A DNA stretch of 64,000 nt from the NCBI GenBank assembly GCA_009692425.1, contig SHZF01000010.1:1-64000 (forward strand). The letters run 5' to 3'. A program made the translations under genes and the position numbers. This DNA comes from Myxococcales bacterium. GTDB taxonomy: Bacteria > Myxococcota_A > UBA9042. A model generated the notes under the pieces. The model was not told the origin of the DNA. It did no database searches and saw nothing but the letters and a program-made list of their open reading frames with translations. Each line of letters starts with the position of its first letter. Position 1 is the first letter of the stretch. This document shows, in pieces, positions 1 to 64,000 of the stretch.

Positions 1-2
1 CG

Positions 3-140
3 CCGTGGCTGGCGGGGCGGCTGACCAGCCTAGGGACGGATGGGTTCGGGATGAGTGACACGCGCGCGGCGCTGCGGCGCTGGTTTGGGGTGGACAAGGA
101 TGCGGTGGTGCGGGCGGGGCGGTGGCAGGTGGGGGTGTAG
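3..140 (+). CDS. C-terminal end of an AceE/transketolase-family E1 protein (truncated by window edge)
   Basis: The frame is open from the window edge to a TAG at 138-140. It reads through SLGTDGFGMSDTR, then ALRRWFGVD, which is the very conserved start of the C-terminal domain of homodimeric pyruvate dehydrogenase E1 (AceE) and related transketolase-type enzymes. These enzymes decarboxylate 2-oxo acids with thiamine diphosphate. In AceE the chain normally runs some tens of residues past this point. Here it stops after about 16 residues (DAVVRAGRWQVGV), so either this is a short-tailed family member or the 3' end is damaged. Only 46 codons are visible, so the exact enzyme cannot be named. The motif match is direct; the family assignment comes from memory of the AceE C-terminus. 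Confidence 0.6.
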   Translation, partial: PWLAGRLTSLGTDGFGMSDTRAALRRWFGVDKDAVVRAGRWQVGV

Positions 141-553
141 CGGGCGGTGGCGCGGTCGTGGACGACTGCACATACCAGTCGCGTTCGGCGGTCGCGATGC
201 CGGCCGCGAGCACGTCGGCGGACGCCGGCAGCAGCACGGGCAGGTCCGCGGGCATCGTAGCGCATCCGCGGCGCTCTGTGGCGGGGTTCGGACGGCCCGC
301 GGGCTCCTGGGACGCGCTGATCGTGCGCACGGCCCAGTCGGCGCGCTGCGACGTGCTCTACACCGAAGACCTGCAGCATGGGCGGTCCTACGGCGGGCTG
401 CGGGTGGTCAATCCGTTTGCGAGCACCTGAGCGCGGCTGGTCGCCCAGCGTCGTCGCGGCTTGAATCTGCTTCTGCAGGTCGTCCATGTGCGCCGTCTGG
501 CGTGGTACGATCGCACCCACGCGGCGCAGGTGCTGCCACACGGGGGGTTCGCG
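141..553. other. Degraded intergenic stretch between E1 end and IMPase-ARH fusion
   Basis: No intact gene is supported here. A PIN-domain-like tail at 305-430 is listed separately. The rest (141-304 and 431-553) shows only short, low-quality reading frames. No promoter or terminator could be identified with confidence. Confidence 0.5.
305..430 (+). pseudogene. Remnant of a PIN-domain (VapC-like) protein, C-terminal third only
   Basis: The frame ending at the TGA at 428-430 reads SWDALIVRTAQSARCDVLYT, then EDLQHGRSYGG, then LRVVNPF. This is the characteristic C-terminal block of PIN-domain ribonucleases (toxins of VapBC-type systems), including the late acidic residues in WDA and TEDL. The upstream part of the same frame (from 122) does not show the N-terminal PIN aspartate or a recognisable beta-alpha core, and no antitoxin gene lies next to it. 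I read it as a truncated relic rather than a working toxin. A frameshifted full-length gene is not excluded, but no second frame supplies the missing half. Confidence 0.45.
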
Positions 554-2416
554 ATGCCACAAGCTCTCCACATGGCCCTGGCGGTCGCCACAGCCGTCGC
601 GCAAGAAGCGGGTGAACTGCTGCAGCGTGACCGCAACCGGTCCGGCGGTCCGCGCGGCGCTAGCAGCCACGCCGATGCGGACGATGAAGCGGAAGCGCTG
701 ATTCGCGCTGAACTTACGGCGCAATTTCCTGACTGGGGCTACTTGGGCGAAGAGACCGGCCGCCGTCCGGCAGCGCCCGGCTGCCCCTACCTGTGGCTGG
801 TCGATCCCAATGACGGCACGGCAAGCTATCTCCGCGGCTGGCGCGGCTCGGCTGTGAGCATCGGGCTGCTGTGCCAAGGTGTGCCGGTGCTTGGCGTAGT
901 GCTTGCGTATAGCGCGCCCGACGACGCTGGCGATCTGATCTCCTGGGCCCAGGATTGCGGACCCGTGCACCGCAATGGTACGCCTCACGTGCGGTCGCCG
1001 TTTGCCGCGGCGCTGCAGCCGCACACGCTGGTCGGATTGTCGCAAGACGCCGACGCCATCGCGCAGCAGAACGCGCAGCTGATTGCGCCCGCCCGCTACT
1101 TCGCCGTGCCGTCGGTGGCCTATCGGCTTGCTTTGGTCGCGGTCGGTGATGCCCAAGGCGGAGTGTCGCTGGGCCACCCCACCAACTGGGATCTTGCGGG
1201 CGCCCATGCCCTGGTCCGCGGCGCCGGCGGCGAGGTGGTTGGCGCTGACGGCCTGCCGATTCGCTACGGTCCAGATGGCCACGTCATCGGCGACACGCGG
1301 GTGGTGGTGGGTGCCGGTCCCGCGCTCGCGTCGCTGCTGGCCCTGCGCCCGTGGCACACGTTGCAGTTTGCGCGCAGACAGCCTGACCCCCTCGATTTGG
1401 TTGCGTTGCAGCCGGGCAAGGTGGTGGCCGACGCGGCCATGCTGGGGCGCGCCCATGGATGCCTGCTGGGTCAAGTCGCGGGCGACTCTCTGGGCAGCCT
1501 GGTCGAGTTCAAGACCAGTGCGACGATTGTGGCGCAGTACCCGGGCGGGCCCGCGCTGCTGGCCGATGGCGGCACGTTCAACACGCTCGCCGGCCAACCG
1601 ACCGACGACAGTGAGCTTGCGCTTGCGCTCGCCAGAAGCTTGGTTTGTGACCCCCGGGCCAATGTGGAAGCGGCCGCTTGCGCCTACCGGGCCTGGTTCC
1701 AATCGCGCCCGTTTGACATCGGCGGCACCATCAGCATGGCCTTTGGCGCAATCGGCGCTGAAGACGTGGCCGTCGGGACGGCAGCGCTCGCCTGCAGATC
1801 GCACGCGAGCACGACCTCGCAGGCCAATGGCGCGCTGATGCGCGTCGCCCCGCTCGGGCTGTGGGGCGCGCTGCGGCCCGAAGCCGAGACGATGGCGCGG
1901 GCCCGGGCCGATGCGGCGCTCAGCCACCCGCACGCGGTGTGCCAGGATGCGTCGGCGCTGTGGGCGGCGCTCATCGCCAAGGCGGTCCGCGAGGGTCCTT
2001 CACCGCAGGCGCTGTACCACCATGCGCTGCAGCTGGCCGAGTCCATGCAGCCAAGCCTGCTGCAACGGGTGCAACTGGCCGCTGCGGCACCGCCCGCGGA
2101 GTTTCAGCAGCAGATGGGCTGGGTGCTCACGGCCTTGCAGAATGCGCTGTTTCACTTGGCCAACGCCACTCCATTTGCAGACGCGGTGCGCCAGACGGTG
2201 GCCCAGGGCGGCGACACCGACACCAACGCGGCGATCGCGGGCGCGCTGCTGGGTGCCGTCTACGGTCGCGACGCGGTGCCGCTGCAATGGCGCCAGATGG
2301 TCCTGTCCTGCCGACCGTTGCCGGGCAGTGGCCAACCGCGGCCGCGCTGGCTGTGGCCGGTGGACGCGCTGATGCTGGCCGAGCGGCTGGTGCTGGCCGG
2401 CCAACCTGCGGGCTGA
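554..2416 (+). CDS. Inositol monophosphatase-family / ADP-ribosylglycohydrolase fusion protein
   Basis: A 620-residue two-domain protein. The first ~280 residues are an IMPase-superfamily phosphatase with all metal motifs in order: GEE at 65-67, DPNDGT at 84-89 (usual form DPxDGT) and WDLAG at 212-216. The second half, from about residue 296, is an ADP-ribosylglycohydrolase (DraG/ARH) domain with TDD at 350-352 and the dinuclear-metal motif GDTDTNA around D554/D556, so both catalytic centres look intact. The frame stays open upstream to a TTG at 461, but the similarity starts at the ATG at 554, chosen here. The first domain removes phosphate from small phosphorylated sugars or nucleotides (substrate unknown); the second cleaves ADP-ribose linkages. 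It converges on nadB, so no operon link is shown. No signal peptide, so cytoplasmic. Confidence 0.85.
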   Translation: MPQALHMALAVATAVAQEAGELLQRDRNRSGGPRGASSHADADDEAEALIRAELTAQFPDWGYLGEETGRRPAAPGCPYLWLVDPNDGTASYLRGWRGSAVSIGLLCQGVPVLGVVLAYSAPDDAGDLISWAQDCGPVHRNGTPHVRSPFAAALQPHTLVGLSQDADAIAQQNAQLIAPARYFAVPSVAYRLALVAVGDAQGGVSLGHPTNWDLAGAHALVRGAGGEVVGADGLPIRYGPDGHVIGDTRVVVGAGPALASLLALRPWHTLQFARRQPDPLDLVALQPGKVVADAAMLGRAHGCLLGQVAGDSLGSLVEFKTSATIVAQYPGGPALLADGGTFNTLAGQPTDDSELALALARSLVCDPRANVEAAACAYRAWFQSRPFDIGGTISMAFGAIGAEDVAVGTAALACRSHASTTSQANGALMRVAPLGLWGALRPEAETMARARADAALSHPHAVCQDASALWAALIAKAVREGPSPQALYHHALQLAESMQPSLLQRVQLAAAAPPAEFQQQMGWVLTALQNALFHLANATPFADAVRQTVAQGGDTDTNAAIAGALLGAVYGRDAVPLQWRQMVLSCRPLPGSGQPRPRWLWPVDALMLAERLVLAGQPAG

Positions 2417-2534
2417 ACGCAACGGCCCCAGATCTGGCCTCCGGTCGCAAGCTGGCCCAGAGTCTGGTAGTCGTGCCCGGGGCCAGGGTTGCGGACTGCC
2501 CCCTCTGGTCCCTTGAATCCGGCTCGATGCCCGC

Positions 2535-4175
2535 TCACCCCTGCGGCCGCACCAGCACCGTATCCCGCCGCCAGTGCTCATCGTCCATCTCGGGGAAGTC
2601 GATCGACCAATGCAGCCCGCGGCTCTCCTGCCGCTGCAGGGCGCATTCCACGATGAGCGAGGCCACGGCGGCCAGGTTGCGCAACTCGATCAGGTCGGGC
2701 GTCAGGTAGAAGCGCCAGTAGTCCTCGCGCACCTCTTCGCTGATCAGTTGCAAGCGCCGCCGGGCGCGCAGCAGGCGCCGGTTCGAGCGCACGATGCCGA
2801 CGTAATTCCACATCAGGCGACGGATTTCGTCCCAACTCTGGGTCACGACCACCGCTTCGTCGGGGTCGCCGGCCTGGCCCGTGTCCCACTGGGGCACCCG
2901 CAGCGCTTCCGCCTCGCCGTCTTCGCGCACGACGGTCGCCGCCGCCGCCGCTGCGCGCTCGCCCATCACTGCCCCTTCGAGCAGCGAGTTCGATGCGAGC
3001 CGGTTCGCGCCGTGCAGGCCCGTGCAAGCCGCCTCGCCGATGGCGAACAAGCCCGCGATGTTCGTGCGCCCGTCGGTGTCCGTCAGCACGCCGCCGCATT
3101 GGTAGTGGGCGGCCGGCACCACCGGAATCGGCTGGCTGCGCATGTCGATGCCGAGGTCGAGGCAGCGGGCGTGGATGGTCGGGAAGCGCTCCGCCAGAAA
3201 GGCCCCCTCCTTGTGCGTCATGTCGAGCCAGACATGGTCGTCGCCGGAGCGCTTCAGTTCGGTGTCGATGGCCCTGGCGACGATGTCGCGCGGCGCGAGA
3301 TCCTTGCGGGCGTCGTAGTGCGCCATGAAGGCCTCGCCCTTGCCGTTGCGCAGCACGCCGCCCTCGCCCCGCATCGCCTCGCTGATCAGGAAATTCTTCG
3401 CCTGGCTGTGGTACAGGCACGTCGGGTGGAACTGGAAGAACTCCATGTTCGCGATGCGCGCGCCCGCCCGCCACGCCATCGCCACGCCGTCGCCCGTCGC
3501 CACGTCCGGGTTCGAGGTGTAGAGGTAGACCTTGCCGGCCCCGCCGGTCGCCAGGCACACGGTGCGCCCCTGCAACGGCACGACGCGGTCGGCCGCCACG
3601 TCAAGCGCATAGACGCCGAGCACGCGGTCGCCCTTGCCACCGGGTGTGCCGCGTCCCGTGCCGCGCGCGAGCCGCCCACGGGTGATGAGGTCGACCGCCA
3701 TGTGGTGTTCGAGCACGGCAATGTTCGGCGTCGCCCTCACCTGGGCAGCCAGCGCGTCTTCGATGGCGCGGCCCGTGAGGTCAGCGACGTGCGCCACCCG
3801 CCGCGCCGAATGGCCCCCTTCGCGGCCGAGCGCCAGCCCACCCTTGGGGTCACGGTCGAATGCCACGCCGCGCCCCGCCAAGCGCTCGATGGCGTGCGGG
3901 CCCTGCTCGACGACGAGGCGCACCACGTCGTCGCGGCACAGCCCCGCGCCGGCCCCCAGCGTGTCGCGGACGTGGGCGTCGAAGCTGTCGTGCACACCGT
4001 CGAGCACTGCCGAAATGCCCCCCTGGGCGTAGCGCGTGTTGGCCTCGACCAGCGTGCGCTTCGTCAACAGGCACACTTGGCCGTGGCGCGCGGCATCGAG
4101 CGCAAACGTCAGCCCGGCGATGCCGCCGCCCACCACGAGGAAGTCGAAAATCTCGTCCACGCCGGCTGCCGCCAT
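2535..4175 (-). CDS. nadB: L-aspartate oxidase
   Basis: A 546-residue FAD enzyme that oxidises L-aspartate to iminoaspartate, the first step of de novo NAD synthesis. The N-terminal dinucleotide fold shows VVGGGIAG (residues 14-21), then NTRYAQGGISA. The mid-domain has NMEFFQFHPT, and GLHGANRLASNSLLEG near residue 360-380 is diagnostic of the succinate dehydrogenase/aspartate oxidase flavoprotein family. A C-terminal helical region follows, ending RPQG. The frame runs upstream to 4280, but the family start is MAAAGVDEIFDF at 4175, five bases past the stop of the Cys-rich lipoprotein gene at 4181. The two may therefore be co-transcribed. No nadA or nadC lies in the window. Succinate dehydrogenase or fumarate reductase is less likely because of length and the RYAQGG motif. 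Confidence 0.93.
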   Translation of the reverse strand: MAAAGVDEIFDFLVVGGGIAGLTFALDAARHGQVCLLTKRTLVEANTRYAQGGISAVLDGVHDSFDAHVRDTLGAGAGLCRDDVVRLVVEQGPHAIERLAGRGVAFDRDPKGGLALGREGGHSARRVAHVADLTGRAIEDALAAQVRATPNIAVLEHHMAVDLITRGRLARGTGRGTPGGKGDRVLGVYALDVAADRVVPLQGRTVCLATGGAGKVYLYTSNPDVATGDGVAMAWRAGARIANMEFFQFHPTCLYHSQAKNFLISEAMRGEGGVLRNGKGEAFMAHYDARKDLAPRDIVARAIDTELKRSGDDHVWLDMTHKEGAFLAERFPTIHARCLDLGIDMRSQPIPVVPAAHYQCGGVLTDTDGRTNIAGLFAIGEAACTGLHGANRLASNSLLEGAVMGERAAAAAATVVREDGEAEALRVPQWDTGQAGDPDEAVVVTQSWDEIRRLMWNYVGIVRSNRRLLRARRRLQLISEEVREDYWRFYLTPDLIELRNLAAVASLIVECALQRQESRGLHWSIDFPEMDDEHWRRDTVLVRPQG

Positions 4176-4180
4176 CCCGC

Positions 4181-6808
4181 TCACGGTCCGCACGCCGGGT
4201 GGCACGCCTCGGCCGTCTGCAGTCCGCACAAGCAGGCGCCCTGCGGGCAAGGCTTGCACGTCGACTTTGGCGCGCAGCACGGCACGCAGGCGGCGGCCTC
4301 ACAGCGCTGCTTGGCGCCACACTGGGCATTCGTCGCGCACCCGCACAGGCCATTGGCGCCGCACACCTTGCCGACGCACTCGCCTGACCACTGGCACGCC
4401 ATGCCGGGCAGCTTGCCGGTGGCGAGGCAAAGTTTGGCGCCGGTGCCAGCTTCGGCGCACCCGGTCCCCGTCGGGCACTGCGCCGCGTCGGTGCAGTTCG
4501 CCCCGTACGCCAGATCGACCACACACGCGCCCGCATTGCACCAGTGTGCCGCGCTGCAGTGGGCCGACGTCTTGCAGCCGCACAGGCCCGCCGTGCACGC
4601 GCCGCTCGTGCACTCCGCACCGAACGCGCACGCGGCGCCCGTCGCCTTGTTCGCCTGCAGGCAGCGCTTGATGCCGGCGCCGTCGTCGATGCACTGGGCC
4701 TCGGCACTTTCGCATTGGGCAGCCGACGTGCAGGTCTGGCCGAGCGGAATGTTCTTGGCGCACGTGCCGCCGATGCACACTGCGCCGAGCGGGCACGCGC
4801 CGCCGGTGCCGCACGCCTGGCACGCGATGTCGAACTTCTGGTGCAGGCAGGTCCCCGTCGTCAGTTCGCAGAAATCGACGGTGCACGAACTGGCGTCCGC
4901 GCACGGCTTCGGCCCGGCGCCCTTGCACACGCCCGCCTGGCAATTCTCGCCGGCCATGCAGAACAACCCGTCTTCGCATACGGTCTTGTCGGCCACGCTG
5001 ACGTTCTTGCACCCGCCGGTCGCGCTGCACTGGTCGAGCGTGCACGCGTTGTTGTCGTTGCAGGCAGGCACACCCTTGCACGCTCCGGTCGCACACGATT
5101 CACCAACGCTGCACGGGTCGGCATCGACGCACGCCCCCTTCCACGCCACGGAGACGCACGCGCCCGTCTGTTCGTTGCAGCCATCCTGGGTACACGGGTT
5201 GCCATCGCCACACACCTTGGGGGCGGTGACGCACTTGCCCGTGGCCGGATTGCAGCTTGCCGGCGCGCACTTCGAGCCCGCGCACGTCACGTCGGCGTGC
5301 AGGCACTGGCCGGTGCCGTTGTCGCACGCATCGACCGTGCACGGGTCCTCGTCGTCGCACACCACGGTCAACCCCGGCGTACACGCGCCGCCCTTGCACA
5401 CGTCGGCGGCCGTACACGCGTTGCCGTCGAGGCAGGGTTGCTCTGTCGGCGTCGCCTTGCAGGTGCCGGTCAGCGTGTCGCACACGTCTTGGGTGCACGC
5501 ATTGTTGTCATCACAGGCGGGCTTGGCGGTGCCCGTGCACTTGCCGCCGGCGCAATGGTCGGCGTCGGTGCAGGCGTCGTTGTCGGTACACGTACCATTG
5601 GACAGCGGCGCGTTCTTGCACACGTTCTTGACCGGACCCACGCCATTTTCGCACGTGTCGGTCGTGCAGACGTTGTTGTCGTTGCAGTCCTTGGCGCCGG
5701 ACTTGGGCATGCACGCACAGTTGACCGGCCCCGGCACGCACGCGCCGCCCTTGCACGCGTCGGGGCTCGTGCACGAGGCGCCGTCTTCGCAGGGCTTGGC
5801 GTTGGGCTGGCTCGCGCACTTTCCGGTCTTGGCGTCGCACGTGTCGTCCGTGCAGTCGTTCTGATCCGTGCACACCACCGCCTTGCCGGGCTTGCACGCG
5901 TTGGCCGCACACGCGTCGCCGGCGGTGCACAGGCTGCCGTCGTCACACGCGCCCAGGTTGGGGGCGTGGACGCAGGTGCCGGTCTTCGGGTCGCACGCGT
6001 CGTCGGTGCATTGGTTGGCGTCGGTGCAGACCTTCGGCTTGCCGCCCCCGCACTTGCCCGCCACGCACGCCTCGCCGACCGTGCACGGGTTGTTGTCGGA
6101 ACAGGTCGCGAGGTTGGGCGCGTTGACGCACTCGCCGGTGGCCGGCAGGCAGAAGTCGTCGGTGCACGCGCTCTTGTCGTCGCAGGGCTTGGCTTTGCCG
6201 CCCACGCACTTGCCTTGCGCGCAGGTGTCGCCGGTCGTGCACGCGTTGCCGTCGCTGCAGGCCCCCGCGGCGGGGCTGTGGCTACACGCGCCGGCAGTGC
6301 AGGTGTCGGTGGTGCAGGGCTCACCGTCGTTGCAGTTCGAAGCCACGGTGCATTCGGGCACGTCGGCAGGTGCGGTGTCGGGGTCGGCGCTGTCGAAGGC
6401 CTCGGTGTCGGCTGGGTCTGCGGCGTCGGCTCCGGTGTCTACTGAGGCTCCGGCATCTACCGAGGCTCCGGCGTCTGTGTCGCTGGCCGCCGGGGCGTCG
6501 CCTTGCGCTGCCGTGTCGCCGGGAGCCGCCCCATCGTTTGCGTCGGCGCTCGCAGCGTCGGGGCCTGGCTTGCGGGTGCCGTCATCTGCTGGAGCCGCCC
6601 CATCGATGCGCGTGCCGTCGGCCGTGTCGGCGGGCTCCGTGTCGCTGGATGCCTGCAAGCTGTCGAGTCCGCCATCGGGGCCGCTGGGGGCGCCGTCTGC
6701 CGTCGCGGCTGGCGGGGTGATCGCGATGATCGGTTCGGCACACGCGGTCGCGGCGGCAGCGGCGACGACGGAGAGGCGCAAGAGGTGTACCTGACGTTGG
6801 CGGAACAT
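4181..6808 (-). CDS. Large Cys-rich repeat lipoprotein (Dictyostelium CTDC-type repeats)
   Basis: An 875-residue predicted surface lipoprotein. The start at 6808 gives a classic lipoprotein signal (MFRQRQVHLLRLSVV... ending ATAC, the lipobox Cys) preceded by a GA-rich ribosome-binding site; the frame continues upstream to 6976 without signal-like sequence. After a ~130-residue Ala/Asp/Thr-rich spacer come about 18 half-units of the form C-x-D-x-N-x-CT-x-D-x-C (for example CNDGEPCTTDTC and CTDANQCTDDAC), alternating with short GKC or GAC links. This resembles the CTDC repeat first described in slime-mould prespore proteins. The last ~200 residues hold other Cys motifs (CGCKTSAHC, CGCATNAQCG). 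The many Cys pairs imply a rigid disulfide-bonded rod outside the cytoplasm. Ligand and role are unknown. It ends 5 bases before nadB. Confidence 0.8.
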   Translation of the reverse strand: MFRQRQVHLLRLSVVAAAAATACAEPIIAITPPAATADGAPSGPDGGLDSLQASSDTEPADTADGTRIDGAAPADDGTRKPGPDAASADANDGAAPGDTAAQGDAPAASDTDAGASVDAGASVDTGADAADPADTEAFDSADPDTAPADVPECTVASNCNDGEPCTTDTCTAGACSHSPAAGACSDGNACTTGDTCAQGKCVGGKAKPCDDKSACTDDFCLPATGECVNAPNLATCSDNNPCTVGEACVAGKCGGGKPKVCTDANQCTDDACDPKTGTCVHAPNLGACDDGSLCTAGDACAANACKPGKAVVCTDQNDCTDDTCDAKTGKCASQPNAKPCEDGASCTSPDACKGGACVPGPVNCACMPKSGAKDCNDNNVCTTDTCENGVGPVKNVCKNAPLSNGTCTDNDACTDADHCAGGKCTGTAKPACDDNNACTQDVCDTLTGTCKATPTEQPCLDGNACTAADVCKGGACTPGLTVVCDDEDPCTVDACDNGTGQCLHADVTCAGSKCAPASCNPATGKCVTAPKVCGDGNPCTQDGCNEQTGACVSVAWKGACVDADPCSVGESCATGACKGVPACNDNNACTLDQCSATGGCKNVSVADKTVCEDGLFCMAGENCQAGVCKGAGPKPCADASSCTVDFCELTTGTCLHQKFDIACQACGTGGACPLGAVCIGGTCAKNIPLGQTCTSAAQCESAEAQCIDDGAGIKRCLQANKATGAACAFGAECTSGACTAGLCGCKTSAHCSAAHWCNAGACVVDLAYGANCTDAAQCPTGTGCAEAGTGAKLCLATGKLPGMACQWSGECVGKVCGANGLCGCATNAQCGAKQRCEAAACVPCCAPKSTCKPCPQGACLCGLQTAEACHPACGP

Positions 6809-7370
6809 CGACGGGAGTCTCCCTCGCCCGCTGCGCAAGCTAGAGGAGCGGGGCGTGGAGTGCAAGGATTCCACCTGTATGTCGTCAGCCGGTGGATTCT
6901 GGGCATCCTCACCCGCATGGCGCCTGCGGCCTTGACCCCTCCGCCCCTGCCAGCGACCCTGCCACCACTCCCCCACCGGCCCATCGCCGTGCGCCGGAGC
7001 CCCGTGCCGATGACCTTGCAGCCTCCGCCCATCCCGCCGACCTCGCTGCCATGCCCCCCTTTACGTTCGGCGTCCACCCCGGCGCGGAACTCGACATGGG
7101 CAATCCGCTCGGCCAGGGCGGCATGGGACTCGTGCGGCTGGCCGTGCAGGTGCCACTATAGCGCGATGCTGCCCGAGGTGCTGACCGGGCTCACGCGCCA
7201 TGACAAGCCGACCCGCGCCGCCGTGCTGATAGCCGCGCACCTGAGCGAGTCGTGCGCGCGATGGCGGTCATGGCTGCGGCGTTCTGGGCGTCGTCGGCCG
7301 GCGGCTGGATGGTGGGCACGGCGCCCGCGCAAGGGCTACCGGGATGCGCGCCAACTGGAGCGGGTGTGAC
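6809..7370. other. Degraded spacer between divergent lipoprotein genes
   Basis: A 562-base stretch between two divergently transcribed lipoprotein genes. It must hold both promoters, though none is convincing by eye. It contains a Ser/Thr-kinase-like fragment (listed separately). At 7271-7360 there is a short frame reading MAVMAAAFWASSAGGWMVG, which could be a single membrane segment. I see no intact gene. Confidence 0.5.
6892..7161 (+). pseudogene. N-terminal fragment of a eukaryote-like Ser/Thr protein kinase
   Basis: The 89-codon frame ends FGVHPGAELDMGNPLGQGG, then MGLVRLAVQVPL and a TAG at 7159-7161. GVHPG-x-ELD followed by PLGQGGMGLV is the typical run-in and glycine-rich ATP loop of the Hanks-type kinases abundant in Myxococcota. 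The kinase lysine, the HRD and DFG motifs and the rest of the fold are missing downstream in any frame. It is a relic after deletion. The first half of the frame is low-complexity Pro/Ala sequence and may not be coding. Confidence 0.45.
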
Positions 7371-10300
7371 ATGAAGGGTCCTCTTCAAAAACGTTGCGCG
7401 GCATGGGCTTGCCTGGTGGTCGGGCCCGCGGCATTCGCCGGCTGTGGCGACGCTGGCACGGCGCCTGGTCCCGACACCGGAACGGACGCGGCCGCCACAT
7501 CCGGCAGCGCTGGCGATGGTCTGGGGTTGGACGGCGCGCAAGAAGCCGACACGCCGCGCGCAGTGTTCGACGGCGGCGCCGACCTCGCAGGAGGCCCGGC
7601 TGACACGGGCCCCGGCTCCGACGCCCCTGCCGCAACGGATGCCGCGCCCTCGCCGTGTAATTTTGCGACCCCAGGTCCCGGCGCGTGTGGCAGCCCGTGC
7701 GCGGCCGACAACGAGTGCCTGGCCGGCTTTTGCGTGCCGACCCGATTCGAGCGCCTGTGCACGATGAACTGCTCGGCCGGGGCGTGCCCGATGGGGTGGG
7801 CGTGCAAGCAACTGTCGTCGGCGCCCGACACGATCTATGGCTGCGTGCCCGAGTCGCCCAACCTCGGCCGCCCGTGCCAGAGCGACCTCGACTGCGTGAC
7901 CGCGATCGGCCAGACCATCGTCGGCCTCGCTGACCTGTGCGTGCCGCGGGGAACGGAAGGCGCGTTCTGCGGAGCCGATTGTGGCGGCGGCAAGGAGTGT
8001 GCCAAGGGCTTCGCGTGCCAGTCGGTGGTGTCGCTCGGCGGCAAGTTGGCCAAGCAGTGCGTTGCCGCTGTGCTCGACGACAACTGCACTCCGCGCTTCG
8101 AGCAGGAGAAAGCCGAGGCTGTCTGCACGCGCAAGAACGAGGCCGGCGCCTGCAAGGGCAAGCGCCGCTGCGAAGGCAAGAAACTCGCCGCGTGCGACGG
8201 CAAGGAGCCCAAGCCCGAGGTCTGCAACGCCGACGACGACGACTGCGACGGCCAGTTCAACGAGTCGGTGGCGGGCGCCACGTGCAAGGTGCAAGGGGCT
8301 GAAGGCGCGTGCGCGGGCAAGCCCGTGTGCGACGGCGGCGTCGAGACGTGCGTGGGTCCCAAGCCAACGGCCGAGGCGTGCAACGGGGCGGACGACGACT
8401 GCGATGGCAAGACCGACGAGGGCTGTGACGACGACAGCGACGGCTACTGCGACGCCGCGATGGGCTACGACCCTGCCGCCGGCAAGCCCACGTGCGGCAA
8501 GGGCTCTGGCGACTGCGCGGACTTCGACGCCGGCGTACACCCCGGCCAGAAGGAGACCTGCAACGGAGCCGACGACAACTGCAATGGCAAGAAGGACGCC
8601 GACGACCCGCAGTTGACGCTCGATGACGCCCAGAAGTGCGACCAGCAGAGCGGGCCATGCGCGGGTGCCAAGAAGGGCGCCGAACTGTGCCAAGGCGGCA
8701 AGTGGCTGCCGTGCGCCGACCTCGACTACCAGAAGCACTTCGCCGCGTTTGCCAAGAGCGAGGTGTGCGACGACAAGGACAACGACTGCTCGGGCGTGGC
8801 CGACGACGGCTGCGACGACGACAAGGACGGATTCTGCGACAGCAAACTGGCGACCATCGGCTTCCCGCTCTCGTGCCCCAAGGGTGGCGGCGACTGCAAC
8901 GACGGCCTCAAGGATGCCAAGCCCGGTGCCGCCGAAGCGTGCGACGACCTCGACCAGAACTGCGACGGGGCAACGGACGAGGGCTGCGACAAGGACAAAG
9001 ACGGCTGGTGCGACAAGGACCTCAACGTGAGCGGCAAGCCCAAGGCCTGCGCGTCTGGCGGCGGCGACTGCGACGACCTCGACAAGAAGAAGCTGCCGGG
9101 CGCGACCGAGGCCTGCAACTTCGTAGACGACAACTGCAACGGCCAGACCGATGAGGCGTTCGTCGACCTCGGCAAGCCGTGCGCGGGTGGCGCGGGGGCG
9201 TGCGCGGCGGCGGGCACCACGGTGTGCGCACCCGACGGCAAAACGGCGGTGTGTTCGGCTACGGCACCTGCGCCGGGCATCGAAGCCTGCAACGGCCTCG
9301 ACGACGACTGCGACAGCAAGACCGACGAGGGCTGCGACGACGACAAGGACGGCTACTGCGACGTCGCACTGGCGGTGTTCGGCAAGCCGAAGGTTTGCCC
9401 GGGCGGAACTGGCGACTGCGACGACGCCGACTTCGACAGCAAGCCCGGCGCGCCCGAGTTGTGCAACGGCAAGGACGACGACTGCGACGGCAAGGTGGAC
9501 GCCAAGGACGGCGACCTCGCGTTCGAAGACCCGCAGCCGTGCGAGAAGCAGGCGGGCACTTGCAAGGGATCCAAGAAAGCGCCCGACCTGTGTCAGGGTG
9601 GCAAGTGGCTGGGGTGCGGGGCCATCGACTATGCCTTGTGGCATCCGTACTGGCAGTCGGCTGAACTGTGCGACAACCTCGACAACGACTGCAACGGCAA
9701 GGCCGACGAGGGTTGCGACGACGACGACGACGATTGGTGCAACGCCAAGATGGTGATGGTCGGCAACGTGAAGACGTGCCCCAAGGGCAGCGGCGACTGC
9801 AACGACGACTCGGCCGCAGTGTCTCCGTTCCACGAGGAGTACTGCGACGGCAAGGACAACGATTGCAACAGCAAGCCCGACGACGGTTGCGACAAGGACC
9901 AGGACAGCTACTGCGACATCGGCAAGACCGTGATCGGCTTGCCGCCCGTGTGCCCGAACGGGGGCGACGACTGCGACGACAAGGAGTTCAAGGTGAACCC
10001 GGGGCAGAAGGAAACGTGCGCCGACTTCCTTGACCAGAATTGCTCGGGCGCGGCGGACGAAGGCTGTGCGCCGACGACGCTCGGTTTCAGCGGCAAGCTG
10101 GGGCCCGACATGGCCTTGGAGGGCTACTTGCAGTGCGCCGGGTACTTCGACCAGCCGGGCGGCGACGATGTTCCGTTGGCGTTCGGCGCCGCGTGCCTCG
10201 ACCCGAAGTGGCAGAAGCTGCGCATCGCGTGCGGCCCGGCGCCCGACAAGGTGCGCTGGATCGCAGTGAAGAAGAACGTGTTTGCTACGGGGCTACAGTC

Positions 10301-10544
10301 GGGCGCCGAGGAGGGGCTCATCTTCGACAGCAACTTCGACCTCGGCGGCAACAACCTGGTCAAGGCCGACGCGCCCGGCAACCCGAACGCGGCACGCTCG
10401 TGGTGGGTGTCGGCTCTCGGGGGCTGCACGGAGACGTTTGCGGCGCTGACCGTGAACAACGGCAGTTGCGGCTGGGAGGCGGCGAATTGCTTTGGCTACG
10501 GGCTGACGGGGTCGCGGTATCTGTTCGTTTATGTGGGGAAGTAG
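7371..10544 (+). CDS. MopE-type metal-binding-repeat lipoprotein
   Basis: A 1057-residue lipoprotein. The ATG at 7371 (GGAG at 7357) gives a signal MKGPLQKRCAAWACLV... with lipobox AFAGC. After a ~60-residue Asp/Ala/Thr-rich linker and a Cys-rich region (residues ~85-250) come about 11 repeats of the type CNGADDDCDGKTDEGCDDD followed by DGYCD. Each combines a Cys-Asn/Asp core with an EF-hand-like D-x-D-x-D-G run. These are the repeats named after the copper-associated surface protein MopE of Methylococcus capsulatus; their Asp loops are more typical of calcium binding. The final ~150 residues (from GFSGKLGPDM) form a non-repeat C-terminal domain. Extracellular or surface-attached. Its neighbour at 11041 is a cytochrome lipoprotein, an arrangement recalling MopE and its cytochrome partner. 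Metal and partner are inference. Confidence 0.85.
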   Translation: MKGPLQKRCAAWACLVVGPAAFAGCGDAGTAPGPDTGTDAAATSGSAGDGLGLDGAQEADTPRAVFDGGADLAGGPADTGPGSDAPAATDAAPSPCNFATPGPGACGSPCAADNECLAGFCVPTRFERLCTMNCSAGACPMGWACKQLSSAPDTIYGCVPESPNLGRPCQSDLDCVTAIGQTIVGLADLCVPRGTEGAFCGADCGGGKECAKGFACQSVVSLGGKLAKQCVAAVLDDNCTPRFEQEKAEAVCTRKNEAGACKGKRRCEGKKLAACDGKEPKPEVCNADDDDCDGQFNESVAGATCKVQGAEGACAGKPVCDGGVETCVGPKPTAEACNGADDDCDGKTDEGCDDDSDGYCDAAMGYDPAAGKPTCGKGSGDCADFDAGVHPGQKETCNGADDNCNGKKDADDPQLTLDDAQKCDQQSGPCAGAKKGAELCQGGKWLPCADLDYQKHFAAFAKSEVCDDKDNDCSGVADDGCDDDKDGFCDSKLATIGFPLSCPKGGGDCNDGLKDAKPGAAEACDDLDQNCDGATDEGCDKDKDGWCDKDLNVSGKPKACASGGGDCDDLDKKKLPGATEACNFVDDNCNGQTDEAFVDLGKPCAGGAGACAAAGTTVCAPDGKTAVCSATAPAPGIEACNGLDDDCDSKTDEGCDDDKDGYCDVALAVFGKPKVCPGGTGDCDDADFDSKPGAPELCNGKDDDCDGKVDAKDGDLAFEDPQPCEKQAGTCKGSKKAPDLCQGGKWLGCGAIDYALWHPYWQSAELCDNLDNDCNGKADEGCDDDDDDWCNAKMVMVGNVKTCPKGSGDCNDDSAAVSPFHEEYCDGKDNDCNSKPDDGCDKDQDSYCDIGKTVIGLPPVCPNGGDDCDDKEFKVNPGQKETCADFLDQNCSGAADEGCAPTTLGFSGKLGPDMALEGYLQCAGYFDQPGGDDVPLAFGAACLDPKWQKLRIACGPAPDKVRWIAVKKNVFATGLQSGAEEGLIFDSNFDLGGNNLVKADAPGNPNAARSWWVSALGGCTETFAALTVNNGSCGWEAANCFGYGLTGSRYLFVYVGK

Positions 10545-10717
10545 GCGGGCACTGCGGCAGCCGGTGACGGCCGGGGCGTGATCCGGGGACGGGAAGGTGC
10601 CGGCATCGGCGCATGCCGCCCGCGGCCGGACGGCGACCCTGCCAGACGTTTGCCAGTGCTGCGAAAGGATGAACGGCGCGGCATCCGTGACCGTGCGCAG
10701 GCGCCAACAACGGCGCG

Positions 10718-10750
10718 GAACTGTGCCAAGGCGGCAAGTGGCTGCCGTGC
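10718..10750 (+). repeat. 33-base exact copy of an internal segment of the MopE-type gene
   Basis: Bases 10718-10750 are identical to 8682-8714 inside the MopE-type lipoprotein gene. Similarity extends a few bases on both sides with single mismatches. Translated in the matching frame it reads NGAELCQGGKWLPCPD, against KGAELCQGGKWLPCAD in the intact gene. It is a scrap left by duplication or recombination of that gene family, with no repeat array around it. Confidence 0.75.
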
Positions 10751-10757
10751 CCCGACC

Positions 10758-10816
10758 AAGTCGATCCTTTTGCCGTTGCCGGGAGTCGGCGTCAGCTGCG
10801 AGCTTGGCAACGCAGC
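10758..10816 (-). repeat. Degenerate dispersed repeat, copy A
   Basis: By hand alignment without gaps, 10758-10816 matches 45709-45767 at about 45 of 59 positions. Both copies begin at the same sharp boundary (AAGTCGATC on the plus strand). Read on the minus strand the two copies encode VAKLAADADSRQRQKDRL here and VAKFAAEADSRRRAGDRL there. Many differences fall at silent or conservative codon positions, which suggests a once-coding segment. This copy directly abuts the 33-base MopE-gene scrap. Confidence 0.55.
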
Positions 10817-10900
10817 AACGAAAACGGTGCCGGCTCAAGACCACGGGCATGACGAGTTGTTTGCGTCGGCGCCCAACCGACGTCGGCTCGCGCTGCCCCG

Positions 10901-10929
10901 TTGCCGAAAACTTGACGTACGTTTAGAAT
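10901..10929 (+). promoter_or_regulatory. Candidate sigma70-type promoter for the cytochrome lipoprotein gene
   Basis: TTGCCG at 10901-10906 and TAGAAT at 10924-10929 are separated by 17 bases, about 110 bases upstream of the ATG at 11041. Both hexamers are near consensus, and no gene lies between. The position fits, but no transcription data are available. Confidence 0.4.
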
Positions 10930-11040
10930 CCCCGTCTCACAAGCGTCCTGCGCGTCGCCACGATCTGCAGGAAGCATCCGGCCTCGCCCCGCTGCGGCGG
11001 CAGGGAGGGCGCACCGGACACTCTCAGGAGAACGCAAACC

Positions 11041-14000
11041 ATGCGCTCGTTTTTCGATGTGCTCTCGTGGCACGTGGTGTTCCTCTCGGCGTTCAGCGCG
11101 GTCGGCAGCGCGGGCTGTGGCACCGGCGACGACAAGACCACGGACACGGCAACCGCAGCGGGAACGGACGGCGCCGCGACGGACACAGCCAGTGCAGACG
11201 CGGTCAGCATCGACACGGCAGCCGTGGACGCAGACGCGGTCGCCGAGACCGCACCGCCAGACACCAGCGCGGGCGCTGAGACCGCACCGCCAGACACCAG
11301 CGCGGGCGCCGAGACCGCACCGCCAGACACCAGCGCGGTCGCCGAGACCGCACCGCCAGACACCAGCGCGGCCGACGTGACCACTGCCGACACGGCGGTT
11401 GCCGAAACAGCAGGCGCCGAGACCTCTACCCCAGATGTCGCCGCCGATGTCGCTGTCGCACCGGCCATCTTGGACGGTCCCAGCCGCGGTTCTGCCGTCG
11501 CCGTGTCGTCGGACGACAAGTGGGCGGTCGCGTGCAACCGCGATTCGGGCAGCGTCTCCGTGTTTTCGCTGGCCTGGCCCGACGCCAAGGTGCCGACCGC
11601 CACCAAGGTCGCCGATGTCGATCTGGGCGCGGGCAGCGAGCCGTGGCAGGTGGCCATTGCGCCGGACAGCAAGACCGCCTACGTGGTGCTGCGCCACAGT
11701 CAGAAGCTCGTACGGGTGGCGCTCGGCGACAAGCCCGCCAAGAACGGCGAAGTGGCGACGGGCTCGGAGCCCACGGCGGTCGCCCTGTCGCCCACGGGCG
11801 CCTGGGCCTTCGTGGCGAATTGGGTCGATGGTACCGTCCAGGCCTTCGCAACGGCGGATTTCGCGGTCAAGAAGACCATCGATCTCAACGCCGCGCTCGC
11901 CGCCTCGGGCCTGCTCGGCACGGTCAAGGCGCGGCCGGCCCTGGCGCACCCGCGCAGCCTCGCGGTCACCAACGACGGTGACGCCGACGATGCCGACGAG
12001 GCCCTGCTCGTCACGGAATATTTTGGCCAGCAGCTCGCCGAAGAGAAGCCCGACGGCGCCAACGGCGACGCGATCAAGCAGGGCATCGTCTACAAGGTGA
12101 CCGGCTACGCGGGCACGACGAAGGTCGATCTCATCAAGTTGGCGCCGCTCGCCGACCTGGGCTTCAAGGATCAGAACGGCGGAACGGCCGGCTGCTTCCC
12201 CAACCAGTTGCAGGCGATCGCGATCCACCAGGGTCTGGCGTACGTGACGTCGCTGTGCGCGTCGCCCAAGGGCCCGATCGGCCCCTTCACAGGCCCGGCC
12301 AACAAGGCGTGCACGGCAGATGCCGAATGCCCCGGCGCAGTCGTCGGCTCGTGTGCGGCCCTGAAGTGTACGACGACCTGTGCCGCCGACGCCGACTGCG
12401 GTGCCAACGGTGGCAAGTGCACGGCCAACAAATGCGAAGTCAACGTGGCGAGCGCAAAGACGGCGATCGGCAACGTCGTGTCGGTCATCGACATCGCCAA
12501 CGGCAAGGAGATTCCGGCCTCGGCGGTCAACCTCAACGCGAAGTTCAACGACCTCTACGTCGCAGTCAAGACCGACGACAACAACACGCGCCGGTTGCCG
12601 CTGGTCATGACCGACATCGCCTTCGTGCCGGGCCTCCCATTCGGCTACGTGACGGCCAACGGGGCCGACGCCGTGTTCCGCTTCGGCGTCGATGTCGCGA
12701 CGGGCGCAGTGACGTCGGTCGGGTCGAACCAGAACGCCTTCATCGACCTGAGCCCCGCGGAGTATCAGGCCAAGGACGGCGGCAAGGGCCCGATCGGCTT
12801 GGCGATCCCGGCGAGCGGCAAGAAGTTCGCGTTCGTGCTCAATGAGTTCACCCGCAACTTACAGATCATCGATTTTGCGGTCCAGCAGATTGCGGGCGGC
12901 GCCGCGGCGGCCAGCGTCGTGGGCGCAGCAGCCATGCCGGCCGACGGCAGCGACGCACAGAAGGTGCTCAAGGGCAAGCGCTTCTTCAACACCGGCCTCG
13001 GCCGCTGGTCGCTCAAGGGCCAGGCCTGGAACGCGTGCCAGACGTGTCACACCGATGGCCTGACCGACAACGTGACCTGGTACTTCGCGCGCGGCCCGCG
13101 CCAGTCGACGAGCCTCGACGGCTCCTTCAACAGCAAGGACGCCAAGGATCAGCGCATCTTCAACTGGACCGCCGTGTTCGACGAAGTCGCCGACTTCGAA
13201 CTGAACACCCGCGGCGTCTCGGGCGGCGTCGGCGCCATCGTGTCCAAGGCCGTTGCGCCAATCGGGCCGACCGACCGCATCGACATCGCCGCGCTGGGCC
13301 ACGCCGGGCTCAATGGGTCGGCCGCCGCCGCTGCTGATCCGAAGTCGGCGATTATCACGCCGCCGTCGGTGCTCGAAGACTGGGCCGAGGTCACGAAGTA
13401 CGTCGCATCGCTGCGTTCGCCGCGCGGGGCCACGGGCATCGACGCCACCAAGGCCGCCGACGGCAAGAAGCTCTTTCAGGAGGCCAACTGCGCTGGCTGC
13501 CACGGCGGGCCGAAGTGGACGATCTCGAAGATGTTCTACCAGCCGTCCGTCGCCACGAACACCGCGCTCAAGAGCAAGCTGTGGGCGGTGCCGCAGTACT
13601 TCCCCAAGAACCTGCTGCCAGCCGAGACCCCGGCGAATTTCAAGATGCGGTTCGACTCCGGTGATCCGGCAGCGTTGGACCAGCTTCTGTGCATCTTGCG
13701 GCCGGTCGGCACGTTCGGGGTGGCGGAGCCGGGCGTCGGCGTGGCGGAGATTCGCGCCAACATGAAGGCGCTTGCGCAAGGCAACGAAAAGGATGGCAAG
13801 GGCTACAACCCGCCGTCGCTGCTGGGGGTCGCGGCCGGCGCGCCGTACCTGCACGCGGGCCAGGCACGCACCCTGGAGTCGCTGCTGTCGAAGCTGTTCG
13901 AGGCCCACCACATTGCGCTGGCGGCGAACTTTCTCCAGGAGATCGACGGGGCGAAAAAGGCCGACACGGTGGAGAAACTCGTCCATTACCTGCTGACGAT

Positions 14001-14076
14001 CGACGAGGGATCGACCGTGATCGATGCGCCGGCAACGGCGGGGCAGGGCGGCGGGGACTTCTGCGCGGCGCCGTAG
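11041..14076 (+). CDS. Beta-propeller / diheme c-type cytochrome lipoprotein
   Basis: A 1011-residue lipoprotein with an AGGAGA ribosome-binding site and signal MRSFFDVLSWHVV... with lipobox GSAGC. Residues ~30-140 are an Asp/Thr/Ala spacer containing four 11-residue repeats (ETAPPDTSAGA). Residues ~140-620 read as a beta-propeller (GSAVAVSSDDKWAVACN, then SEPWQVAIAPDSKTAYVVL, of YVTN type) interrupted by a small Cys-rich insert (ADAECPGAVV ... CGANGGKC). The C-terminal third carries two heme-binding motifs, CQTCH at 666 and CAGCH at 817, in the manner of the diheme peroxidase/MauG family. This suggests an extracellular electron-transfer or peroxidase-like protein. It sits downstream of the MopE-type lipoprotein on the same strand but has its own apparent promoter. 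Substrate unknown. Confidence 0.85.
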   Translation: MRSFFDVLSWHVVFLSAFSAVGSAGCGTGDDKTTDTATAAGTDGAATDTASADAVSIDTAAVDADAVAETAPPDTSAGAETAPPDTSAGAETAPPDTSAVAETAPPDTSAADVTTADTAVAETAGAETSTPDVAADVAVAPAILDGPSRGSAVAVSSDDKWAVACNRDSGSVSVFSLAWPDAKVPTATKVADVDLGAGSEPWQVAIAPDSKTAYVVLRHSQKLVRVALGDKPAKNGEVATGSEPTAVALSPTGAWAFVANWVDGTVQAFATADFAVKKTIDLNAALAASGLLGTVKARPALAHPRSLAVTNDGDADDADEALLVTEYFGQQLAEEKPDGANGDAIKQGIVYKVTGYAGTTKVDLIKLAPLADLGFKDQNGGTAGCFPNQLQAIAIHQGLAYVTSLCASPKGPIGPFTGPANKACTADAECPGAVVGSCAALKCTTTCAADADCGANGGKCTANKCEVNVASAKTAIGNVVSVIDIANGKEIPASAVNLNAKFNDLYVAVKTDDNNTRRLPLVMTDIAFVPGLPFGYVTANGADAVFRFGVDVATGAVTSVGSNQNAFIDLSPAEYQAKDGGKGPIGLAIPASGKKFAFVLNEFTRNLQIIDFAVQQIAGGAAAASVVGAAAMPADGSDAQKVLKGKRFFNTGLGRWSLKGQAWNACQTCHTDGLTDNVTWYFARGPRQSTSLDGSFNSKDAKDQRIFNWTAVFDEVADFELNTRGVSGGVGAIVSKAVAPIGPTDRIDIAALGHAGLNGSAAAAADPKSAIITPPSVLEDWAEVTKYVASLRSPRGATGIDATKAADGKKLFQEANCAGCHGGPKWTISKMFYQPSVATNTALKSKLWAVPQYFPKNLLPAETPANFKMRFDSGDPAALDQLLCILRPVGTFGVAEPGVGVAEIRANMKALAQGNEKDGKGYNPPSLLGVAAGAPYLHAGQARTLESLLSKLFEAHHIALAANFLQEIDGAKKADTVEKLVHYLLTIDEGSTVIDAPATAGQGGGDFCAAP
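11245..11376 (+). repeat. Four tandem 33-base repeats inside the cytochrome lipoprotein gene
   Basis: Units begin at 11245, 11278, 11311 and 11344 (each GAGACCGCACCGCCAGACAC and 13 more bases). They encode ETAPPDTSA plus two varying residues, four times, in the linker behind the lipidated Cys. The near-identity of the DNA units points to recent slippage expansion of a flexible tether. Confidence 0.9.
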
Positions 14077-14150
14077 GGGTCCGTGACCGGGCGGCTTGAC
14101 TGGGATCAAGAGTGGGTCTGGCGGCGGTCAAGCGGGCCATCGCAGCGTGG

Positions 14151-14855
14151 TCAGCCCCGCCCCAGCTCCCGCCACAACGGCCACAGTTGCCGCAGGTTCG
14201 CCAGCACCGTGGCCAGATTGTTGACTTTCGACACGCCCGAGCGCCGCGGTCGCAGCGTGTTGGGCACGCCGACCACACGAAAGGGACCGCGCGCGACTTT
14301 CAGGATCAGTTCCATGACCACCGCCCAGCCGCGGCCGTCTGACACCAGTGGCACCGCACGCACGACCGCCATCTTGACCATCAACACGCCCTGAAAGCGT
14401 GGGAAGGGCCCGAAAAGCATCCCATACAATGCCCGCTCGGCCCGCGACAGGGCCATGGCGGTCCGCGACGACCGCCGGTCGGGTATGTAGCCGAGCACGA
14501 GGTCCGCACCCTCTTGCGCCGCTTGCAGGAACGGCCGCAAAATTTCGGCGGCGACGAACTGACCATCGGCCGGGAAGAAGCTGAGGTACGTGCCGCGGGC
14601 CTCGGCAAACCCGGTGCGATAGCCGCCGCCCAGGCCGCGGTTCGCCCCGTGGTGGATGACGCGCAGGGCAGGGAATGCGGCGGCGAGGCGGTCGGCTTCG
14701 GCACCGGTGCCGTCCACGCTGCCGTCGTCGACCACCACGAGTTCGAACGGCACGCCGAGCGCTGCGAGCGCCGCCAACAGCTCGCCGCACGCCGCCTCGA
14801 GGTTGGCGCGTTCGTTGTAGGCCAGCACGAAAACCGACAGCACGGGCGCGGTCAT
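14151..14855 (-). CDS. Family 2 glycosyltransferase (dolichol-phosphate-mannose-synthase-like)
   Basis: A 234-residue GT-A glycosyltransferase, near the usual length of the soluble DPM-synthase-like group. It opens SVFVLAYNERANLE, followed by ELVVVDDGSVDGT (nucleotide-sugar aspartates), then NRGLGGGYRTGF and YLSFFPADGQF, where the catalytic DxD-like position is ADG. No C-terminal membrane helix is present. It probably moves a sugar from a nucleotide donor to a polyprenyl phosphate or similar acceptor. The next gene upstream on the same strand is a frameshifted deacetylase-like gene, so the original unit was likely a small polysaccharide operon. Confidence 0.85.
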   Translation of the reverse strand: MTAPVLSVFVLAYNERANLEAACGELLAALAALGVPFELVVVDDGSVDGTGAEADRLAAAFPALRVIHHGANRGLGGGYRTGFAEARGTYLSFFPADGQFVAAEILRPFLQAAQEGADLVLGYIPDRRSSRTAMALSRAERALYGMLFGPFPRFQGVLMVKMAVVRAVPLVSDGRGWAVVMELILKVARGPFRVVGVPNTLRPRRSGVSKVNNLATVLANLRQLWPLWRELGRG

Positions 14856-14862
14856 GGTGCGC

Positions 14863-15511
14863 TCAACGGGCCGCCAGGCGGTCGAGCAGGCCGGCCAGCG
14901 TCAACGAGTCGCCGCGACCGGCCAGGTGGGAGATCAGGGCGGTGAACACGCTGCGGCGGCCGGGGCCGGTGTGGGCGCGGGCATGGAGGTCGGCGAGCGT
15001 GGCGTCGGTCAGGCGCGGCACGGCGCGCTTCAGGTCGAGGTAGGGCGCCATGCTGGCGGAGTTCAGCATCACGTGGATGAGGTGGAAATCGAACACCTTC
15101 AGCCCCGATTGCCAGCAGAGGAGCCAAGCTCCAGTCGGGCTGGGCGCGCTCCATCTCGACGTCGTCTTCCCGGAAGTACGGAATGCGCCAATACAGCTTG
15201 CCGTGCCACTCCCACGGGACCGGCTGCAGCGGGGGCGCGCGCGGCGCAGGCACGAGTTCGAGGCAATGGCGCAGCACCTCGGTTGGCGTCGCCCCGTGCG
15301 TCGAGCCGGAGAGGGAATTCGGGTGGATGCCGAGTTCGGAAAGGTCCGGGTGCCCGTGCAGGCGCTCGATGGCGGGGCCTTTGTGCGTGACGGACCATGT
15401 GGCGCGCACGCCGTGTTCGCACAGCAGCCCGGCCGCGAAGTCGATCGCGGCGTCGGGAGCCCAATCGGTATCGAGCGTGATGAGGCAGAGGTCGTCGGTG
15501 CGCACGCGCAT
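14863..15511 (-). pseudogene. Polysaccharide-deacetylase/WbmS-like protein, frameshifted and internally shortened
   Basis: The frame from the ATG at 15511 reads MRVRTDDLCLITLDTDWAPD, then LCEHGVRATWSVTHKGPAIE, then LGIHPNSLSGSTHG, a good match to WbmS-like carbohydrate-deacetylase relatives. After CLELVPAPRA the text jumps to WRIPYFREDDVEM, so a stretch of roughly 30-40 residues normally present between these blocks is missing. Near 15100-15112 the frame shifts: the ending continues in another frame as GLKVFDFHLIHVMLNSA to the stop at 14863. An indel in the GGGG run there would explain it. An in-frame deletion plus a frameshift makes an active product unlikely, unless the shift is a sequencing error. 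Confidence 0.6.
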
Positions 15512-15608
15512 GCCTCCGGCTGGGCCGCGGCTCGTACGGGCGCGGCACGGTGAATTCAAGGCGTACGGCCTTCCGGCCGTGGAGTTTGGCGGTTTCTCCC
15601 TCAAACGC

Positions 15609-17237
15609 CTAGCGCGGCAACTCCAGTTCAAAGCGCGCTCCGCTACCATGGCGCGGCTCCACCAGGTGCGCGAGCCCGCGGTGCGCCACGGCCACCTCGC
15701 GCACGAGCGCCAGCCCCAACCCGGTGCCGCGCTCCTTCGTCGTCACGAACGGCTCGAACAGGCGCTCGCGCACGGCCTCGGCGATGCCGGGGCCCGTGTC
15801 CTCGACGGCCAGGGTCGCGCGCCCGTCGGCCGCCGCGATCTCGACCCACAGGCGGCCGCCGCCCGGCATCGCCTCCCACGCGTTGCGTACGAGGTTCCAC
15901 AGCGCTTGACGCAGTTGACCGGCGTCGCCATCGACGACCACCTCGGGTTCCGCCGCCTGCACGAGGCAGCGCACACCCCGCCGATCGAGTTCGCTCTGGG
16001 CAAAATCGACGAGGCTGCGCACCAAAACGACGAGGTCAACGCGCGCCGCCAGCACGGGGGCCGGCCGGGCGCGGTCGAGGTAGCCTTCGGTGAGCGTGCG
16101 CAGGTGGTCGACCTGGGCGCTGATGGCGGCGACGAGTTCGCGCGCTTCGTGGGGTTCTCCGGTCGCCCCACGCTGCAGTTCTTCGTCGAGCAATTCGGCG
16201 TTCAACCCGATCGAGCTCAGCGGATTGCGGACCTCGTGGGCCATGCGCGCCGCCATGTGGCCGAGGGCCGCGAGGCGTTCGGTGCGCCCGAGTTCCTCGC
16301 GCTGACTGAGCAGTTCGGCTTCGCGCAGCGCCAACGCGTCTGCCATGCGGTTCCACTCGACTGCCAATGCACCGATCTCGGCGGCGCCACCGGCCTCGGC
16401 CCGCGCGTGCCGATCCCCGGCAGCCAAGCGCCGCACTACGCCCGTCAGCGCGACCAGGGGGCGCACGGTGCTGACCATCCACAGCAGCATCGCGATCGAC
16501 ACCGCCAGGGCGAAGGCGGGCGCCGCGCCGACCAGCACCTGCAGCCGGGTCTCGCTGCGTTCGGCGGCGTCGGATCGCTCGGCCAGGGCCGCCTCGAATG
16601 TTCGCTCGCTGCGGTCCAACGCCCCGTGCACGTGGCGGATCATGCGCCGCAGTTCGACAACCAGCCGGCTCGCGTCGCCGATGCGGCGGTCTGCCACGGC
16701 CTGGCTCAAGGCGCGCACGATCGCGTCAAAGGCAGCCGCATCGGTGTCAAGGCCACGCAGACCGGGCACCAGGGCGGCCACGTCGGCATCGGCGCGCATG
16801 CGGAAGAGCACGGTCGCTTCGCTGCGGAGGTAAGCTAGATCGGCGCCAATCTGTGGCAGGGGCAGCGGTTTGCCGAGCGCCAAGCGGGCCAACCGCGGCG
16901 GGGTCGCGGCAAACGGTAGTGTGCGGGCTCGCACGAGCAGGGCGTCGATGCGAGCGTACGGCCGCGCGTTGGGCACGAAACGCACAACCCACTCCAGATC
17001 GTGCGGCGCCGCCCGCTGCAGGGCCTCGTCGAAAGCGCGCAGTTCGAGACCGGCGCGGCGCAGGTCGTCGAGCAACGGCAAGGCGCGCTGGCGCAGGAAG
17101 GTGAGTTCGTGCCGCAGCGCCGCGACCGCGGCCGAGCCGTAGAACGTCGCTCCTCCGGCGGCAACGACGACGACCGCGAACGCCAAGAAGATGCGCGTCG
17201 GCAGCGATGGTCCAAATCGGCGGCGGGCGGTGGACAC
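15609..17237 (-). CDS. Membrane sensor histidine kinase
   Basis: A 542-residue two-component kinase. TM1 (about residues 17-37) and TM2 (about 228-252) frame a periplasmic sensing region of ~190 mostly helical residues. A HAMP linker follows (RPLVALTGVVRRLAAGD), then a HisKA domain with MAHEVRNPLSSIG (phospho-acceptor His at 334) and a complete HATPase: N-box QALWNLVRNAWEAM, G1 EDTGPGIAE, F-box LFEPFVTTKERG and G2 GTGLGLALV. The frame continues to 17387, but the first sensible start is the GTG at 17237, just before the TM1 run-in; the site lacks a strong Shine-Dalgarno, so the start is uncertain. No response regulator lies alongside, so the partner is elsewhere. Divergent from the PpiD-like gene. 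Confidence 0.88.
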   Translation of the reverse strand: MSTARRRFGPSLPTRIFLAFAVVVVAAGGATFYGSAAVAALRHELTFLRQRALPLLDDLRRAGLELRAFDEALQRAAPHDLEWVVRFVPNARPYARIDALLVRARTLPFAATPPRLARLALGKPLPLPQIGADLAYLRSEATVLFRMRADADVAALVPGLRGLDTDAAAFDAIVRALSQAVADRRIGDASRLVVELRRMIRHVHGALDRSERTFEAALAERSDAAERSETRLQVLVGAAPAFALAVSIAMLLWMVSTVRPLVALTGVVRRLAAGDRHARAEAGGAAEIGALAVEWNRMADALALREAELLSQREELGRTERLAALGHMAARMAHEVRNPLSSIGLNAELLDEELQRGATGEPHEARELVAAISAQVDHLRTLTEGYLDRARPAPVLAARVDLVVLVRSLVDFAQSELDRRGVRCLVQAAEPEVVVDGDAGQLRQALWNLVRNAWEAMPGGGRLWVEIAAADGRATLAVEDTGPGIAEAVRERLFEPFVTTKERGTGLGLALVREVAVAHRGLAHLVEPRHGSGARFELELPR

Positions 17238-17302
17238 GGGGTCGCAGTGTCGGCGGCGGCGGCGGTGACCGCAAGGCGGCGGATCGGGGACTGTCGCAAC
17301 GG

Positions 17303-17331
17303 TTGACCGCGCCAGCCCTTCCTGTTTCAAT
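17303..17331 (+). promoter_or_regulatory. Candidate sigma70-type promoter for the PpiD-like/uvrC unit
   Basis: TTGACC at 17303-17308 and TTCAAT at 17326-17331 with a 17-base spacer, 55 bases upstream of the ATG at 17386, in the gap between divergent genes. The -35 is strong and the -10 is moderate. Confidence 0.4.
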
Positions 17332-17385
17332 GACGCCCCCCGCGGGCGCCCTCCCGTCCGCAACCCTGCCGGAGCCCTGCCCGCC

Positions 17386-19524
17386 ATGCTGGAAAACCTG
17401 CGCCGACACAGCCGTTCGACGCTTATCTACGTGCTGTTCGCCATCCTCATCGCGGTCTTCGCGCTGACGTTCAACACGGCCTCGCGCATCACGAATGCGG
17501 GCGGCAACGTCGAGGTGCTGGCCGAAGTCGCCGGCACGTCGATCGACACGCGCGAACTGCAACTCGCGATGAACCTGTCGCCTGACCCGCCAGGACCCGG
17601 CGAGCAGGGCTTCGAGAAGAGGCAGGCCCAGAATCGCTATCAGCGCACGCGCATGCCGTACTCGGGCACCGTACCGGAACTCGCGGTGCTCACGCCATGG
17701 GAGGGGGCGCCGCCCTCGATCAAGAGCGAGAAGTTGCTTCACGAACTGACGGAGTCGATCCTCGTCGCCGCCGATGCCCACAAGCACGGCCTCGGCGTTA
17801 GCGATGAAGAACTGGCACGGCGCGTTCGGCGGCTGGAGCGCTCGTTCGGCGAGAAACTGACCGGCGACAGCGGCGAGATCGATCCCCGCAAGTACGACGT
17901 GTTCGCGCGCTTCAAGCTGGGGGCGTCGAAGGCCTCGCTGGAGGCATTCCTGCGGCGTGAAATCCTGCGTGACAAGATGGCGCAGGTCGTGACGAGCGGC
18001 ATCCTGCTGGCGCCCTCCGAAGTCGATGCGCTCGTACAGGCGGAATCGGCGCGGCCCGTGCTGGAGTTCGTCACGGTCGATGCCGATACCGCCGCCGGAC
18101 TCGTCGATGTGACCGACCCCGATGCCGACGCCTGGGCGGTCGCCAACGCCGCCAAGGTCAAGGCCGCATACGACGCCAAGGCCGCCGACTACCAGGTTCC
18201 TGAGCGCTGGAACGTGCGCGCGCTCCTCGTGGCGGCGCCCGCCAAGGAAGCGCAGCCGTCTCCCGAGGTTGAAAAGCAGTGGACGGAGAAAAAGGCGGCA
18301 GCCGACGAGGTCCGCAAGGAACTCGACGGCGCCTGGAATGGCGAAATCGCGCTCGACCCCGTGCTGCCGCCTGTCGAAGAAGGCAAGGAGGCCCCTGCCG
18401 TCGTCGAAGCGGATCGCAAGAAGGCGACAGAACTCGCCGGCGCCGAGAAGATCGACCGCCTGCTGCAGCATTTCAGCAAGGTCGCGTCCGAGAAGTCCGA
18501 GCACATGATCACGAAGGACCAGGGCGGCAAGTTCGCTGAAGACAAGACTGCCGAATCGCTCAGCCGCTCGCCGTTCGCGCCCGCGGTGGCGACTGCGGTC
18601 GCTGGTGCCGAGCCGGGCACGCTGGTCGGTCCGATTGAGGGCGCGCAGGGCTGGTGGCTCCTCGTTGTCGAGAAGCGGCTCGCCGGCAAAGCGACGCCGC
18701 TGGTCGACGTACAGCGGGACCTGGCGCGCACGGAACTCCAGCGCGAGCGGGCCGCGGGCGAACTCGACAAGGTCGCCGAAGCCGTGCGCCTTGCGGCTGC
18801 CGCCACGCCGACGACGGCGCTCGGCGAGGTCGTGAAGAAGTGGAATCTCAGCCGCACCGGCAAGGACGACGGCCCGCTGTCGGCATCGGAGTCGGGGGCG
18901 CTCGGCAAGTCGCCGCTCCAAGCGATGCAGGGCGGCATTGAGGCGATGCTGGGCCTGCCCGCGCCGGAAGACGCGCCGGACAACATCCCCGGCATGGGCA
19001 AGCTGCCCGAAGTCGCGAAGGCGGCATGGACGCTGCGGGCCGATGCGCCCGTGGCCGGCCAGGTGTTCAAGAGCGAAGACGGCAAGGCGCGCTACGTCGT
19101 GCGGCTCAAGGCGCCGAAGCCCGACGCCGAGGCCGACGCCAAGCTGAAGGACTCCGTGGGCCGCGCCGTCACCCAATTGCGTCGCCAGGCGGCGTGGCGG
19201 GCCTACGTGCGCAAGCTTTTCGTCGATGCCGAGACCGCCGGCCAGATCGAGAAGACCGAAGCCTGGACGACTGCACTGCAACTCGAGCGCGATCGCGTGG
19301 CGACGCTGTTGAAGCGACTGCCCGCAGCACAGCAGGACCCGACGGGTGGCGCGCTGGGTGGCTTGGGCGGCTTGGGTACCTTGTCCGGCGAAGCCCCCGG
19401 TGGGATGCAACTGAACGTGGGCGGCAAGCCGGTTCAGTTGCTGCCGTCGCCGGCTCCTGTGGCTCCGGCAGTTCCTGTGGCTCCGGCAGTTCCTGTGGCT
19501 CCTGTGGCTCCTGTGGCTCCCTAA
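17386..19524 (+). CDS. PpiD/SurA-like membrane-anchored periplasmic foldase
   Basis: A 712-residue protein with one N-terminal membrane anchor (LIYVLFAILIAVFALTF, residues ~13-31) and a large periplasmic part. The layout is that of PpiD: anchor, SurA-N-like helical region (VAGTSIDTRELQLAMN ... LLHELTESILVAADAHKHGL), and a parvulin-like region around residues 300-450 (DQGGKFAEDKTAESLSRSPF, then GPIEGAQGWWLLVVEKR). The parvulin domain is interrupted by a Glu/Lys-rich insert (~residues 285-345) and may be enzymatically weak. The C-terminus is a Pro-Val-Ala repeat (listed separately). Likely helps outer-membrane and secreted proteins fold. The gap to uvrC is 19 bases, so the two are probably co-transcribed. 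Confidence 0.75.
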   Translation: MLENLRRHSRSTLIYVLFAILIAVFALTFNTASRITNAGGNVEVLAEVAGTSIDTRELQLAMNLSPDPPGPGEQGFEKRQAQNRYQRTRMPYSGTVPELAVLTPWEGAPPSIKSEKLLHELTESILVAADAHKHGLGVSDEELARRVRRLERSFGEKLTGDSGEIDPRKYDVFARFKLGASKASLEAFLRREILRDKMAQVVTSGILLAPSEVDALVQAESARPVLEFVTVDADTAAGLVDVTDPDADAWAVANAAKVKAAYDAKAADYQVPERWNVRALLVAAPAKEAQPSPEVEKQWTEKKAAADEVRKELDGAWNGEIALDPVLPPVEEGKEAPAVVEADRKKATELAGAEKIDRLLQHFSKVASEKSEHMITKDQGGKFAEDKTAESLSRSPFAPAVATAVAGAEPGTLVGPIEGAQGWWLLVVEKRLAGKATPLVDVQRDLARTELQRERAAGELDKVAEAVRLAAAATPTTALGEVVKKWNLSRTGKDDGPLSASESGALGKSPLQAMQGGIEAMLGLPAPEDAPDNIPGMGKLPEVAKAAWTLRADAPVAGQVFKSEDGKARYVVRLKAPKPDAEADAKLKDSVGRAVTQLRRQAAWRAYVRKLFVDAETAGQIEKTEAWTTALQLERDRVATLLKRLPAAQQDPTGGALGGLGGLGTLSGEAPGGMQLNVGGKPVQLLPSPAPVAPAVPVAPAVPVAPVAPVAP
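19451..19521 (+). repeat. Short tandem repeat encoding a Pro-Val-Ala tail
   Basis: CCTGTGGCTCC units, two of them separated by GGCAGTT, give the protein tail PVAPAVPVAPAVPVAPVAPV right up to the stop. This is a slippage-prone minisatellite at the extreme 3' end of the PpiD-like gene; copy number may vary between strains. Confidence 0.85.
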
Positions 19525-19543
19525 CGCTACGCGCAGACTCCCC

Positions 19544-21535
19544 ATGACCCGGGACGCGCCGCCTGACCCCGACCCAGGCGCGCAACCCGGCGCAGTAGCG
19601 GAGCCGGGCCCCCAAGTTCCTTTCGACTTCGACGACCGCCTGCGCACGGCGCCCGACCGGCCCGGCGTCTACGTGATGCGCGACCGCGAGGGCCGCGTGT
19701 GCTACGTCGGCAAGGCGGCGTCGTTGCGGGCCCGCCTGCGCCAGTATGTCGGCGGCCAGGACAGCCGCTTCTTCGTCCACCTGCTCGATCACGTGCTCGG
19801 CGCCATCGACCTGACGGTCACGCGCACCGAGAAGGAAGCGCTGCTGCTCGAAAACGAGCTGATCAAGCACCACCAGCCCCGCTTCAACGTGCGGCTCAAG
19901 GACGACAAGCGCTTCTTACACCTGCGGCTGGCGACCGACGAGGTGTTCCCGCGGCTGCAAGTCGTGCGGCGGCCGGCGCCCGACGGCGCGCAGTACTTCG
20001 GCCCCTATGCCTCAGCCAGCAATGCGCGCTCGACGCTGCAGCAGGTCAACCGCTGGTTCCAGTTGCGTACCTGCCCCGACAGCGTGTTCCACAACCGCGC
20101 GCGGCCGTGCCTCGAACACCAGATTGGCCGCTGCCCGGCGCCGTGCGTGCTGCCCGTGGCGCCGCGCGACTATGCGGGCCACGTCAAGGATGTCTCGCTT
20201 TTCCTGCAAGGCCGGCGCACCGAATTGCTCGATCGCCTCAAGCAGCGCATGGCGTCCGAAGCGGAGTCGGAGCACTTCGAACGCGCGGGCCGACTGCGCG
20301 ATCAGGTGCGCGCGATCGAAGCGAGCGTCGAACAGCAGCACATCGCGCTCACCGGCCAGCGCCGCAGCCTCGACGCGGTCGGCCTGTACCGCGAAGGAGC
20401 GCGCGCCGCCGTCGCCGTGCTCAGCTTTCGCGAGGGCGTGCTGCTGGGCTCCCAGGGCTACGTGCTGAAGGACCAGGAGTGGCCCGATGCCGAGGTCGTC
20501 CAGGGCTTCGCCGTGCAACTCTACGATCGGGGCCAACCGGTCCCCGACGAACTCTGCCTGCCGTGCGAACTGCCGGGCACCGACACCCTCGCCGAGTGGC
20601 TGACAGACCTGCGCCGGGCACGCGGCGCGCTCGAGGGCGGCACGTCGCGGGCCGAGGTCGTCGTGACGCAACCACAGCGCGGCACGAAGGCGCGGGTGTG
20701 CGAGATGGCGACGGCCAACGCGCAGCAGGTGTTCGCCGATCGCGTGCGGCAGGCGGCATCGGCCGAGGCCACGCTGCTCGGGCTGCACCGGCGTCTCCAC
20801 CTGCATCGGCTGCCGCGCCGAATCGAGTGCTACGACATCTCGAACATCTCCGGCACCGACCCGACCGGCTCGATGGTCGTCGCGCTCGACGGCGCACTTG
20901 CGCCCAAGGAGTACCGCGGCTTTGCCGTGCGCTCGCAGGAGACACCAAACGATTTCGCGATGATGTACGAGGTGCTCGACCGTCGCTTCCAGCGCGCGAA
21001 GGACGGCACGACGCCGTGGCCCGACCTCGTGGTGATCGATGGCGGCAAGGGCCAACTCAAGATGGCGCTGCAGGCGCTCGCCGACCTGGGCATCGACGGC
21101 ATCGACGTGGTCGCGCTCGCCAAGGCCCGCACGCTCGACAGCGACGACGCCGGGCCGTCCGATTCGAGCCCGGAGCGCGTGTTCGTGCCCGGCGCCAAGA
21201 CCGCGATCGTGTTGCCGCAGAACTCCAACGAGGTCTACCTGCTGACGCAACTGCGCGATGAGGCGCACCGCTTCGCCATCACGCTGCACCGCAAGCGGCG
21301 TGCCAAGCGCACGGTGACGAGTCGGCTCGACGCGATCCCCGGCGTGGGGCCGGCCCGACGGCGGGCGCTGCTGCAAGCATTCGGCTCGCTCAAGGCGGTG
21401 GCGGCGGCGGAAGAGGCAGCGATTGCGGCGGTGTCGGGTGTCGGGCCGGAGGTGGCGCGCCGGGTGGTGGCGGCGCTGCGCTCGCGCGGAACTGGCGACG
21501 GCGGCGGAGGTCCGCACCAGGATCCACTGCCCTGA
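19544..21535 (+). CDS. uvrC: UvrABC excinuclease subunit C
   Basis: A 663-residue nucleotide-excision-repair nuclease that makes both cuts beside a UvrB-bound lesion. In order: a GIY-YIG nuclease (RPGVYVMRDREG, then VCYVGKAASLRARL, residues ~40-70), a Cys cluster (CPDSVFHNRARPCLEHQIGRC), a UvrBC helix pair (RMASEAESEHFERAGRLRDQ), the RNase H-like nuclease (ECYDISNISGTDPTGSMV, then DLVVIDGGKGQLKMAL) and C-terminal helix-hairpin-helix motifs (LDAIPGVGPARRRALLQAFG). Slightly longer than usual because of a ~25-residue N-terminal Pro/Asp extension. Downstream of the PpiD-like gene; no SOS operator was recognised in front of it. Confidence 0.95.
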   Translation: MTRDAPPDPDPGAQPGAVAEPGPQVPFDFDDRLRTAPDRPGVYVMRDREGRVCYVGKAASLRARLRQYVGGQDSRFFVHLLDHVLGAIDLTVTRTEKEALLLENELIKHHQPRFNVRLKDDKRFLHLRLATDEVFPRLQVVRRPAPDGAQYFGPYASASNARSTLQQVNRWFQLRTCPDSVFHNRARPCLEHQIGRCPAPCVLPVAPRDYAGHVKDVSLFLQGRRTELLDRLKQRMASEAESEHFERAGRLRDQVRAIEASVEQQHIALTGQRRSLDAVGLYREGARAAVAVLSFREGVLLGSQGYVLKDQEWPDAEVVQGFAVQLYDRGQPVPDELCLPCELPGTDTLAEWLTDLRRARGALEGGTSRAEVVVTQPQRGTKARVCEMATANAQQVFADRVRQAASAEATLLGLHRRLHLHRLPRRIECYDISNISGTDPTGSMVVALDGALAPKEYRGFAVRSQETPNDFAMMYEVLDRRFQRAKDGTTPWPDLVVIDGGKGQLKMALQALADLGIDGIDVVALAKARTLDSDDAGPSDSSPERVFVPGAKTAIVLPQNSNEVYLLTQLRDEAHRFAITLHRKRRAKRTVTSRLDAIPGVGPARRRALLQAFGSLKAVAAAEEAAIAAVSGVGPEVARRVVAALRSRGTGDGGGGPHQDPLP

Positions 21536-21612
21536 GCCTCGCCCCTGCCCGGCCCAGCTTGCCGCTCCCATTGCCGCAGAGTTCTGCGCTTCGCCCTGCC
21601 GGGTTCAAGCGC

Positions 21613-21671
21613 GCGTGCTTGGCGCAAGCCTCGAGTTCAGGACAGCACGCCGATTTGGCGCAGGTTCCGCT
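21613..21671 (-). pseudogene. Possible Cys-motif fragment of a decayed small secreted protein
   Basis: On the minus strand in the gap between uvrC and the lipid-kinase-like gene, one frame reads GTCAKSACCPELEACAKHA. The C-x(4)-CC-x(4)-C pattern resembles the Cys motifs common in small secreted proteins of this bacterial group. No signal peptide or clean gene boundary is visible, and chance is a real alternative. Confidence 0.2.
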
Positions 21672-21794
21672 CGCCGCGCCGCCGGCTTCGTACGCCTGTG
21701 CGGCCCGCTGCGCCATGGTGGCGGCCGCCTTGACGCTCTGCCGCCGCCCCCCGATCATCGCGCCGCGGTCGCAAGTGTGCGTCGCAGGAACACC

Positions 21795-22862
21795 GTGGCG
21801 ACCGGTCGCATCCAGCGCCCTCTCGTGGGCGTCGTGACGAACCCGAACTCGAAGCGCAACCGGCTCGACCCCGGCCGCTACGAACGGATGCGCGAACTGG
21901 TCGGCGACGTCGGCCTCGTGCGGCGCACCCAGCACACCGGCGAGATCGGCGACGTCGTGCGCGAGTTCCTCGACCTCGGCGTGCCGTGGTGGGTGGCAGA
22001 TGGCGGCGACGGCGCATTCCACTGGCTCGTCAACGTGCTGTACCCGATCCTGCAGGAGCGCGGTGGCACGGACGACCTGCCCGCGATCCTTCCCACCAAC
22101 GCTGGCACCATCAACTTCATGGGCGTCAAGGCTGGTACCCGCGGCCAGGCCCTGCCGCTGCTGCACGAACTCTGCGCGATCCTGCGCCGCGGCGAGGCAC
22201 CGCCCGTCATCGCGATCGACAGCCTGCGCTTGCACGGCCGCTTCGGCGAGGACGCGGACTTTCCTGGCAAGCCGTTCACCAAACTCGGTTTTGCCGCAGC
22301 GCTCGTCGGCATCGGCCAGCGCGTGTTCGACAAGTTCTACGCCCAGGAGCGCCAGAGCGCGCTCGGCGTTGCCGAGGTCGTGTTGAAAAGCCTCGGCTCG
22401 GCGGCCAGCAAGGGGCCGCTGCTGAAGCACCTGCCGTTCCCGGTCGAGTTCCGCCACTTCAGCGACAGCGTGTTCGAGCCGATGCCGGCCGACGTGTGGA
22501 TCGACGGCGAGCGGTTGCCGTTCACGCAGTTTCGGGCGGTCAACATCGGGGCGATCGACATCAACATCGGCGGCGTGTTCCGGTTTTTCTCGAGCGCGGG
22601 TAAGCGCGGCCAACTCCACGTGATGGCCGGCGACCCGGGACCGGTCGACGTGCTGATGAACCTGCCGCTGATGGCGACCGGCAAGCCGTTGGCGATCCGC
22701 GATTTCCGCGAAGGTCCCGCGCGGTCGCTGCGCATCGTGGCCCGCGACGGCAAGCGCATCGACCCGGTCATCGACGGCGAACTGTACTGGGGCCTCGACG
22801 AACTCGACGTGACCATCGGCCCGGAGGTCAAGGTGGCCCAGGTCGTGGCAGCGGTGCTGTGA
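21795..22862 (+). CDS. Diacylglycerol/sphingosine-kinase-family lipid kinase-like protein
   Basis: A 355-residue protein from a GTG at 21795 with AGGA six bases upstream; the frame continues upstream only as low-quality sequence. It has the family's phosphate-binding start GVVTNPNSKRN and a WWVADGGDGAFHWLVN motif in place of the usual GGDGT, then LPTNAGTINFMGVKAGTRG and a C-terminal beta-sandwich. The kinase family phosphorylates lipid hydroxyls with ATP. The change GGDGT to GGDGA and the long distance to the next motif leave the substrate open. The stop overlaps the GTG of the following hydrolase gene (GTGA), so the two are translationally coupled. Confidence 0.65.
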   Translation: MATGRIQRPLVGVVTNPNSKRNRLDPGRYERMRELVGDVGLVRRTQHTGEIGDVVREFLDLGVPWWVADGGDGAFHWLVNVLYPILQERGGTDDLPAILPTNAGTINFMGVKAGTRGQALPLLHELCAILRRGEAPPVIAIDSLRLHGRFGEDADFPGKPFTKLGFAAALVGIGQRVFDKFYAQERQSALGVAEVVLKSLGSAASKGPLLKHLPFPVEFRHFSDSVFEPMPADVWIDGERLPFTQFRAVNIGAIDINIGGVFRFFSSAGKRGQLHVMAGDPGPVDVLMNLPLMATGKPLAIRDFREGPARSLRIVARDGKRIDPVIDGELYWGLDELDVTIGPEVKVAQVVAAVL

Positions 22863-23866
22863 CCGACGGTGCCGGTCCGATGAACGCGCCCGCCGGAGGG
22901 CCCATGCACGCTCCCGAATCCACCGCCGTCCTTGTGCCCGCCGACCTCGAACTGCCCGGCGTCACGCACCGGCGCGTTCCGGTGGGCGCCGTCTCCCTGC
23001 ACATCGCCGAGGCCGGCCCGGTCGAGGGGCCGCTCGTCGTGCTGCTGCACGGCTTCCCTGAGTTCTGGTGGTCGTGGCGGCGCCAGATCGAAGGGCTTTC
23101 CGCGCGCGGTTTTCGGGTCGTGGCACCCGACCTGCGCGGCTATGGCGACAGCGACAAGCCGGCGCCGGACGCCGGGGCCTACGCGATCGACGCGCTCGCT
23201 GGCGACGTGCGCGGGCTGGTGGCGCTGCTGCTGGCCGAGCGCGGGCAGACGCTGCCGGCAGTGGATTCGGGGCAGGCGGCGCGCGTCACGCTCGTCTGCC
23301 ACGATTGGGGCGGGGTCGTGGGTTGGGCGACGGCGGCGCTGCACCCCGAAGCGGTCGGGCGCCTGGTGGCGTGCAACGCGCCGCACCTGCCGGCCTACCT
23401 CGACGCGCTCCGCAAGCTGCCGATCCAGATCGCGCGGTCGTGGTACGTGCTACTGTTCCAGTGCAAGGGACTCGTCGAGTTGACGATGCGCGCGCACCCC
23501 CATGCGATGCTGGCGCGCACGCTCAAAGGCGCCGCGGCCCGGCGCGAGGCGTTTCCGCGTGAAGAAGTCGCCCGCTACGCCCGCGCGCTGACTCGGCCCG
23601 GCGTGCTGGAGTCGAGCCTCGCGTACTACCGCAGCATCCCGGGGCACATCGCCTGCCTCGACCGCCTCGCCTCACCCATCCGCGCGCCGACGCTCGTGCT
23701 GTGGGGGCGCCAGGACCCGGCGCTCGATGCCCGGCTGGTGGCGTTTTGCCGGCCTTACGTCCACGCACCGTTCGAGGTGCGCTGGTTCGAGGAGGCGGGG
23801 CATTGGGTGCAGCAGGAGGACGCCGAGGGCGTGACGGACGCAATTGCGGGGTTTGCGATCGCGTGA
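22859..23866 (+). CDS. Alpha/beta hydrolase, epoxide-hydrolase-like
   Basis: A 335-residue alpha/beta-hydrolase with the epoxide hydrolase signature: oxyanion motif LLHGFPEFWWSWRRQI, the second motif APDLRGYGDSDKP, nucleophile Asp in CHDWGGVVGW, acid in LWGRQDPALD and catalytic His in EEAGHWVQQED. A cap domain lies between. The Asp nucleophile and the WWSW motif favour an epoxide hydrolase or haloalkane-dehalogenase-like activity over an esterase. The GTG start overlaps the preceding stop; an ATG at 22880 is a possible alternative. The coupled lipid-kinase-like neighbour hints at lipid metabolism, but this is inference. Confidence 0.85.
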   Translation: MTDGAGPMNAPAGGPMHAPESTAVLVPADLELPGVTHRRVPVGAVSLHIAEAGPVEGPLVVLLHGFPEFWWSWRRQIEGLSARGFRVVAPDLRGYGDSDKPAPDAGAYAIDALAGDVRGLVALLLAERGQTLPAVDSGQAARVTLVCHDWGGVVGWATAALHPEAVGRLVACNAPHLPAYLDALRKLPIQIARSWYVLLFQCKGLVELTMRAHPHAMLARTLKGAAARREAFPREEVARYARALTRPGVLESSLAYYRSIPGHIACLDRLASPIRAPTLVLWGRQDPALDARLVAFCRPYVHAPFEVRWFEEAGHWVQQEDAEGVTDAIAGFAIA

Positions 23867-23897
23867 CGTTCCAGAGCGCTGCATTGGGCGTGGTCGA

Positions 23898-24053
23898 CTA
23901 TGGCCCGTTGGACCAGTCCGCTCCCGGCGCACCGTCCCCCGCAAGCGGCCAGACCCACACCGTGAACCAACGCGCTCCGTCGCCCCAGCGCCCGCTGGTC
24001 ACATCGACGGCCTGCACGCGCAGCAGCAGCGCCAGGGCGCAATTCGGCTTCAT
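23898..24053 (-). CDS. Small coupled ORF, 51 residues, unknown
   Basis: The ATG at 24053 overlaps the stop of the upstream methyltransferase gene (ATGA). The frame reads MKPNCALALLLRVQAVDV, then TSGRWGDGARWFTVWV, and ends ADWSNGP. The overlap is the typical sign of translational coupling. The sequence matches nothing I recognise, and the N-terminus is only weakly signal-like. It could be a chance frame. The remaining bases of this gap (23867-23897) hold nothing else visible. Confidence 0.25.
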   Translation of the reverse strand: MKPNCALALLLRVQAVDVTSGRWGDGARWFTVWVWPLAGDGAPGADWSNGP

Positions 24054-25042
24054 GCCCGTGCCACCGCGCGCACGCCCCAGTGCGCCGGACCGAGCGCCTC
24101 GACCTCGACATCGACGCCCGCCAGCCGACCCAGCAGGCGCCACTCCGCGGCGGCATAGCTGCGCCGCACGGACTGCATTCCGTCCACCACCAGCGGGAAG
24201 AAGGGTGCCGTCAGGTTCGTCGCCGCCCACACCGCCGCCACGTTGCCCAGGCTGCGCACGACGTCGATGACGAGCAAGCCGCGCGGGGCGACGGCTGCGG
24301 CCGCATGCAGCATGCGCACCACGACACCTGGCGGCAGGTGGTGGGTCGACTGCGTGCACACGAACAGATCGACCGCGCCGCGCAAGTCGGCCAACCGCGT
24401 GGCGTCACGCACGGCAAACGCGACCGGCAGCCTGGCCGCCTCGGCCAGCCCGCGGCCCGCATCGACGTAGGCGGGGCTGAGGTCCGTGGAAGTCAGCGAC
24501 CACCCTGCGGCCGCGCCACTGGCTGCCAGCCCGCGCAGGAAGCCGCCCGAACCCGCAGCAAGGTCCACGATGTGCGGCGCCGTCAGTCCTGCGACTGCCT
24601 GCTGAACGGCCGCGGTCCAGCGCTGGTAGCTGCCGAGGTTGTGATTGAGCCGATCGAGCAACTTCATTTCCAGGCTGAGGAGCGGCGCCGGCATCCAGGT
24701 ACGGTCCATGAGTTCGACGACGTTGGAGCGCAAGGGCGCGTCGATGCCCGCAGCAAAGCGGGCCACCACACCCTGCAGCGGGGCCCGGCGGAGTTCGGAG
24801 AGCATGCCCGCCGTCTGGAATTCGATCGCGCTCTCGATGCGCGTCCGCCGCTCCGAGGGCCCGTCTGGTAGCGCCGCGGCCTCGGCGAGCAGGGTACCGG
24901 TCGCCTCGACGACGAAGGCGTGATCGGAGAGCACTGTGGCGAGCGCGCGCGTGCGTGCCGCGTCGAGCGCGTCGGCGAGCGGCGAAAGCAGCCGGTGCGG
25001 AACGTAGCGGGCGAGGCGAAGCGGGTGCAGCGTGGTCGTCAT
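24050..25042 (-). CDS. Class I SAM-dependent methyltransferase
   Basis: A 330-residue protein from the ATG at 25042. The C-terminal two thirds is a Rossmann methyltransferase with motif I VDLAAGSGGFLRGLA, acidic post-I TSTDLSPAYVD, then FAVRDATRLADL and motif IV-like DLFVCTQSTHHLPP. The N-terminal ~130 residues are helical and not recognised. The post-motif-IV sequence STHHLPPGV resembles small-molecule methyltransferases of the UbiE type rather than DNA or RNA enzymes. No signal peptide. It is divergent from the double-parvulin lipoprotein gene, with a ~107-base gap that must hold both promoters. Substrate unknown. Confidence 0.8.
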   Translation of the reverse strand: MTTTLHPLRLARYVPHRLLSPLADALDAARTRALATVLSDHAFVVEATGTLLAEAAALPDGPSERRTRIESAIEFQTAGMLSELRRAPLQGVVARFAAGIDAPLRSNVVELMDRTWMPAPLLSLEMKLLDRLNHNLGSYQRWTAAVQQAVAGLTAPHIVDLAAGSGGFLRGLAASGAAAGWSLTSTDLSPAYVDAGRGLAEAARLPVAFAVRDATRLADLRGAVDLFVCTQSTHHLPPGVVVRMLHAAAAVAPRGLLVIDVVRSLGNVAAVWAATNLTAPFFPLVVDGMQSVRRSYAAAEWRLLGRLAGVDVEVEALGPAHWGVRAVARA

Positions 25043-25149
25043 GGACCGGCAGCCTCCTGCACTTGCGGCGCCGCCGTCAACCGGCGCACAATCGCTGCCC
25101 CTCCGCGCCCGGCGGTTGGGACCAACCCCTGCTGAACTTGCGAGATTCC

Positions 25150-26211
25150 ATGCGTTATTTTCGAGTTTCCGCCGCTGTCCTTGCGCTGGGCTGCGCACTG
25201 ACGTCCGTTGGCTGCAAGAAGGTCGAACCCGCGACCGAGGCCGCCAAGTCCGCGGACCCCGCCGCGGCAACAGCTCCCGGTGCGGCCGCCGCTCCCGGCG
25301 CTGCGCCGGCCCCTGCCGCCGCCCCGCCGGCCCCTGCCCCGGGTGCCGCCGAAACGCCCAACCCTGGCGACCCGGCCACGGCGGCCGGTGCACCCGCGTC
25401 GGCCAGCCTGTCCGTGTTGCGCGACCTTTGCCCCGCAGCGGGCGAGGACCCGGCGGCCTGCCCGGCAAAGCCTGCCGCGGTCGACAAGGACATCCAGATC
25501 GCGCATGTGCTCATCGGCTGGAAGGGCTCGCTGCCCATCGATGTCGCGATCACGAAGCCCGAGGCGCTGACGCTCGCCACCAAGGTCGCCCACGACGCCC
25601 GCAAGCCTGGCGCGGACTTCATGGCGCTCGTGTGGCAGCACAGCAAGGATCCGGGGCCGGGCGTGTACCATGTGACTGCCGACACGCGCGGCAAGTTTGT
25701 GCCTCCGTTCACGGCGATGGCCGAGAGTCTGGGCATCGGTCAGGTCGATGTGGTGGAGACGAGCTTCGGATTCCACGTGATGAAGCGACTGCCCGCCGAC
25801 TTCGTGTCACCCGAGAAGCCGATCGAGAAGGTGATCACCGACGCCTGCCCGGGTGACGGCGAAGACGCCGCGGCGTGCCCGACGGCGCAGGACCCGCCGC
25901 CGACCGCAACGAAGGTGGCGCACATTCTGATCGGCTTTGCGGGCAGCCTGCCCGGCACGCCGGTGACGCGCACGAAGGACGAGGCCAAGGCGCTCGCCAT
26001 CAAGCTGTGCCACGACGCCCGCAAGAAGGGCGCGGACTTCGAGACGCTGATGAAGGCGAACACGCAAGACCCCGGCCCGGGCACGTACCCGGTCGACAAG
26101 GACGCAGGCCTGGTGCCGCCGTTCAAAAGCCTCGGCCTCGCACTCGGCAAGGGCCAGGTCGACATCGTCGAGACGTCGTTCGGCTACCACGTGATGAAGC
26201 GGGTCGAGTAG
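25150..26211 (+). CDS. Lipoprotein with two parvulin-type peptidyl-prolyl isomerase domains
   Basis: A 353-residue lipoprotein: signal MRYFRVSAAVLALGCAL with lipobox TSVGC, a Pro/Ala spacer (residues ~30-85), then two tandem parvulin-like domains of ~115 residues each. The two read in parallel: IQIAHVLIGWKGSLPIDV / TKVAHILIGFAGSLPGTP, then HDARKPGADFMALVWQHSKD / HDARKKGADFETLMKANTQD, then SLGIGQVDVVETSFGFHVMK / ALGKGQVDIVETSFGYHVMK. It arose by internal duplication. It lacks a SurA-type N-terminal chaperone domain. A Cys pair precedes each domain (CPAAGEDPAACP; CPGDGEDAAACP) and probably forms disulfides. Likely assists envelope protein folding. Confidence 0.85.
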   Translation: MRYFRVSAAVLALGCALTSVGCKKVEPATEAAKSADPAAATAPGAAAAPGAAPAPAAAPPAPAPGAAETPNPGDPATAAGAPASASLSVLRDLCPAAGEDPAACPAKPAAVDKDIQIAHVLIGWKGSLPIDVAITKPEALTLATKVAHDARKPGADFMALVWQHSKDPGPGVYHVTADTRGKFVPPFTAMAESLGIGQVDVVETSFGFHVMKRLPADFVSPEKPIEKVITDACPGDGEDAAACPTAQDPPPTATKVAHILIGFAGSLPGTPVTRTKDEAKALAIKLCHDARKKGADFETLMKANTQDPGPGTYPVDKDAGLVPPFKSLGLALGKGQVDIVETSFGYHVMKRVE

Positions 26212-26304
26212 GCGCGGCCCGGTTCCCGTCGATGCCGCAAGCCGCGCGGACGACCTGGGTCGTGCCAACCGGGCGGATCGACTCCATCCAGCAGGGAGCG
26301 TTGC

Positions 26305-27354
26305 ATGGCGACCGACGAGCCGGGCGCAGACTGGCGCACGGAACTGGACCAAGTCCAGGCGCGCTGGCAGGCCGCCGTGGCCGCCGGCGCCGATGTCGCT
26401 GCACTCCGCACGCTCGAAGTGGATGCCCTCGGCAAGAAGGGCGAAATCACGGCCTTGGTGCGGCGAACCGGTGCCTTGCCGCCGGACGACCGCCGCGCGT
26501 TTGGTGCCGCGGTCGGTGCGTTGCGTGGGGTGGTCGAAGGGTGGCTGGCCGAGCGCGCTGACGACCTGCAAGCTGCAGTCCTGCAAGCGGAACTCGACGA
26601 CTCCACGTTCGACGTCGGTCGCCCTGCGGCTGCTGGCCGCGTCGGCCACGTCCATCCGTTGTCGCAGGTGCAGGCCGAGGTCGAGGACGTGTTCCGCTCG
26701 ATGGGCTTTCATGTGCTGGACTACCCGGAAGTGGACAGCGATTTCAGCAACTTCGAGTCACTCAACATTCCGTCGTGGCACCCGGCGCGCGAAATGCAGG
26801 ACACATTCTGGCTCGACGACGGCAACCTGCTGCGCACGCACACGTCCGCGGGTCAGGTGCGCGCGATGCACGCCTTCGAAGCGCCGTTTCGCGCGGTGTT
26901 CCCCGGCAAGGTGTTTCGCTACGAGGCGACGGACGCGAGCCACGAGCACACGTTCCACCAGATCGAGGGGCTGATGATCGATCGGGTCGTCAGCGTCGGC
27001 CACTTGCTCGACTCGATGCGCACCCTGCTGCGCGCGATCCTGCGCGATGCGGCGGTAGAAGTGCGTCTTCGGCCAGGGTATTTTCCGTTTGTGGAGCCGG
27101 GATTCGAGCTCGACATCCGCTGCCGCGTGTGCGGCGGTGGCGGGTGCTCCGTGTGCAAGCAGCGCGGCTGGCTGGAACTGTTGCCGTGCGGCCTCGTGCA
27201 CCCCAACGTGTTGCGTGCCGGTGGCCTCGACCCCGACCATTGGCAGGGCTGGGCGTTCGGGCTGGGCTTGAGCCGGCTCGTGATGATGCGCTTCGGCGTG
27301 CCCGACGTGCGGTTGTTGCTGGCGGGCGACGTGCGCTTTCTGGCGCAGTTCTGA
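26305..27354 (+). CDS. pheS: Phenylalanine-tRNA ligase alpha subunit
   Basis: A 349-residue catalytic subunit of the alpha2beta2 synthetase that charges tRNA-Phe. The N-terminal coiled coil (residues ~1-85) is followed by the class II core: motif 1 region GRVGHVHPLSQVQAEVEDVF, EVDSDFSNFESLNIP, motif 2 GKVFRYEATDASHEHTFHQI and motif 3 GWAFGLGLSRLVMMRFGV. A four-Cys insert (CRVCGGGGCSVCKQRGWLEL) before VHPNVLR is a known variant, probably zinc-binding. Start ATG at 26305 with GGGAG ahead. The gap to pheT is 22 bases, the usual pheST operon. No leader peptide or attenuator was seen upstream. Confidence 0.96.
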   Translation: MATDEPGADWRTELDQVQARWQAAVAAGADVAALRTLEVDALGKKGEITALVRRTGALPPDDRRAFGAAVGALRGVVEGWLAERADDLQAAVLQAELDDSTFDVGRPAAAGRVGHVHPLSQVQAEVEDVFRSMGFHVLDYPEVDSDFSNFESLNIPSWHPAREMQDTFWLDDGNLLRTHTSAGQVRAMHAFEAPFRAVFPGKVFRYEATDASHEHTFHQIEGLMIDRVVSVGHLLDSMRTLLRAILRDAAVEVRLRPGYFPFVEPGFELDIRCRVCGGGGCSVCKQRGWLELLPCGLVHPNVLRAGGLDPDHWQGWAFGLGLSRLVMMRFGVPDVRLLLAGDVRFLAQF

Positions 27355-27376
27355 TGCAACCGGCTGCGGAGACGAG

Positions 27377-30175
27377 ATGAACCTGTCGTGGCGCTGGCTG
27401 GGCGAATTCGTCGATCTGGGCGGCGTCGATGCCATCGCTTTCGCGGAGCGCTTCACGTGCGCCGTCGCCGAGATCGATGGCGTGCACTGCATCGGGCCGG
27501 GGCTCGAAGCGGTGACGGTCGCCGACGTCGTGGCCGTGGCCGCCCACCCCAACGCCGACAAGCTGCGCCTGGCGACGCTCGATGTCGGCGGCGGGCGCAG
27601 CGTGACGGTCGTGTGCGGCGCACCGGTGCTGCGGGTCGGGATGCGCGTGCCCTTCGTCGCACCGGGCGTCCGGCTGCCGTCGGGCCTCGAGGTCAAGGAC
27701 GGCGACGTGCGCGGCGTGCGCAGCCCCGGAATGCTGGCTTCGGAGCGCGACCTCGGCCTGGGCGACGACCATGGTGGGCTGCTCGAACTCGATGGCTGCG
27801 CGGTGCCCGCAGGCACGCCATTTTGCGAGGCGACGGGCGCCGACGACGTGCTTTTCGAGATCGACAACAAGTCTATCACCCACCGTCCCGACCTGTGGGG
27901 TACCTACGGCATGGCGCGCGAGGTGGCGGCCCTGCTCGACCGGCCCCTGCGGCCGCTGGATCTCGCGGTGGGGCTGGGCAGCGGCGACCCGGTGCGGCTT
28001 CAGGTCGGCAGCGACAGCCATTGCCTGCGCTACTTGTGCGCGCGGCTCGACGGCGTGAGGGTCGGCCCGGCGCCCGTGCGGCTGCGACTGCTGCTGCGGC
28101 GGCTCGGCGTGCGCCCCATCAGCAACATCGTCGATGCCACCAACCTCGTCATGTTGGAGACCGGCAACCCGCTGCACGCGTTTGACGCGCGATTCGTGCG
28201 CGGCGGGGCGATCGAGGTGCGGCGCGCGCGGCCGGGCGAAGCCCTCGTCACGCTCGACGGCAGCACGCGGGCGCTGGAGCCGACCGATTGCGTGATTGCC
28301 GATGCCGAGGGGCCCGTCGCGCTCGCCGGGATCATGGGCGGCGCCGACAGCGAAATCCGCCCCGACACGACGGCTGTGATCCTGGAGGCGGCGGCCTTTG
28401 ACGCCAACGCGATCCGCAAGACGGCGCTGCGACTTGGGCTCCGCACGGAGTCGTCGGCCCGCTTTGAAAAGGCGCTCGACCCGGGCTTCGCTGACGTGGC
28501 CGCGCGGCGCTTCCTGCAACGGGCGCTGGCCGTCGCGCCCGGGGCGCGGGTGACAAGCGGGCTGGCCGATGCGGGACCGCTGGCGGGGCGGGGTCAAGCG
28601 CCGATCGTGCTGCACACGCAAGCGTCGGTGCTGCGCGAGCGGCTGGGTGTGACGCCGGCCGAACTGACCGACGCGTGGATGGATGCCGCCTACGGGCGCC
28701 TCGGCTTCGGGGTCGAGCGTTCCCCCGTCGCGGCGCGCTCGGCCGACCTGTGCGAAGACCCGGCGCGGGATGGACTGGCCGTCACCGTGCCGCCGTGGCG
28801 GGCCACGCGCGACGTCACGCGACCCGAGGACCTGATCGAGGAGCTCGGTCGCGTGTACGGCTACGGCAATGTGCGCAGCGAGGCCCCACGCGTGGCGGCC
28901 CGGCCCCCCCACGTGCCTCCTCTCAAACGGCTGGAGCGCGACCTGCGCCTGGCGCTCGTCCACGGCAGCGGGCTGACCGAAGTGCTGCTGTATGCCTTCG
29001 AGGACGAAGCAGCGCGCCAGCGGCTCGGCCTCGACGATGGGCCGGGATGTACGCGCTTGGGGGTACGCAATCCGATTGCGAGCGAACTCCGCCACCTGCG
29101 CCGCAACCTTGCGCCAAACCTGCTGGCGGCGGTCGAACGCAACCTCGTTGCCGGCGATGGCCGTCAGGCGAGCCGGCGCGGGTGGCAGGTCGCATTGTTC
29201 GAACTGGGGCGCGCATTCGTGCCGGTACCGGCGGCGGCGGCGGACCCTGCGGAGCCCGGTGCCGACGAGCGGCCCTCTCTCGATTTCGGCGTCCCGGCCG
29301 TGGCGCAAGGCGAGCGCGGCCCGGGCGAGCGCGCGCAGTACTTGGACCAACTGGAGCCCGAGATGAGGGCAGGTACAGAAACCGCCGCAGCGCGCCGGCG
29401 CCCGCTGCCGTGGCAACCCGTCCGCCTGGCCATCGCGGTGGGCGAGCGACTCGGCGGTGGTGCCGATGGCAGCAAGTTCGCGGTGCCGCCCCGAGAGGTC
29501 AGTGAGCGGCTGTGGGCAGAGTTGACGCACGCCCTCGCCGTCGTCGCGCGGGCGGCCCACGTGCCGCCGTTCGTCCTTGACCGCGCACTGCCGGCGGGCG
29601 CACTGCCGCTGCCGGTTGCGCCCCCGGACCCGGACGCCACGTGGCTGCACCCGAGTCGGCGGGCGTGGATTTGCAGTGGCGATGGCCAGCATGTGGTCGG
29701 CCTCGCGACGCTCGTCCACCCCGCGGTGCGGGCGGCCCTGTCCGTTCCTGCCGAAGTCGCCGTCGCCGAAATCGACCTCGCGGCGCTGCTGGCGAGTCCG
29801 CCACGGCCCACGCTGGGACGGGCACCGCACGCATGGCCCGGTTCGGCCCTCGACGTGACGCTCCATGTGAGTCCGGCGCTCGACTCCGGCGCCGTGCTCG
29901 CCGCCGTGCAGTCGGTACCGCTGGCCGGCGCGGATGCCGGGGGCTTGGTGGTCGATGTGCAGTGGGTGGCGACGTTCGACGCACCCGGTGGCACCGCGCG
30001 CGCCGTCACCGTACAGTTGCAGTGTCGGGCCCACGGCCGTACGGTGACTGCGGCGGACCTCGATGCGGTCCTCGACCGCCTCGAACACGGTGGTGAGCCG
30101 TTGCGCCGCATGGGTGCGCGTTGGGACCGCCCGGCGCCCACCCCCGGCTTCGGCGCACGGACGCCGCCCGCATGA
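27377..30175 (+). CDS. pheT: Phenylalanine-tRNA ligase beta subunit
   Basis: A 932-residue subunit that carries the tRNA-binding and editing domains. In order: B1 core, OB-fold tRNA-binding domain (AHPNADKLRLATLDVGGG), B3/B4 editing region (SITHRPDLWGTYGMAREVAA, then RPISNIVDATNLVMLE), B5, the catalytic-like core, and a C-terminal ferredoxin-type anticodon-binding domain (GSALDVTLHVSPALDSG ... ADLDAVLDRLE). It is longer than the usual ~800. The extra length sits mainly around residues 610-740, where Ala/Pro-rich sequence interrupts the core and FDX-ACB domains. It directly follows pheS. Confidence 0.95.
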   Translation: MNLSWRWLGEFVDLGGVDAIAFAERFTCAVAEIDGVHCIGPGLEAVTVADVVAVAAHPNADKLRLATLDVGGGRSVTVVCGAPVLRVGMRVPFVAPGVRLPSGLEVKDGDVRGVRSPGMLASERDLGLGDDHGGLLELDGCAVPAGTPFCEATGADDVLFEIDNKSITHRPDLWGTYGMAREVAALLDRPLRPLDLAVGLGSGDPVRLQVGSDSHCLRYLCARLDGVRVGPAPVRLRLLLRRLGVRPISNIVDATNLVMLETGNPLHAFDARFVRGGAIEVRRARPGEALVTLDGSTRALEPTDCVIADAEGPVALAGIMGGADSEIRPDTTAVILEAAAFDANAIRKTALRLGLRTESSARFEKALDPGFADVAARRFLQRALAVAPGARVTSGLADAGPLAGRGQAPIVLHTQASVLRERLGVTPAELTDAWMDAAYGRLGFGVERSPVAARSADLCEDPARDGLAVTVPPWRATRDVTRPEDLIEELGRVYGYGNVRSEAPRVAARPPHVPPLKRLERDLRLALVHGSGLTEVLLYAFEDEAARQRLGLDDGPGCTRLGVRNPIASELRHLRRNLAPNLLAAVERNLVAGDGRQASRRGWQVALFELGRAFVPVPAAAADPAEPGADERPSLDFGVPAVAQGERGPGERAQYLDQLEPEMRAGTETAAARRRPLPWQPVRLAIAVGERLGGGADGSKFAVPPREVSERLWAELTHALAVVARAAHVPPFVLDRALPAGALPLPVAPPDPDATWLHPSRRAWICSGDGQHVVGLATLVHPAVRAALSVPAEVAVAEIDLAALLASPPRPTLGRAPHAWPGSALDVTLHVSPALDSGAVLAAVQSVPLAGADAGGLVVDVQWVATFDAPGGTARAVTVQLQCRAHGRTVTAADLDAVLDRLEHGGEPLRRMGARWDRPAPTPGFGARTPPA

Positions 30176-30200
30176 TCGGCCCCGGACCCGAGAGACGGCG

Positions 30201-31367
30201 ATGACGGAACATGGCCCCCGCGTGCTTTTCCTCTCCGGCCCCGTCGAGCCGCCGTGGACGCGCAGCGACAAGAACCTCGTGCGCGGCCTCGCGGCAAACC
30301 TGCAGCGCTACCGGGCGCGCGTGCTGACCCACGACGGCGCCGGCCCGCCCGACCCGCACGTCGAGACGGACAGTGCTTGGGGACCGCGCCTGGGTGGGCA
30401 CACGCCATTCGGCCGCCGCCTGGGCCTGTTCGGCCGCCTGCTGGAGCAACGCGAGATCGCGCTGGTGCACCTGTTCTGGCCCGCCGATACGCTGGTGGCA
30501 TCGGTCGTGCGGTTGGGCGCCCGCCTGCGCGGGCTGCCGGTCGTGCATACGCTGGTCAAGCCGCCGCGCACGACGGTCGGCGTCCGCCAGGGCCTCGCCG
30601 GCGCTCCGGTCGTATGCCTGACCGAGGAGACGCGGCGCCGCATCGAGGCCGAAGGGGTGCCCAACGTACGCCACCTGCCGCCCGGTATCGCGCTGGCCCC
30701 GCCCATCGCTGCGGGCGAGCACGCGGCAATTCGACGCAAGTACCGCATCCCGATGGACGTCCCCGTCATCGTCTACGCCGGCGACTACGCCCATGGCAAT
30801 GCCGCCCGCACGGTCGCCGCCGCCATGCCGCGCATCCTGCGCCAGGAAGCGGTGCATTTCGTGCTCGCGTGTCGGATCCGCGGCGAGGCGGACGCTCACG
30901 AGGAGGCCCGCCTCAAGGCGGCGGTGACAGCGGACGGCATTGCGCAGCACGTGACGTTCCTGAACGAGGTCAACAGCCTGCGCGAACTGTTTGCCATCGC
31001 GACGGTGCAGGTGTTTCCTGCCGACCGCTACCACGAGAAGATGGAACTGCCGATGGTGCTGCTCGAAGGCATGGCCGAACGCTTGGCGACCGTTGTCGCG
31101 CAGAAACCGCCCTTGACGGAACTCGTCCAACAAGGCGGAGCGCTCGCGGTGCCCCCGATGGACCCGGTCGGCCTTGCCGTCGCCGTGGTCCAACTCGTGC
31201 GCGCGCCAGACCGCAGGATTGCCCTGGGCGAAGCCGGGCGCCGCCTCGTCGAGGCGCAGTTCGACGTGCGCAAGGTCGCCGCCCACTACGAGTCGCTGTG
31301 GGACGAGGTCCTCGCGCACCACCACGCCACGTCGCAGTCGCACGGCACCGTGGCGTGGACCTCGTGA
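30201..31367 (+). CDS. Family 4 (GT-B) glycosyltransferase
   Basis: A 388-residue GT-B transferase. The N-terminal acceptor lobe starts RVLFLSGPVEPPWTRSDKN, and the donor lobe has PVIVYAGDYAHGNAART and VQVFPADRYHEKMELPMVLL, followed by EGMAERLATVVAQ (the family's E-x(7)-E type donor-binding segment). No signal or membrane segment. Acceptor unknown; likely polysaccharide or glycolipid. It begins 25 bases after pheT and its stop overlaps the GTG of the next gene. It is the first of four coupled genes (two transferases, a hydrolase, a Trm112-like protein). Confidence 0.8.
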   Translation: MTEHGPRVLFLSGPVEPPWTRSDKNLVRGLAANLQRYRARVLTHDGAGPPDPHVETDSAWGPRLGGHTPFGRRLGLFGRLLEQREIALVHLFWPADTLVASVVRLGARLRGLPVVHTLVKPPRTTVGVRQGLAGAPVVCLTEETRRRIEAEGVPNVRHLPPGIALAPPIAAGEHAAIRRKYRIPMDVPVIVYAGDYAHGNAARTVAAAMPRILRQEAVHFVLACRIRGEADAHEEARLKAAVTADGIAQHVTFLNEVNSLRELFAIATVQVFPADRYHEKMELPMVLLEGMAERLATVVAQKPPLTELVQQGGALAVPPMDPVGLAVAVVQLVRAPDRRIALGEAGRRLVEAQFDVRKVAAHYESLWDEVLAHHHATSQSHGTVAWTS

Positions 31368-32503
31368 ACGCCCCGGTCTGGTGGAGTCTGGCCGCTCTCG
31401 TCGGCGCCGTGCTGGGCGGTCTGGCGGTGTGGCTGCACGTGGGCTTCTGGGTGCGCCGGCTCTCGGAACCGACCACATACGACGAATTCCACCGCGTCGC
31501 CACGGCGGACGGCTGTGCGATTGAATTGCGCCGCCTGCAGCCGACCGCGCCTTCGAACCTGCCGCCCGTGGTCATGGTGCACGGCCTCGCCGTCGATCAC
31601 CGCAACTTCGACTCGGCACCAGGGCGGTCCTTTGCCCGGATGCTGCGGGCGCGCGGGCGCGACGTGTGGCTCGTTACCTTGCGCACGGGCCGCAGGCTCA
31701 CGCGGGCGGAGCACCGCACGGCCGACTTCGCTGCGCTGGCCCAGCACGACGTGCCGACCGCGGTTCAGGCGGTGCGCGAACGGACCGGAGCCGCGCGCGT
31801 CGATTACGTGGGGTTTTCGATGGGCGGCATCGTGCTCTACGCCACGCTGGGCCGAGCGTTGCCGACTGCGTGGCTGCGGCGGGCGGTCACGATCGGCAGC
31901 CCGGGGCGCATCGGCCACCGCCTGCCCATCGTGAACTGGACCGGCCACCTGCCGCGCCCGCTGCTGGGCCGCGTGCCGCTGCGCTTCCTGAGTCGCCTCG
32001 TCGCGTGCGCCGGCCGGCGCTTTCCGACACCGGGGGAGAGGCTGCTGCTGAACTGCGCCAACGCGAGCCCGGCCCACTGCCGCCAACTAATGGTCGACGC
32101 CGTCGCCGATCTGCCGGGGCCGCTGCTGCACGACTTTGCGCGCTGGTCGGCACAGGGGGGCCGCATCGGTGCCGGGACCTCGGCGGCGCTCGACGGGCTG
32201 GGCTCGGTCGATACACCTGTGCTTTTCGTGGTGGGCGCAGCGGACTGGATGGGCTTCCCCGCCTTTGTCGAACTCGCCCACGACGCCTGGGGCCGCGACG
32301 TGGGCGGCGTCGTCAAACGCTGGTGGGTGCGAGGGCGCGCGACCGGGTGCGCCGAAGACTACGGCCACTGCGACCTCGCGATGGGCGTGCGCGTCGAAGC
32401 CGAAGTCCACGCTCCAATTGCCGACTGGTTGGCGGCAGCGGACCCGGCCGTGAGCGAACTGCCCGGAACCGCCCGTACCCGGCCCGCAGAGTGCGCCGCA
32501 TGA
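31364..32503 (+). CDS. Membrane-anchored alpha/beta hydrolase
   Basis: A 379-residue hydrolase starting at a GTG that overlaps the stop of the glycosyltransferase (GTGA); an in-frame GTG at 31355 is possible. An N-terminal membrane helix (WWSLAALVGAVLGGLAVWL) is followed by the fold: oxyanion VVMVHGLAVDHRNFD, nucleophile Ser in YVGFSMGGIVLYA, acid in FVVGAADWMGFP and His in EDYGHCDLAMG. The pattern resembles gastric-lipase-type or polymer-depolymerase-like hydrolases that act on acyl chains. The anchor may tether it at the membrane face where the neighbouring transferases work. Substrate unknown. Confidence 0.75.
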   Translation: MNAPVWWSLAALVGAVLGGLAVWLHVGFWVRRLSEPTTYDEFHRVATADGCAIELRRLQPTAPSNLPPVVMVHGLAVDHRNFDSAPGRSFARMLRARGRDVWLVTLRTGRRLTRAEHRTADFAALAQHDVPTAVQAVRERTGAARVDYVGFSMGGIVLYATLGRALPTAWLRRAVTIGSPGRIGHRLPIVNWTGHLPRPLLGRVPLRFLSRLVACAGRRFPTPGERLLLNCANASPAHCRQLMVDAVADLPGPLLHDFARWSAQGGRIGAGTSAALDGLGSVDTPVLFVVGAADWMGFPAFVELAHDAWGRDVGGVVKRWWVRGRATGCAEDYGHCDLAMGVRVEAEVHAPIADWLAAADPAVSELPGTARTRPAECAA

Positions 32504-33645
32504 CCACGGACCCGCTGCGCGTGTTGGTCGACGTGACCACCTGGGTGTCAGGCCGCACGGGCGTCGGCCTGTACACCGAGCGGTTGCTGCGCGCCTGGCT
32601 CGACCTCGGCACGCGCGACGAGTTGCTGTGTGCATCCAACGTCGGCCACAGCGAACTGGCGGGCCTGCCCGTGATCCCCGTCGGTCCCGCGATGCCGCTC
32701 CGTGCGGCGTGGATGCAGAGCGCACTGCCGTTGCAGTGGCGGCGGTTGCGACCCGATGTCGCGTTCTTCCCCAACTACCTCGCTCCCCTGCACGCGGCCG
32801 GCCCCTACGTCGTCACCGTCCACGATCTGGCGGTCGTGCTGCACGCCGAGACTTTCCCCTGGCGCAAGCGCGTGCTCCAGCGACTGGCACTGCCGCACCT
32901 GTGCCGCCATGCCGCCGCGGTGCTGACACCCTCGGAATCGACGCGCCAGGACCTGTTGCGCTTGTTCGACGGCATCGACCCGGCACGCGTGGTTGCCATC
33001 CCACTGGCACCGCCCGAGTACTTGCGCGTGCGGCCCGACCTGGAGCGAATAGCGGCGATTCGGCACGGGCTCGGACTGCCCGCCCGCTACGTGCTCGCCG
33101 TCGGCACGCTGGAGCCGCGCAAGAACCTGCCGCGCCTGCTCGCGGCGTTTGCCCAGGTGGCAGTGGGGCATCCCGGCGTCGGCCTCGTGGTGGCGGGCGG
33201 CAAGGGCTGGCGCGACGACGGCATCGGCGCGGCGCTGGCGGCGAGCCCCGTGCGCGATCGCATCACCACGGTCGGCTATGTGGGGCCCGAAGCGCTGCGC
33301 GTGCTGTACGCTGAAGCCGACGTGATGGCGTATCCCTCGCTGTACGAAGGCTTTGGCCTGCCGGTGGTTGAAGCGATGGCGGCCGGCGCCCCGGTGCTCA
33401 CGTCACGCGGCAGTTCGCTCGACGAGGCGGCGGGCGGTGCGGCCGTCGCTGTCGATCCCCTCGATGTCGGCGCCATCGCGGCCGGGCTGGACCAATTGCT
33501 CGGCGACGCCCGCCTGCGGGGTGACCTGCGCGAACGGGGCCGGCTGCGCGCGGCGGATCTGACCTGGCAGCGCACGGCGGAGCGAACGCGGTCGGTGGTT
33601 GCCAATGTGCGCGACCACCGCGCGCCCGGCGCAGGCCTGGCATGA
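32500..33645 (+). CDS. Family 4 (GT-B) glycosyltransferase
   Basis: A 381-residue GT-B transferase. N-terminal lobe RVLVDVTTWVSGRTGVGLYT; donor lobe with VLAVGTLEPRKNLPRLLAAF, then VAGGKGWRDDG, and the signature AYPSLYEGFGLPVVEAMAAG with DEAAGGAAVAVDPLD. This is typical of mannosyl- or glucosyl-transferases in polysaccharide assembly. The ATG overlaps the preceding stop (ATGA), and its own stop overlaps the next ATG. More strongly conserved than the transferase at 30201, and not a recent duplicate of it. Confidence 0.9.
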   Translation: MTTDPLRVLVDVTTWVSGRTGVGLYTERLLRAWLDLGTRDELLCASNVGHSELAGLPVIPVGPAMPLRAAWMQSALPLQWRRLRPDVAFFPNYLAPLHAAGPYVVTVHDLAVVLHAETFPWRKRVLQRLALPHLCRHAAAVLTPSESTRQDLLRLFDGIDPARVVAIPLAPPEYLRVRPDLERIAAIRHGLGLPARYVLAVGTLEPRKNLPRLLAAFAQVAVGHPGVGLVVAGGKGWRDDGIGAALAASPVRDRITTVGYVGPEALRVLYAEADVMAYPSLYEGFGLPVVEAMAAGAPVLTSRGSSLDEAAGGAAVAVDPLDVGAIAAGLDQLLGDARLRGDLRERGRLRAADLTWQRTAERTRSVVANVRDHRAPGAGLA

Positions 33646-33980
33646 GCAAGCCCGCAACCCTCCCCGTGCCGACGCCGCCCGCATCCGGCGCGCCGCCAAG
33701 TGCCCTGCCACCCGCGCTGGAGGCCGCACTCGACTTGCTGGCGTGTCCGGCGACGGGACAAGCGCTGCGGGTGGCCGCAGCCGACACCGTCGCCGAATTG
33801 AACGTCCGCATCGCACGCGGGGGCGTCCGCGATGTGTCGGGCTCGCGCGTCAGCGAGCCGATGGAAGCCGGGCTGGTCACTGCCGACGGACACTGGCTGT
33901 ATGCGGTGCGCGGCGGCATCGCGGGGCTCGAAGCGGCGCGCGCGGTGCGGGTGGGCTCGCCCGCAAGCGACGCCGGGTGA
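33642..33980 (+). CDS. Trm112-like small protein with degenerate Cys ligands
   Basis: A 112-residue protein with a Pro/Ala N-terminal tail and a core reading ALDLLACPATGQALRVAAAD ... GHWLYAVRGGIAGLE, which follows the Trm112/YcaR (UPF0434) pattern LLDLLACPxCxxPL ... YPIxDGIPxLL. Those proteins are small zinc-binding partners of methyltransferases, or are fused to transferases. Here the second Cys of the CxxC pair is missing (CPAT), so zinc binding is doubtful. It is translationally coupled (ATGA) to the GT4 gene and ends the four-gene unit. Confidence 0.55.
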   Translation: MSKPATLPVPTPPASGAPPSALPPALEAALDLLACPATGQALRVAAADTVAELNVRIARGGVRDVSGSRVSEPMEAGLVTADGHWLYAVRGGIAGLEAARAVRVGSPASDAG

Positions 33981-34001
33981 GACAGGGTGGTGCCGGGTGC
34001 C

Positions 34002-34892
34002 TTACAACTCCGTCGGCATCTGGAGCAACAACCCCAACCCGACCGCTACGTCGTCCGTCGCCAGGTTCCAGTCGAAGCCCGCGTCGATGCCGACCTTGAC
34101 GCTGCGCCAGCCGAGGCCGCCCGTGACGTGCCGCTGCCGGCCGCGCCCGGCGACGACCTGGTCGTGGATGTAGCCCGCGCGAATGCCGGGTCCCTCATGG
34201 CCGAACTGCACGGCACCGCCGATGCGGTAGATCGGACCGGAGTTTGCGTCGAGCCCCCACGAGCCGTCGGCCTCGATCAGGAAGCGGTCATCGACGTAGC
34301 CGGCGCCGGTCGCGATGCGTTCGGGTGCCTCCTGGGCATCCAGCGCCAGGCCGTTGCGCCACACCACGCCGAAGCGCAGGCCGCCCAACGCCACGGCCGC
34401 ACCGAGGTCGCCAGTCCAGCCATCGACGCGCCCCTTGGGCGGGCCCGCGATGTCGAGGTCCATTTGGCGCGCGGCGACGCCGAACATGAGCCGGCCGGCT
34501 TCGCTGTCGAGCCCGAGCGCGAGCGCCCCGCGCCAGTCCTTGCCGGTGCGGGCCGCGGCGTCCTGCGTCCAATCGACGAGCTTGGTGTAGCCGACGCCGC
34601 CCGCCAGGCCCCATGCCGAGGTCGCATCGACGCCTGCCAACGCGAGCGACGTCGTGCGGGCACCGGGGTCGTGCACGAAGCCCGTCTCGACTGTGTACTG
34701 GCGCACCTGCGCGATGGTGGCCGGGTTCGCATAGAGCCCCGCCGCGCCCGCTCCCGCCGCCACCGCCGCATCGGCCGCACCGAGCCCCGCCGTGCCCGCG
34801 CCGCCCGGCCGCCACGGACCGAAACCGCTCAAGAGCACGAAGGCCACGGCCGAACCCGCGAGGCGTGCGCGTGGTGTTGCAGCGGCCGTCAT
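34002..34892 (-). CDS. Outer-membrane beta-barrel-like protein
   Basis: A 296-residue protein. The signal peptide starts at the ATG at 34892 (ARLAGSAVAFVLLSGFG). The mature protein begins with AGTAGLGAADAAVAAGAGAA, then GLYANPATIAQV and alternating amphipathic strands (YTVETGFVHD, SWGLDANSGPIYRIGGAVQF, HVTGGLGWRSVKVGIDAGFD). The pattern GA-x-GLYANPA recalls PorV/FadL-like long-chain outer-membrane proteins. It overlaps the preceding mlaC-like gene by 4 bases (ATGA), so it belongs to that envelope unit. It could be the outer-membrane partner of the lipid carrier, which is inference. Convergent with the Trm112-like gene. Confidence 0.7.
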   Translation of the reverse strand: MTAAATPRARLAGSAVAFVLLSGFGPWRPGGAGTAGLGAADAAVAAGAGAAGLYANPATIAQVRQYTVETGFVHDPGARTTSLALAGVDATSAWGLAGGVGYTKLVDWTQDAAARTGKDWRGALALGLDSEAGRLMFGVAARQMDLDIAGPPKGRVDGWTGDLGAAVALGGLRFGVVWRNGLALDAQEAPERIATGAGYVDDRFLIEADGSWGLDANSGPIYRIGGAVQFGHEGPGIRAGYIHDQVVAGRGRQRHVTGGLGWRSVKVGIDAGFDWNLATDDVAVGLGLLLQMPTEL

Positions 34893-35644
34893 GGCGTGGT
34901 CTTCTTGTCGGCGGCCTTCTTCATCCGCGCGATCAGCCCCGGCCAGCCTTCCTTGTCGAGCACGCGCTTGAACGACGTACGGTACGAGTGGACCTGGCTG
35001 GCGCCATCGACGCTGATGTCCCACACCCACCACCGCCCCGGCCCCGGCGTCGGCCGCGCGAGCAGGAAGTAGGCGACCTCGGCACTCGTCTTGCCCACGG
35101 TCAGCACGGCCTTCACTTCGCTCTTGCCCGCCGCGGCGACCGGCTTGCCCAGCCACGCGACCGCGACCGGGCGGCCAGGCTGGAAGCGCTTGACGTACGT
35201 GTTTGTCACCATCTTCGTCAGCAGTTCCGTGAATTCGGCGCGCTGCGGAGGCAACGTCTCGACCCACCGCGTGCCGAGGGTACCACGCGCCATTTCGCCC
35301 CAGTCGACGAGACCGCGCAGGTCGGCGGCGATGCGCTGGTGGAGCACCGCGATGTCGGTCGTGGCCTGGGTCGCCTCGGTCAACCTGGCGTACAGGCCCT
35401 GGACGAACGCCTGCGGGTCCCCGGCGGCATGGACCGCAGCGGGGTCGGGTGTCCACTCCGGCAGGACCGCGGGCGCCGTGCCCGGTCGTTCGGTGGCCTT
35501 GGCACTGCCGCTCTTGGCAACGGATTCAGCCTTGGCGGGCGGCTTGGCATCTGCTCCGTGCGGCACGGCCAGCCCGGCCACGCCGGAGCACAGCAGCCCC
35601 GCGAACGAAGCCCGCCGGATCGCGCAAACGGCCATTGAAACCAT
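34889..35644 (-). CDS. MlaC/Ttg2D-family periplasmic phospholipid-binding protein
   Basis: A 251-residue exported protein. The ATG at 35644 sits right behind a GGAGAGGGAG ribosome-binding site, giving a signal peptide (RRASFAGLLCSGVAGLAVPH). The mature domain has the MlaC hallmarks: QAFVQGLYARLTEA, FTELLTKMVTNTYVKRF, VAYFLLARPTPGPGRWWVWD, then ISVDGASQVHSYRTSFKRVL. MlaC proteins shuttle phospholipids between the outer membrane and an MlaFEDB transporter, or carry hopanoid-like lipids. No mlaD, mlaE or mlaF is in the window, so its transporter is elsewhere. It lies 39 bases downstream of a TolC-like gene and overlaps the OMP gene. Confidence 0.8.
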   Translation of the reverse strand: MVSMAVCAIRRASFAGLLCSGVAGLAVPHGADAKPPAKAESVAKSGSAKATERPGTAPAVLPEWTPDPAAVHAAGDPQAFVQGLYARLTEATQATTDIAVLHQRIAADLRGLVDWGEMARGTLGTRWVETLPPQRAEFTELLTKMVTNTYVKRFQPGRPVAVAWLGKPVAAAGKSEVKAVLTVGKTSAEVAYFLLARPTPGPGRWWVWDISVDGASQVHSYRTSFKRVLDKEGWPGLIARMKKAADKKTTP

Positions 35645-35683
35645 GCTCCCTCTCCAATGGGCCGCAAGCGCCCGCACGCGCCG

Positions 35684-37165
35684 TTAACGCACGGTCGGTT
35701 CCACCGATTCCGCCGGCGCCACTTTCGTGATGTCGGCCCCGACCGCGCGGCTCAGCGCCGCAATCGCCACCTGCAGGTCGTATTGGGCCTGCAGCCACGC
35801 GAGCCGGCGCCGGTACCACGCCTCGGTCGCGCGCAGCACCTCGGCGAATTCCTGAAACCCATCTTCCCACGCCAGGCTCTCGGCCAGCAGCCAGCCGCGC
35901 GCTGCCTTCATCGCGCGTTCCTGGATGCCCACCATGACCCGCAGGTCGCGCAGTTCGCCCCACAACCGCCGCACGTCCATGCGCACGACATCGAGTTCGG
36001 CGCGGTGCTTCAGTTCGATGGCCCGGTACTCTGCCCGCATCTGGTCACGCTGGGCGAGCGTGCGCGCGAAGTCGAGGTTCCAGCGCACGGCCAGACCGGC
36101 CAGCGATTGCGCCGGGTTGTACGGGTTCGCGGCGCCCGAACCCTCTACTGACTTGCGGCCAATCACGCGCGCGTCGGCCAACCGGGCAATGGCCACGATG
36201 TCGGGCCACAGGTACGCTTCGTAGAGGGTGACGTGTTGCAGCCTGGCCGCCACCCCGCCACGCAAGGCCAACAGTTGCGGTTGGTTGGCGAGTGCGAGCG
36301 CTTCGTATACCGCGGCCTCCCCGAGCGGAAAATCGAGCGGCTGCAATTCGGTGTCGGTGGCGTCGATTTCGAGGTCCGACTGGTCCAGCGCGATGCGTAG
36401 ACCGCCTAGTGCGAGGTTGCGGGCGCGTTCGGCCCCGCGCACCTTGTCTTCGACTTCCGCGGCGTACGTCTCCAGCCGCGCCTCGTCCGACGGATTGTAG
36501 CCGTCGTCGTTCGTCTCCTTGAGTCTGGCCAGGCGTTCGCGCTGCTCGCCGAGGATGCGTTTGCCGTCGGCGATCATGTCCTTCGAAGCCTCGTACAGCA
36601 CAAGGCCCCAGTAGGCACGCGCCACCTGGTACCGCAACTCGTCTTCGGCGATTTTCGTGACCGCGTGGGCGACATCGACGCCGCGCTCCGCCATCGTGCG
36701 CAGGGCCGAGAGCTTGCCGAACGTCCAGAGCGGCTGCGTGATCGAGAGTTCGACCGCGACCAGGGGCTTCATCGTAGCCAAGTCCCACGAATAGTCGGTG
36801 AGCGGGTTCTCGCCCGATGTCCCGGCGATGGCCTCGGGCACCGACGACACCAGCCCGCTGAACGACAACTTTGGCCACGGGCCCGTGCGTGCTTCGCGCA
36901 GTTTGGCTTCGTAGAGGTCGAGCGACGTGCGCGCGGCCGCCACGTGCAGCGAACGGCGCAGTCCGCGTTCGACGCAGGCCGGGTAGCTCAGGCGTTCCGG
37001 CACAGGACCGCGGCCCGGCGCGAAGCTGGCGGCCGACGTCGGCGTGGGTGGGTTCGCCAGGTCGGTCGCAGCGGCGGGAAGCGCAAACCCGACACCGGCG
37101 AGCACGAGGGCGGCGCACGGCACCGAAAATCGCTTGGTGGCAGGCGGGTCGGGGCGCTGCGTCAT
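35684..37165 (-). CDS. TolC-family outer-membrane efflux channel protein
   Basis: A 493-residue exported protein. Signal peptide from the ATG at 37165 (RFSVPCAALVLAGVGFALPA). It has the long helical hairpins of the TolC barrel: LYEAKLREARTGPWPKLSFSG, ELSITQPLWTFGKLSALRTM, RYQVARAYWGLVLYEASKDM, then in the second half WNLDFARTLAQRDQMRAEY and AQYDLQVAIAALSRAVGADI. TolC proteins form the exit duct for type I secretion or RND/ABC efflux. No inner-membrane pump or adaptor is next to it; it stands between kamE upstream and the mlaC-like gene. Its start overlaps the kamE stop by 4 bases (ATGA). Confidence 0.85.
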   Translation of the reverse strand: MTQRPDPPATKRFSVPCAALVLAGVGFALPAAATDLANPPTPTSAASFAPGRGPVPERLSYPACVERGLRRSLHVAAARTSLDLYEAKLREARTGPWPKLSFSGLVSSVPEAIAGTSGENPLTDYSWDLATMKPLVAVELSITQPLWTFGKLSALRTMAERGVDVAHAVTKIAEDELRYQVARAYWGLVLYEASKDMIADGKRILGEQRERLARLKETNDDGYNPSDEARLETYAAEVEDKVRGAERARNLALGGLRIALDQSDLEIDATDTELQPLDFPLGEAAVYEALALANQPQLLALRGGVAARLQHVTLYEAYLWPDIVAIARLADARVIGRKSVEGSGAANPYNPAQSLAGLAVRWNLDFARTLAQRDQMRAEYRAIELKHRAELDVVRMDVRRLWGELRDLRVMVGIQERAMKAARGWLLAESLAWEDGFQEFAEVLRATEAWYRRRLAWLQAQYDLQVAIAALSRAVGADITKVAPAESVEPTVR

Positions 37166-37953
37166 GCGTACCGCTCGACAAGTTCCTGAACGATCCACGC
37201 GGCAACCTCCGAAGGCTGGGTGCCGGGTCCGAAGCCCGCGTCGAAGCCGAGTTCCAGGGCCAGCGGATGTGACAGGCGCGGCCCGCCACACACGAAAAGC
37301 ACGCGCTCGCGCAGCCCCTCAGCCTCGGCGAGGTCGATCAGTTCGGCAAGGTTGGTCCGGTGGCAGTCCTTCTGGGTGACAATCTGGCTGACGAGCACGA
37401 CATCGGCGCCCAGTTCCCGCACGCGGCCGAGCAGCACCTCGTTGCGAACCTGCGCCCCCAGATTGAAGACCTCGAACGCCCGGTAGGCCTCGAGGCCCTT
37501 GTCGCCGTGGTAACCCTTGAGGTTGAGGATGGCGTCGATGCCAACCGTATGCGCGTCGTCGCCGGTGCACGCCCCAAGCACGCGCAGGCGGCGCTCGAAG
37601 TGGCGCGCCCACAGATCGTCGATGCCCTTGCGGTCGAGTTTCGCGACGGCCAACGACGGGACCGAAATCTTGGTGAAATCGATTGTATGCGGGCATTTCG
37701 CGTACAAGGTCAGGTAGGTGAACCCCGCGCCCAGGTCGTGGGCGTGGTAGACCTGCGGCTCGCGCAGGCCCATCTGGCGGCACAGCGCCCGGCCCGCTTC
37801 CTGGGCCTCCGGTCCGAACGGAACCGGCAGCGAAAACGACAGCATGACGGCGCCGTCGTCGAGCGCGTCGCCATAGGGGCGTACCCGCGTCAGGTCCACC
37901 GCCTGGGGCCCACCGGCGGCAGTCGCCACCTTCTGGCTTGCCGCCGGGCTCAT
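37162..37953 (-). CDS. kamE: D-lysine/L-beta-lysine 5,6-aminomutase beta subunit
   Basis: A 263-residue adenosylcobalamin-binding subunit of lysine 5,6-aminomutase, which moves the terminal amino group to carbon 5 by a radical mechanism with B12 and PLP. It shows the family opening VDLTRVRPYGDALDDGAVML, and the cobalamin motif D-x-H-x-x-G in GACTGDDAHTVGIDAILNLK, followed by GYHGDKGLEAYRAFEVFNLG, then VLVSQIVTQKDCHRTNLAEL and LFVCGGPRLSHPLALELGFD. Length matches the family. It overlaps kamD by 4 bases. The usual lysine-fermentation partners (kamA, kdd, kce, kal) are absent. No cobalamin riboswitch was recognised upstream of the unit. Confidence 0.92.
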   Translation of the reverse strand: MSPAASQKVATAAGGPQAVDLTRVRPYGDALDDGAVMLSFSLPVPFGPEAQEAGRALCRQMGLREPQVYHAHDLGAGFTYLTLYAKCPHTIDFTKISVPSLAVAKLDRKGIDDLWARHFERRLRVLGACTGDDAHTVGIDAILNLKGYHGDKGLEAYRAFEVFNLGAQVRNEVLLGRVRELGADVVLVSQIVTQKDCHRTNLAELIDLAEAEGLRERVLFVCGGPRLSHPLALELGFDAGFGPGTQPSEVAAWIVQELVERYA

Positions 37954-39593
37954 GCCGCACCCCCCGCGCTACCGTGGCCAAGGTCGAGCAGCGCGGCGTC
38001 GATTGCGGGCTCCGACGGGTCCCAGTAGCGCTCGCCGCGCAGGAACACGCCGTCGAGGCCGCGGCCGCCATCGAGGGCCCGCGCGATGTCGGCAAAGTGG
38101 CCGCGCTGCAGTGCCGCCATCAGGCCAGCGCGCGCCATGCCGTCGAGCAGCGCCACGGCCTGGTCGAGCGTCGCGCGTGCCCGCTGCTCGATGCGCCCGC
38201 CGGGCGTGAACTGGAGTTCCGTGCCCAGTGCCCGACCGCCGCCGAACACGAGGTTGGCCGCCTCAAGCGCAAAGTAGCGGTCGTGGACGTGGGGCGTATG
38301 CATCGCTTCGGTGGCCATGCCGAGCAGTTGGATGCTCTGGCCGGTCAGCACGCCCACGAGGTCGAAAAGCGTGTCTTGCACGTGGCCACGCAGCACGTTG
38401 CCTGTCATGTGCTTGGTCGGGGGCATGAACTTGATCGGAGCGTCGGGGAAAAGCGCGCGCACGAGCGCGGCCTGCGCGATCTCAAACAGTAGGGCGTCGG
38501 GCCGCTCCGGGTCGATCTCCATCGCATGCCCGAGCCCCAGTTGCCACGTCTGGAGCCCACACGACCGCGCCAGCGCTTCGTTGACGAGCGTCGACGCGAT
38601 CACGGTGTGGGCGGCATCGACGGCATCGGCCGTCGTCAGGTAGTTGTCTTCGCCCGTGTTGATGATGTGCCCAGCCAGCGCCGACAGCCGCCGCGCAACG
38701 CGCTGGTCGCACAAGGTGCGCTGCATGTTGATGTCGCGGAATAGGATGCCGTACAGCGCATCGTTCAGCATCATGTCGAGCCGCTCGAATGCGCCGAGGC
38801 ACGCGATTTCGGGCATGCACAGCCCCGAGGCATAATTGCACAGGCGGATGTAGCGGCTCGCGCGGGCACCCTCGTCGTCGAGGGCTGCGCGCATCAAGGC
38901 GAAGTTGGCCTGCGTCGCAAACGTGCCGCCATAGCCTTCTGTCGTCAGGCCATCGGGCACATAGTCGAGCAGCGATTGACCGGTCGAGCGGATGACGGCG
39001 ATCACATCGGCGCCCTGGCGCACCGCGACGCGCGCCTGCACCACGTCTTCGTGGATGTTGCCGGTCGCCACGATCACGTAGCGCAGCGGCTGCAACGCCA
39101 TGCCCTGAGAGTGGAGCCCTTCGAGCCGGCGCGCGCGTTGGTCGAGGATGCGCTTGACACCCGTCTGCACCAGCGTCGCCCCCAGGTTCGCGACATCGGA
39201 GCGCCCGTGCCAGGTTGGTGCATGGACCCGCAGGTCGACGTGACCCGCGGCGACGGCGCGCGCCAGCCCCAGCGCATCGAACCCCGTCGCCAACATGGCC
39301 GCCACGAATGGCCCCGCGGTACCTTCGCGCAGCAGTCCGGCCGCGTGGAGTTGATCGACGACCACGTTGGCGAGCGGCACGCCATCCAAGGTGGCACCCG
39401 CGACGCCGCACAGCCGCAGCACCGTGCGCTCGATCGCGACGGTCGAGTGCTGCAGGGCAAACCGCTGCACATCGGCGGCGATCGCGAGGGCCAAGCTGCG
39501 ACCGCGCTCCACGGTGCCGGTATCGAGGGCGAGCGCCGGACAGCCGAAGCCGACCGGCAGCGGCGCAGGGTTCGCGTTGGCAGCGGCGGGCAT
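37950..39593 (-). CDS. kamD: D-lysine/L-beta-lysine 5,6-aminomutase alpha subunit
   Basis: A 547-residue substrate-binding TIM-barrel subunit, slightly longer than the usual ~515. Characteristic segments: HAPTWHGRSDVANLGATLVQ, YVIVATGNIHEDVVQARVAV, GADVIAVIRSTGQSLLDYVP, DGLTTEGYGGTFATQANFAL, SRYIRLCNYASGLCMPEIAC, NDALYGILFRDINMQRTLCD, NTGEDNYLTTADAVDAAHTV and IKFMPPTKHMTGNVLRGHVQ. The start at 39593 follows the stop of the small Cys-rich lipoprotein by 5 bases; the frame runs further up without similarity. With kamE it makes a complete, apparently intact enzyme, but the flanking genes are envelope genes rather than catabolic ones. Confidence 0.92.
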   Translation of the reverse strand: MPAAANANPAPLPVGFGCPALALDTGTVERGRSLALAIAADVQRFALQHSTVAIERTVLRLCGVAGATLDGVPLANVVVDQLHAAGLLREGTAGPFVAAMLATGFDALGLARAVAAGHVDLRVHAPTWHGRSDVANLGATLVQTGVKRILDQRARRLEGLHSQGMALQPLRYVIVATGNIHEDVVQARVAVRQGADVIAVIRSTGQSLLDYVPDGLTTEGYGGTFATQANFALMRAALDDEGARASRYIRLCNYASGLCMPEIACLGAFERLDMMLNDALYGILFRDINMQRTLCDQRVARRLSALAGHIINTGEDNYLTTADAVDAAHTVIASTLVNEALARSCGLQTWQLGLGHAMEIDPERPDALLFEIAQAALVRALFPDAPIKFMPPTKHMTGNVLRGHVQDTLFDLVGVLTGQSIQLLGMATEAMHTPHVHDRYFALEAANLVFGGGRALGTELQFTPGGRIEQRARATLDQAVALLDGMARAGLMAALQRGHFADIARALDGGRGLDGVFLRGERYWDPSEPAIDAALLDLGHGSAGGAA

Positions 39594-39598
39594 CGAGG

Positions 39599-39901
39599 TC
39601 AGAACTGGATGCACTTGCCGGCGTTGCTCCCTTTCGGGCTGCCGCACACGCATCCGGCCGCGCATGCCGTCGTCACACAGGCGGTTCCGGGCGGCTTGAC
39701 GCTCGCCGCTGCTTTGCAGGCGTGCGTCGTTGTGTCGCAGGTGACGCCGAGCTTGCACGCGTTGCCGTCCTTCTGCGCGCAGTCCGCGTCCGTCGCGCAG
39801 TAGGCCTGCAGGGCGGCGTCGTCGAGTTCGGTGGGTATGCAGCCGGCACACGCGGTGACCAGACCGAGCCAGCAGGAGGCGACAAGGAGCAGGCGGCGCA
39901 T
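39599..39901 (-). CDS. Small Cys-rich lipoprotein
   Basis: A 100-residue protein. The ATG at 39901 gives a signal MRRLLLVASCWLGLV with lipobox in TACAGC (either Cys may be lipidated). The mature part reads DDAALQAYCATDADCAQKDG, then NACKLGVTCDTTTHACK, and ends CAAGCVCGSPKGSNAGKC. The CATDADCAQKDGNAC pattern resembles the Cys motifs of the large CTDC-repeat lipoprotein at 4181, so it may be a one-unit relative. It sits 2 bases after the preceding membrane-protein gene and 5 bases before kamD, in one transcription unit. Function unknown. Confidence 0.65.
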   Translation of the reverse strand: MRRLLLVASCWLGLVTACAGCIPTELDDAALQAYCATDADCAQKDGNACKLGVTCDTTTHACKAAASVKPPGTACVTTACAAGCVCGSPKGSNAGKCIQF

Positions 39902-39903
39902 CG

Positions 39904-40707
39904 CTAGAACCTCCCCGTGAACGCCAAGCCCGTCGAATCCGGCGTCGCCCAGGGTGCCAGGCGCGCCGTCGGTGCGGGTTCGGCGGCATCGGCACCGAGC
40001 AGGTCGGCCAGACCCCATATGGCAAGCCCGGCACCCGCCGCGACACCCGCCGCGCCGGCATACCAGAACATGCGGCCGCTCGAGAACGCATCGTGGTAGT
40101 CGGCGTGTTTCGTCGCATCGGCCAGATTGAGCTTGGCCGCATCATTGGCCTTCTCGACGCCGAACACCATTGCGCCGCCCCCACCGCCGCCGAGCGCGAC
40201 ACCCCCGATCAGGAGCCAGAACGCACGCGACGTTCGGGTTGCGCGTGCGTCCGCGGCGGCCGTGCGCTGTGCCTCAGCCTGCACATCCAAGGCCTTGCGC
40301 TCCTCGCGGGCGACCTTGGCGTCCTTGACGCCCTGCTCGATGGCTTCGAAGTCTGTGGGAAACGAAGCCTGTAGTTCCACCGGCAAGGTACCGGGTTGCA
40401 CGAGTTGGATGACGGCCCAAGCCTCTTCGACGCGCGTCAGTTTCCACAGCGCGACGGCCTTGAGGTAGATGAGCTTGGTCAGCACCTTTTCGACCAGCCC
40501 GGTCTCTGCCATTGCCAATGCTTCCGCCGCATGGCCTTCTGCAAGCGTCTTCCACCCGGCCTTGGCCGACGCTTCCGGGTCGGCCAGCGCGACTGCGGGG
40601 ACCAGCAAGCCAGCCAGCAGCAGCGCGACCAGCCAACGCGGGGCGGTCAGCCCGGGCGGGCCGAAGAGCAGGTGCGGGGCGGGACGGCGGCGGGGGCGTA
40701 CAGGCAT
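39904..40707 (-). CDS. Exported/membrane protein with helical repeat domain, unknown function
   Basis: A 267-residue protein from the ATG at 40707; the frame extends up to 40824 without support. It has an N-terminal signal or anchor (RWLVALLLAGLLVPAVALAD), a helical TPR-like region (ASAKAGWKTLAEGHAAEALA, then LIYLKAVALWKLTRVEEAWA), a charged helix (KVAREERKALDVQAEAQRTA), then a Gly-rich hydrophobic segment (FWLLIGGVALGGGGGGAMVF) and a second one (YAGAAGVAAGAGLAIWGLAD). This layout, a short TPR followed by two glycine-rich helices, is frequent in uncharacterised Myxococcota envelope proteins. First gene of the unit leading to kamDE. Confidence 0.6.
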   Translation of the reverse strand: MPVRPRRRPAPHLLFGPPGLTAPRWLVALLLAGLLVPAVALADPEASAKAGWKTLAEGHAAEALAMAETGLVEKVLTKLIYLKAVALWKLTRVEEAWAVIQLVQPGTLPVELQASFPTDFEAIEQGVKDAKVAREERKALDVQAEAQRTAAADARATRTSRAFWLLIGGVALGGGGGGAMVFGVEKANDAAKLNLADATKHADYHDAFSSGRMFWYAGAAGVAAGAGLAIWGLADLLGADAAEPAPTARLAPWATPDSTGLAFTGRF

Positions 40708-40801
40708 GGGCGTCGTTCCGGGCCGACTGCACGAGGTTGCGCGGTGCGGTGCGGTGTTTTTCGCACAGTGGGCGGAGTCTGGCAACTTACCGCCAGGGCG
40801 G

Positions 40802-41224
40802 TCATCCTGCGCGGCGGCCACCAAACCCGTACACCCAAGCTGCCCCCGCCACGATCGCCGGCGCCACGACCAAGGCGCCGAGCAGGCCGAACACCACGTC
40901 GTTGGCCAAGTCTCCAGTCGCGCCGACCCCCTTGACGCGGAGGAACGCCTTGCCGAGCGTGACGGCCCAGTTCGCGTAGTTGCACACGGTCGTCAGCCAT
41001 GCGAGCCGCGTCAGCCCGACCTCGCCGTAGCGCAGCATGGGCAGGCTCCAGGCGAGCCCGATCATCCAGCCGGCGCCGGTCAGCGCGTTCAGGTGAGCTG
41101 CGATCAGCGAGCCGACGTCGGCGTTGACTTGGCCCGACATCGCCTGGGCCAGGGGCAGGCCGGTCAACAATCCCAACAAGGTCAGGAGGGCGGCCGCGCG
41201 ACCGAGGCGGTGGGCAAGCGTCAT
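40802..41224 (-). CDS. Four-helix membrane protein resembling hydroxylaminobenzene mutase HabA
   Basis: A 140-residue integral membrane protein with four predicted helices: [57 protein letters not shown] and [20 protein letters not shown]. The segments LLTGL ... [19 protein letters not shown] and [11 protein letters not shown] follow the pattern of the HabA hydroxylaminobenzene mutase family, where HLEGLLNG and YANW are typical. The isomerase activity itself is not implied by this similarity. The ATG overlaps the pntB stop by 4 bases, so it is the last gene of the pntA-pntB unit. Confidence 0.5.
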
Positions 41225-42648
41225 GCGGCGGGAGCTTGCACCGCGGCGACGAGCTTTTCCATCCCATCCTTGGCGTCCGCGAAAAGCATGCGCGTATTCC
41301 CATGATAGAACAATGGGTTGTCGATACCCGCGTAGCCCGCCCCGCGGCTGCGCTTGACGACGACCGTACGCCGCGCCTTCCACACTTCGAGCACAGGCAT
41401 GCCGTAGATCGGGCTCGCCGTGTCCGTTTGCGCGGCCGGGTTCACGATGTCGTTGGCACCGATCACGAGCACGACGTCGGTGGTCGGGAAGTCGTGGTTG
41501 ATCTCATCCATCTCCAACACGAGGTCGTACGGCACCGCGGCCTCGGCGAGCAGCACGTTCATGTGCCCCGGCAGGCGCCCCGCAACGGGATGGATGGCAA
41601 AGCGGGTGCGCACGCCGCGCTCTTTCAGCGCATCGACCAACTGGCGCACGGCGTGCTGGGCGCGCGCAACGGCCATGCCGTAGCCGGGAACGATGACGAC
41701 TTCTGTGCCCGCACGCAGTTCCGCCGCCAGTTCTTCGACGGTCGTCTCGACCACGTCGCCCGGCGGGGGCTGTGGCGTGCCGCTCGCAGACTTGGGCGGC
41801 GCGGCACCAAACCCGCCAAAAATCACGCTGGCCAGGGAGCGGTTCATCGCCCGACACATGATGTGGCTCAGGATCGCGCCCGAGGAGCCGACGAGTGCAC
41901 CGGTAATGATCAGCAGGTCGTTGCCGAGCATGAATCCCGCGGCCGAGGCGGTCCAACCGGAATAGCTGTTGAGCATGGAGACGACCACCGGCATGTCGGC
42001 TCCGCCGATCGCCAGCACGAGGTGGGCGCCGAGCGCCCCGGCGATCAGCGTCATGGCGAGCAGGGCGCCGAAGCCTCCGGGCAGATCGCCCGCCATCCCC
42101 ACCGGCTCCGTGGCGCGCACCAACACAACCGCCAGCCCCAGGCACAAGAGCGCTGCGAGCGCGTTCAAGGCGTGGCGCCCCGGCAACAGTAGGGGCCGGC
42201 CCGACAGCGAGCCACGCAGCTTGCCGAAGGCGATAACCGAACCCGTGAACGTGATCGACCCCACCAGCACGTCGAGCGCGATCTCGCCCAACAGCAGCGC
42301 GTGGCTGCCCTCGTGCGCGTCTTGGGCCAGGTAGCTCGCAAAACCGACCAGCACCGCCGCGAGACCGACAAAGCTGTGCAGGATCGCGACGAGTTCCGGC
42401 ATCGCCGTCATCGCCACGCTGCGGGCCAACTGGGCACCGATTGCGCTGCCGGCGCCGATCGCGGCCACCAGCATGCCGAAATTGCCGACCTCGCCCGCGG
42501 TCATGGCGGCGGCGACCGCGATCAGCATCCCCACCATGCCGTAGCCGTTGCCTCGCCGCGCCGTTTCCGGGTGGCTCAACCCGCGCAGGCTGGAGATGAA
42601 CAGGACGCCGGCGACGACCCAGGCGAGCGAGAGGAACGCTTCGGACAT
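41221..42648 (-). CDS. pntB: Proton-translocating NAD(P) transhydrogenase beta subunit
   Basis: A 475-residue subunit. The N-terminal half is a bundle of membrane helices ([20 protein letters not shown], then [20 protein letters not shown], with [20 protein letters not shown] and [20 protein letters not shown]). The C-terminal ~180 residues form the NADP-binding domain III with [53 protein letters not shown] and [18 protein letters not shown]. It couples hydride transfer from NADH to NADP with proton flow, supplying NADPH. It lies 16 bases downstream of pntA and overlaps the HabA-like gene. Confidence 0.95.
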
Positions 42649-42664
42649 GCGTGAACTTCCCCCG

Positions 42665-44377
42665 CTACTTGCGGAACATCCGCAACATGCGGCGCGTCAC
42701 CAGAAACCCGCCCGCAACATTGATCGTGGCCAGCCACACCGCGACGACGCCGAGCACCACGGGTGCTGCGCCAGGCGGGCCGTTGGTATGCAGGATGCCG
42801 CCCAACAAAATGATCCCCGAGATCGCATTCGTGACGCTCATCAGCGGCGTATGCAGGGCGGGCGTGACGTTCCAGACGACCTGCCAGCCCACGAAGCAAG
42901 CCAACACGAACACGGTGAACCGCTCGAGGAACAGCGCCGTCGCTTTCGACGGGTCCTCGCCTGTGTGACCGGCGGCGTAATGCAGCGCGAGCCAGGCAAC
43001 GACGGTCAGGCCGACCATGGCCCACGTCAGCGGCGATTGGCGGGCACTCGAAGTGTCGCGGGCGAGGCGGGCCGAGGCAGGGACTTCATCGACAACCTGA
43101 ATGGTGGGCACGCCCAACTTCGATGTCAGCGCGGGAGCGGCCGGCGAGGCCGCGGGGAACGACCCGGCACCCGTGGCCGCGGGCGACGTCGATGCCGGCG
43201 CGCTCTCTGGAGACGGGGCTGGTCTGGCGGCAGGCGGCCACACGAGTTCACCGCGCCGCAGCACCAGTCCCCCGCGCACCACGTCGTCGTCCCCGTTCAG
43301 GCGAAAGTCACGCGCGTCGGCATCCATCGCCTGGGCGCCGCCGAAGTCGGTCAGCAGGTGCACGAGGTTCTGGGCGTACAGTTGGCTGGCGGTCGTAGCC
43401 AAGCGGCTCGTCAGGTCCGTGAAGCCGACGATCGTGACGCCATGGCGCACCACAGCCTCGTCTGGCACGGTCAGTTCGCAGTTGCCGCCCGCCTCGGCCG
43501 CGAGATCGACGACGACGGAGCCCGGCTTCATCGCCTCGACCATGTCGGCGAGCCACAGCTTCGGCGCCGGCCGGCCGGGGATCAGCGCGGTCGTGATGAC
43601 GATATCGACTTCGCGTGCCTGGGCCCGAAACAGCGCCATTTCGGCGGCAATGAATGCCGGGCTCATCTCCCTGGCGTACCCGCCGCCGCCCTCGCCGTCC
43701 TCGGTCACGGTCACTTCGAGAAACTCGGCGCCCATCGACTTGACCTGGTCGCGCACCGCCGCCCGCGTGTCGAATGCGCGCACCACGGCGCCCATTCCTT
43801 TGGCAGCGCCCAGCGCGGCCAGCCCGGCCACGCCGGCGCCGATGACGAGCACCTTGGCGGGCGCGATCTTGCCGGCAGCAGTAATCTGGCCGGTGAAGAA
43901 GGAGCCAAACTGGTGCGCTGCCTCGATTACGGCGCGGTAGCCGGCGATGTTCGCCATCGAGGACAGCGCGTCCATCTTCTGGGCCCGCGTGATGCGCGGA
44001 ATCTGGTCCATCGAAAACAGCGTGATGCCGCGCTGCGCCAACCGATCCAGCAACGCATGGGCGCCCGCCGGCCACACGAAGCTGACGACGGTTGCGCCGG
44101 TCCGCAGCAGGTCGCCCTCGTGGCGGCCGAGGTCCGGGCGGTCGTGCAGTGGCCGCACCTTCAGCAACAGGTCCGCGTCGGCATACAGACGCACCGGGTC
44201 GGCTTCGAGGCGCGCTCCCGCTGCGGAGTAGGCCGCGTCTGGCAAGCACGCACCGGCCCCGCAGCCCGCTTCCACGGCGACGTCGAAGCCCAACGCGACG
44301 AGCTTGCGCACGCTGTCGGGCGTGGCGGCGACGCGGCGCTCGCGCGGATGCGATTCCTTGGGTACGGCGAGGCGCAT
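42665..44377 (-). CDS. pntA: NAD(P) transhydrogenase alpha subunit (PntAA-PntAB in one chain)
   Basis: A 570-residue subunit. The NAD-binding domain I occupies residues ~1-380 ([20 protein letters not shown], then [52 protein letters not shown]). A Pro/Ala/Ser linker of ~60 residues follows. The C-terminal membrane part holds [16 protein letters not shown] and [20 protein letters not shown], followed by [14 protein letters not shown]. Many alphaproteobacteria split this into two genes; here it is fused as in enterobacteria but with a longer linker. The gene starts at the ATG at 44377, and the 158 bases upstream to 44535 show no gene. Confidence 0.95.
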
Positions 44378-44535
44378 GGGTTCCGGTCGACAAAAGCCGG
44401 GCCGCTCGGGCCGCGACCAGGCAGGGGGCCTACAAGAGCGCAGGATGCGCCGCAGGGCAAGGGGGCGCTGTCACGCGGGCGTCACGACGACATTCGCGCA
44501 CGCTGATCGCTCGTGCATGGAAGATTCACCGGCTC

Positions 44536-45684
44536 TCAACGCTTGAACCAGTCGGCGGGGTCGACCGGCTGGCCGTTGTGGCGAATCTCGAAGTACAGGT
44601 AGCGGCCCTTGATGGAGCCGGATGCGCCGACGTCGGCCAACCGCTCGCGCGAGGCGATGATCTGGCCGACTTCGACGCGCACGGCTTCGAGGTGGGCATA
44701 GACCGTGTGCCAGCCGCGGCCATGGTCGAGGATCACGGTCTCGCCGTACCCCGTGAGCCAGCCGACATGCGCCACCCGGCCCCAGAACACCGCCCGCACC
44801 GCTGCGCCCGGCGCTCCCCACGAGCGATAGTCGAGCCCGCGGTGCAGCGTGGTCGTGCCGAATTTCGGGTGGCGTACATCGCCGAAGGCCACCTCGACGC
44901 GACCGGCAACCGGCGGCAGCAGCTTGCCCTGAACGAGCGCGAACGTGTACTTGCGCTCCTGCCATTCCTGCAACGTGGCGATGCGCGCAGTCAATTGGCG
45001 GTGCGCGGCATCCAGGTCGCGCACGGCGCTTTCGTGAAAGCGGCGGTCCTCTTCGATGCGCTGGACGAGCAGCACCTTGTCGCTGCGCTCCTGTTCGGCG
45101 CGCGCGCGCTCGGTGTGCAGGTCGAGGTCGAGCTTCTCCAAGCCCGCCAGCGCGACGTTGCGTTCGCGGGTGACGCGGTCGAGGTCGCGCAGGCGTTCGC
45201 GGTACTGTTGCAGGCGGGCGCGGTCTGCCACGAGCAGGCGGCGCAGCAGGCGGTCCTTGACCACGGATTCAGCGAAGTCCTTGGCTCCCAAGGCGAACCG
45301 CAGCGTGGGCCACTGGGCGATGCGCAACACGGCACGCAGCCGATCGCGCACGGCGGCCTGCAACACCCCGAGGTCGGCCGCCGCCTTGGCGCGGCGCATC
45401 TCGGTCTGGGTGAGCACATCGGCCGCGCGCGCCCGCTCGGCCCCTGCCCGCAGCAATCTGGTATCAAGATCGATGACGTCGCGATCGAGACGGTCGAGCG
45501 CTTCGAGCAGGCCAAGTTCGGTCTGCAGCACTTTTGCGTAGCGCGCCGCGACGTCGCCGGGCTCGGCTGCTGCTGCGGACCGTTCGCCACCTGAGATCAG
45601 CACGCCGACGAGCCAGGCGAACCGCAGCGCGACGAGCGCCGGCCACGCAGGCCCGCGGGCAACGGGCCGCCAACGCCACTGCAA
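44536..45684 (-). CDS. envC: EnvC-like murein hydrolase activator (coiled coil plus M23 domain)
   Basis: A 382-residue exported protein if translation starts at the TTG at 45684, which puts a signal (VALRFAWLVGVLISG, ending SAAAAEPG) at the N-terminus. The same frame is open to a GTG at 45843, but that extension includes the dispersed repeat and is doubted. A long coiled coil (residues ~50-230; RDRLRAVLRIAQ ... QYRERLRDLDRVTRERNVAL) precedes a LytM/M23 domain: VAFGDVRHPKFGTTTLHRGL, DYRSWGAPGAAVRAVFWGRV, VILDHGRGWHTVYAHLEAVR, YLYFEIRHNGQPVDPADW. The catalytic zinc His of true endopeptidases looks only partly kept, as in EnvC, which activates amidases. It follows ftsE-ftsX, exactly the partner complex that controls EnvC. 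Confidence 0.8.
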   Translation of the reverse strand: MQWRWRPVARGPAWPALVALRFAWLVGVLISGGERSAAAAEPGDVAARYAKVLQTELGLLEALDRLDRDVIDLDTRLLRAGAERARAADVLTQTEMRRAKAAADLGVLQAAVRDRLRAVLRIAQWPTLRFALGAKDFAESVVKDRLLRRLLVADRARLQQYRERLRDLDRVTRERNVALAGLEKLDLDLHTERARAEQERSDKVLLVQRIEEDRRFHESAVRDLDAAHRQLTARIATLQEWQERKYTFALVQGKLLPPVAGRVEVAFGDVRHPKFGTTTLHRGLDYRSWGAPGAAVRAVFWGRVAHVGWLTGYGETVILDHGRGWHTVYAHLEAVRVEVGQIIASRERLADVGASGSIKGRYLYFEIRHNGQPVDPADWFKR

Positions 45685-45708
45685 CGACGTCAGAGCCCGT
45701 GCAAAAAT

Positions 45709-45767
45709 AAGTCGATCGCCTGCGCGTCGCCGTGAGTCGGCTTCAGCCGCGAACTTGGCGACCCAAC
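45709..45767 (-). repeat. Degenerate dispersed repeat, copy B
   Basis: Matches 10758-10816 without gaps at about 45 of 59 positions, both copies starting at AAGTCGATC. Read on the minus strand it encodes VAKFAAEADSRRRAGDRL. It lies in the gap between the ftsX stop and the probable envC start. Here it happens to be in frame with envC, which is why the envC frame looks extended. Confidence 0.55.
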
Positions 45768-45849
45768 CTGCGACAAGGGACCGTGCCGAATCACTCTCAC
45801 GATCCAACTCGTAGAAAGGCAGTCGATTCGGTAATTCTTGCACGGGCCC

Positions 45850-46752
45850 TCACGTGCGCAGGTAGCGGCCGACGCTCAGCCCGCTGGCGACGAGTCCGAC
45901 CGCTGGCCCGCCCACGAAAAGCCAGACAACCATGCCAGGCGGCAACAGCGACCACGGCACGTTGAGCATGTAGACATCGCGCACGAGTCCGCGCAGTTCG
46001 AGGTGGAGCCCGCCGAGCAGCAAGGTCGCCAGCACGGCACCGCACAGCCCCTGCAGCACGCCCTCGACCAGAAACGGGATGCGGATGAATGTCGGCGTCG
46101 CCCCGACCAGTCCGAGGATGTCGATCTCGTCGCGCCGCGAGAACACGCTGAGCCGGATCGTCGAGAACACGAAGAACATTGCCGACGCCAACAGCACGAT
46201 CGACAGCACGAAGCCGATCGTCCGCGCAATCTCGACGCCCGCGAAAAGCAACCGCAACTTTTCTGCGCCAAATGCGACGTCTTCGACGGATTCGACCCCG
46301 TGCAGCGTCTTCGTCCACGCCACCAGCGCTTCGACATCGCCGCGGCTGGCCAGCTCGGCTTCGATCTCGACCTCGAGGACCGGCTGGCCGGGGATCGCGG
46401 CCTCGTCGAGCCCTTGCAACAGTTCCGGATCAAGCAGCTTGCGATTGCGCGCGCGGTCCTGCTCGCGGCTCAGCGCACGCACGGCCCGCACGCCATCGCG
46501 CCCGCGCACGCGTTGTTCGACCTGGGCCGCCACCGGCGGCGGCGTGCCGTCTTTCAGGTACACCTGCACTGTCAGCGATTGGCCAAGCTCGCGCAGCAGG
46601 CGGCTCGCATTGAACTGCACCATCGCGAACAGGCCGACGAGCGTGAGCGCCAGCGCAATCGTCAGCGCGCTCACCGCCGTCAGCCACGGCGATGCGCCCA
46701 CCAACAGCCAAGCCTGGCGCAACACGTACCGCAGGTGCGGTCCTCGTTTCAC
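45850..46752 (-). CDS. ftsX: Cell division membrane protein FtsX
   Basis: A 300-residue ABC-type membrane subunit without transport function; with FtsE it opens and closes the periplasmic activator EnvC during septal splitting. It has the FtsX order: N-terminal cytoplasmic amphipathic stretch, TM1 (WLTAVSALTIALALTLVGLF), a periplasmic loop (LGQSLTVQVYLKDGTPPPVA ... GVESVEDVAFG), then three TMs at the end (TIGFVLSIVLLASAMFFVFS, IRIPFLVEGVLQGLCGAVLA, SLLPPGMVVWLFVGGPAVGL) with the conserved RRDEIDILGLVGATPTFIR between them. The start ATG at 46752 overlaps the ftsE stop by 4 bases. Confidence 0.93.
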   Translation of the reverse strand: MKRGPHLRYVLRQAWLLVGASPWLTAVSALTIALALTLVGLFAMVQFNASRLLRELGQSLTVQVYLKDGTPPPVAAQVEQRVRGRDGVRAVRALSREQDRARNRKLLDPELLQGLDEAAIPGQPVLEVEIEAELASRGDVEALVAWTKTLHGVESVEDVAFGAEKLRLLFAGVEIARTIGFVLSIVLLASAMFFVFSTIRLSVFSRRDEIDILGLVGATPTFIRIPFLVEGVLQGLCGAVLATLLLGGLHLELRGLVRDVYMLNVPWSLLPPGMVVWLFVGGPAVGLVASGLSVGRYLRT

Positions 46753-47567
46753 GCGTCGCCTCCCTCGTCGAAATCGTCGGCCGCAACCGCAACGGGCCCA
46801 TCGGGCGACGGATCGACCACAGCCTGTGACGACAACGGCGACGACGCCAGCGCGACCGGCTGCGACACCCGCGCACTCGGCAGGTCAACCACCGGCCGCG
46901 GCTGGCGGGGGCGGTCGTCGGCCAGCCGGCCGCGGTGCAGCGCCAGCGTCCGCAACCCGTAGCGCTCGATCAGGTGGATGTCGTGGGTCGCCACCACCAC
47001 GGTCGTGCCGTGGCGGTTGATGTCGGTCAACAATCCCATGATCTCGGCGGCGAGTTCCGGGTCGAGGTTGCCGGTTGGTTCGTCGGCCAGCAGGATGGCG
47101 GGCTCGTTGACGAGGGCCCGCGCGATCGCAACGCGCTGCTGTTCTCCGCCAGACAGATCACCGGGCAAGGCGGTAGCGCGGTGCAGCAGGCGCAGGCCTT
47201 CGAGCAACTGGTTGACCCGTCGCTCGATCTCGCGGCGCGGCAGGCCGAGGATCTCCAGCGCAATGGCGACATTGTCGAACACGTTGCGGCGCGGCACCAG
47301 CCGGAAGTCTTGGAACACAATGCCGATATTCCGGCGCAGGAAGGGGATCGACGAATCCCGCAGCACGTGGATGTTGCGGCCGCCGATCAGGATCTGGCCG
47401 TCGGTCGCCCGCTCCATCACGAGCAGCAGCCGCAGCAGGGTCGACTTGCCCGCGCCCGATGGCCCCGTCAGGAACACGAACTCGCCCTCGCGCACCCGCA
47501 GCGTCACATCGACGAGGGCCTCGGACCCGTTTGGATAGCGCTTGTGGACGTGGTACAGCTGGATCAT
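46749..47567 (-). CDS. ftsE: Cell division ATP-binding protein FtsE
   Basis: A 272-residue ABC ATPase. Walker A GPSGAGKSTLLRLLL, Q-loop FQDFRLVPRRNVFDNVA, signature DLSGGEQQRVAIARALV, Walker B ILLADEPTGNLDPEL and H-loop VVVATHDIHLIE are all present, with the FtsE opening IQLYHVHKRYPNGSEALVDV. A ~50-residue C-terminal tail (SSPLSSQAVVDPSPDGPVAV) is extra. FtsE drives FtsX, which signals to the EnvC-like product encoded two genes downstream. The ftsE-ftsX-envC run is a well-known functional set. Confidence 0.94.
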   Translation of the reverse strand: MIQLYHVHKRYPNGSEALVDVTLRVREGEFVFLTGPSGAGKSTLLRLLLVMERATDGQILIGGRNIHVLRDSSIPFLRRNIGIVFQDFRLVPRRNVFDNVAIALEILGLPRREIERRVNQLLEGLRLLHRATALPGDLSGGEQQRVAIARALVNEPAILLADEPTGNLDPELAAEIMGLLTDINRHGTTVVVATHDIHLIERYGLRTLALHRGRLADDRPRQPRPVVDLPSARVSQPVALASSPLSSQAVVDPSPDGPVAVAADDFDEGGDA

Positions 47568-47825
47568 GGCGGGCGTGGACCCTAGCAGACCGCTGGATCG
47601 CGCTCAAGGCTGCGGGTTTGCATCGGCGGGCGGCCGAAATCCTTGCCGCAAGGGCTTTCGCCGCTGCCCTGGGTGTGGTACACGGCTGCGCGGCTCGCGT
47701 TCGGAAGACCTGCGCGCCCCAGCCGCCCGCGAACAAAAGCTCATTGAATTACGCGGTATTGCGTAGCGGACCGCTGCCCCAGACCGCCCCTCACGCCCGG
47801 GTTTCGGGCACGCCAGGAGAGCACG

Positions 47826-49196
47826 ATGAACAAGGTACTCGCCGCGACGCTGGCCGGCGCAACGCAAATCAGCCGCTTGGCGCTCGCCGGCGCGCTCAGC
47901 TTCGCCGTAGCGATCCCCGTCCACGCCACGGAGAGCCGCGTCAACGCGCTGTCCGCCGGTACGCCGGCTGGCGTGTTCAACGAAAAGTCGGTGACGCTGC
48001 GCGACAGTGCGAACATCTATCCGCTGCCGCAGTACATGGTGACCTACAAGAACTCGGTCGATGTCGATACGACCGCGGTCGACGCCGCCACCGTCGGCGG
48101 CGAATACGGGACGATGAACATCCGCTACGCCTTGTCGGACGACTCGGTGCTGCTCCTGTTCGGCAAAAAGTCGCCGTGGCGGTCGGTCGAGGGCCTGAAG
48201 TCGATCGGCGGCAAGGACGTGATCGCGAATTCTGGGTACGCGCCCGGCGTCGATGACCCGACCAAGCACCAATTCGGCATCGGCTTCGGCATGAAGGGAG
48301 GCGAATCGCTCCGGTTGGGTGCCACGCTCGCGCTCGGCGGCCACCGCAACGACGGCTCGGGAACGGCGCCGATCGACGAGAACAGCAACACGTTCATCGA
48401 CTTCGCGGCGGGTATCGGTTTCGACGTCAACGAAACGAACAACCTCGACTTCGGCATCAACCTTGGGCTGGCGTCGATCAACAACCGCGATGCGAAGGGC
48501 GCCTCGAACATGCAGGACCGCTACATCGGCGACGGCGCGAACCTGCACTTCTCACTGATCGGCAAGGGCGAATTCCAGGTGCACCAGATCGCGAAGCTCG
48601 TCCCGTACCTGCGCTTCGGCTACGACGGCCGCGGCGTGGCGCACGTGCAGCGCTCCGAAGACGTGCAGGCGCAGAACGGCAACGATGCCAAGCGCGCCCA
48701 CCTGACCCACATCGCCATCTCGCTTGGCTCCGATCTGCGCATCGAACCAGTTGAGGGCGTGACCGTGCAGCCAGGGCTCGGCCTGATGTGGCGGCAGACG
48801 GTGCTCAACGGCAACAGCTTGGCGGGCCCCCCGGGCTCGGGCATCACGGAGAAGGGCGTCGAGAATTCGCGCCAGTTCCTGCCGTACTACGGCTTCGCGG
48901 CCGAGGCCAAGGCGTTCGACTGGTGCGTGCTGCGCCTGGGTGCGCGCCAGACCATCGAGAAGACGGACGAGGACAACACGCTGCCGGCCGCACAGCAGGG
49001 CCAGCCGCAGCCCTCGAACGAGCGCCACGTGTCGACCGTGAGGAACGAGGTCACGACCGGCGTCGGCATCAAGATGATGGGCTGGGACCTCGACGTGAAC
49101 ATGAAGCCCGACTTCTTCAACAACGGCATCCACGCCGCCACCGGCAATCCGACAGGCGGGTGGGGCCTCGACTGGGCGCTCGGCTACGACTGGTAG
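47826..49196 (+). CDS. Outer-membrane beta-barrel protein, unknown function
   Basis: A 456-residue exported protein with an AGGAGAG ribosome-binding site 5 bases before the ATG. The signal peptide is MNKVLAATLAGATQISRLAL ... AVAIPVHAT. The mature protein is rich in alternating strands (YGTMNIRYALSDDSVLLLFG, HQFGIGFGMKGGESLRLGAT, FIDFAAGIGFDVNETNNLDF, VPYLRFGYDGRGVAHVQRSE) and ends in ALGYDW, a terminal aromatic residue as needed for outer-membrane insertion by the BAM complex. No known porin or channel family is recognised. It stands alone; the 258-base gap from ftsE (47568-47825) contains its promoter, which I could not assign. Close relatives appear limited to this bacterial group (inference). 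Confidence 0.75.
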   Translation: MNKVLAATLAGATQISRLALAGALSFAVAIPVHATESRVNALSAGTPAGVFNEKSVTLRDSANIYPLPQYMVTYKNSVDVDTTAVDAATVGGEYGTMNIRYALSDDSVLLLFGKKSPWRSVEGLKSIGGKDVIANSGYAPGVDDPTKHQFGIGFGMKGGESLRLGATLALGGHRNDGSGTAPIDENSNTFIDFAAGIGFDVNETNNLDFGINLGLASINNRDAKGASNMQDRYIGDGANLHFSLIGKGEFQVHQIAKLVPYLRFGYDGRGVAHVQRSEDVQAQNGNDAKRAHLTHIAISLGSDLRIEPVEGVTVQPGLGLMWRQTVLNGNSLAGPPGSGITEKGVENSRQFLPYYGFAAEAKAFDWCVLRLGARQTIEKTDEDNTLPAAQQGQPQPSNERHVSTVRNEVTTGVGIKMMGWDLDVNMKPDFFNNGIHAATGNPTGGWGLDWALGYDW

Positions 49197-49399
49197 CCCG
49201 GACGTTTCGACCGTTCGCGAAGGCGGGCGTCCCGGTGGTCCACTGCCGGGGCGCCTGCCACGTTTTTCGCGCCACGGGAACAATCCCGCGCGGCGTTGGG
49301 TTCGGTCCTGGGCTGTCGGCGTCTTGTCGCGCCCGGCGAATCGGGGCCGCGTCGCTCGTTTGACAGCGCTCTGCGCACGCTCGCACAATCCGACGGTCC

Positions 49400-50491
49400 A
49401 TGATGAAACTCTCCATCACTTGCGCTGCCTTTCTCGCATCGGGCGTGTTCGGCTTGGCGTGCAACCGCACCGCGCCGCCTGCCGCGGCTCCTCTGGCAGG
49501 AACTCCGGCAGCCGCTGAGGCCGCAGGTGGCGCTTTCGATCCGGCAGCCGCGCCGACGGCAGTGGCGGTGGCGGGCGGAGAGCCGGTGCGCCTCATTCCC
49601 GGCTATGTACGCCCGACCGGCCCCGTGGCGACCGTGAACGGCAAGCCGATCCCTGCCGAGAAGTTCAACGCCGAGTTCGACCGTCTGGTCAGCGCTGGCA
49701 CGCGCATTCCCTCGGACCGCGTGCAGCGAATCGGGCGCAACATCGTGCAGAAACTGGTGGATCAGGAACTGCGCGATCAAGCGGTCGCCGAGCACGCCTT
49801 GACCCTGACCGAAGACGAGCTCGAGGAGGCGTGGAAAGCATTCACGTCACGCTTCCAGGACATGTCGGGGCGCTTCGACGAGTCGGCCTTCCAGGGCGAG
49901 TTGCAGCGCAAGCGGACCTCGACGGCAGAGATGCGCCGGCAGATCGGCACGCAGCGCCTGCAACAAAAGCTGGTCGACAAGCTCGGCAGCGTCACGATGG
50001 CGGAGGCGGACCTCAAGGCCTTCTACGACAGCAACCCGTCCGCGTGGGTCGAGTTGGCGTCGCGCGACGTGCGGCCGCTGCTGGTGCGGGTCGCGCCCGA
50101 CGGGCCGGACCCTGAGCGCGCCCAGGCGGAGACCCAGGCCCGCGCCGCCTTTGACAAGCTGAAGAAGGGTGCGGATTTCGAGGAGGTTGCGCGCGACATG
50201 GGCCTGCCGCCGATGGGCCCGATCCACCTCGTGCGCAACTCCAACGAGCCTGAACTCGAAACGGCGGCCTTCGCTCTCAAGGTGGGTGACGTGTCGGCAC
50301 CCGTCAAGACGCGCTGGGGCTTCTATGTGCTGCGCCTGCTGGAGAAGAACGAGCAGCGTGTGCGGCCCTACCCCGAGGTGCGCGACGAGATCCGCCACAC
50401 GCTTGAGGCGCGCAAGCGTTACCTTGAAGACAAGCGCATCGTCGATGATCTGCGGCGCAAGGCCACCATCGCCGAGTCGTTGCCGTTTTGA
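49400..50491 (+). CDS. SurA/PrsA-like lipoprotein with parvulin isomerase domain
   Basis: A 363-residue lipoprotein: two ATGs in a row at 49400 and 49403, signal KLSITCAAFLASGVFG with lipobox LAC, then an Ala/Pro spacer. The SurA-type N-terminal chaperone domain follows (VATVNGKPIPAEKFNAEFDR, VQKLVDQELRDQAVAEHALT, FQGELQRKRTSTAEMRRQIG). Then comes one parvulin domain (VRPLLVRVAPDGPDPERAQA, then LKKGADFEEVARDMG, then FALKVGDVSAPVKTRWGFYVLRLLE). Full domain order of SurA with a single isomerase domain. It probably folds outer-membrane proteins. The upstream gap (49197-49399) shows no gene. Its stop overlaps the aroQ ATG by one base. Confidence 0.88.
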   Translation: MMKLSITCAAFLASGVFGLACNRTAPPAAAPLAGTPAAAEAAGGAFDPAAAPTAVAVAGGEPVRLIPGYVRPTGPVATVNGKPIPAEKFNAEFDRLVSAGTRIPSDRVQRIGRNIVQKLVDQELRDQAVAEHALTLTEDELEEAWKAFTSRFQDMSGRFDESAFQGELQRKRTSTAEMRRQIGTQRLQQKLVDKLGSVTMAEADLKAFYDSNPSAWVELASRDVRPLLVRVAPDGPDPERAQAETQARAAFDKLKKGADFEEVARDMGLPPMGPIHLVRNSNEPELETAAFALKVGDVSAPVKTRWGFYVLRLLEKNEQRVRPYPEVRDEIRHTLEARKRYLEDKRIVDDLRRKATIAESLPF

Positions 50492-50991
50492 TGGCGCAGG
50501 GCATGGCAAGGGCGCGACTCTGGCGCATCGAAGTGCTGCATGGCCCCAACCTGAACCGGCTCGGCACTCGTGAACCTGCGCTGTATGGTCGCGCCACGCT
50601 GGCCGAGATCGATGCACGCCTCCATGCGCTCGGCCGCGAACTGGGCGCAGATGTCGGCACGTTCCAGTCGAACCACGAAGGCGCGCTCATCGACCGGCTG
50701 CACGCACAAGGGGACACGGCGGACGCTTTCATCCTGAACCTGGCAGGGTATACTCACACGAGCGTGGCGCTGCGAGACGCTGTGCTGGCGGTGGGTGTTC
50801 CCGCCGTCGAGGTGCACCTGACGAACGCCGCCGCGCGCGAACCGTTCCGGCGGGTGTCGCTGCTGACGGGCGTTGCGATCGGGTCCATTGCGGGGCTGGG
50901 CGCACTCGGCTACGAACTCGCGCTGCGGGCGCTGATCGACCGGTTGCAGACCGGCGCGGAGTCGGCAGGTCCGCAGCACTTCGAACCCTGA
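50491..50991 (+). CDS. aroQ: Type II 3-dehydroquinate dehydratase
   Basis: A 166-residue enzyme of the shikimate pathway converting 3-dehydroquinate to 3-dehydroshikimate. Motifs of the type II class: EVLHGPNLNRLGTREPALYG (with the catalytic Tyr in ALYG), GTFQSNHEGALIDRL, FILNLAGYTHTSVALRDAVL and VEVHLTNAAAREPFRR. ATG at 50491; a TTG at 50488 is also open. A short unusual C-terminal stretch (GVAIGSIAGLGALGYELALR) shows Gly-Ala hydrophobic residues, as is common in the class. Overlaps the preceding SurA-like gene by one base and precedes efp by 32 bases, so probably one operon. Confidence 0.95.
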   Translation: MAQGMARARLWRIEVLHGPNLNRLGTREPALYGRATLAEIDARLHALGRELGADVGTFQSNHEGALIDRLHAQGDTADAFILNLAGYTHTSVALRDAVLAVGVPAVEVHLTNAAAREPFRRVSLLTGVAIGSIAGLGALGYELALRALIDRLQTGAESAGPQHFEP

Positions 50992-51023
50992 ACCCGGGCG
51001 CGCCCCGGCACGATGCAGGACCC

Positions 51024-51584
51024 ATGTACGATACGTCGCAATTCCGCAAGGGACTCAAGATTGAGATTGAAGCGCAACCATGGGAAATCGTTGATTTCCA
51101 GCACGTAAAGCCGGGCAAGGGCTCCGCCTTCGTTCGCACGCGCATCAAGAACCTGCTGACGAACAACACGATCGACCGCACGTTTCGCTCCGGTGACAAG
51201 GTCGACATTCCGAACTGCGAAGAAATCCAGGCGGTGTACCAGTACTTCGACGGTGCATTCCACTTCATGAACCTCGAGTCGTTCGAGTCGCTCGAGGTCG
51301 AACCGGCCGCGATCGGCGATACGAAGAACTTCCTGACAGAGAACCTCAACGTCGCGATCCTGTTGTTCCGCGGCCGCACCATCGCGATCGATCTGCCCAA
51401 CTTCATTACGGCGAAGATCACGCATTGCCAGCCGGCCGTGCAGGGCAACACGGCCCAGGGCGCTACGAAGCCCGTGACGGTCGAGACGGGCTACGTCGTG
51501 CAGGTGCCGCTCTACATCACAGAGAAGGACGTCTTGAAAATCGATACGCGCGACGGCCGCTACGTCGAACGCGTCGCGCGCTGA
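51024..51584 (+). CDS. efp: Translation elongation factor P
   Basis: A 186-residue factor that rescues ribosomes stalled at polyproline stretches. It has the KOW-like domain I with the modification loop HVKPGKGSAFVRTRIKNL (target Lys at residue 32), the OB-fold domain II (FHFMNLESFESLEVEPAAIG) and C-terminal domain III ending TEKDVLKIDTRDGRYVERV. The lysine is kept, so it may be modified, but no epmA/epmB-type modification gene lies in the window. Pro-rich proteins encoded nearby (TPR protein at 51704, pheT linker, lipoprotein spacers) would need it. The preceding genes are the SurA-like gene and aroQ. Confidence 0.96.
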   Translation: MYDTSQFRKGLKIEIEAQPWEIVDFQHVKPGKGSAFVRTRIKNLLTNNTIDRTFRSGDKVDIPNCEEIQAVYQYFDGAFHFMNLESFESLEVEPAAIGDTKNFLTENLNVAILLFRGRTIAIDLPNFITAKITHCQPAVQGNTAQGATKPVTVETGYVVQVPLYITEKDVLKIDTRDGRYVERVAR

Positions 51585-51703
51585 TGACGCGGACTCGCCG
51601 CGCCGCGAGGGCGACCCACTTGTTGTTGCAAACGTCCTGAAAACACGACGTCAAAAATCGGGGAAACCGGTCAGAGCACGGTGACTTGGCAGGAGGAGCG
51701 CTC

Positions 51704-53779
51704 GTGGCCACTGCAGCGTCCGGCGAGTCCAAGGCCACGTTCCGCCAGACCTTGGCGGCGCCCGGCTTGGCAGCCCAGGCCGCGGGCGACGCCATTCGCG
51801 ACCGCTTGCAGCGGGTCGATGCGCTCCAACAGCAGGGCAAGATCGACGAGGCGGTCAAGGAACTGCTGGAGGTATCGGCCATCTACGTGCAGCGTTCGGC
51901 GCCGGTGAAGGCCGTGGCCGTGCTGCGCCAGGCGGTGCGCCTGAAGCCCGACAACTCCGAAGTGCGGGTGGCGTACGGCGACGTCCTCATGCAGTTGCGT
52001 ATGGTCGAAGATGCCGTTCGAGAATACTCCACGGCCTGCGCCCAACTCGAGACGCATGGCCGCTACGGGGAGTGGCTCGACGTGCTGCGGCGCGTCATGA
52101 CGCTGGACGCCGACAACCTGGCAGGGCGGCTGCAGTTGGCTGAAGCACTGAGTCGCGCCGGCATGACCGTGGAGGCCGCGGGCCAGTTTCGCACGCTCGC
52201 GGAGCTGCTGCTGGAGCGCGGCGAGACCGAAGACTGGGAGCAGGTCGCCGAGCGGTTGCTCTACCACGACGAGGCCGACGCCACGACGGCGCACGACCTC
52301 GCGCTGCACTATGTGCGGACCGGGCGACACGCGGAGGCGCTGGGCAAGTTGGCCCTGTGTTACGACGTCGTACCCAACGACGCGGAATTGCTGGATCTCA
52401 TCATCGACACCTTGCAGATGCTCGGCCAGCACGAGAAGGCTGCGGTCATCTGCCGCGAGTTGGTGCGCACATGTCGGCGCAATGGGCTGCAAGACCCGGC
52501 CAACACCGCCCTGCAACGGCTGTATTTCCTGGACCCCGACGACCCCGAGGCTCGCGAACACGTGGGCGTGCTGCGCGGTTCGATGGAGGCGGGCTTCGTC
52601 ATCGAGCTTCAGTCGGGCGGCGTCGGCCCGCCACAACGAGCAGCGCCCCCTCGCCCGGTGGCGGCGGCAAGAACGGTTCCGGCCGCGGGAGACCCGGACG
52701 ACTTCAACGACGCGGAGCGCACGCGCGCGGCGGTTCCCCCGAAGCGACCCTCGGCACCCCGCGCCCCAGAGCCGCCGCCCGTATCCGGCGATGCGGGTCC
52801 GCCACCGGTGCCGATGTCTTCTGCCGTCGCCGGTCCGTTGCGCGCGCGGTCGTCTGATTCCTACGTCGCGGACGCGCCAGCAGCGCCACCGGTCATCCCG
52901 GCTCCGCTGCGGCGGGCAGCGGCACCTGCCGCATTGCCGGGGCGGCAGTTTTCGTCCACCTCGGCATTCCAGGGGCGGCCAGGCGCCTTGCCCATGCCCG
53001 CGGCTGGCGGAGGGCCTGCACACGCTGGGCCTGCCGGCCCGTCTGTCCAACCGACAACCCTCCAGAATTCTGGCGTTTCCGAACCACCGCCGATGCCCGG
53101 CAGCGCTGCTGCTGCGCCACGGCGCCCCGCAGTGGCCGCCGCGCCTGCCGTGCGGCGCATCGACCGGTCTACGGTGCAAGACTTCGGCGCGGGCGGGGCG
53201 GATTGGGATGCTCCCACGACCCGGGGCAGTTTTGGTCCCGCACGGTCGCCCTCGGCGTTTCCGGCCACGTCGTCGGTGCCGGCCCTGGAAGCGCTTGCCT
53301 TGTCATTGGATGCTGCGGACGACGGCGAGGAGCCCGTGCGCGAGGAACGCGACGACGAGGAGGCCGGCTTCGACGTCGAGGAGCGCACGCTGGTCGATGG
53401 CAACAAGAATCTGCTCCACGGAGCGCCTCCCGTGGCCTCCGAAGTCCCCGATTTCGTCATGCCGGCCGGGGCCGCACCGTCGGCACCCAGCGCGGCGACC
53501 GCTGCGCCCATCGCTTCGGCCCGGCGCCGCTCCCACAGTCTGCCGCGTCCGCGCCTGGCAAGGCGGCCCGGCACGTCGAGCGAACTGCCGACCACGCTCA
53601 GAGACATCTCAAAAGACATGAACACACTTGAGTTTTTCATTGAACGCGGGTTCTACGAGTCAGCGGTGGCATTGTGGGACGCGTTGGAGAAGCGGCATCC
53701 AAACAGCGCGGAAATCCGTGTATACCGATCGCGCATCGAGCGGATGCCGAAAGCGGGCCATGACGACGCCTCTGGATGA
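51704..53779 (+). CDS. TPR protein with long Pro/Ala-rich linker
   Basis: A 691-residue protein starting at the GTG at 51704, with a perfect AGGAGG at 51691-51696. The N-terminal ~310 residues are tetratricopeptide repeats (VDALQQQGKIDEAVKELLEV, then KAVAVLRQAVRLKPDNSEVR, HDLALHYVRTGRHAEALGKL and LIIDTLQMLGQHEKAAVICR). Residues ~320-600 are a disordered Pro/Ala/Arg/Ser-rich region (many PP and PAAP runs). The last ~60 residues return to a helical pair (FIERGFYESAVALWDALEKR). No signal peptide, so probably a cytoplasmic scaffold. Such TPR-linker-TPR proteins in Myxococcota often organise large complexes; partner unknown. Confidence 0.75.
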   Translation: MATAASGESKATFRQTLAAPGLAAQAAGDAIRDRLQRVDALQQQGKIDEAVKELLEVSAIYVQRSAPVKAVAVLRQAVRLKPDNSEVRVAYGDVLMQLRMVEDAVREYSTACAQLETHGRYGEWLDVLRRVMTLDADNLAGRLQLAEALSRAGMTVEAAGQFRTLAELLLERGETEDWEQVAERLLYHDEADATTAHDLALHYVRTGRHAEALGKLALCYDVVPNDAELLDLIIDTLQMLGQHEKAAVICRELVRTCRRNGLQDPANTALQRLYFLDPDDPEAREHVGVLRGSMEAGFVIELQSGGVGPPQRAAPPRPVAAARTVPAAGDPDDFNDAERTRAAVPPKRPSAPRAPEPPPVSGDAGPPPVPMSSAVAGPLRARSSDSYVADAPAAPPVIPAPLRRAAAPAALPGRQFSSTSAFQGRPGALPMPAAGGGPAHAGPAGPSVQPTTLQNSGVSEPPPMPGSAAAAPRRPAVAAAPAVRRIDRSTVQDFGAGGADWDAPTTRGSFGPARSPSAFPATSSVPALEALALSLDAADDGEEPVREERDDEEAGFDVEERTLVDGNKNLLHGAPPVASEVPDFVMPAGAAPSAPSAATAAPIASARRRSHSLPRPRLARRPGTSSELPTTLRDISKDMNTLEFFIERGFYESAVALWDALEKRHPNSAEIRVYRSRIERMPKAGHDDASG

Positions 53780-53835
53780 CGGCGACGCGCGCGCGAGGAG
53801 ATGCTGCAGCGGCGCGCCGTGTTGCAGTTGATGTA

Positions 53836-53855
53836 GGGCCCTGCATGCAGGGTCC
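53836..53855. repeat. 20-base inverted repeat between convergent genes
   Basis: The sequence around 53836-53855 has a perfect inner palindrome CCCTGCATGCAGGG (53839-53852) extended by further pairs with one G-T wobble. It lies between the stops of the TPR gene (+, 53779) and the DNA methyltransferase gene (-, 53860). A role as shared transcription terminator is plausible by position, although no T-tract is visible; an operator is an alternative. Confidence 0.4.
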
Positions 53856-53859
53856 GCCG

Positions 53860-54726
53860 CTACCGCAGCGAAGCCGACAGGTAGAGCGCCTCGACCGTCC
53901 GGTCGTTGCGGCCATGCAGGGTCGCCTGGGCGGATCGCCCGGCGTCGAGTTCGACGCGCCGCCCATACGCTGACGCAGGCAGCGGGACACCAAAGCTGCG
54001 GTCGCCGGTACGACCGTCGTAGCTCAACAGCCACGGCACACCGCGGCCATCGAGGTCCGCGAGCACCCCGAGCAACCGGTCGCGCGTCAGCCCTGCGTGG
54101 TAGCGGCGGTCGCTGCCGCTCGACGTGCCTTGCCACGGCGGGTCCAGGTACACGAGGTCATCCGGGCCGGCGTCAGCGACCGCATCGGCGAGATCGGCAC
54201 AGCGGACCGTACTGCGGCCGCGCAGCAAGGCCGAGGCCGCCCGCAGTTCCTTGCGCACGCGGTCTGGACTCGGCCCGACCCGGCGCCGGTCGGCAGACTG
54301 GTTGAAATGGCCGGCCTGGTTGAAGCGCACGGCGGCCTTGACGCAGCGCGACACCAGATACAGAAGTTCGGCAGCGCCACCCGCAGCATTGAACGCCTCG
54401 CGTGCGCGCAAGAACGTCGCATCGGGGTCTGCGATGCCTGCGAACCAGAGTGCCGCGTAGGCGTCGGCCACGCTGTCAGGCTGTGCGATAGCGGCCTGCC
54501 ACAGCGCCACGAGCGGTGCCAAGGAGTCGCCGAGGACGTGCGATTGCGCCGTTGCGCGCGCGGCGGCCGCCAGGGTCACCGCAGCGGACCCGGCACAGGG
54601 CTCGAACAGTTGGCGCACGGGCCGGCCGCGCACGTGGTCCAGAATCGCCGCAGCCAGTCGCCGCTTGCTGCCCTGGTACGGCACGACGTGGGGCACGCGC
54701 CGCATCAAGGGCGGTGGGACGAGCAC
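53860..54726 (-). CDS. D12-class N6-adenine DNA methyltransferase
   Basis: A 288-residue DNA methylase of the Dam/D12 class. The start is set to the GTG at 54726, behind GGAGGAGG (54734-54741); the frame is open to an ATG at 54747. Motifs: PYQGSKRRLAAAILD (SAM-binding motif I, x-Q-G-S-K in place of F-x-G-x-K), FEPCAGSAAVTLA, a target region (CVKAAVRFNQAGHFNQSADR), and DLVYLDPPWQGTSSG, where the catalytic motif is DPPW instead of the typical DPPY. It methylates adenine in DNA; target site unknown. No restriction endonuclease is next to it, so it looks orphan. It is downstream of lexA on the same strand, separated by a triple 20-base repeat. Confidence 0.8.
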   Translation of the reverse strand: MLVPPPLMRRVPHVVPYQGSKRRLAAAILDHVRGRPVRQLFEPCAGSAAVTLAAAARATAQSHVLGDSLAPLVALWQAAIAQPDSVADAYAALWFAGIADPDATFLRAREAFNAAGGAAELLYLVSRCVKAAVRFNQAGHFNQSADRRRVGPSPDRVRKELRAASALLRGRSTVRCADLADAVADAGPDDLVYLDPPWQGTSSGSDRRYHAGLTRDRLLGVLADLDGRGVPWLLSYDGRTGDRSFGVPLPASAYGRRVELDAGRSAQATLHGRNDRTVEALYLSASLR

Positions 54727-54750
54727 GAAGGGGCCTCCTCCATCCAAATT

Positions 54751-54810
54751 TATGTCCTCAGCCGGAAACTCATGTCCTCAGCCGGAAACTCATGTCCTCA
54801 AACGGCAACT
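54751..54810. repeat. Three tandem 20-base repeats (possible IS21-type terminal repeats)
   Basis: Three copies of CATGTCCTCAGCCGGAAACT (the first with a T for C at its start, the third with AAACGGC for AGCCGGA-like changes) run head to tail between the lexA stop and the methylase start. On either side the sequence begins TGTCC and ends GGCTACA, so the block is bounded by TG and CA. Multiple ~20-base terminal repeats with TG/CA ends are typical of IS21-family elements; no transposase gene is in the window, so this would be a solo end or relic. Alternatively they could be operator repeats for the methylase gene. Confidence 0.6.
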
Positions 54811-54815
54811 TGCGG

Positions 54816-55601
54816 CTACAGCTTGCGATAGATGCCGACCACGCTGCCCAGCAGCATCAAGTCGCGAAACTCGTCGCCGCGGACGTAGATGGGCGCCATC
54901 GCCCGGTTTTCGGGCTGCAGCCGCACCCGGTCGCCCTCGGGAAAGAATCGCTTCACGGTCGCCTCGCCATCGACCAGCGCGACGACGATGTCGCCCGGAC
55001 GCGCACTCGACTGCTTTCGCACGAACAGGAAATCGCCAGGGAAGATGCCGGCCTCGACCATCGATTCGCCGACGACCCGCAGGGCGAACACCTCGCCGGG
55101 TCCGCCGAGGAGGAACGAGTCGATGACCAGGGCCTCGTCTGACGCCTCCACGGCGAGCAGGGGCTGCCCGGCTGCAATCTGGCCCAGCAGCGGGACCTCG
55201 ACTGGGCGCGTCGGCAGGTCGCGCACAGAGCGGTTGCCGAGCACACGGCCGGCACGCGTGTGGGTGGGAGCGATGCCCGGCGCGCGGCGGCGCAGCGCGT
55301 GCGGCGCGATGGGCGACACGTCACCCATGGCCGGGGCGACGAAGTCTGGCACGTCGGCAACTGGCTCTTCGTCGCGGCCGCCGCGGACGACCTGCAGCGA
55401 GCGCGACCGGTTTTCCGTGTGCTGCAGGAAGCCCTTGCGTTCGAGGGCCCGCAGGTGATCGACGACCCCGTTCGTGGACCGGATGCCGAAGTGCTCGCCA
55501 ATCTCGCGGATCGAGGGCGGGAAGCCATTTTCGCACTGGTACGTGTGCACGAAGTCGAGCACGTTCTGTTGCTTGGACGTGAGTTCGGTTCGTGGTGACA
55601 T
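54816..55601 (-). CDS. lexA: LexA repressor of the SOS response
   Basis: A 261-residue repressor. The N-terminal winged helix-turn-helix runs MSPRTELTSKQQNVLDFVHT, then NGFPPSIREIGEHFGIRSTN and GVVDHLRALERKGFLQ. A long linker (residues ~75-145) with extra VPDF and APHALRR sequence makes it longer than the usual ~200-210. The C-terminal S24 protease carries the cleavage site in LLGQIAAGQPLLA, the active Ser in VVGESMVEAGIFPGD and the Lys in VDGEATVKRFF. RecA-stimulated self-cleavage should work. Upstream there is a promoter with an operator in the GAAC-N4-GTTC form (listed separately), so it represses itself. The frame above 55601 to 55643 is untranslated or alternative. Confidence 0.95.
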   Translation of the reverse strand: MSPRTELTSKQQNVLDFVHTYQCENGFPPSIREIGEHFGIRSTNGVVDHLRALERKGFLQHTENRSRSLQVVRGGRDEEPVADVPDFVAPAMGDVSPIAPHALRRRAPGIAPTHTRAGRVLGNRSVRDLPTRPVEVPLLGQIAAGQPLLAVEASDEALVIDSFLLGGPGEVFALRVVGESMVEAGIFPGDFLFVRKQSSARPGDIVVALVDGEATVKRFFPEGDRVRLQPENRAMAPIYVRGDEFRDLMLLGSVVGIYRKL

Positions 55602-55696
55602 CGTGGGCCTTTCTCCGTGCGCAGCGAGCAGGATGCGCTGCACACCCAGCGTGGCACGACTGCGCCGACAGGTGAGGCGTCCCGCGACGAACCACG

Positions 55697-55708
55697 GAAC
55701 AGATGTTC
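55697..55708. promoter_or_regulatory. LexA operator (SOS box) GAAC-N4-GTTC
   Basis: GAACAGATGTTC at 55697-55708 is an almost perfect inverted repeat, starting within the first bases of the predicted transcript and 96 bases upstream of the lexA start codon. The form GAAC-N4-GTTC is known from Gram-positive-type SOS boxes. It fits lexA autorepression; the site overlaps the predicted start point of the promoter at 55712-55739. Confidence 0.75.
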
Positions 55709-55711
55709 AGT

Positions 55712-55739
55712 AGTGTACAGGACGGTCGGAAGGCGTCAA
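55712..55739 (-). promoter_or_regulatory. lexA promoter (sigma70-type)
   Basis: On the minus strand TTGACG (plus-strand bases 55734-55739) and TACACT (55712-55717) are separated by 16 bases, close to consensus. The operator begins three bases beyond the -10, so a bound LexA would cover the transcription start. Confidence 0.7.
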
Positions 55740-55757
55740 GAACAGCCGTGGTCAGGC

Positions 55758-56078
55758 TCAACCGCCCGTGATCACGTTGCTCGAACCCTCGACCATCTGG
55801 CCAGTGCCGCCGCAATGCTTGTCGGCGTCGTTCAGCCTGTGGGCCTTCTTGCCATTGATCTTGACGGTGCCGGAGCCCGCCTTCGCTTCCCACGTGTTGG
55901 GCCCGCAGCATGCCGCGTGAATGCCGGGGTCGCCGACGCGCAGGGCCGGCAGCCCGTTGACGAGCACGTCTGGCGAGCCCGCCACAGCCGGCCCGATGCA
56001 AGGGTGCGGACACGCCGGGCAGCCGTGGGCATCAGCGGGAACCATCGACTTGTCGCCGAGGCGGCTCTGCGGGGGCAT
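55758..56078 (-). CDS. PAAR-motif protein
   Basis: A 106-residue protein from the ATG at 56078, with AGGGAG eight bases upstream. The sequence MPPQSRLGDKSMVPADAHGC, then PHPCIGPAVAGSPDVLVNGL and PALRVGDPGIHAACCGPNTW follows the PAAR (Pro-Ala-Ala-Arg) fold: a short beta-cone with HGC and CPHPC zinc-like ligands. PAAR proteins tip the VgrG spike of type VI secretion systems or form phage/eCIS spikes. No VgrG, Hcp or toxin gene is nearby. A housekeeping-type orphan, or a remnant of such a system, are both possible. Confidence 0.75.
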   Translation of the reverse strand: MPPQSRLGDKSMVPADAHGCPACPHPCIGPAVAGSPDVLVNGLPALRVGDPGIHAACCGPNTWEAKAGSGTVKINGKKAHRLNDADKHCGGTGQMVEGSSNVITGG

Positions 56079-56443
56079 GGCAAACTCCCTGCGGGGCGCA
56101 GGCGGGACCCGCGCGCACCGCGACTGTAGCAGCGCCGGGGCGGCGCGGGCAATCAGAACGGGGCGACTGCACCCCAGCGCGGGCAGGCACGGCGGGCGCA
56201 CGCGCGGCTACTTGTTCAGCGAGTCGTCGCGCGCATGATGGCCGCGCGTCATCACCCGCAAGCGGTGCAGGCCAGCCGACACGGGCACGCTGAGAGGCAG
56301 GGTGCCAACGGTGGCTTGGTCGAGCGCTACGGCCACGCCCACCATCCAGCCGACCCGCCGGGGCAGCAGGTGCAACGGGTGGGCGCCATCGGTCTTCATC
56401 GCTTACAGGGAAGTCTGTAACGCCACGGGGAGGGCTGCGGCGC
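56079..56443. other. Spacer between PAAR gene and actF
   Basis: 365 bases that hold only a weak small ORF (56208-56399, listed separately). It should contain the promoter of the PAAR gene and the 3' end of the act operon. No terminator with stem and T-run was recognised. Confidence 0.5.
56208..56399 (-). CDS. Small ORF with PEGA-like segment, uncertain
   Basis: A 63-residue frame. Its middle reads VALDQATVGTLPLSVPVSAG, then LHRLRVMTRG, resembling the PEGA domain consensus (VDGKxVGTTPLxVxLPAGxH) that decorates the ends of surface kinases and lipoproteins. It has no signal and only about half a domain, so it may be a fragment of a larger decayed gene or a chance frame. Confidence 0.25.
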   Translation of the reverse strand: MKTDGAHPLHLLPRRVGWMVGVAVALDQATVGTLPLSVPVSAGLHRLRVMTRGHHARDDSLNK

Positions 56444-57673
56444 CTACTGGTCGTGCGCGAGGCTCTCCATCAGGTACGGGTCGCGGCCCGGCAGCAGCGA
56501 CGCCCTGCCCAGCATGGACCCGACGACGACGACAAACAAGCCGCCGACCATCAAGAACGCGCCCAGTTCCGGCACGCCCAGGTAGGGGCCGTGGCTCACC
56601 GTCTCTGGGCTGCCGTGATGGGCCAGATGTGCCGTCGCCGGCATGACCTGCAGGTAGATGTCGAGCCAGTGGCCGACCACGATCGTGCACGCCACGGGCA
56701 CTAGCACCTTCGGATTGCGCTTGTTGGGCCGCGGCAGCAACACGAAGAAGGGCACGACGAAATTCAGCACGGCGTTCAGGCCCCACAGCTTGACCCAGTC
56801 CGGTTCCCAGCGCGCGAGGTAGTGCCCCGTCTCTTCGGGAATGTTCGCGTACCAGATCAGCAGGTACTGCATGACCCAGATGTAGGCCCAGAACGTCGAG
56901 AAGGCGAACATCATCTTGCCGAGATCGTGCAAGTGGTTGTCGTTGACGTTGGGCAGGAAGCCGCCGCGCTGCAGGCCGATCGTGAACAGCACGATGACCG
57001 CCGAAGCCGCCACGTGGGCGCCAGCGAACTGGTAGACGCCGAACATCGTCGAGAACCAGTGCGGCTCCGTGCTCATCAGCCACTGCAGCGCGCCGAACGT
57101 GATCGTCAGGCCGAAAAACACGAGGAAGATGCCGCCGAGCCGCACGTTGGCATGCGTGTGCTTCTCGTCGCCGTCGGTATCTTGGGCGATCGAATGGCGC
57201 CGCATCGCAAACACCAGCGCCGCCCAGCCGCCGATCATGAAGACCATGCCGCCGAAGAACGCCGCAGGATTCAGCAGCGGCTGCTTGTGCTGCAACAGGT
57301 GGTCGTGGGCGACGGTCTCGGCGTTGCTCCACTCATACAGGTGGTGCATGCCGAAGTACGTCACCGCGCCGAGCGTCACGAGGCCGAGGGGCAGCCAGGT
57401 GGCCAGCGCTTCGGGCACCCGGCGCACGACGATGCCCCAGCCAGCCTTCGTCACATGCATGACCGCGAGCACGAACGCCGCGCCCACCCCGATGCTGACG
57501 AAGTAGTAGGCCGAAATCAGACCGTTGGACCAGCCGCGCCACGCCTCGCTCATCACGCCGTAGCCGAACGCGGCGGCGCCGAGCACCGCGCACGCCAAGG
57601 CAGCATTGCGGATCGGGGCGGGCAGGTGGAAATCCGGCTGCGGGGCGGGACCGGACGGGGCGTGTGCACTCAC
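56444..57673 (-). CDS. actF: Alternative complex III, membrane subunit ActF
   Basis: A 409-residue integral membrane protein of the quinol:cytochrome c oxidoreductase called alternative complex III. About ten helices are visible, beginning AALACAVLGAAAFGYGVM and including YYFVSIGVGAAFVLAVMHVT, AAFFGGMVFMIGGWAALVFA, LGGIFLVFFGLTITFGALQW, AYIWVMQYLLIWYANIPEET and PVACTIVVGHWLDIYLQVMP. The QYLLIWYANIPEET motif is characteristic of ActF. It completes the order actB-C-D-E-F. The gap to actE is 60 bases. The next gene in the direction of transcription is not an oxidase. Confidence 0.88.
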   Translation of the reverse strand: MSAHAPSGPAPQPDFHLPAPIRNAALACAVLGAAAFGYGVMSEAWRGWSNGLISAYYFVSIGVGAAFVLAVMHVTKAGWGIVVRRVPEALATWLPLGLVTLGAVTYFGMHHLYEWSNAETVAHDHLLQHKQPLLNPAAFFGGMVFMIGGWAALVFAMRRHSIAQDTDGDEKHTHANVRLGGIFLVFFGLTITFGALQWLMSTEPHWFSTMFGVYQFAGAHVAASAVIVLFTIGLQRGGFLPNVNDNHLHDLGKMMFAFSTFWAYIWVMQYLLIWYANIPEETGHYLARWEPDWVKLWGLNAVLNFVVPFFVLLPRPNKRNPKVLVPVACTIVVGHWLDIYLQVMPATAHLAHHGSPETVSHGPYLGVPELGAFLMVGGLFVVVVGSMLGRASLLPGRDPYLMESLAHDQ

Positions 57674-57733
57674 GGGATCACCTTTTCTCTGGGGCAGTGC
57701 CCCGACACGGACGCACGCGAAGAACGAAACGGG

Positions 57734-58345
57734 TCACGGCGTGGGCGCAGGCACGTTGTGGTAGGCCGCCTGCAGTCGCCGCACGTGGGCGATGATGCGC
57801 CAGCGGTCCTCAGGGGACGTCTGGCTGGCGTACGATGGCATCATGTTGCGGCCGTAGGTCACGATGTGGAAGATGTGGCCGTCTGGCAGCAACCCGGCGC
57901 CGGCGCTGGCATTGTTGATTGGAAATCCGGGCATCCCGCGCTTCGACACCGGCCCGTCGCCGGCTCCGTTCGGACCGTGGCAGGGCGCGCAGAACGTGGT
58001 GAACATGACCTTGCCGCGCTCGTCGTCTTCGGGCGTCGGGGTCGTGATCGGGTTGTGGAGTTCTAGGCCCGCTTGGGTCGCGCCGGCGGCGTCTGCGGTG
58101 TAGTGCAGGGGCACGTGGCCGCGCGCGATCGTGCCCACCGGCGGGACCTGCAGCACCATCCCGTTCTTGAACACTTTCGATGCGAGTTGCGACTCGGCCG
58201 CGGTCGGAAAGAACATGTGGTTGATCCACGGCAGCCACTCGTAGTTCGGTTCGCGCTCGACCCGGCAGCCGCCGGCCAATGCCGCCACGGTCAGGAGGCC
58301 CAGCACGGGAGCGCAGCGGGCGATCAGTGCAGTCCAGCGGCTCAT
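57734..58345 (-). CDS. actE: Alternative complex III, monoheme cytochrome subunit ActE
   Basis: A 203-residue lipoprotein cytochrome. Signal MSRWTALIARCAPVLGLLTV with lipobox LAGGC, a short N-terminal segment EREPNYEWLPWINHMFFPTA, then one heme motif in MFTTFCAPCHGPNGAGDGPV and the axial Met in YGRNMMPSYASQTSPEDR. ActE passes electrons from the complex to a terminal oxidase or soluble cytochrome. The start overlaps the actD stop by 4 bases (ATGA). Confidence 0.9.
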   Translation of the reverse strand: MSRWTALIARCAPVLGLLTVAALAGGCRVEREPNYEWLPWINHMFFPTAAESQLASKVFKNGMVLQVPPVGTIARGHVPLHYTADAAGATQAGLELHNPITTPTPEDDERGKVMFTTFCAPCHGPNGAGDGPVSKRGMPGFPINNASAGAGLLPDGHIFHIVTYGRNMMPSYASQTSPEDRWRIIAHVRRLQAAYHNVPAPTP

Positions 58346-58905
58346 GCAGCCTCCGCGATGTACGAGACCTCGACGGCGTGGTGGGCCGCCATCAGCGCCC
58401 TTGCCTTGGCCTCGTCGAAGCCGGGCGCGGCCGTATCCAAGGCGATCGCGAACTTGTCGTCCGTCACCCCGTCCACGAGCAGTTTCGGTTGGCGCCCCGG
58501 CAGCAGGCCGCAGAAAAGCAGGAGGCCAGCCGCTGCGCTCAGGCCCGCGAACAGCACCGTCAGTTCGAAGCAAACCGGCACGAATGCGGTGTTCGGAATG
58601 AACGGCTTGCCGCCGACGTTGAGCGGCCAGCCCGACAGGAACGAGGTCTCGATGCCCTGTGTATAGGTCTGCAGCGCGACGGCCGTCAGGAAGCCGATGG
58701 CGCCGCCCCCGAAACAGACGAACGTCAGCTTGCTGCGCGGCAGCCCTTGGGCGCGCTCGAGGCCGTGCACCGCGTACGGCGTGAAGCAATCGTGGATGGG
58801 TAACCCGGCGGCGGCGATGGCGCGGGTCACCGCCAAGATCGCGTGCTCGTCGTCGAACACGCCGACCAGGAAGCTGCGGGGTGCCTGGGGTGCGGCGTCA
58901 TGCAT
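58342..58905 (-). CDS. actD: Alternative complex III, ActD
   Basis: A 187-residue membrane protein: N-terminal domain RSFLVGVFDDEHAILAVTRA and IHDCFTPYAVHGLERAQGLP, then two helices (LTFVCFGGGAIGFLTAVALQ; LTVLFAGLSAAAGLLLFCGL) with the conserved SGWPLNVGGKPFIPNTAFVP between them. This text is specific to ActD (DUF3341). The ATG at 58905 overlaps the actC stop by 8 bases. The frame extends up to 58944, but the ATG at 58905 matches the family start. Confidence 0.9.
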   Translation of the reverse strand: MHDAAPQAPRSFLVGVFDDEHAILAVTRAIAAAGLPIHDCFTPYAVHGLERAQGLPRSKLTFVCFGGGAIGFLTAVALQTYTQGIETSFLSGWPLNVGGKPFIPNTAFVPVCFELTVLFAGLSAAAGLLLFCGLLPGRQPKLLVDGVTDDKFAIALDTAAPGFDEAKARALMAAHHAVEVSYIAEAA

Positions 58906-60370
58906 GGACGGCCTCCGGTTCCTTGGCGAGTGCGCTGGCGTCATGGTCTGCCGCGGCGTGAGCGTGGGCTCCGGCCTCGGCGCGGGCGCTGCCGTCTGCG
59001 TGGCCGTGCGCGGGCTTCTGGGCCCAGCCCGACACCGCCTTGACCTCGGCGATGGCGATGGTCGGCAACACGCGGGTGAACAACAGGAACAACGTAAAGA
59101 AGATGCCGAACGAGCCGAGCAGCGTCATGTACTCGACCCACGTCGGCGAATACATCGCCCACGACGACGGCAGGTAGTCACGGTGCAGCGACGTCACGAT
59201 GATGACGAAGCGCTCGAACCACATGCCGATGTTGACCACGATCGACATCACGAACATGACCGGGATGCTGGTGCGCATCTTCTTGAACCAGAACACCTGC
59301 GGGCTGATCACGTTGCAGCTGACCATGATCCAGTAGGCCCACGACATCGGCCCCGTCGCGCGGTTCACGAAGGTGAAGCCTTCGTAATTGCTGCCGGAGT
59401 ACCACGCCATCAGGAACTCGGTCGCGTACGCCAAGCCCACCATCATGCCCGTCGCGGTGATGATGAGGCACATGTTCTCGAGGTGCTTGATCGTGATCAG
59501 GTGCTCGATCTGCAGCACCTTGCGCGCGATGATCAGCAGCGTCATGACCATCGCGAAACCCGAAAAAATCGCGCCGGCGACGAAGTAGGGCGGGAAGATC
59601 GTCGTGTGCCAGCCGGGAATCACCGAAGTCGCGAAGTCGGTCGACACGATGGTGTGCACGCTGAGGACGAGCGGCGTCGACAGGCCCGCGAGGCACATGT
59701 AGACCGTCTCGTAGTGGCTCCAATGCTTGTTCGATCCCGACCAGCCGAGGCTGAGCGTGCCGTAGATCGTGCGGCGCAGCTTCGTCTTGGCGCGGTCGCG
59801 CACCGTGGCGAGGTCTGGGATCAGGCCGATGAACCAGAACACCGCCGAAATCGTGAAGTACGTCGAGATCGCGAACATGTCCCAGACGAGCGGGCTGCGG
59901 AAGTTCGTCCACAGCGGGCCGCGCAGGTTCGGATACGGCACGAACCACACAGCGCCGAACCACGGGCGGCCCATGTGGATGAGCGGGAACATCGCCGCGC
60001 AGAGCACCGCGAAAAGCGTCATGGCCTCGGCCGACCGGTTGATCGAGGTGCGCCACTTCTGGCGGAACAGGAACAGGATCGCCGAGATCAGCGTGCCGGC
60101 GTGGCCGATGCCGATCCAGAACACGAAGTTCGTGATGTCGAAGCCCCAGCCGATGGTCTTGTTCAGCCCCCACGTGCCGATGCCTTCGTAAAGCTGCCAA
60201 CTGATGGTGGCGATGCCCGAGAGCGCGACGAGTCCGGTGGCCGCGGTGACCGCGTACCACAGCATCGAGGGCTTGCGCTCCATCGGCGCGAGCACTTGCT
60301 CGGTGATGTCGTGCAGGCTCGGGCTTCCGAGCACGAGGGGTTCGCGCAGGTGCGAGGCGGTGGCGCTCAT
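58898..60370 (-). CDS. actC: Alternative complex III, NrfD-like membrane subunit ActC
   Basis: A 490-residue quinol-binding subunit of the NrfD/PsrC family. Start ATG at 60370. Helices include MLWYAVTAATGLVALSGIAT, FVFWIGIGHAGTLISAILFL, INRSAEAMTLFAVLCAAMFP, FAISTYFTISAVFWFIGLIP and LLGSFGIFFTLFLLFTRVLP. HMGRPWFGAVWFVPYPNLRG and TEFLMAWYSGSNYEGF are hallmark segments. The tail is His/Ala-rich (HAHAAADHD). The gap to actB is 43 bases. Confidence 0.94.
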   Translation of the reverse strand: MSATASHLREPLVLGSPSLHDITEQVLAPMERKPSMLWYAVTAATGLVALSGIATISWQLYEGIGTWGLNKTIGWGFDITNFVFWIGIGHAGTLISAILFLFRQKWRTSINRSAEAMTLFAVLCAAMFPLIHMGRPWFGAVWFVPYPNLRGPLWTNFRSPLVWDMFAISTYFTISAVFWFIGLIPDLATVRDRAKTKLRRTIYGTLSLGWSGSNKHWSHYETVYMCLAGLSTPLVLSVHTIVSTDFATSVIPGWHTTIFPPYFVAGAIFSGFAMVMTLLIIARKVLQIEHLITIKHLENMCLIITATGMMVGLAYATEFLMAWYSGSNYEGFTFVNRATGPMSWAYWIMVSCNVISPQVFWFKKMRTSIPVMFVMSIVVNIGMWFERFVIIVTSLHRDYLPSSWAMYSPTWVEYMTLLGSFGIFFTLFLLFTRVLPTIAIAEVKAVSGWAQKPAHGHADGSARAEAGAHAHAAADHDASALAKEPEAVHA

Positions 60371-60413
60371 GGGACAGGGGCCTCCGTGCGGGCGGGTCGG
60401 GCGCGAGGGCCCA

Positions 60414-63400
60414 TCAGCCGTGGGGTGCGGCGGCCGGCGCCGCGTGATCGTGACCGGGCTCATGACCGTGGCCGTGGAGCGGGTTGGCCAGAGCCGCGCC
60501 GTCTTTCGACCCCGAGCCGTCCTCGAAGTTGTCGAGCATGTCTTTGGGCCGCACCTTTGTCAGGTACGTGACTGCGGGCTGCGTGCCCACCTCGACCAGC
60601 GCCGCGTAGCCGCGCGGGTCTTGGTACGCCTTGCGCACGCCGGAACCTTCTTCGTTGAGGTCGCCGAACACCAGCGCATTTGTCGGGCAGGTCTGTTGGC
60701 ACGCGGTCACAACGTCGCCGTCTTGCAACGTGCGGTGTTCGCGCACGGCGTCGGCCTTGGACTCCTGAATGCGCTGCACGCAGAAGCTGCACTTCTCCAT
60801 CACACCCCGGCTGCGGCGCACGACGTCGGGGTTCAGCGCCAGCGTGACGAGGTCGGCGTCGAACTTGTCGGCCATCTCGGTGGTCGGGTAGTTGAACCAG
60901 TTGAAGCGCCGCACCTTGTACGCGCAGTTGTTGGCACAGTAGCGCGTGCCGACGCAGCGGTTGTACACCTGCGCGTTGAGGCCTTCGGTCGTGTGCACGG
61001 TCGCCAGCACGGGGCAGACCGTCTCGCAGCCGGCGTTGTCGCAGTGCTGGCACATCATGGGCATGTGCACGACCTCGGGGTTGTCGGCCAGCGCCAGCAG
61101 GTCGTCGCGCGTGGCCGTCCAATCGTATTCGCCGCGCTGGAGGCGCTTGCGCTCGCTGAAGTAGCGGTCAATGCGCATCCAGTGCATCTCGCGGCGCACC
61201 AGCACCTCGTGCTTGCCGACGACCGGAATGTTGTTCTCGACGTTGCACGCAATGACGCAGGCGCCGCACCCGGTGCACGAGTTCAGATCGACAGCGAGGC
61301 CCCACTTGTGGCCGGGGTACTCGTGGCGCGGCCACAGCGTGCGGGCGTACCGCTTGTCGGGGTGGTTGGGGTCGCGCAGCATGCCTTCGAGCGCGGGGTT
61401 GCCGGCGGTCGGGTCGTGCTGCCACGCGGCCAGGGTCGTCTCCTTGACCACGTCGCGGTGCTCGTAGCTGTGGTGCGTCTGGCTGAATGCGACCGGTTCG
61501 GTGCGGCCCGTCGCGGCGACATCGCATTTCAGCAAGCCGCCCAGCGCCGCGAACGGCCATGCGTCGGCACCATGGCCGTCGGCGATGCGGCCGACTCCCT
61601 TGCGCCCGTAGCCGACGGCGACGGCGATGACCCCGTCATGCGTGCCGGGTGCGAGCACGACGGGAAGTTCTACTTTCACTGCGCCGGCCGTCACCGTCAC
61701 CACGTCGGAACTCGCCAGCCCGAGCTTGGCGGCCGTCGCCGGCGCGATGCACGCGTAGTTGCCCCACGTCGCCTTCGTCAGCGGATCGGGCAGTTCCTGC
61801 AGGAACGGGTTGTTGGCGTGGCGACCATCGCGCAGCCCGACCTTTTCGTAGAGCACCAGTTCGTAGGCGCCCTGGCCACCGACCGCCAGCGCCGGGACCG
61901 CAAGGGCTTGCGCCACGCCCGCCGGGTCGAAACGCCAGGGCGGCGGCGGTTCGAGCACCGGGGCCATTGCCGGAGTCGCCTCGGCGGCCAAGGCCACTGC
62001 GGAGGCGTCTGCCGCCAAGCCGACCGCAGAGGCATCGCCCGCCAATCCGACCGCGGATGCATCCATGGCAAGGTCGGCGCCTGGCGCGGGAGCGACGAGT
62101 TCCGCCAAACCCGGCTGGGCTGTCGGGAGCGCACCGGCCTGCGGAGCCGCGACTTCTGTCGGGCCGCCCGCGCGGATGGCAACGGCGCCAAAATGGCACG
62201 CTGTCTGCTTGACGCGGTCACGCCGCAACCAGGCGTAGCCGTCGTGCACGGCCTTGTCCCAGAACGCCTGGAACCCGCTGCCGGCCTCGACCGCACGCGG
62301 GTGTACGAGCGCGGCCCACGACTGCTGCATGAACGCGTAGAAGCCACCCGAGACGCCAGCCGCCGCCAGCAGGACATCTTCGGCCTGGCGCGTGTCGAAC
62401 AGGGGCCGCACCAGCGGTTGCTGCACGCCCAGCAGGCCGGCACGCACTTCGACGTCGCCCCATGCTTCGAGCGAGTGGTTGATGGCCGCCGCGAGCTTGC
62501 AAGCCTGAGTGGTCTCGTCGTTGCGCGTCGTCAGGGCCAGCGAGAACGTTGCCTTGGCCAGACCACTGCGCCAGCCGGCGGCGTGGGCCGACGCGTGGCA
62601 CGGATTGACGTCCCACAGCACCACGCGGGCCACCTGCCCACCGTTGAGCGCGGCCACGAGCGCGGCTTCGGTCCCGGCTTCGACGCCCACTTGCAGCGGC
62701 GTGTCGAGGTCGAGCGTCTGGCCGTAGTTCTTGCACAGGTCGTTGACAGCCGCGACCGCACCCTGAACGGCGACGTCGGCTGAGCCCGCCACGACGAGGC
62801 CCTTGCCTTCGTGTGCCAGCAATGCTTTGGCCTGGGCGTCGAGCCAGGCGCCGTGTGCTGTAGCCGGCACCGCGACCGGCATCGGAAAGCCCTTTGCCTT
62901 GGCCACGCGGTCGAGCAGGCCCAGCGCCAGCGCCCTCATCTCGCTCGGCAACACGCGAATGCGGTCGTCGGCGTTCGAGCCCGTCAGGCTCAGGTGCGCT
63001 TCAGCCAGCGCCAGCACGGCCATGGTCTTGCGCTCGGCGCCCACCTTGCGGGTCTGCGCCCAGCCCTTCGCATGCCCGACCGGGTCAAGCCACGTGCCCA
63101 AGAAGTCGGCGCCGAGGCTGACGACATGGTCGGTGTTCTCGAAGCGATACGACGGGATCGCCGCCTTGCCGTGGGTGAGCGCGTGGGCCGCGCGGATGGC
63201 CGAACCGCCGGCCTCGTCGAGTTCCACGTGCTCGGCGCCCGGGAACGCTTGCCGGAACGCCTGGACCGCCGCCCGCGTCGCCGGGCCCGTGATTGGCCGC
63301 GTCACAAGGACGAGACCACCCGACGCCTTGGCCTCCGCCAGTCCCTGGACCAGCGCGGCGTCGAGGGCCGCCCATTGCGCGGGCTTGCCGCCGACCAGCG

Positions 63401-63869
63401 GCCCTCGCAAGCGATCGCCATCATACAGATCGATGACCTGCGCCTGGCCCACCGCGCACACCCCGCCCTTCGACACCGGGTGCTGCGGGTTGCCCTCGAT
63501 TTTGATCGGTCGACCATCGCGTGACTTGACGAGTGTGCCGCAACCGGCCGCACATCCGCGACAAGTTGACGCATAGTCGACGGCCTTGCCCGGGTAGATG
63601 CCCTCGGGCTTGTCGACGTACGGCAGCGCGACCGTCTTCGGCAAGCGCGCACAGCCCTCGGCCGCCAAGCCCGCGGCGGCGAACGTCGCGCCCAACAGCT
63701 TCATGAATTCGCGACGCGCCACGTCGTCGGCTGCGCTCGGGGGCAGGCCGATTTCACGGTCGCGTGCAGTCGCGAGCGCAGGGTCGTTGAGCAGGTCGTC
63801 AACGCTCTGGAAGCGACGGACGGCCGTCGGATCGGTGGAGCGGGTGGCGGGCGTGGGCTTGTGGACCAT
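60414..63869 (-). CDS. actB: Alternative complex III, iron-sulfur/molybdopterin-fold subunit ActB
   Basis: A 1151-residue periplasmic subunit. The N-terminus has a Tat-type motif (RREFMKLLGATFAAAG). The first ~750 residues have the fold of molybdopterin oxidoreductases without a functional cofactor in this family (STCRGCAAGCGTLVKSRDGR, then GVCAVGQAQVIDLYDGDR). The C-terminal ~300 residues carry the cluster-binding ferredoxin domain: DLNSCTGCGACVIACNVENN, MMCQHCDNAGCETVCPVLAT, YNRCVGTRYCANNCAYKVRR and KCSFCVQRIQ ... ACQQTCPTNALVFGD. It relays electrons from the quinol site to heme subunits. Near residues 600-630 a short repeat (DASAVGLA, three times) interrupts a linker. GAGGG at about ten bases upstream of the ATG. 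actA should precede it, off the window edge. Confidence 0.94.
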   Translation of the reverse strand: MVHKPTPATRSTDPTAVRRFQSVDDLLNDPALATARDREIGLPPSAADDVARREFMKLLGATFAAAGLAAEGCARLPKTVALPYVDKPEGIYPGKAVDYASTCRGCAAGCGTLVKSRDGRPIKIEGNPQHPVSKGGVCAVGQAQVIDLYDGDRLRGPLVGGKPAQWAALDAALVQGLAEAKASGGLVLVTRPITGPATRAAVQAFRQAFPGAEHVELDEAGGSAIRAAHALTHGKAAIPSYRFENTDHVVSLGADFLGTWLDPVGHAKGWAQTRKVGAERKTMAVLALAEAHLSLTGSNADDRIRVLPSEMRALALGLLDRVAKAKGFPMPVAVPATAHGAWLDAQAKALLAHEGKGLVVAGSADVAVQGAVAAVNDLCKNYGQTLDLDTPLQVGVEAGTEAALVAALNGGQVARVVLWDVNPCHASAHAAGWRSGLAKATFSLALTTRNDETTQACKLAAAINHSLEAWGDVEVRAGLLGVQQPLVRPLFDTRQAEDVLLAAAGVSGGFYAFMQQSWAALVHPRAVEAGSGFQAFWDKAVHDGYAWLRRDRVKQTACHFGAVAIRAGGPTEVAAPQAGALPTAQPGLAELVAPAPGADLAMDASAVGLAGDASAVGLAADASAVALAAEATPAMAPVLEPPPPWRFDPAGVAQALAVPALAVGGQGAYELVLYEKVGLRDGRHANNPFLQELPDPLTKATWGNYACIAPATAAKLGLASSDVVTVTAGAVKVELPVVLAPGTHDGVIAVAVGYGRKGVGRIADGHGADAWPFAALGGLLKCDVAATGRTEPVAFSQTHHSYEHRDVVKETTLAAWQHDPTAGNPALEGMLRDPNHPDKRYARTLWPRHEYPGHKWGLAVDLNSCTGCGACVIACNVENNIPVVGKHEVLVRREMHWMRIDRYFSERKRLQRGEYDWTATRDDLLALADNPEVVHMPMMCQHCDNAGCETVCPVLATVHTTEGLNAQVYNRCVGTRYCANNCAYKVRRFNWFNYPTTEMADKFDADLVTLALNPDVVRRSRGVMEKCSFCVQRIQESKADAVREHRTLQDGDVVTACQQTCPTNALVFGDLNEEGSGVRKAYQDPRGYAALVEVGTQPAVTYLTKVRPKDMLDNFEDGSGSKDGAALANPLHGHGHEPGHDHAAPAAAPHG
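61983..62063 (-). repeat. Three tandem 27-base repeats inside actB
   Basis: Three 27-base units (62037-62063, 62010-62036, 61983-62009) encode DASAVGLAG, DASAVGLAA and DASAVALAA on the minus strand, in an Ala-rich linker of ActB between domains. The DNA units differ at several silent sites, so the repeat is older than the one at 11245. Confidence 0.85.
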
Positions 63870-64000
63870 CTCGAACCCTCTTTGCTACGTCACGAGTCGG
63901 TGCCGGGCGGCGAGTCGGTGCCGAGCGACGTGAGCGCAGGGAGCGCGCCGGCGTGGACGCGGGGAGTACGCCGGCTTGGATGCGGACGCCGATCTTGCGG
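63870..64000 (-). other. Upstream of actB; possibly the 3' end of actA
   Basis: One minus-strand frame is open from the window edge to a TGA at 63890-63892 and ends ALPALTSLGTDSPPGTDS. By operon order the C-terminus of pentaheme ActA would be expected here, but these 36 codons show no heme motif or other diagnostic residues. Two GTCGGTGCCG-G/A-GCG direct repeats (63896-63926) lie in the stretch. Confidence 0.25.

Follow-up and report, generated by a model that had tools for sequence, protein, structure and literature searches.

A repeat in the 64,000-nucleotide stretch of DNA analysed here (the window), which comes from an uncultured myxobacterium, is best explained as the conserved core of a non-autonomous MITE of the ISAzo13 type, a reading to which we give a probability of about 0.86. 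The complete element is short and lacks a transposase gene, is bounded by terminal inverted repeats (TIRs) that it shares with an IS, occurs in dispersed copies with 3-bp duplications, and has a corresponding empty site.

The repeated element and its copies

The first-pass annotation had drawn attention to positions 45709-45767 and 10758-10816, where 45 of 59 ungapped positions are equal, and had offered two origins for them: a protein-coding segment, or a short mobile piece that carries one. The match lies far above chance given the matches found across the genome, and the mobile-piece part of the proposal is supported by TIRs, 3-bp target duplications, a high copy number and the occurrence of the same TIRs in ISAzo13-family IS. 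The interval first marked does hold a real repeat, but it is merely the left-central part of a complete element that spans 45693-45849 (Table 1).

Many further copies were found by DNA and core-model searches of the genome, a Myxococcota MAG of 4.94 Mb in 137 contigs. A 101-bp query (45690-45790) matched at 41 places with E<=10 and at about 30 with E<1e-4; the full element gave 43 matches, a query covering 10740-10840 returned its own, overlapping set, and a covariance model of the core detected at least 31 copies at E<=0.01. When the copies are aligned they fall into two subfamilies, A, to which the 45693 site belongs and whose ends read GRGCCCGTGCAAAAAYAAGTCGATC ... CGATTCGGTAATTCTTGCACGGGCCC, and B, represented by the 10758 site, with ends GGACGGCGACAGAMACAAGTCGATC ... 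GTTGTTTTCGTCGGCGCCC. At the 45693 site the inverted arms (45687-45723 and 45819-45855) show 76% complementarity along 37 nt. Both strands of the element have a higher folding stability than shuffled sequence (z -4.0/-4.9). Several contigs of this genome (C22, C119, C87, C1 and C31 of G000) end in or near element copies, three of which have an identical core; the assembly may thus break where recent copies lie, so that copies are perhaps undercounted. Upstream of the subfamily B copy, the window encodes a protein that contains MopE-type metal-binding motifs in seven stretches (7344-10544).

Table 1. Features of the two element copies in the window and of the genes that flank the subfamily A copy.
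Feature	Position	Strand	Remarks
ftsX, 300 aa	45850..46752	-	Pfam FtsX, FtsX_ECD; ends exactly at the element
envC-like M23 peptidase gene	44536..45684	-	start TTG at 45684, MQW... as in relative G001
Full element, probable subfamily A MITE	45693..45849	+	157 bp, non-coding; core near left end; copy alignment stops at these borders
Left terminal inverted repeat	45693..45721	+	GAGCCCGTGCAAAAATAAGTCGATCGCCT; 26/29 positions equal the end beside the ISAzo13 transposase remnant (G000:C99)
Right terminal inverted repeat	45821..45849	-	minus strand GGGCCCGTGCAAGAATTACCGAATCGACT
Left copy of 3-bp target duplication, TCA	45690..45692	.	read from sequence
Right copy of duplication, TCA (ftsX stop TGA on minus strand)	45850..45852	.	
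Conserved core hairpin, 49 positions (the segment first marked)	45723..45771	+	covariance-model match, pair covariation
Subfamily B copy, left end decayed	10757..10874	+	right TIR about 10856-10874, GTTGTTTGCGTCGGCGCCC
Core hairpin of subfamily B copy	10772..10820	+	covariance-model match (L055 1533-1581)

Target duplications and relationship to ISAzo13

Flanking triplets, which were assigned by hand from the alignments, are identical in 7 of the 15 two-ended copies of this genome, compared with a shuffled mean of 2.1 (p 0.0012), and differ in the other 8. When two copies from relatives (L125 and L126) and an intact IS (L143) are added, the triplets are identical in 10 of 18, with 3.0 expected. 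Three-bp duplications are what ISAzo13 generates (PMC10045372). On contig C99 of this genome a solo end, GGGCCCGTGCAAAAATGAGTCGATCGACT, directly adjoins the 3' end of a truncated transposase gene, a remnant that has lost its 5' part and matches DDE_Tnp_ISAZ013 at E 2.5e-96. Intact ISAzo13 transposases are present in two relatives (G013 and G020), and the intact ISAzo13 of G013 has the ends GGGACTGTGACAGAAC and GGGCCTGTGACAAAAAGAGTCGATCGACT with a TAA duplication on both sides. Related ends that start with GG, namely GGGCGTGCAGAT, GGGATTGCAGAT or GGACACGTCGAT, occur in several ISAzo13 elements from other Myxococcota and from annotated plasmids, and these elements carry TTA or TAA duplications; in other ISAzo13 elements examined, the ends could not be placed. 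The TIR shared with the C99 remnant, together with the similar terminal and subterminal sequence and the 3-bp duplication of the G013 IS, leads us to regard subfamily A as an ISAzo13-derived MITE.

The resemblance to ISAzo13 IS (DDE_Tnp_ISAZ013, PF07592; eukaryotic relative Zator) extends to the common terminal GGGCCCGTGCAA.../GGGCCTGTGACAA..., a subterminal AGTCGATCG and the 3-bp duplication. Unlike these IS, the MITE has 157 bp, no transposase gene and a core hairpin that the IS lack. An ISAzo13 transposase acting in trans would recognise the TIRs, and insertion would occur at a YTA/TNA-like triplet. No intact ISAzo13 was found in this genome or in the copy-rich G014, G017 and G021, assemblies that are fragmented MAGs and break at repeats. 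For families with ends such as GCTATAC... (G016, G017), the search tied no transposase to them and found no clear duplication.

Insertion at the ftsX stop codon

The element had been placed between ftsX and envC, and rightly so: the Pfam domains FtsX and Peptidase_M23 lie on either side of it. The search located FtsX in 13 further family genomes; its C-terminus falls at the same residue in all of them, and the element is absent after the ftsX stop in each. In most of the 13 the next gene seems to begin within a few bases of that stop, as in G001 (AAGGTGTAG GCG ATGCAATGG); the junction in this genome reads CGCACG TGA (157 bp) TGA CGTCG TTGCAGTGG. The common end of ftsX and the absence of the element from the relatives together locate the insertion exactly at the ftsX stop codon. 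As read from this junction, the element entered the stop codon itself and duplicated TGA, leaving FtsX intact. The envC frame had also been said to extend into the repeat. It does run on, but only incidentally, because the start codon that aligns with the relatives lies outside the element.

A conserved hairpin core

Pair covariation argues for a hairpin in the core. An alignment by MAFFT of 38 hand-picked cores contains 18 doubly changed cells where shuffling gives 5.4 (0/500), and 83 distinct model-aligned cores, an alignment fitted to the covariance model and hence leaning towards its structure, contain 48 where shuffling gives 12.1 (0/500) and slid controls give 0-10. When mutual information is computed without the structure, the same pairs come out on top (22-37, 9-50 and 21-38), and a pair in the internal loop, 13-46 (C-G 48, T-A 14), is added. 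The consensus of the outer stem is GTCGCC/GGCGAC, or GTTGCC/GGCAAC, GTCGGC/GCCGAC, GGAGC/GCGACC; in the internal loop YGAG stands opposite CGAR, with an unpaired T and TT; the inner stem is CGGCT/AGCCG, and the consensus also has a 3' CCCA. Neither folding energy nor the counts of G-U versus C-A give a clear difference between the strands, and we therefore make no claim as to which strand of the hairpin acts. Our best guess is that the core serves the propagation or mobility of the element rather than a host gene; candidate roles are a site bound by the transposase or a host factor, or the protection of excised DNA.

Distribution and variation of the ends

By the covariance model, the core occurs in 16 of 22 genomes of the family, this one included (15 of the 21 others), and in at least seven genera. 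Each of G014, G017 and G021 has at least 150 candidates; scoring covered the top 150 of each genome, which makes the core counts lower bounds. Among 14 genomes of other families, 1 gave a borderline match (E = 0.01) whose alignment looks unrelated. In a relaxed scan of genome contigs for the core pattern, the sole hits fell in two lake MAGs, SHZD01 (Myxococcales) and VGRO01 (Deltaproteobacteria), and viral contigs gave no match to the pattern.

From genus to genus the core changes less than the ends around it, which vary strongly: GGGACTGTAAATCAATAACTCGATC in G019, GGGGCTGGAAAACAATGACTTGA in G021, GGGCTCGTAAAACACCAACTCGATCG in G010 and GCTATACATCCCCGCATTGACTCGG in G016. The hairpin core, with its conserved internal-loop residues, has probably stayed with the element while the ends were exchanged.

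Two further arrangements were seen in relatives. Different subfamilies lie adjacent to or nested in one another in G017 and G014 (L126 3730-4075, L073 and L084), in one case with a TAA duplication on both sides. A contig of G017 (SHZD01000016.1, L128) holds on its minus strand, at about 7700-8000, a tandem array of half-core units of about 27 bp, GCGAGCTTAGCGACCCACCAAGCCAGT, among which whole cores recur at spacings of 54 and 108 bases.

Placement of copies at stop codons

At the right, core-distal end of the element, an inward-reading gene has its stop codon precisely on the border triplet in 13 of 19 copies of this genome, compared with 3 of 28 left ends that are flush with the stop of an inward gene (Fisher p 8e-5), and where the right end carries a reverse-stop triplet this lies in the best inward frame in 13 of 15 cases, with 1/3 expected (p 3e-5); the inward frames behind these counts were chosen by a codon-usage score trained on the window, not from curated annotation, the best of them sometimes scores slightly below the outward frame, and orthologue verification covers ftsX only. 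Flush stops also occur in other genera at different ends, with TAG directly before GAACTGTCCC, TGA before GGGTCTGTCC and TAG before GGCACCGACAG. Right-truncated copies on contigs C59, C13, C135, C80, C18 and C132 of G000 (L015, L016, L019, L020, L037 and L039) retain the left end and the core, and meet the stop codon of an opposite-strand gene after about 0-40 nt.

In a GC-rich, gene-dense genome, insertions may survive selection mainly at stop codons, and we propose that copies accumulate flush with gene ends because the duplication restores the stop at insertion. A YTA/TNA-like preference and selection against in-gene insertions could explain most of the placement. Oriented targeting of stop codons by the transposase itself finds no support in the ISAzo13 copies elsewhere, which are not confined to stop codons. 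Relative to the transposase gene those copies carry TTA in some cases and TAA in others, so that the transposase alone leaves the left/right bias unexplained. A search of the literature for ISAzo13 MITEs or for MITEs at stop codons found nothing specific.

Alternative explanations

Right ends that abut the stops of inward-reading genes in a biased orientation, a core steadier than the ends across genera, and truncated copies in which core and left end are retained next to a stop codon would also suit a module at the 3' end of genes that serves the host in RNA stability, processing or termination and is kept there by selection. We consider this unlikely, since a scan of the element for intrinsic terminators and promoters found none (there is no GC stem followed by a T run), an Rfam search gave no family that matches at the element, and relatives have no element at the same place behind ftsX; moreover, purifying selection together with target preference would likewise lead to a location at gene ends. 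The hairpin itself suggests another comparison. The core has a possible tandem G.A mismatch motif, extrahelical Ts and a 5' GGAG or GTCG tag, in which it resembles some REP sequences, so that it might be a single-stranded DNA hairpin of the REP kind, moved by a Y1 (RAYT/IS200-type) transposase, with the TIRs secondary. This is very improbable given that REPs lack the TIRs and 3-bp duplications of the copies, and that none of the 28 loci examined in these genomes, each with a Y1 transposase or an ISAzo13 element, has a convincing core. Y1 genes were located in 24 of 36 genomes, with no convincing core near those examined, and in this genome the Y1 gene lies between GTAG hairpins of its own. The latter gene, RAYT-like and on the minus strand (L189, G000:C111:3765-4097), forms with its GTAG-tagged hairpins GTAGCCCGGGATTGAAATCCCGGGCTACCGG a REP/RAYT-like system distinct from the element.

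That both copies are the relic of an exon-like stretch of some protein, as the peptide likeness had suggested, is hardly credible. The likeness of the two minus-strand peptides is real as a string, the VAK frame is open on the minus strand in most copies of this genome, and part of the differences are silent. However, in 21 copies of this genome differences from the consensus number 56/41/57 at codon positions 1/2/3 of the VAK frame, so that there is no third-position excess, and variable columns are spread without codon periodicity (13/17, 13/16 and 14/16). Copies in other genera differ by indels of 1-2 nt, which are not multiples of three, and what the core displays instead is covariation of pairs: several of the differences that had been taken as silent are stem changes in which the partner has changed too, as in GTCGCC/GGCGAC versus GTTGCC/GGCAAC. 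The core aligns with the ISAzo13 transposase gene no better than shuffled sequence does, and the part of the envC ORF inside the element contains no Pfam domain.

Relation to known systems and implications

The ISAzo13-derived MITE works like other MITEs and is set apart by exchanged ends around a constant core and by its biased placement at stops. MITEAba12 (PMC6382973), which is mobilised in trans, is likewise short and non-coding, has the TIRs of a resident IS family and shows duplications at part of its copies; in MITEAba12, however, the TIRs are best conserved, the centre is variable and no orientation preference was found, whereas here the centre is constant across genera, the ends vary and the orientation relative to genes is biased. 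REP/BIME sequences with their RAYT are also extragenic hairpin repeats near the 3' ends of genes, but the element described here has TIRs and target duplications, and no core was found near the RAYT genes examined. The bulged hairpin also brings to mind integron attC sites, which have conserved core-site boxes and lie in gene-cassette arrays; the copies studied here are dispersed and have TIRs.

In the CORE-SINEs of eukaryotes a central domain is kept while the parts recognised by the mobilising enzyme are exchanged. Our element is of the DNA-transposon type with TIRs and not a retroelement, and the likeness is a resemblance only. It is tempting to speculate that these MITEs form a long-lived bacterial superfamily, a counterpart of the CORE-SINEs, in which selection keeps the structured core as the functional part, the TIRs are swapped to suit different transposases, and the orientation at stop codons goes beyond chance and purifying selection; we hold this broader view tentatively and think it more doubtful than probable.

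The usual definition of a MITE rests on conserved ends with a passive centre between them. Here the pattern is the reverse across at least seven genera, with a constant, structured centre and ends that differ. For annotation, our findings serve as a warning that start codons of genes and short ORFs predicted within such elements are probably spurious, as in the case of envC. For the biology of these elements, they raise two testable questions: what a non-autonomous DNA element gains from a conserved hairpin in its interior, and how such an element can fill a gene-dense genome without breaking its genes.
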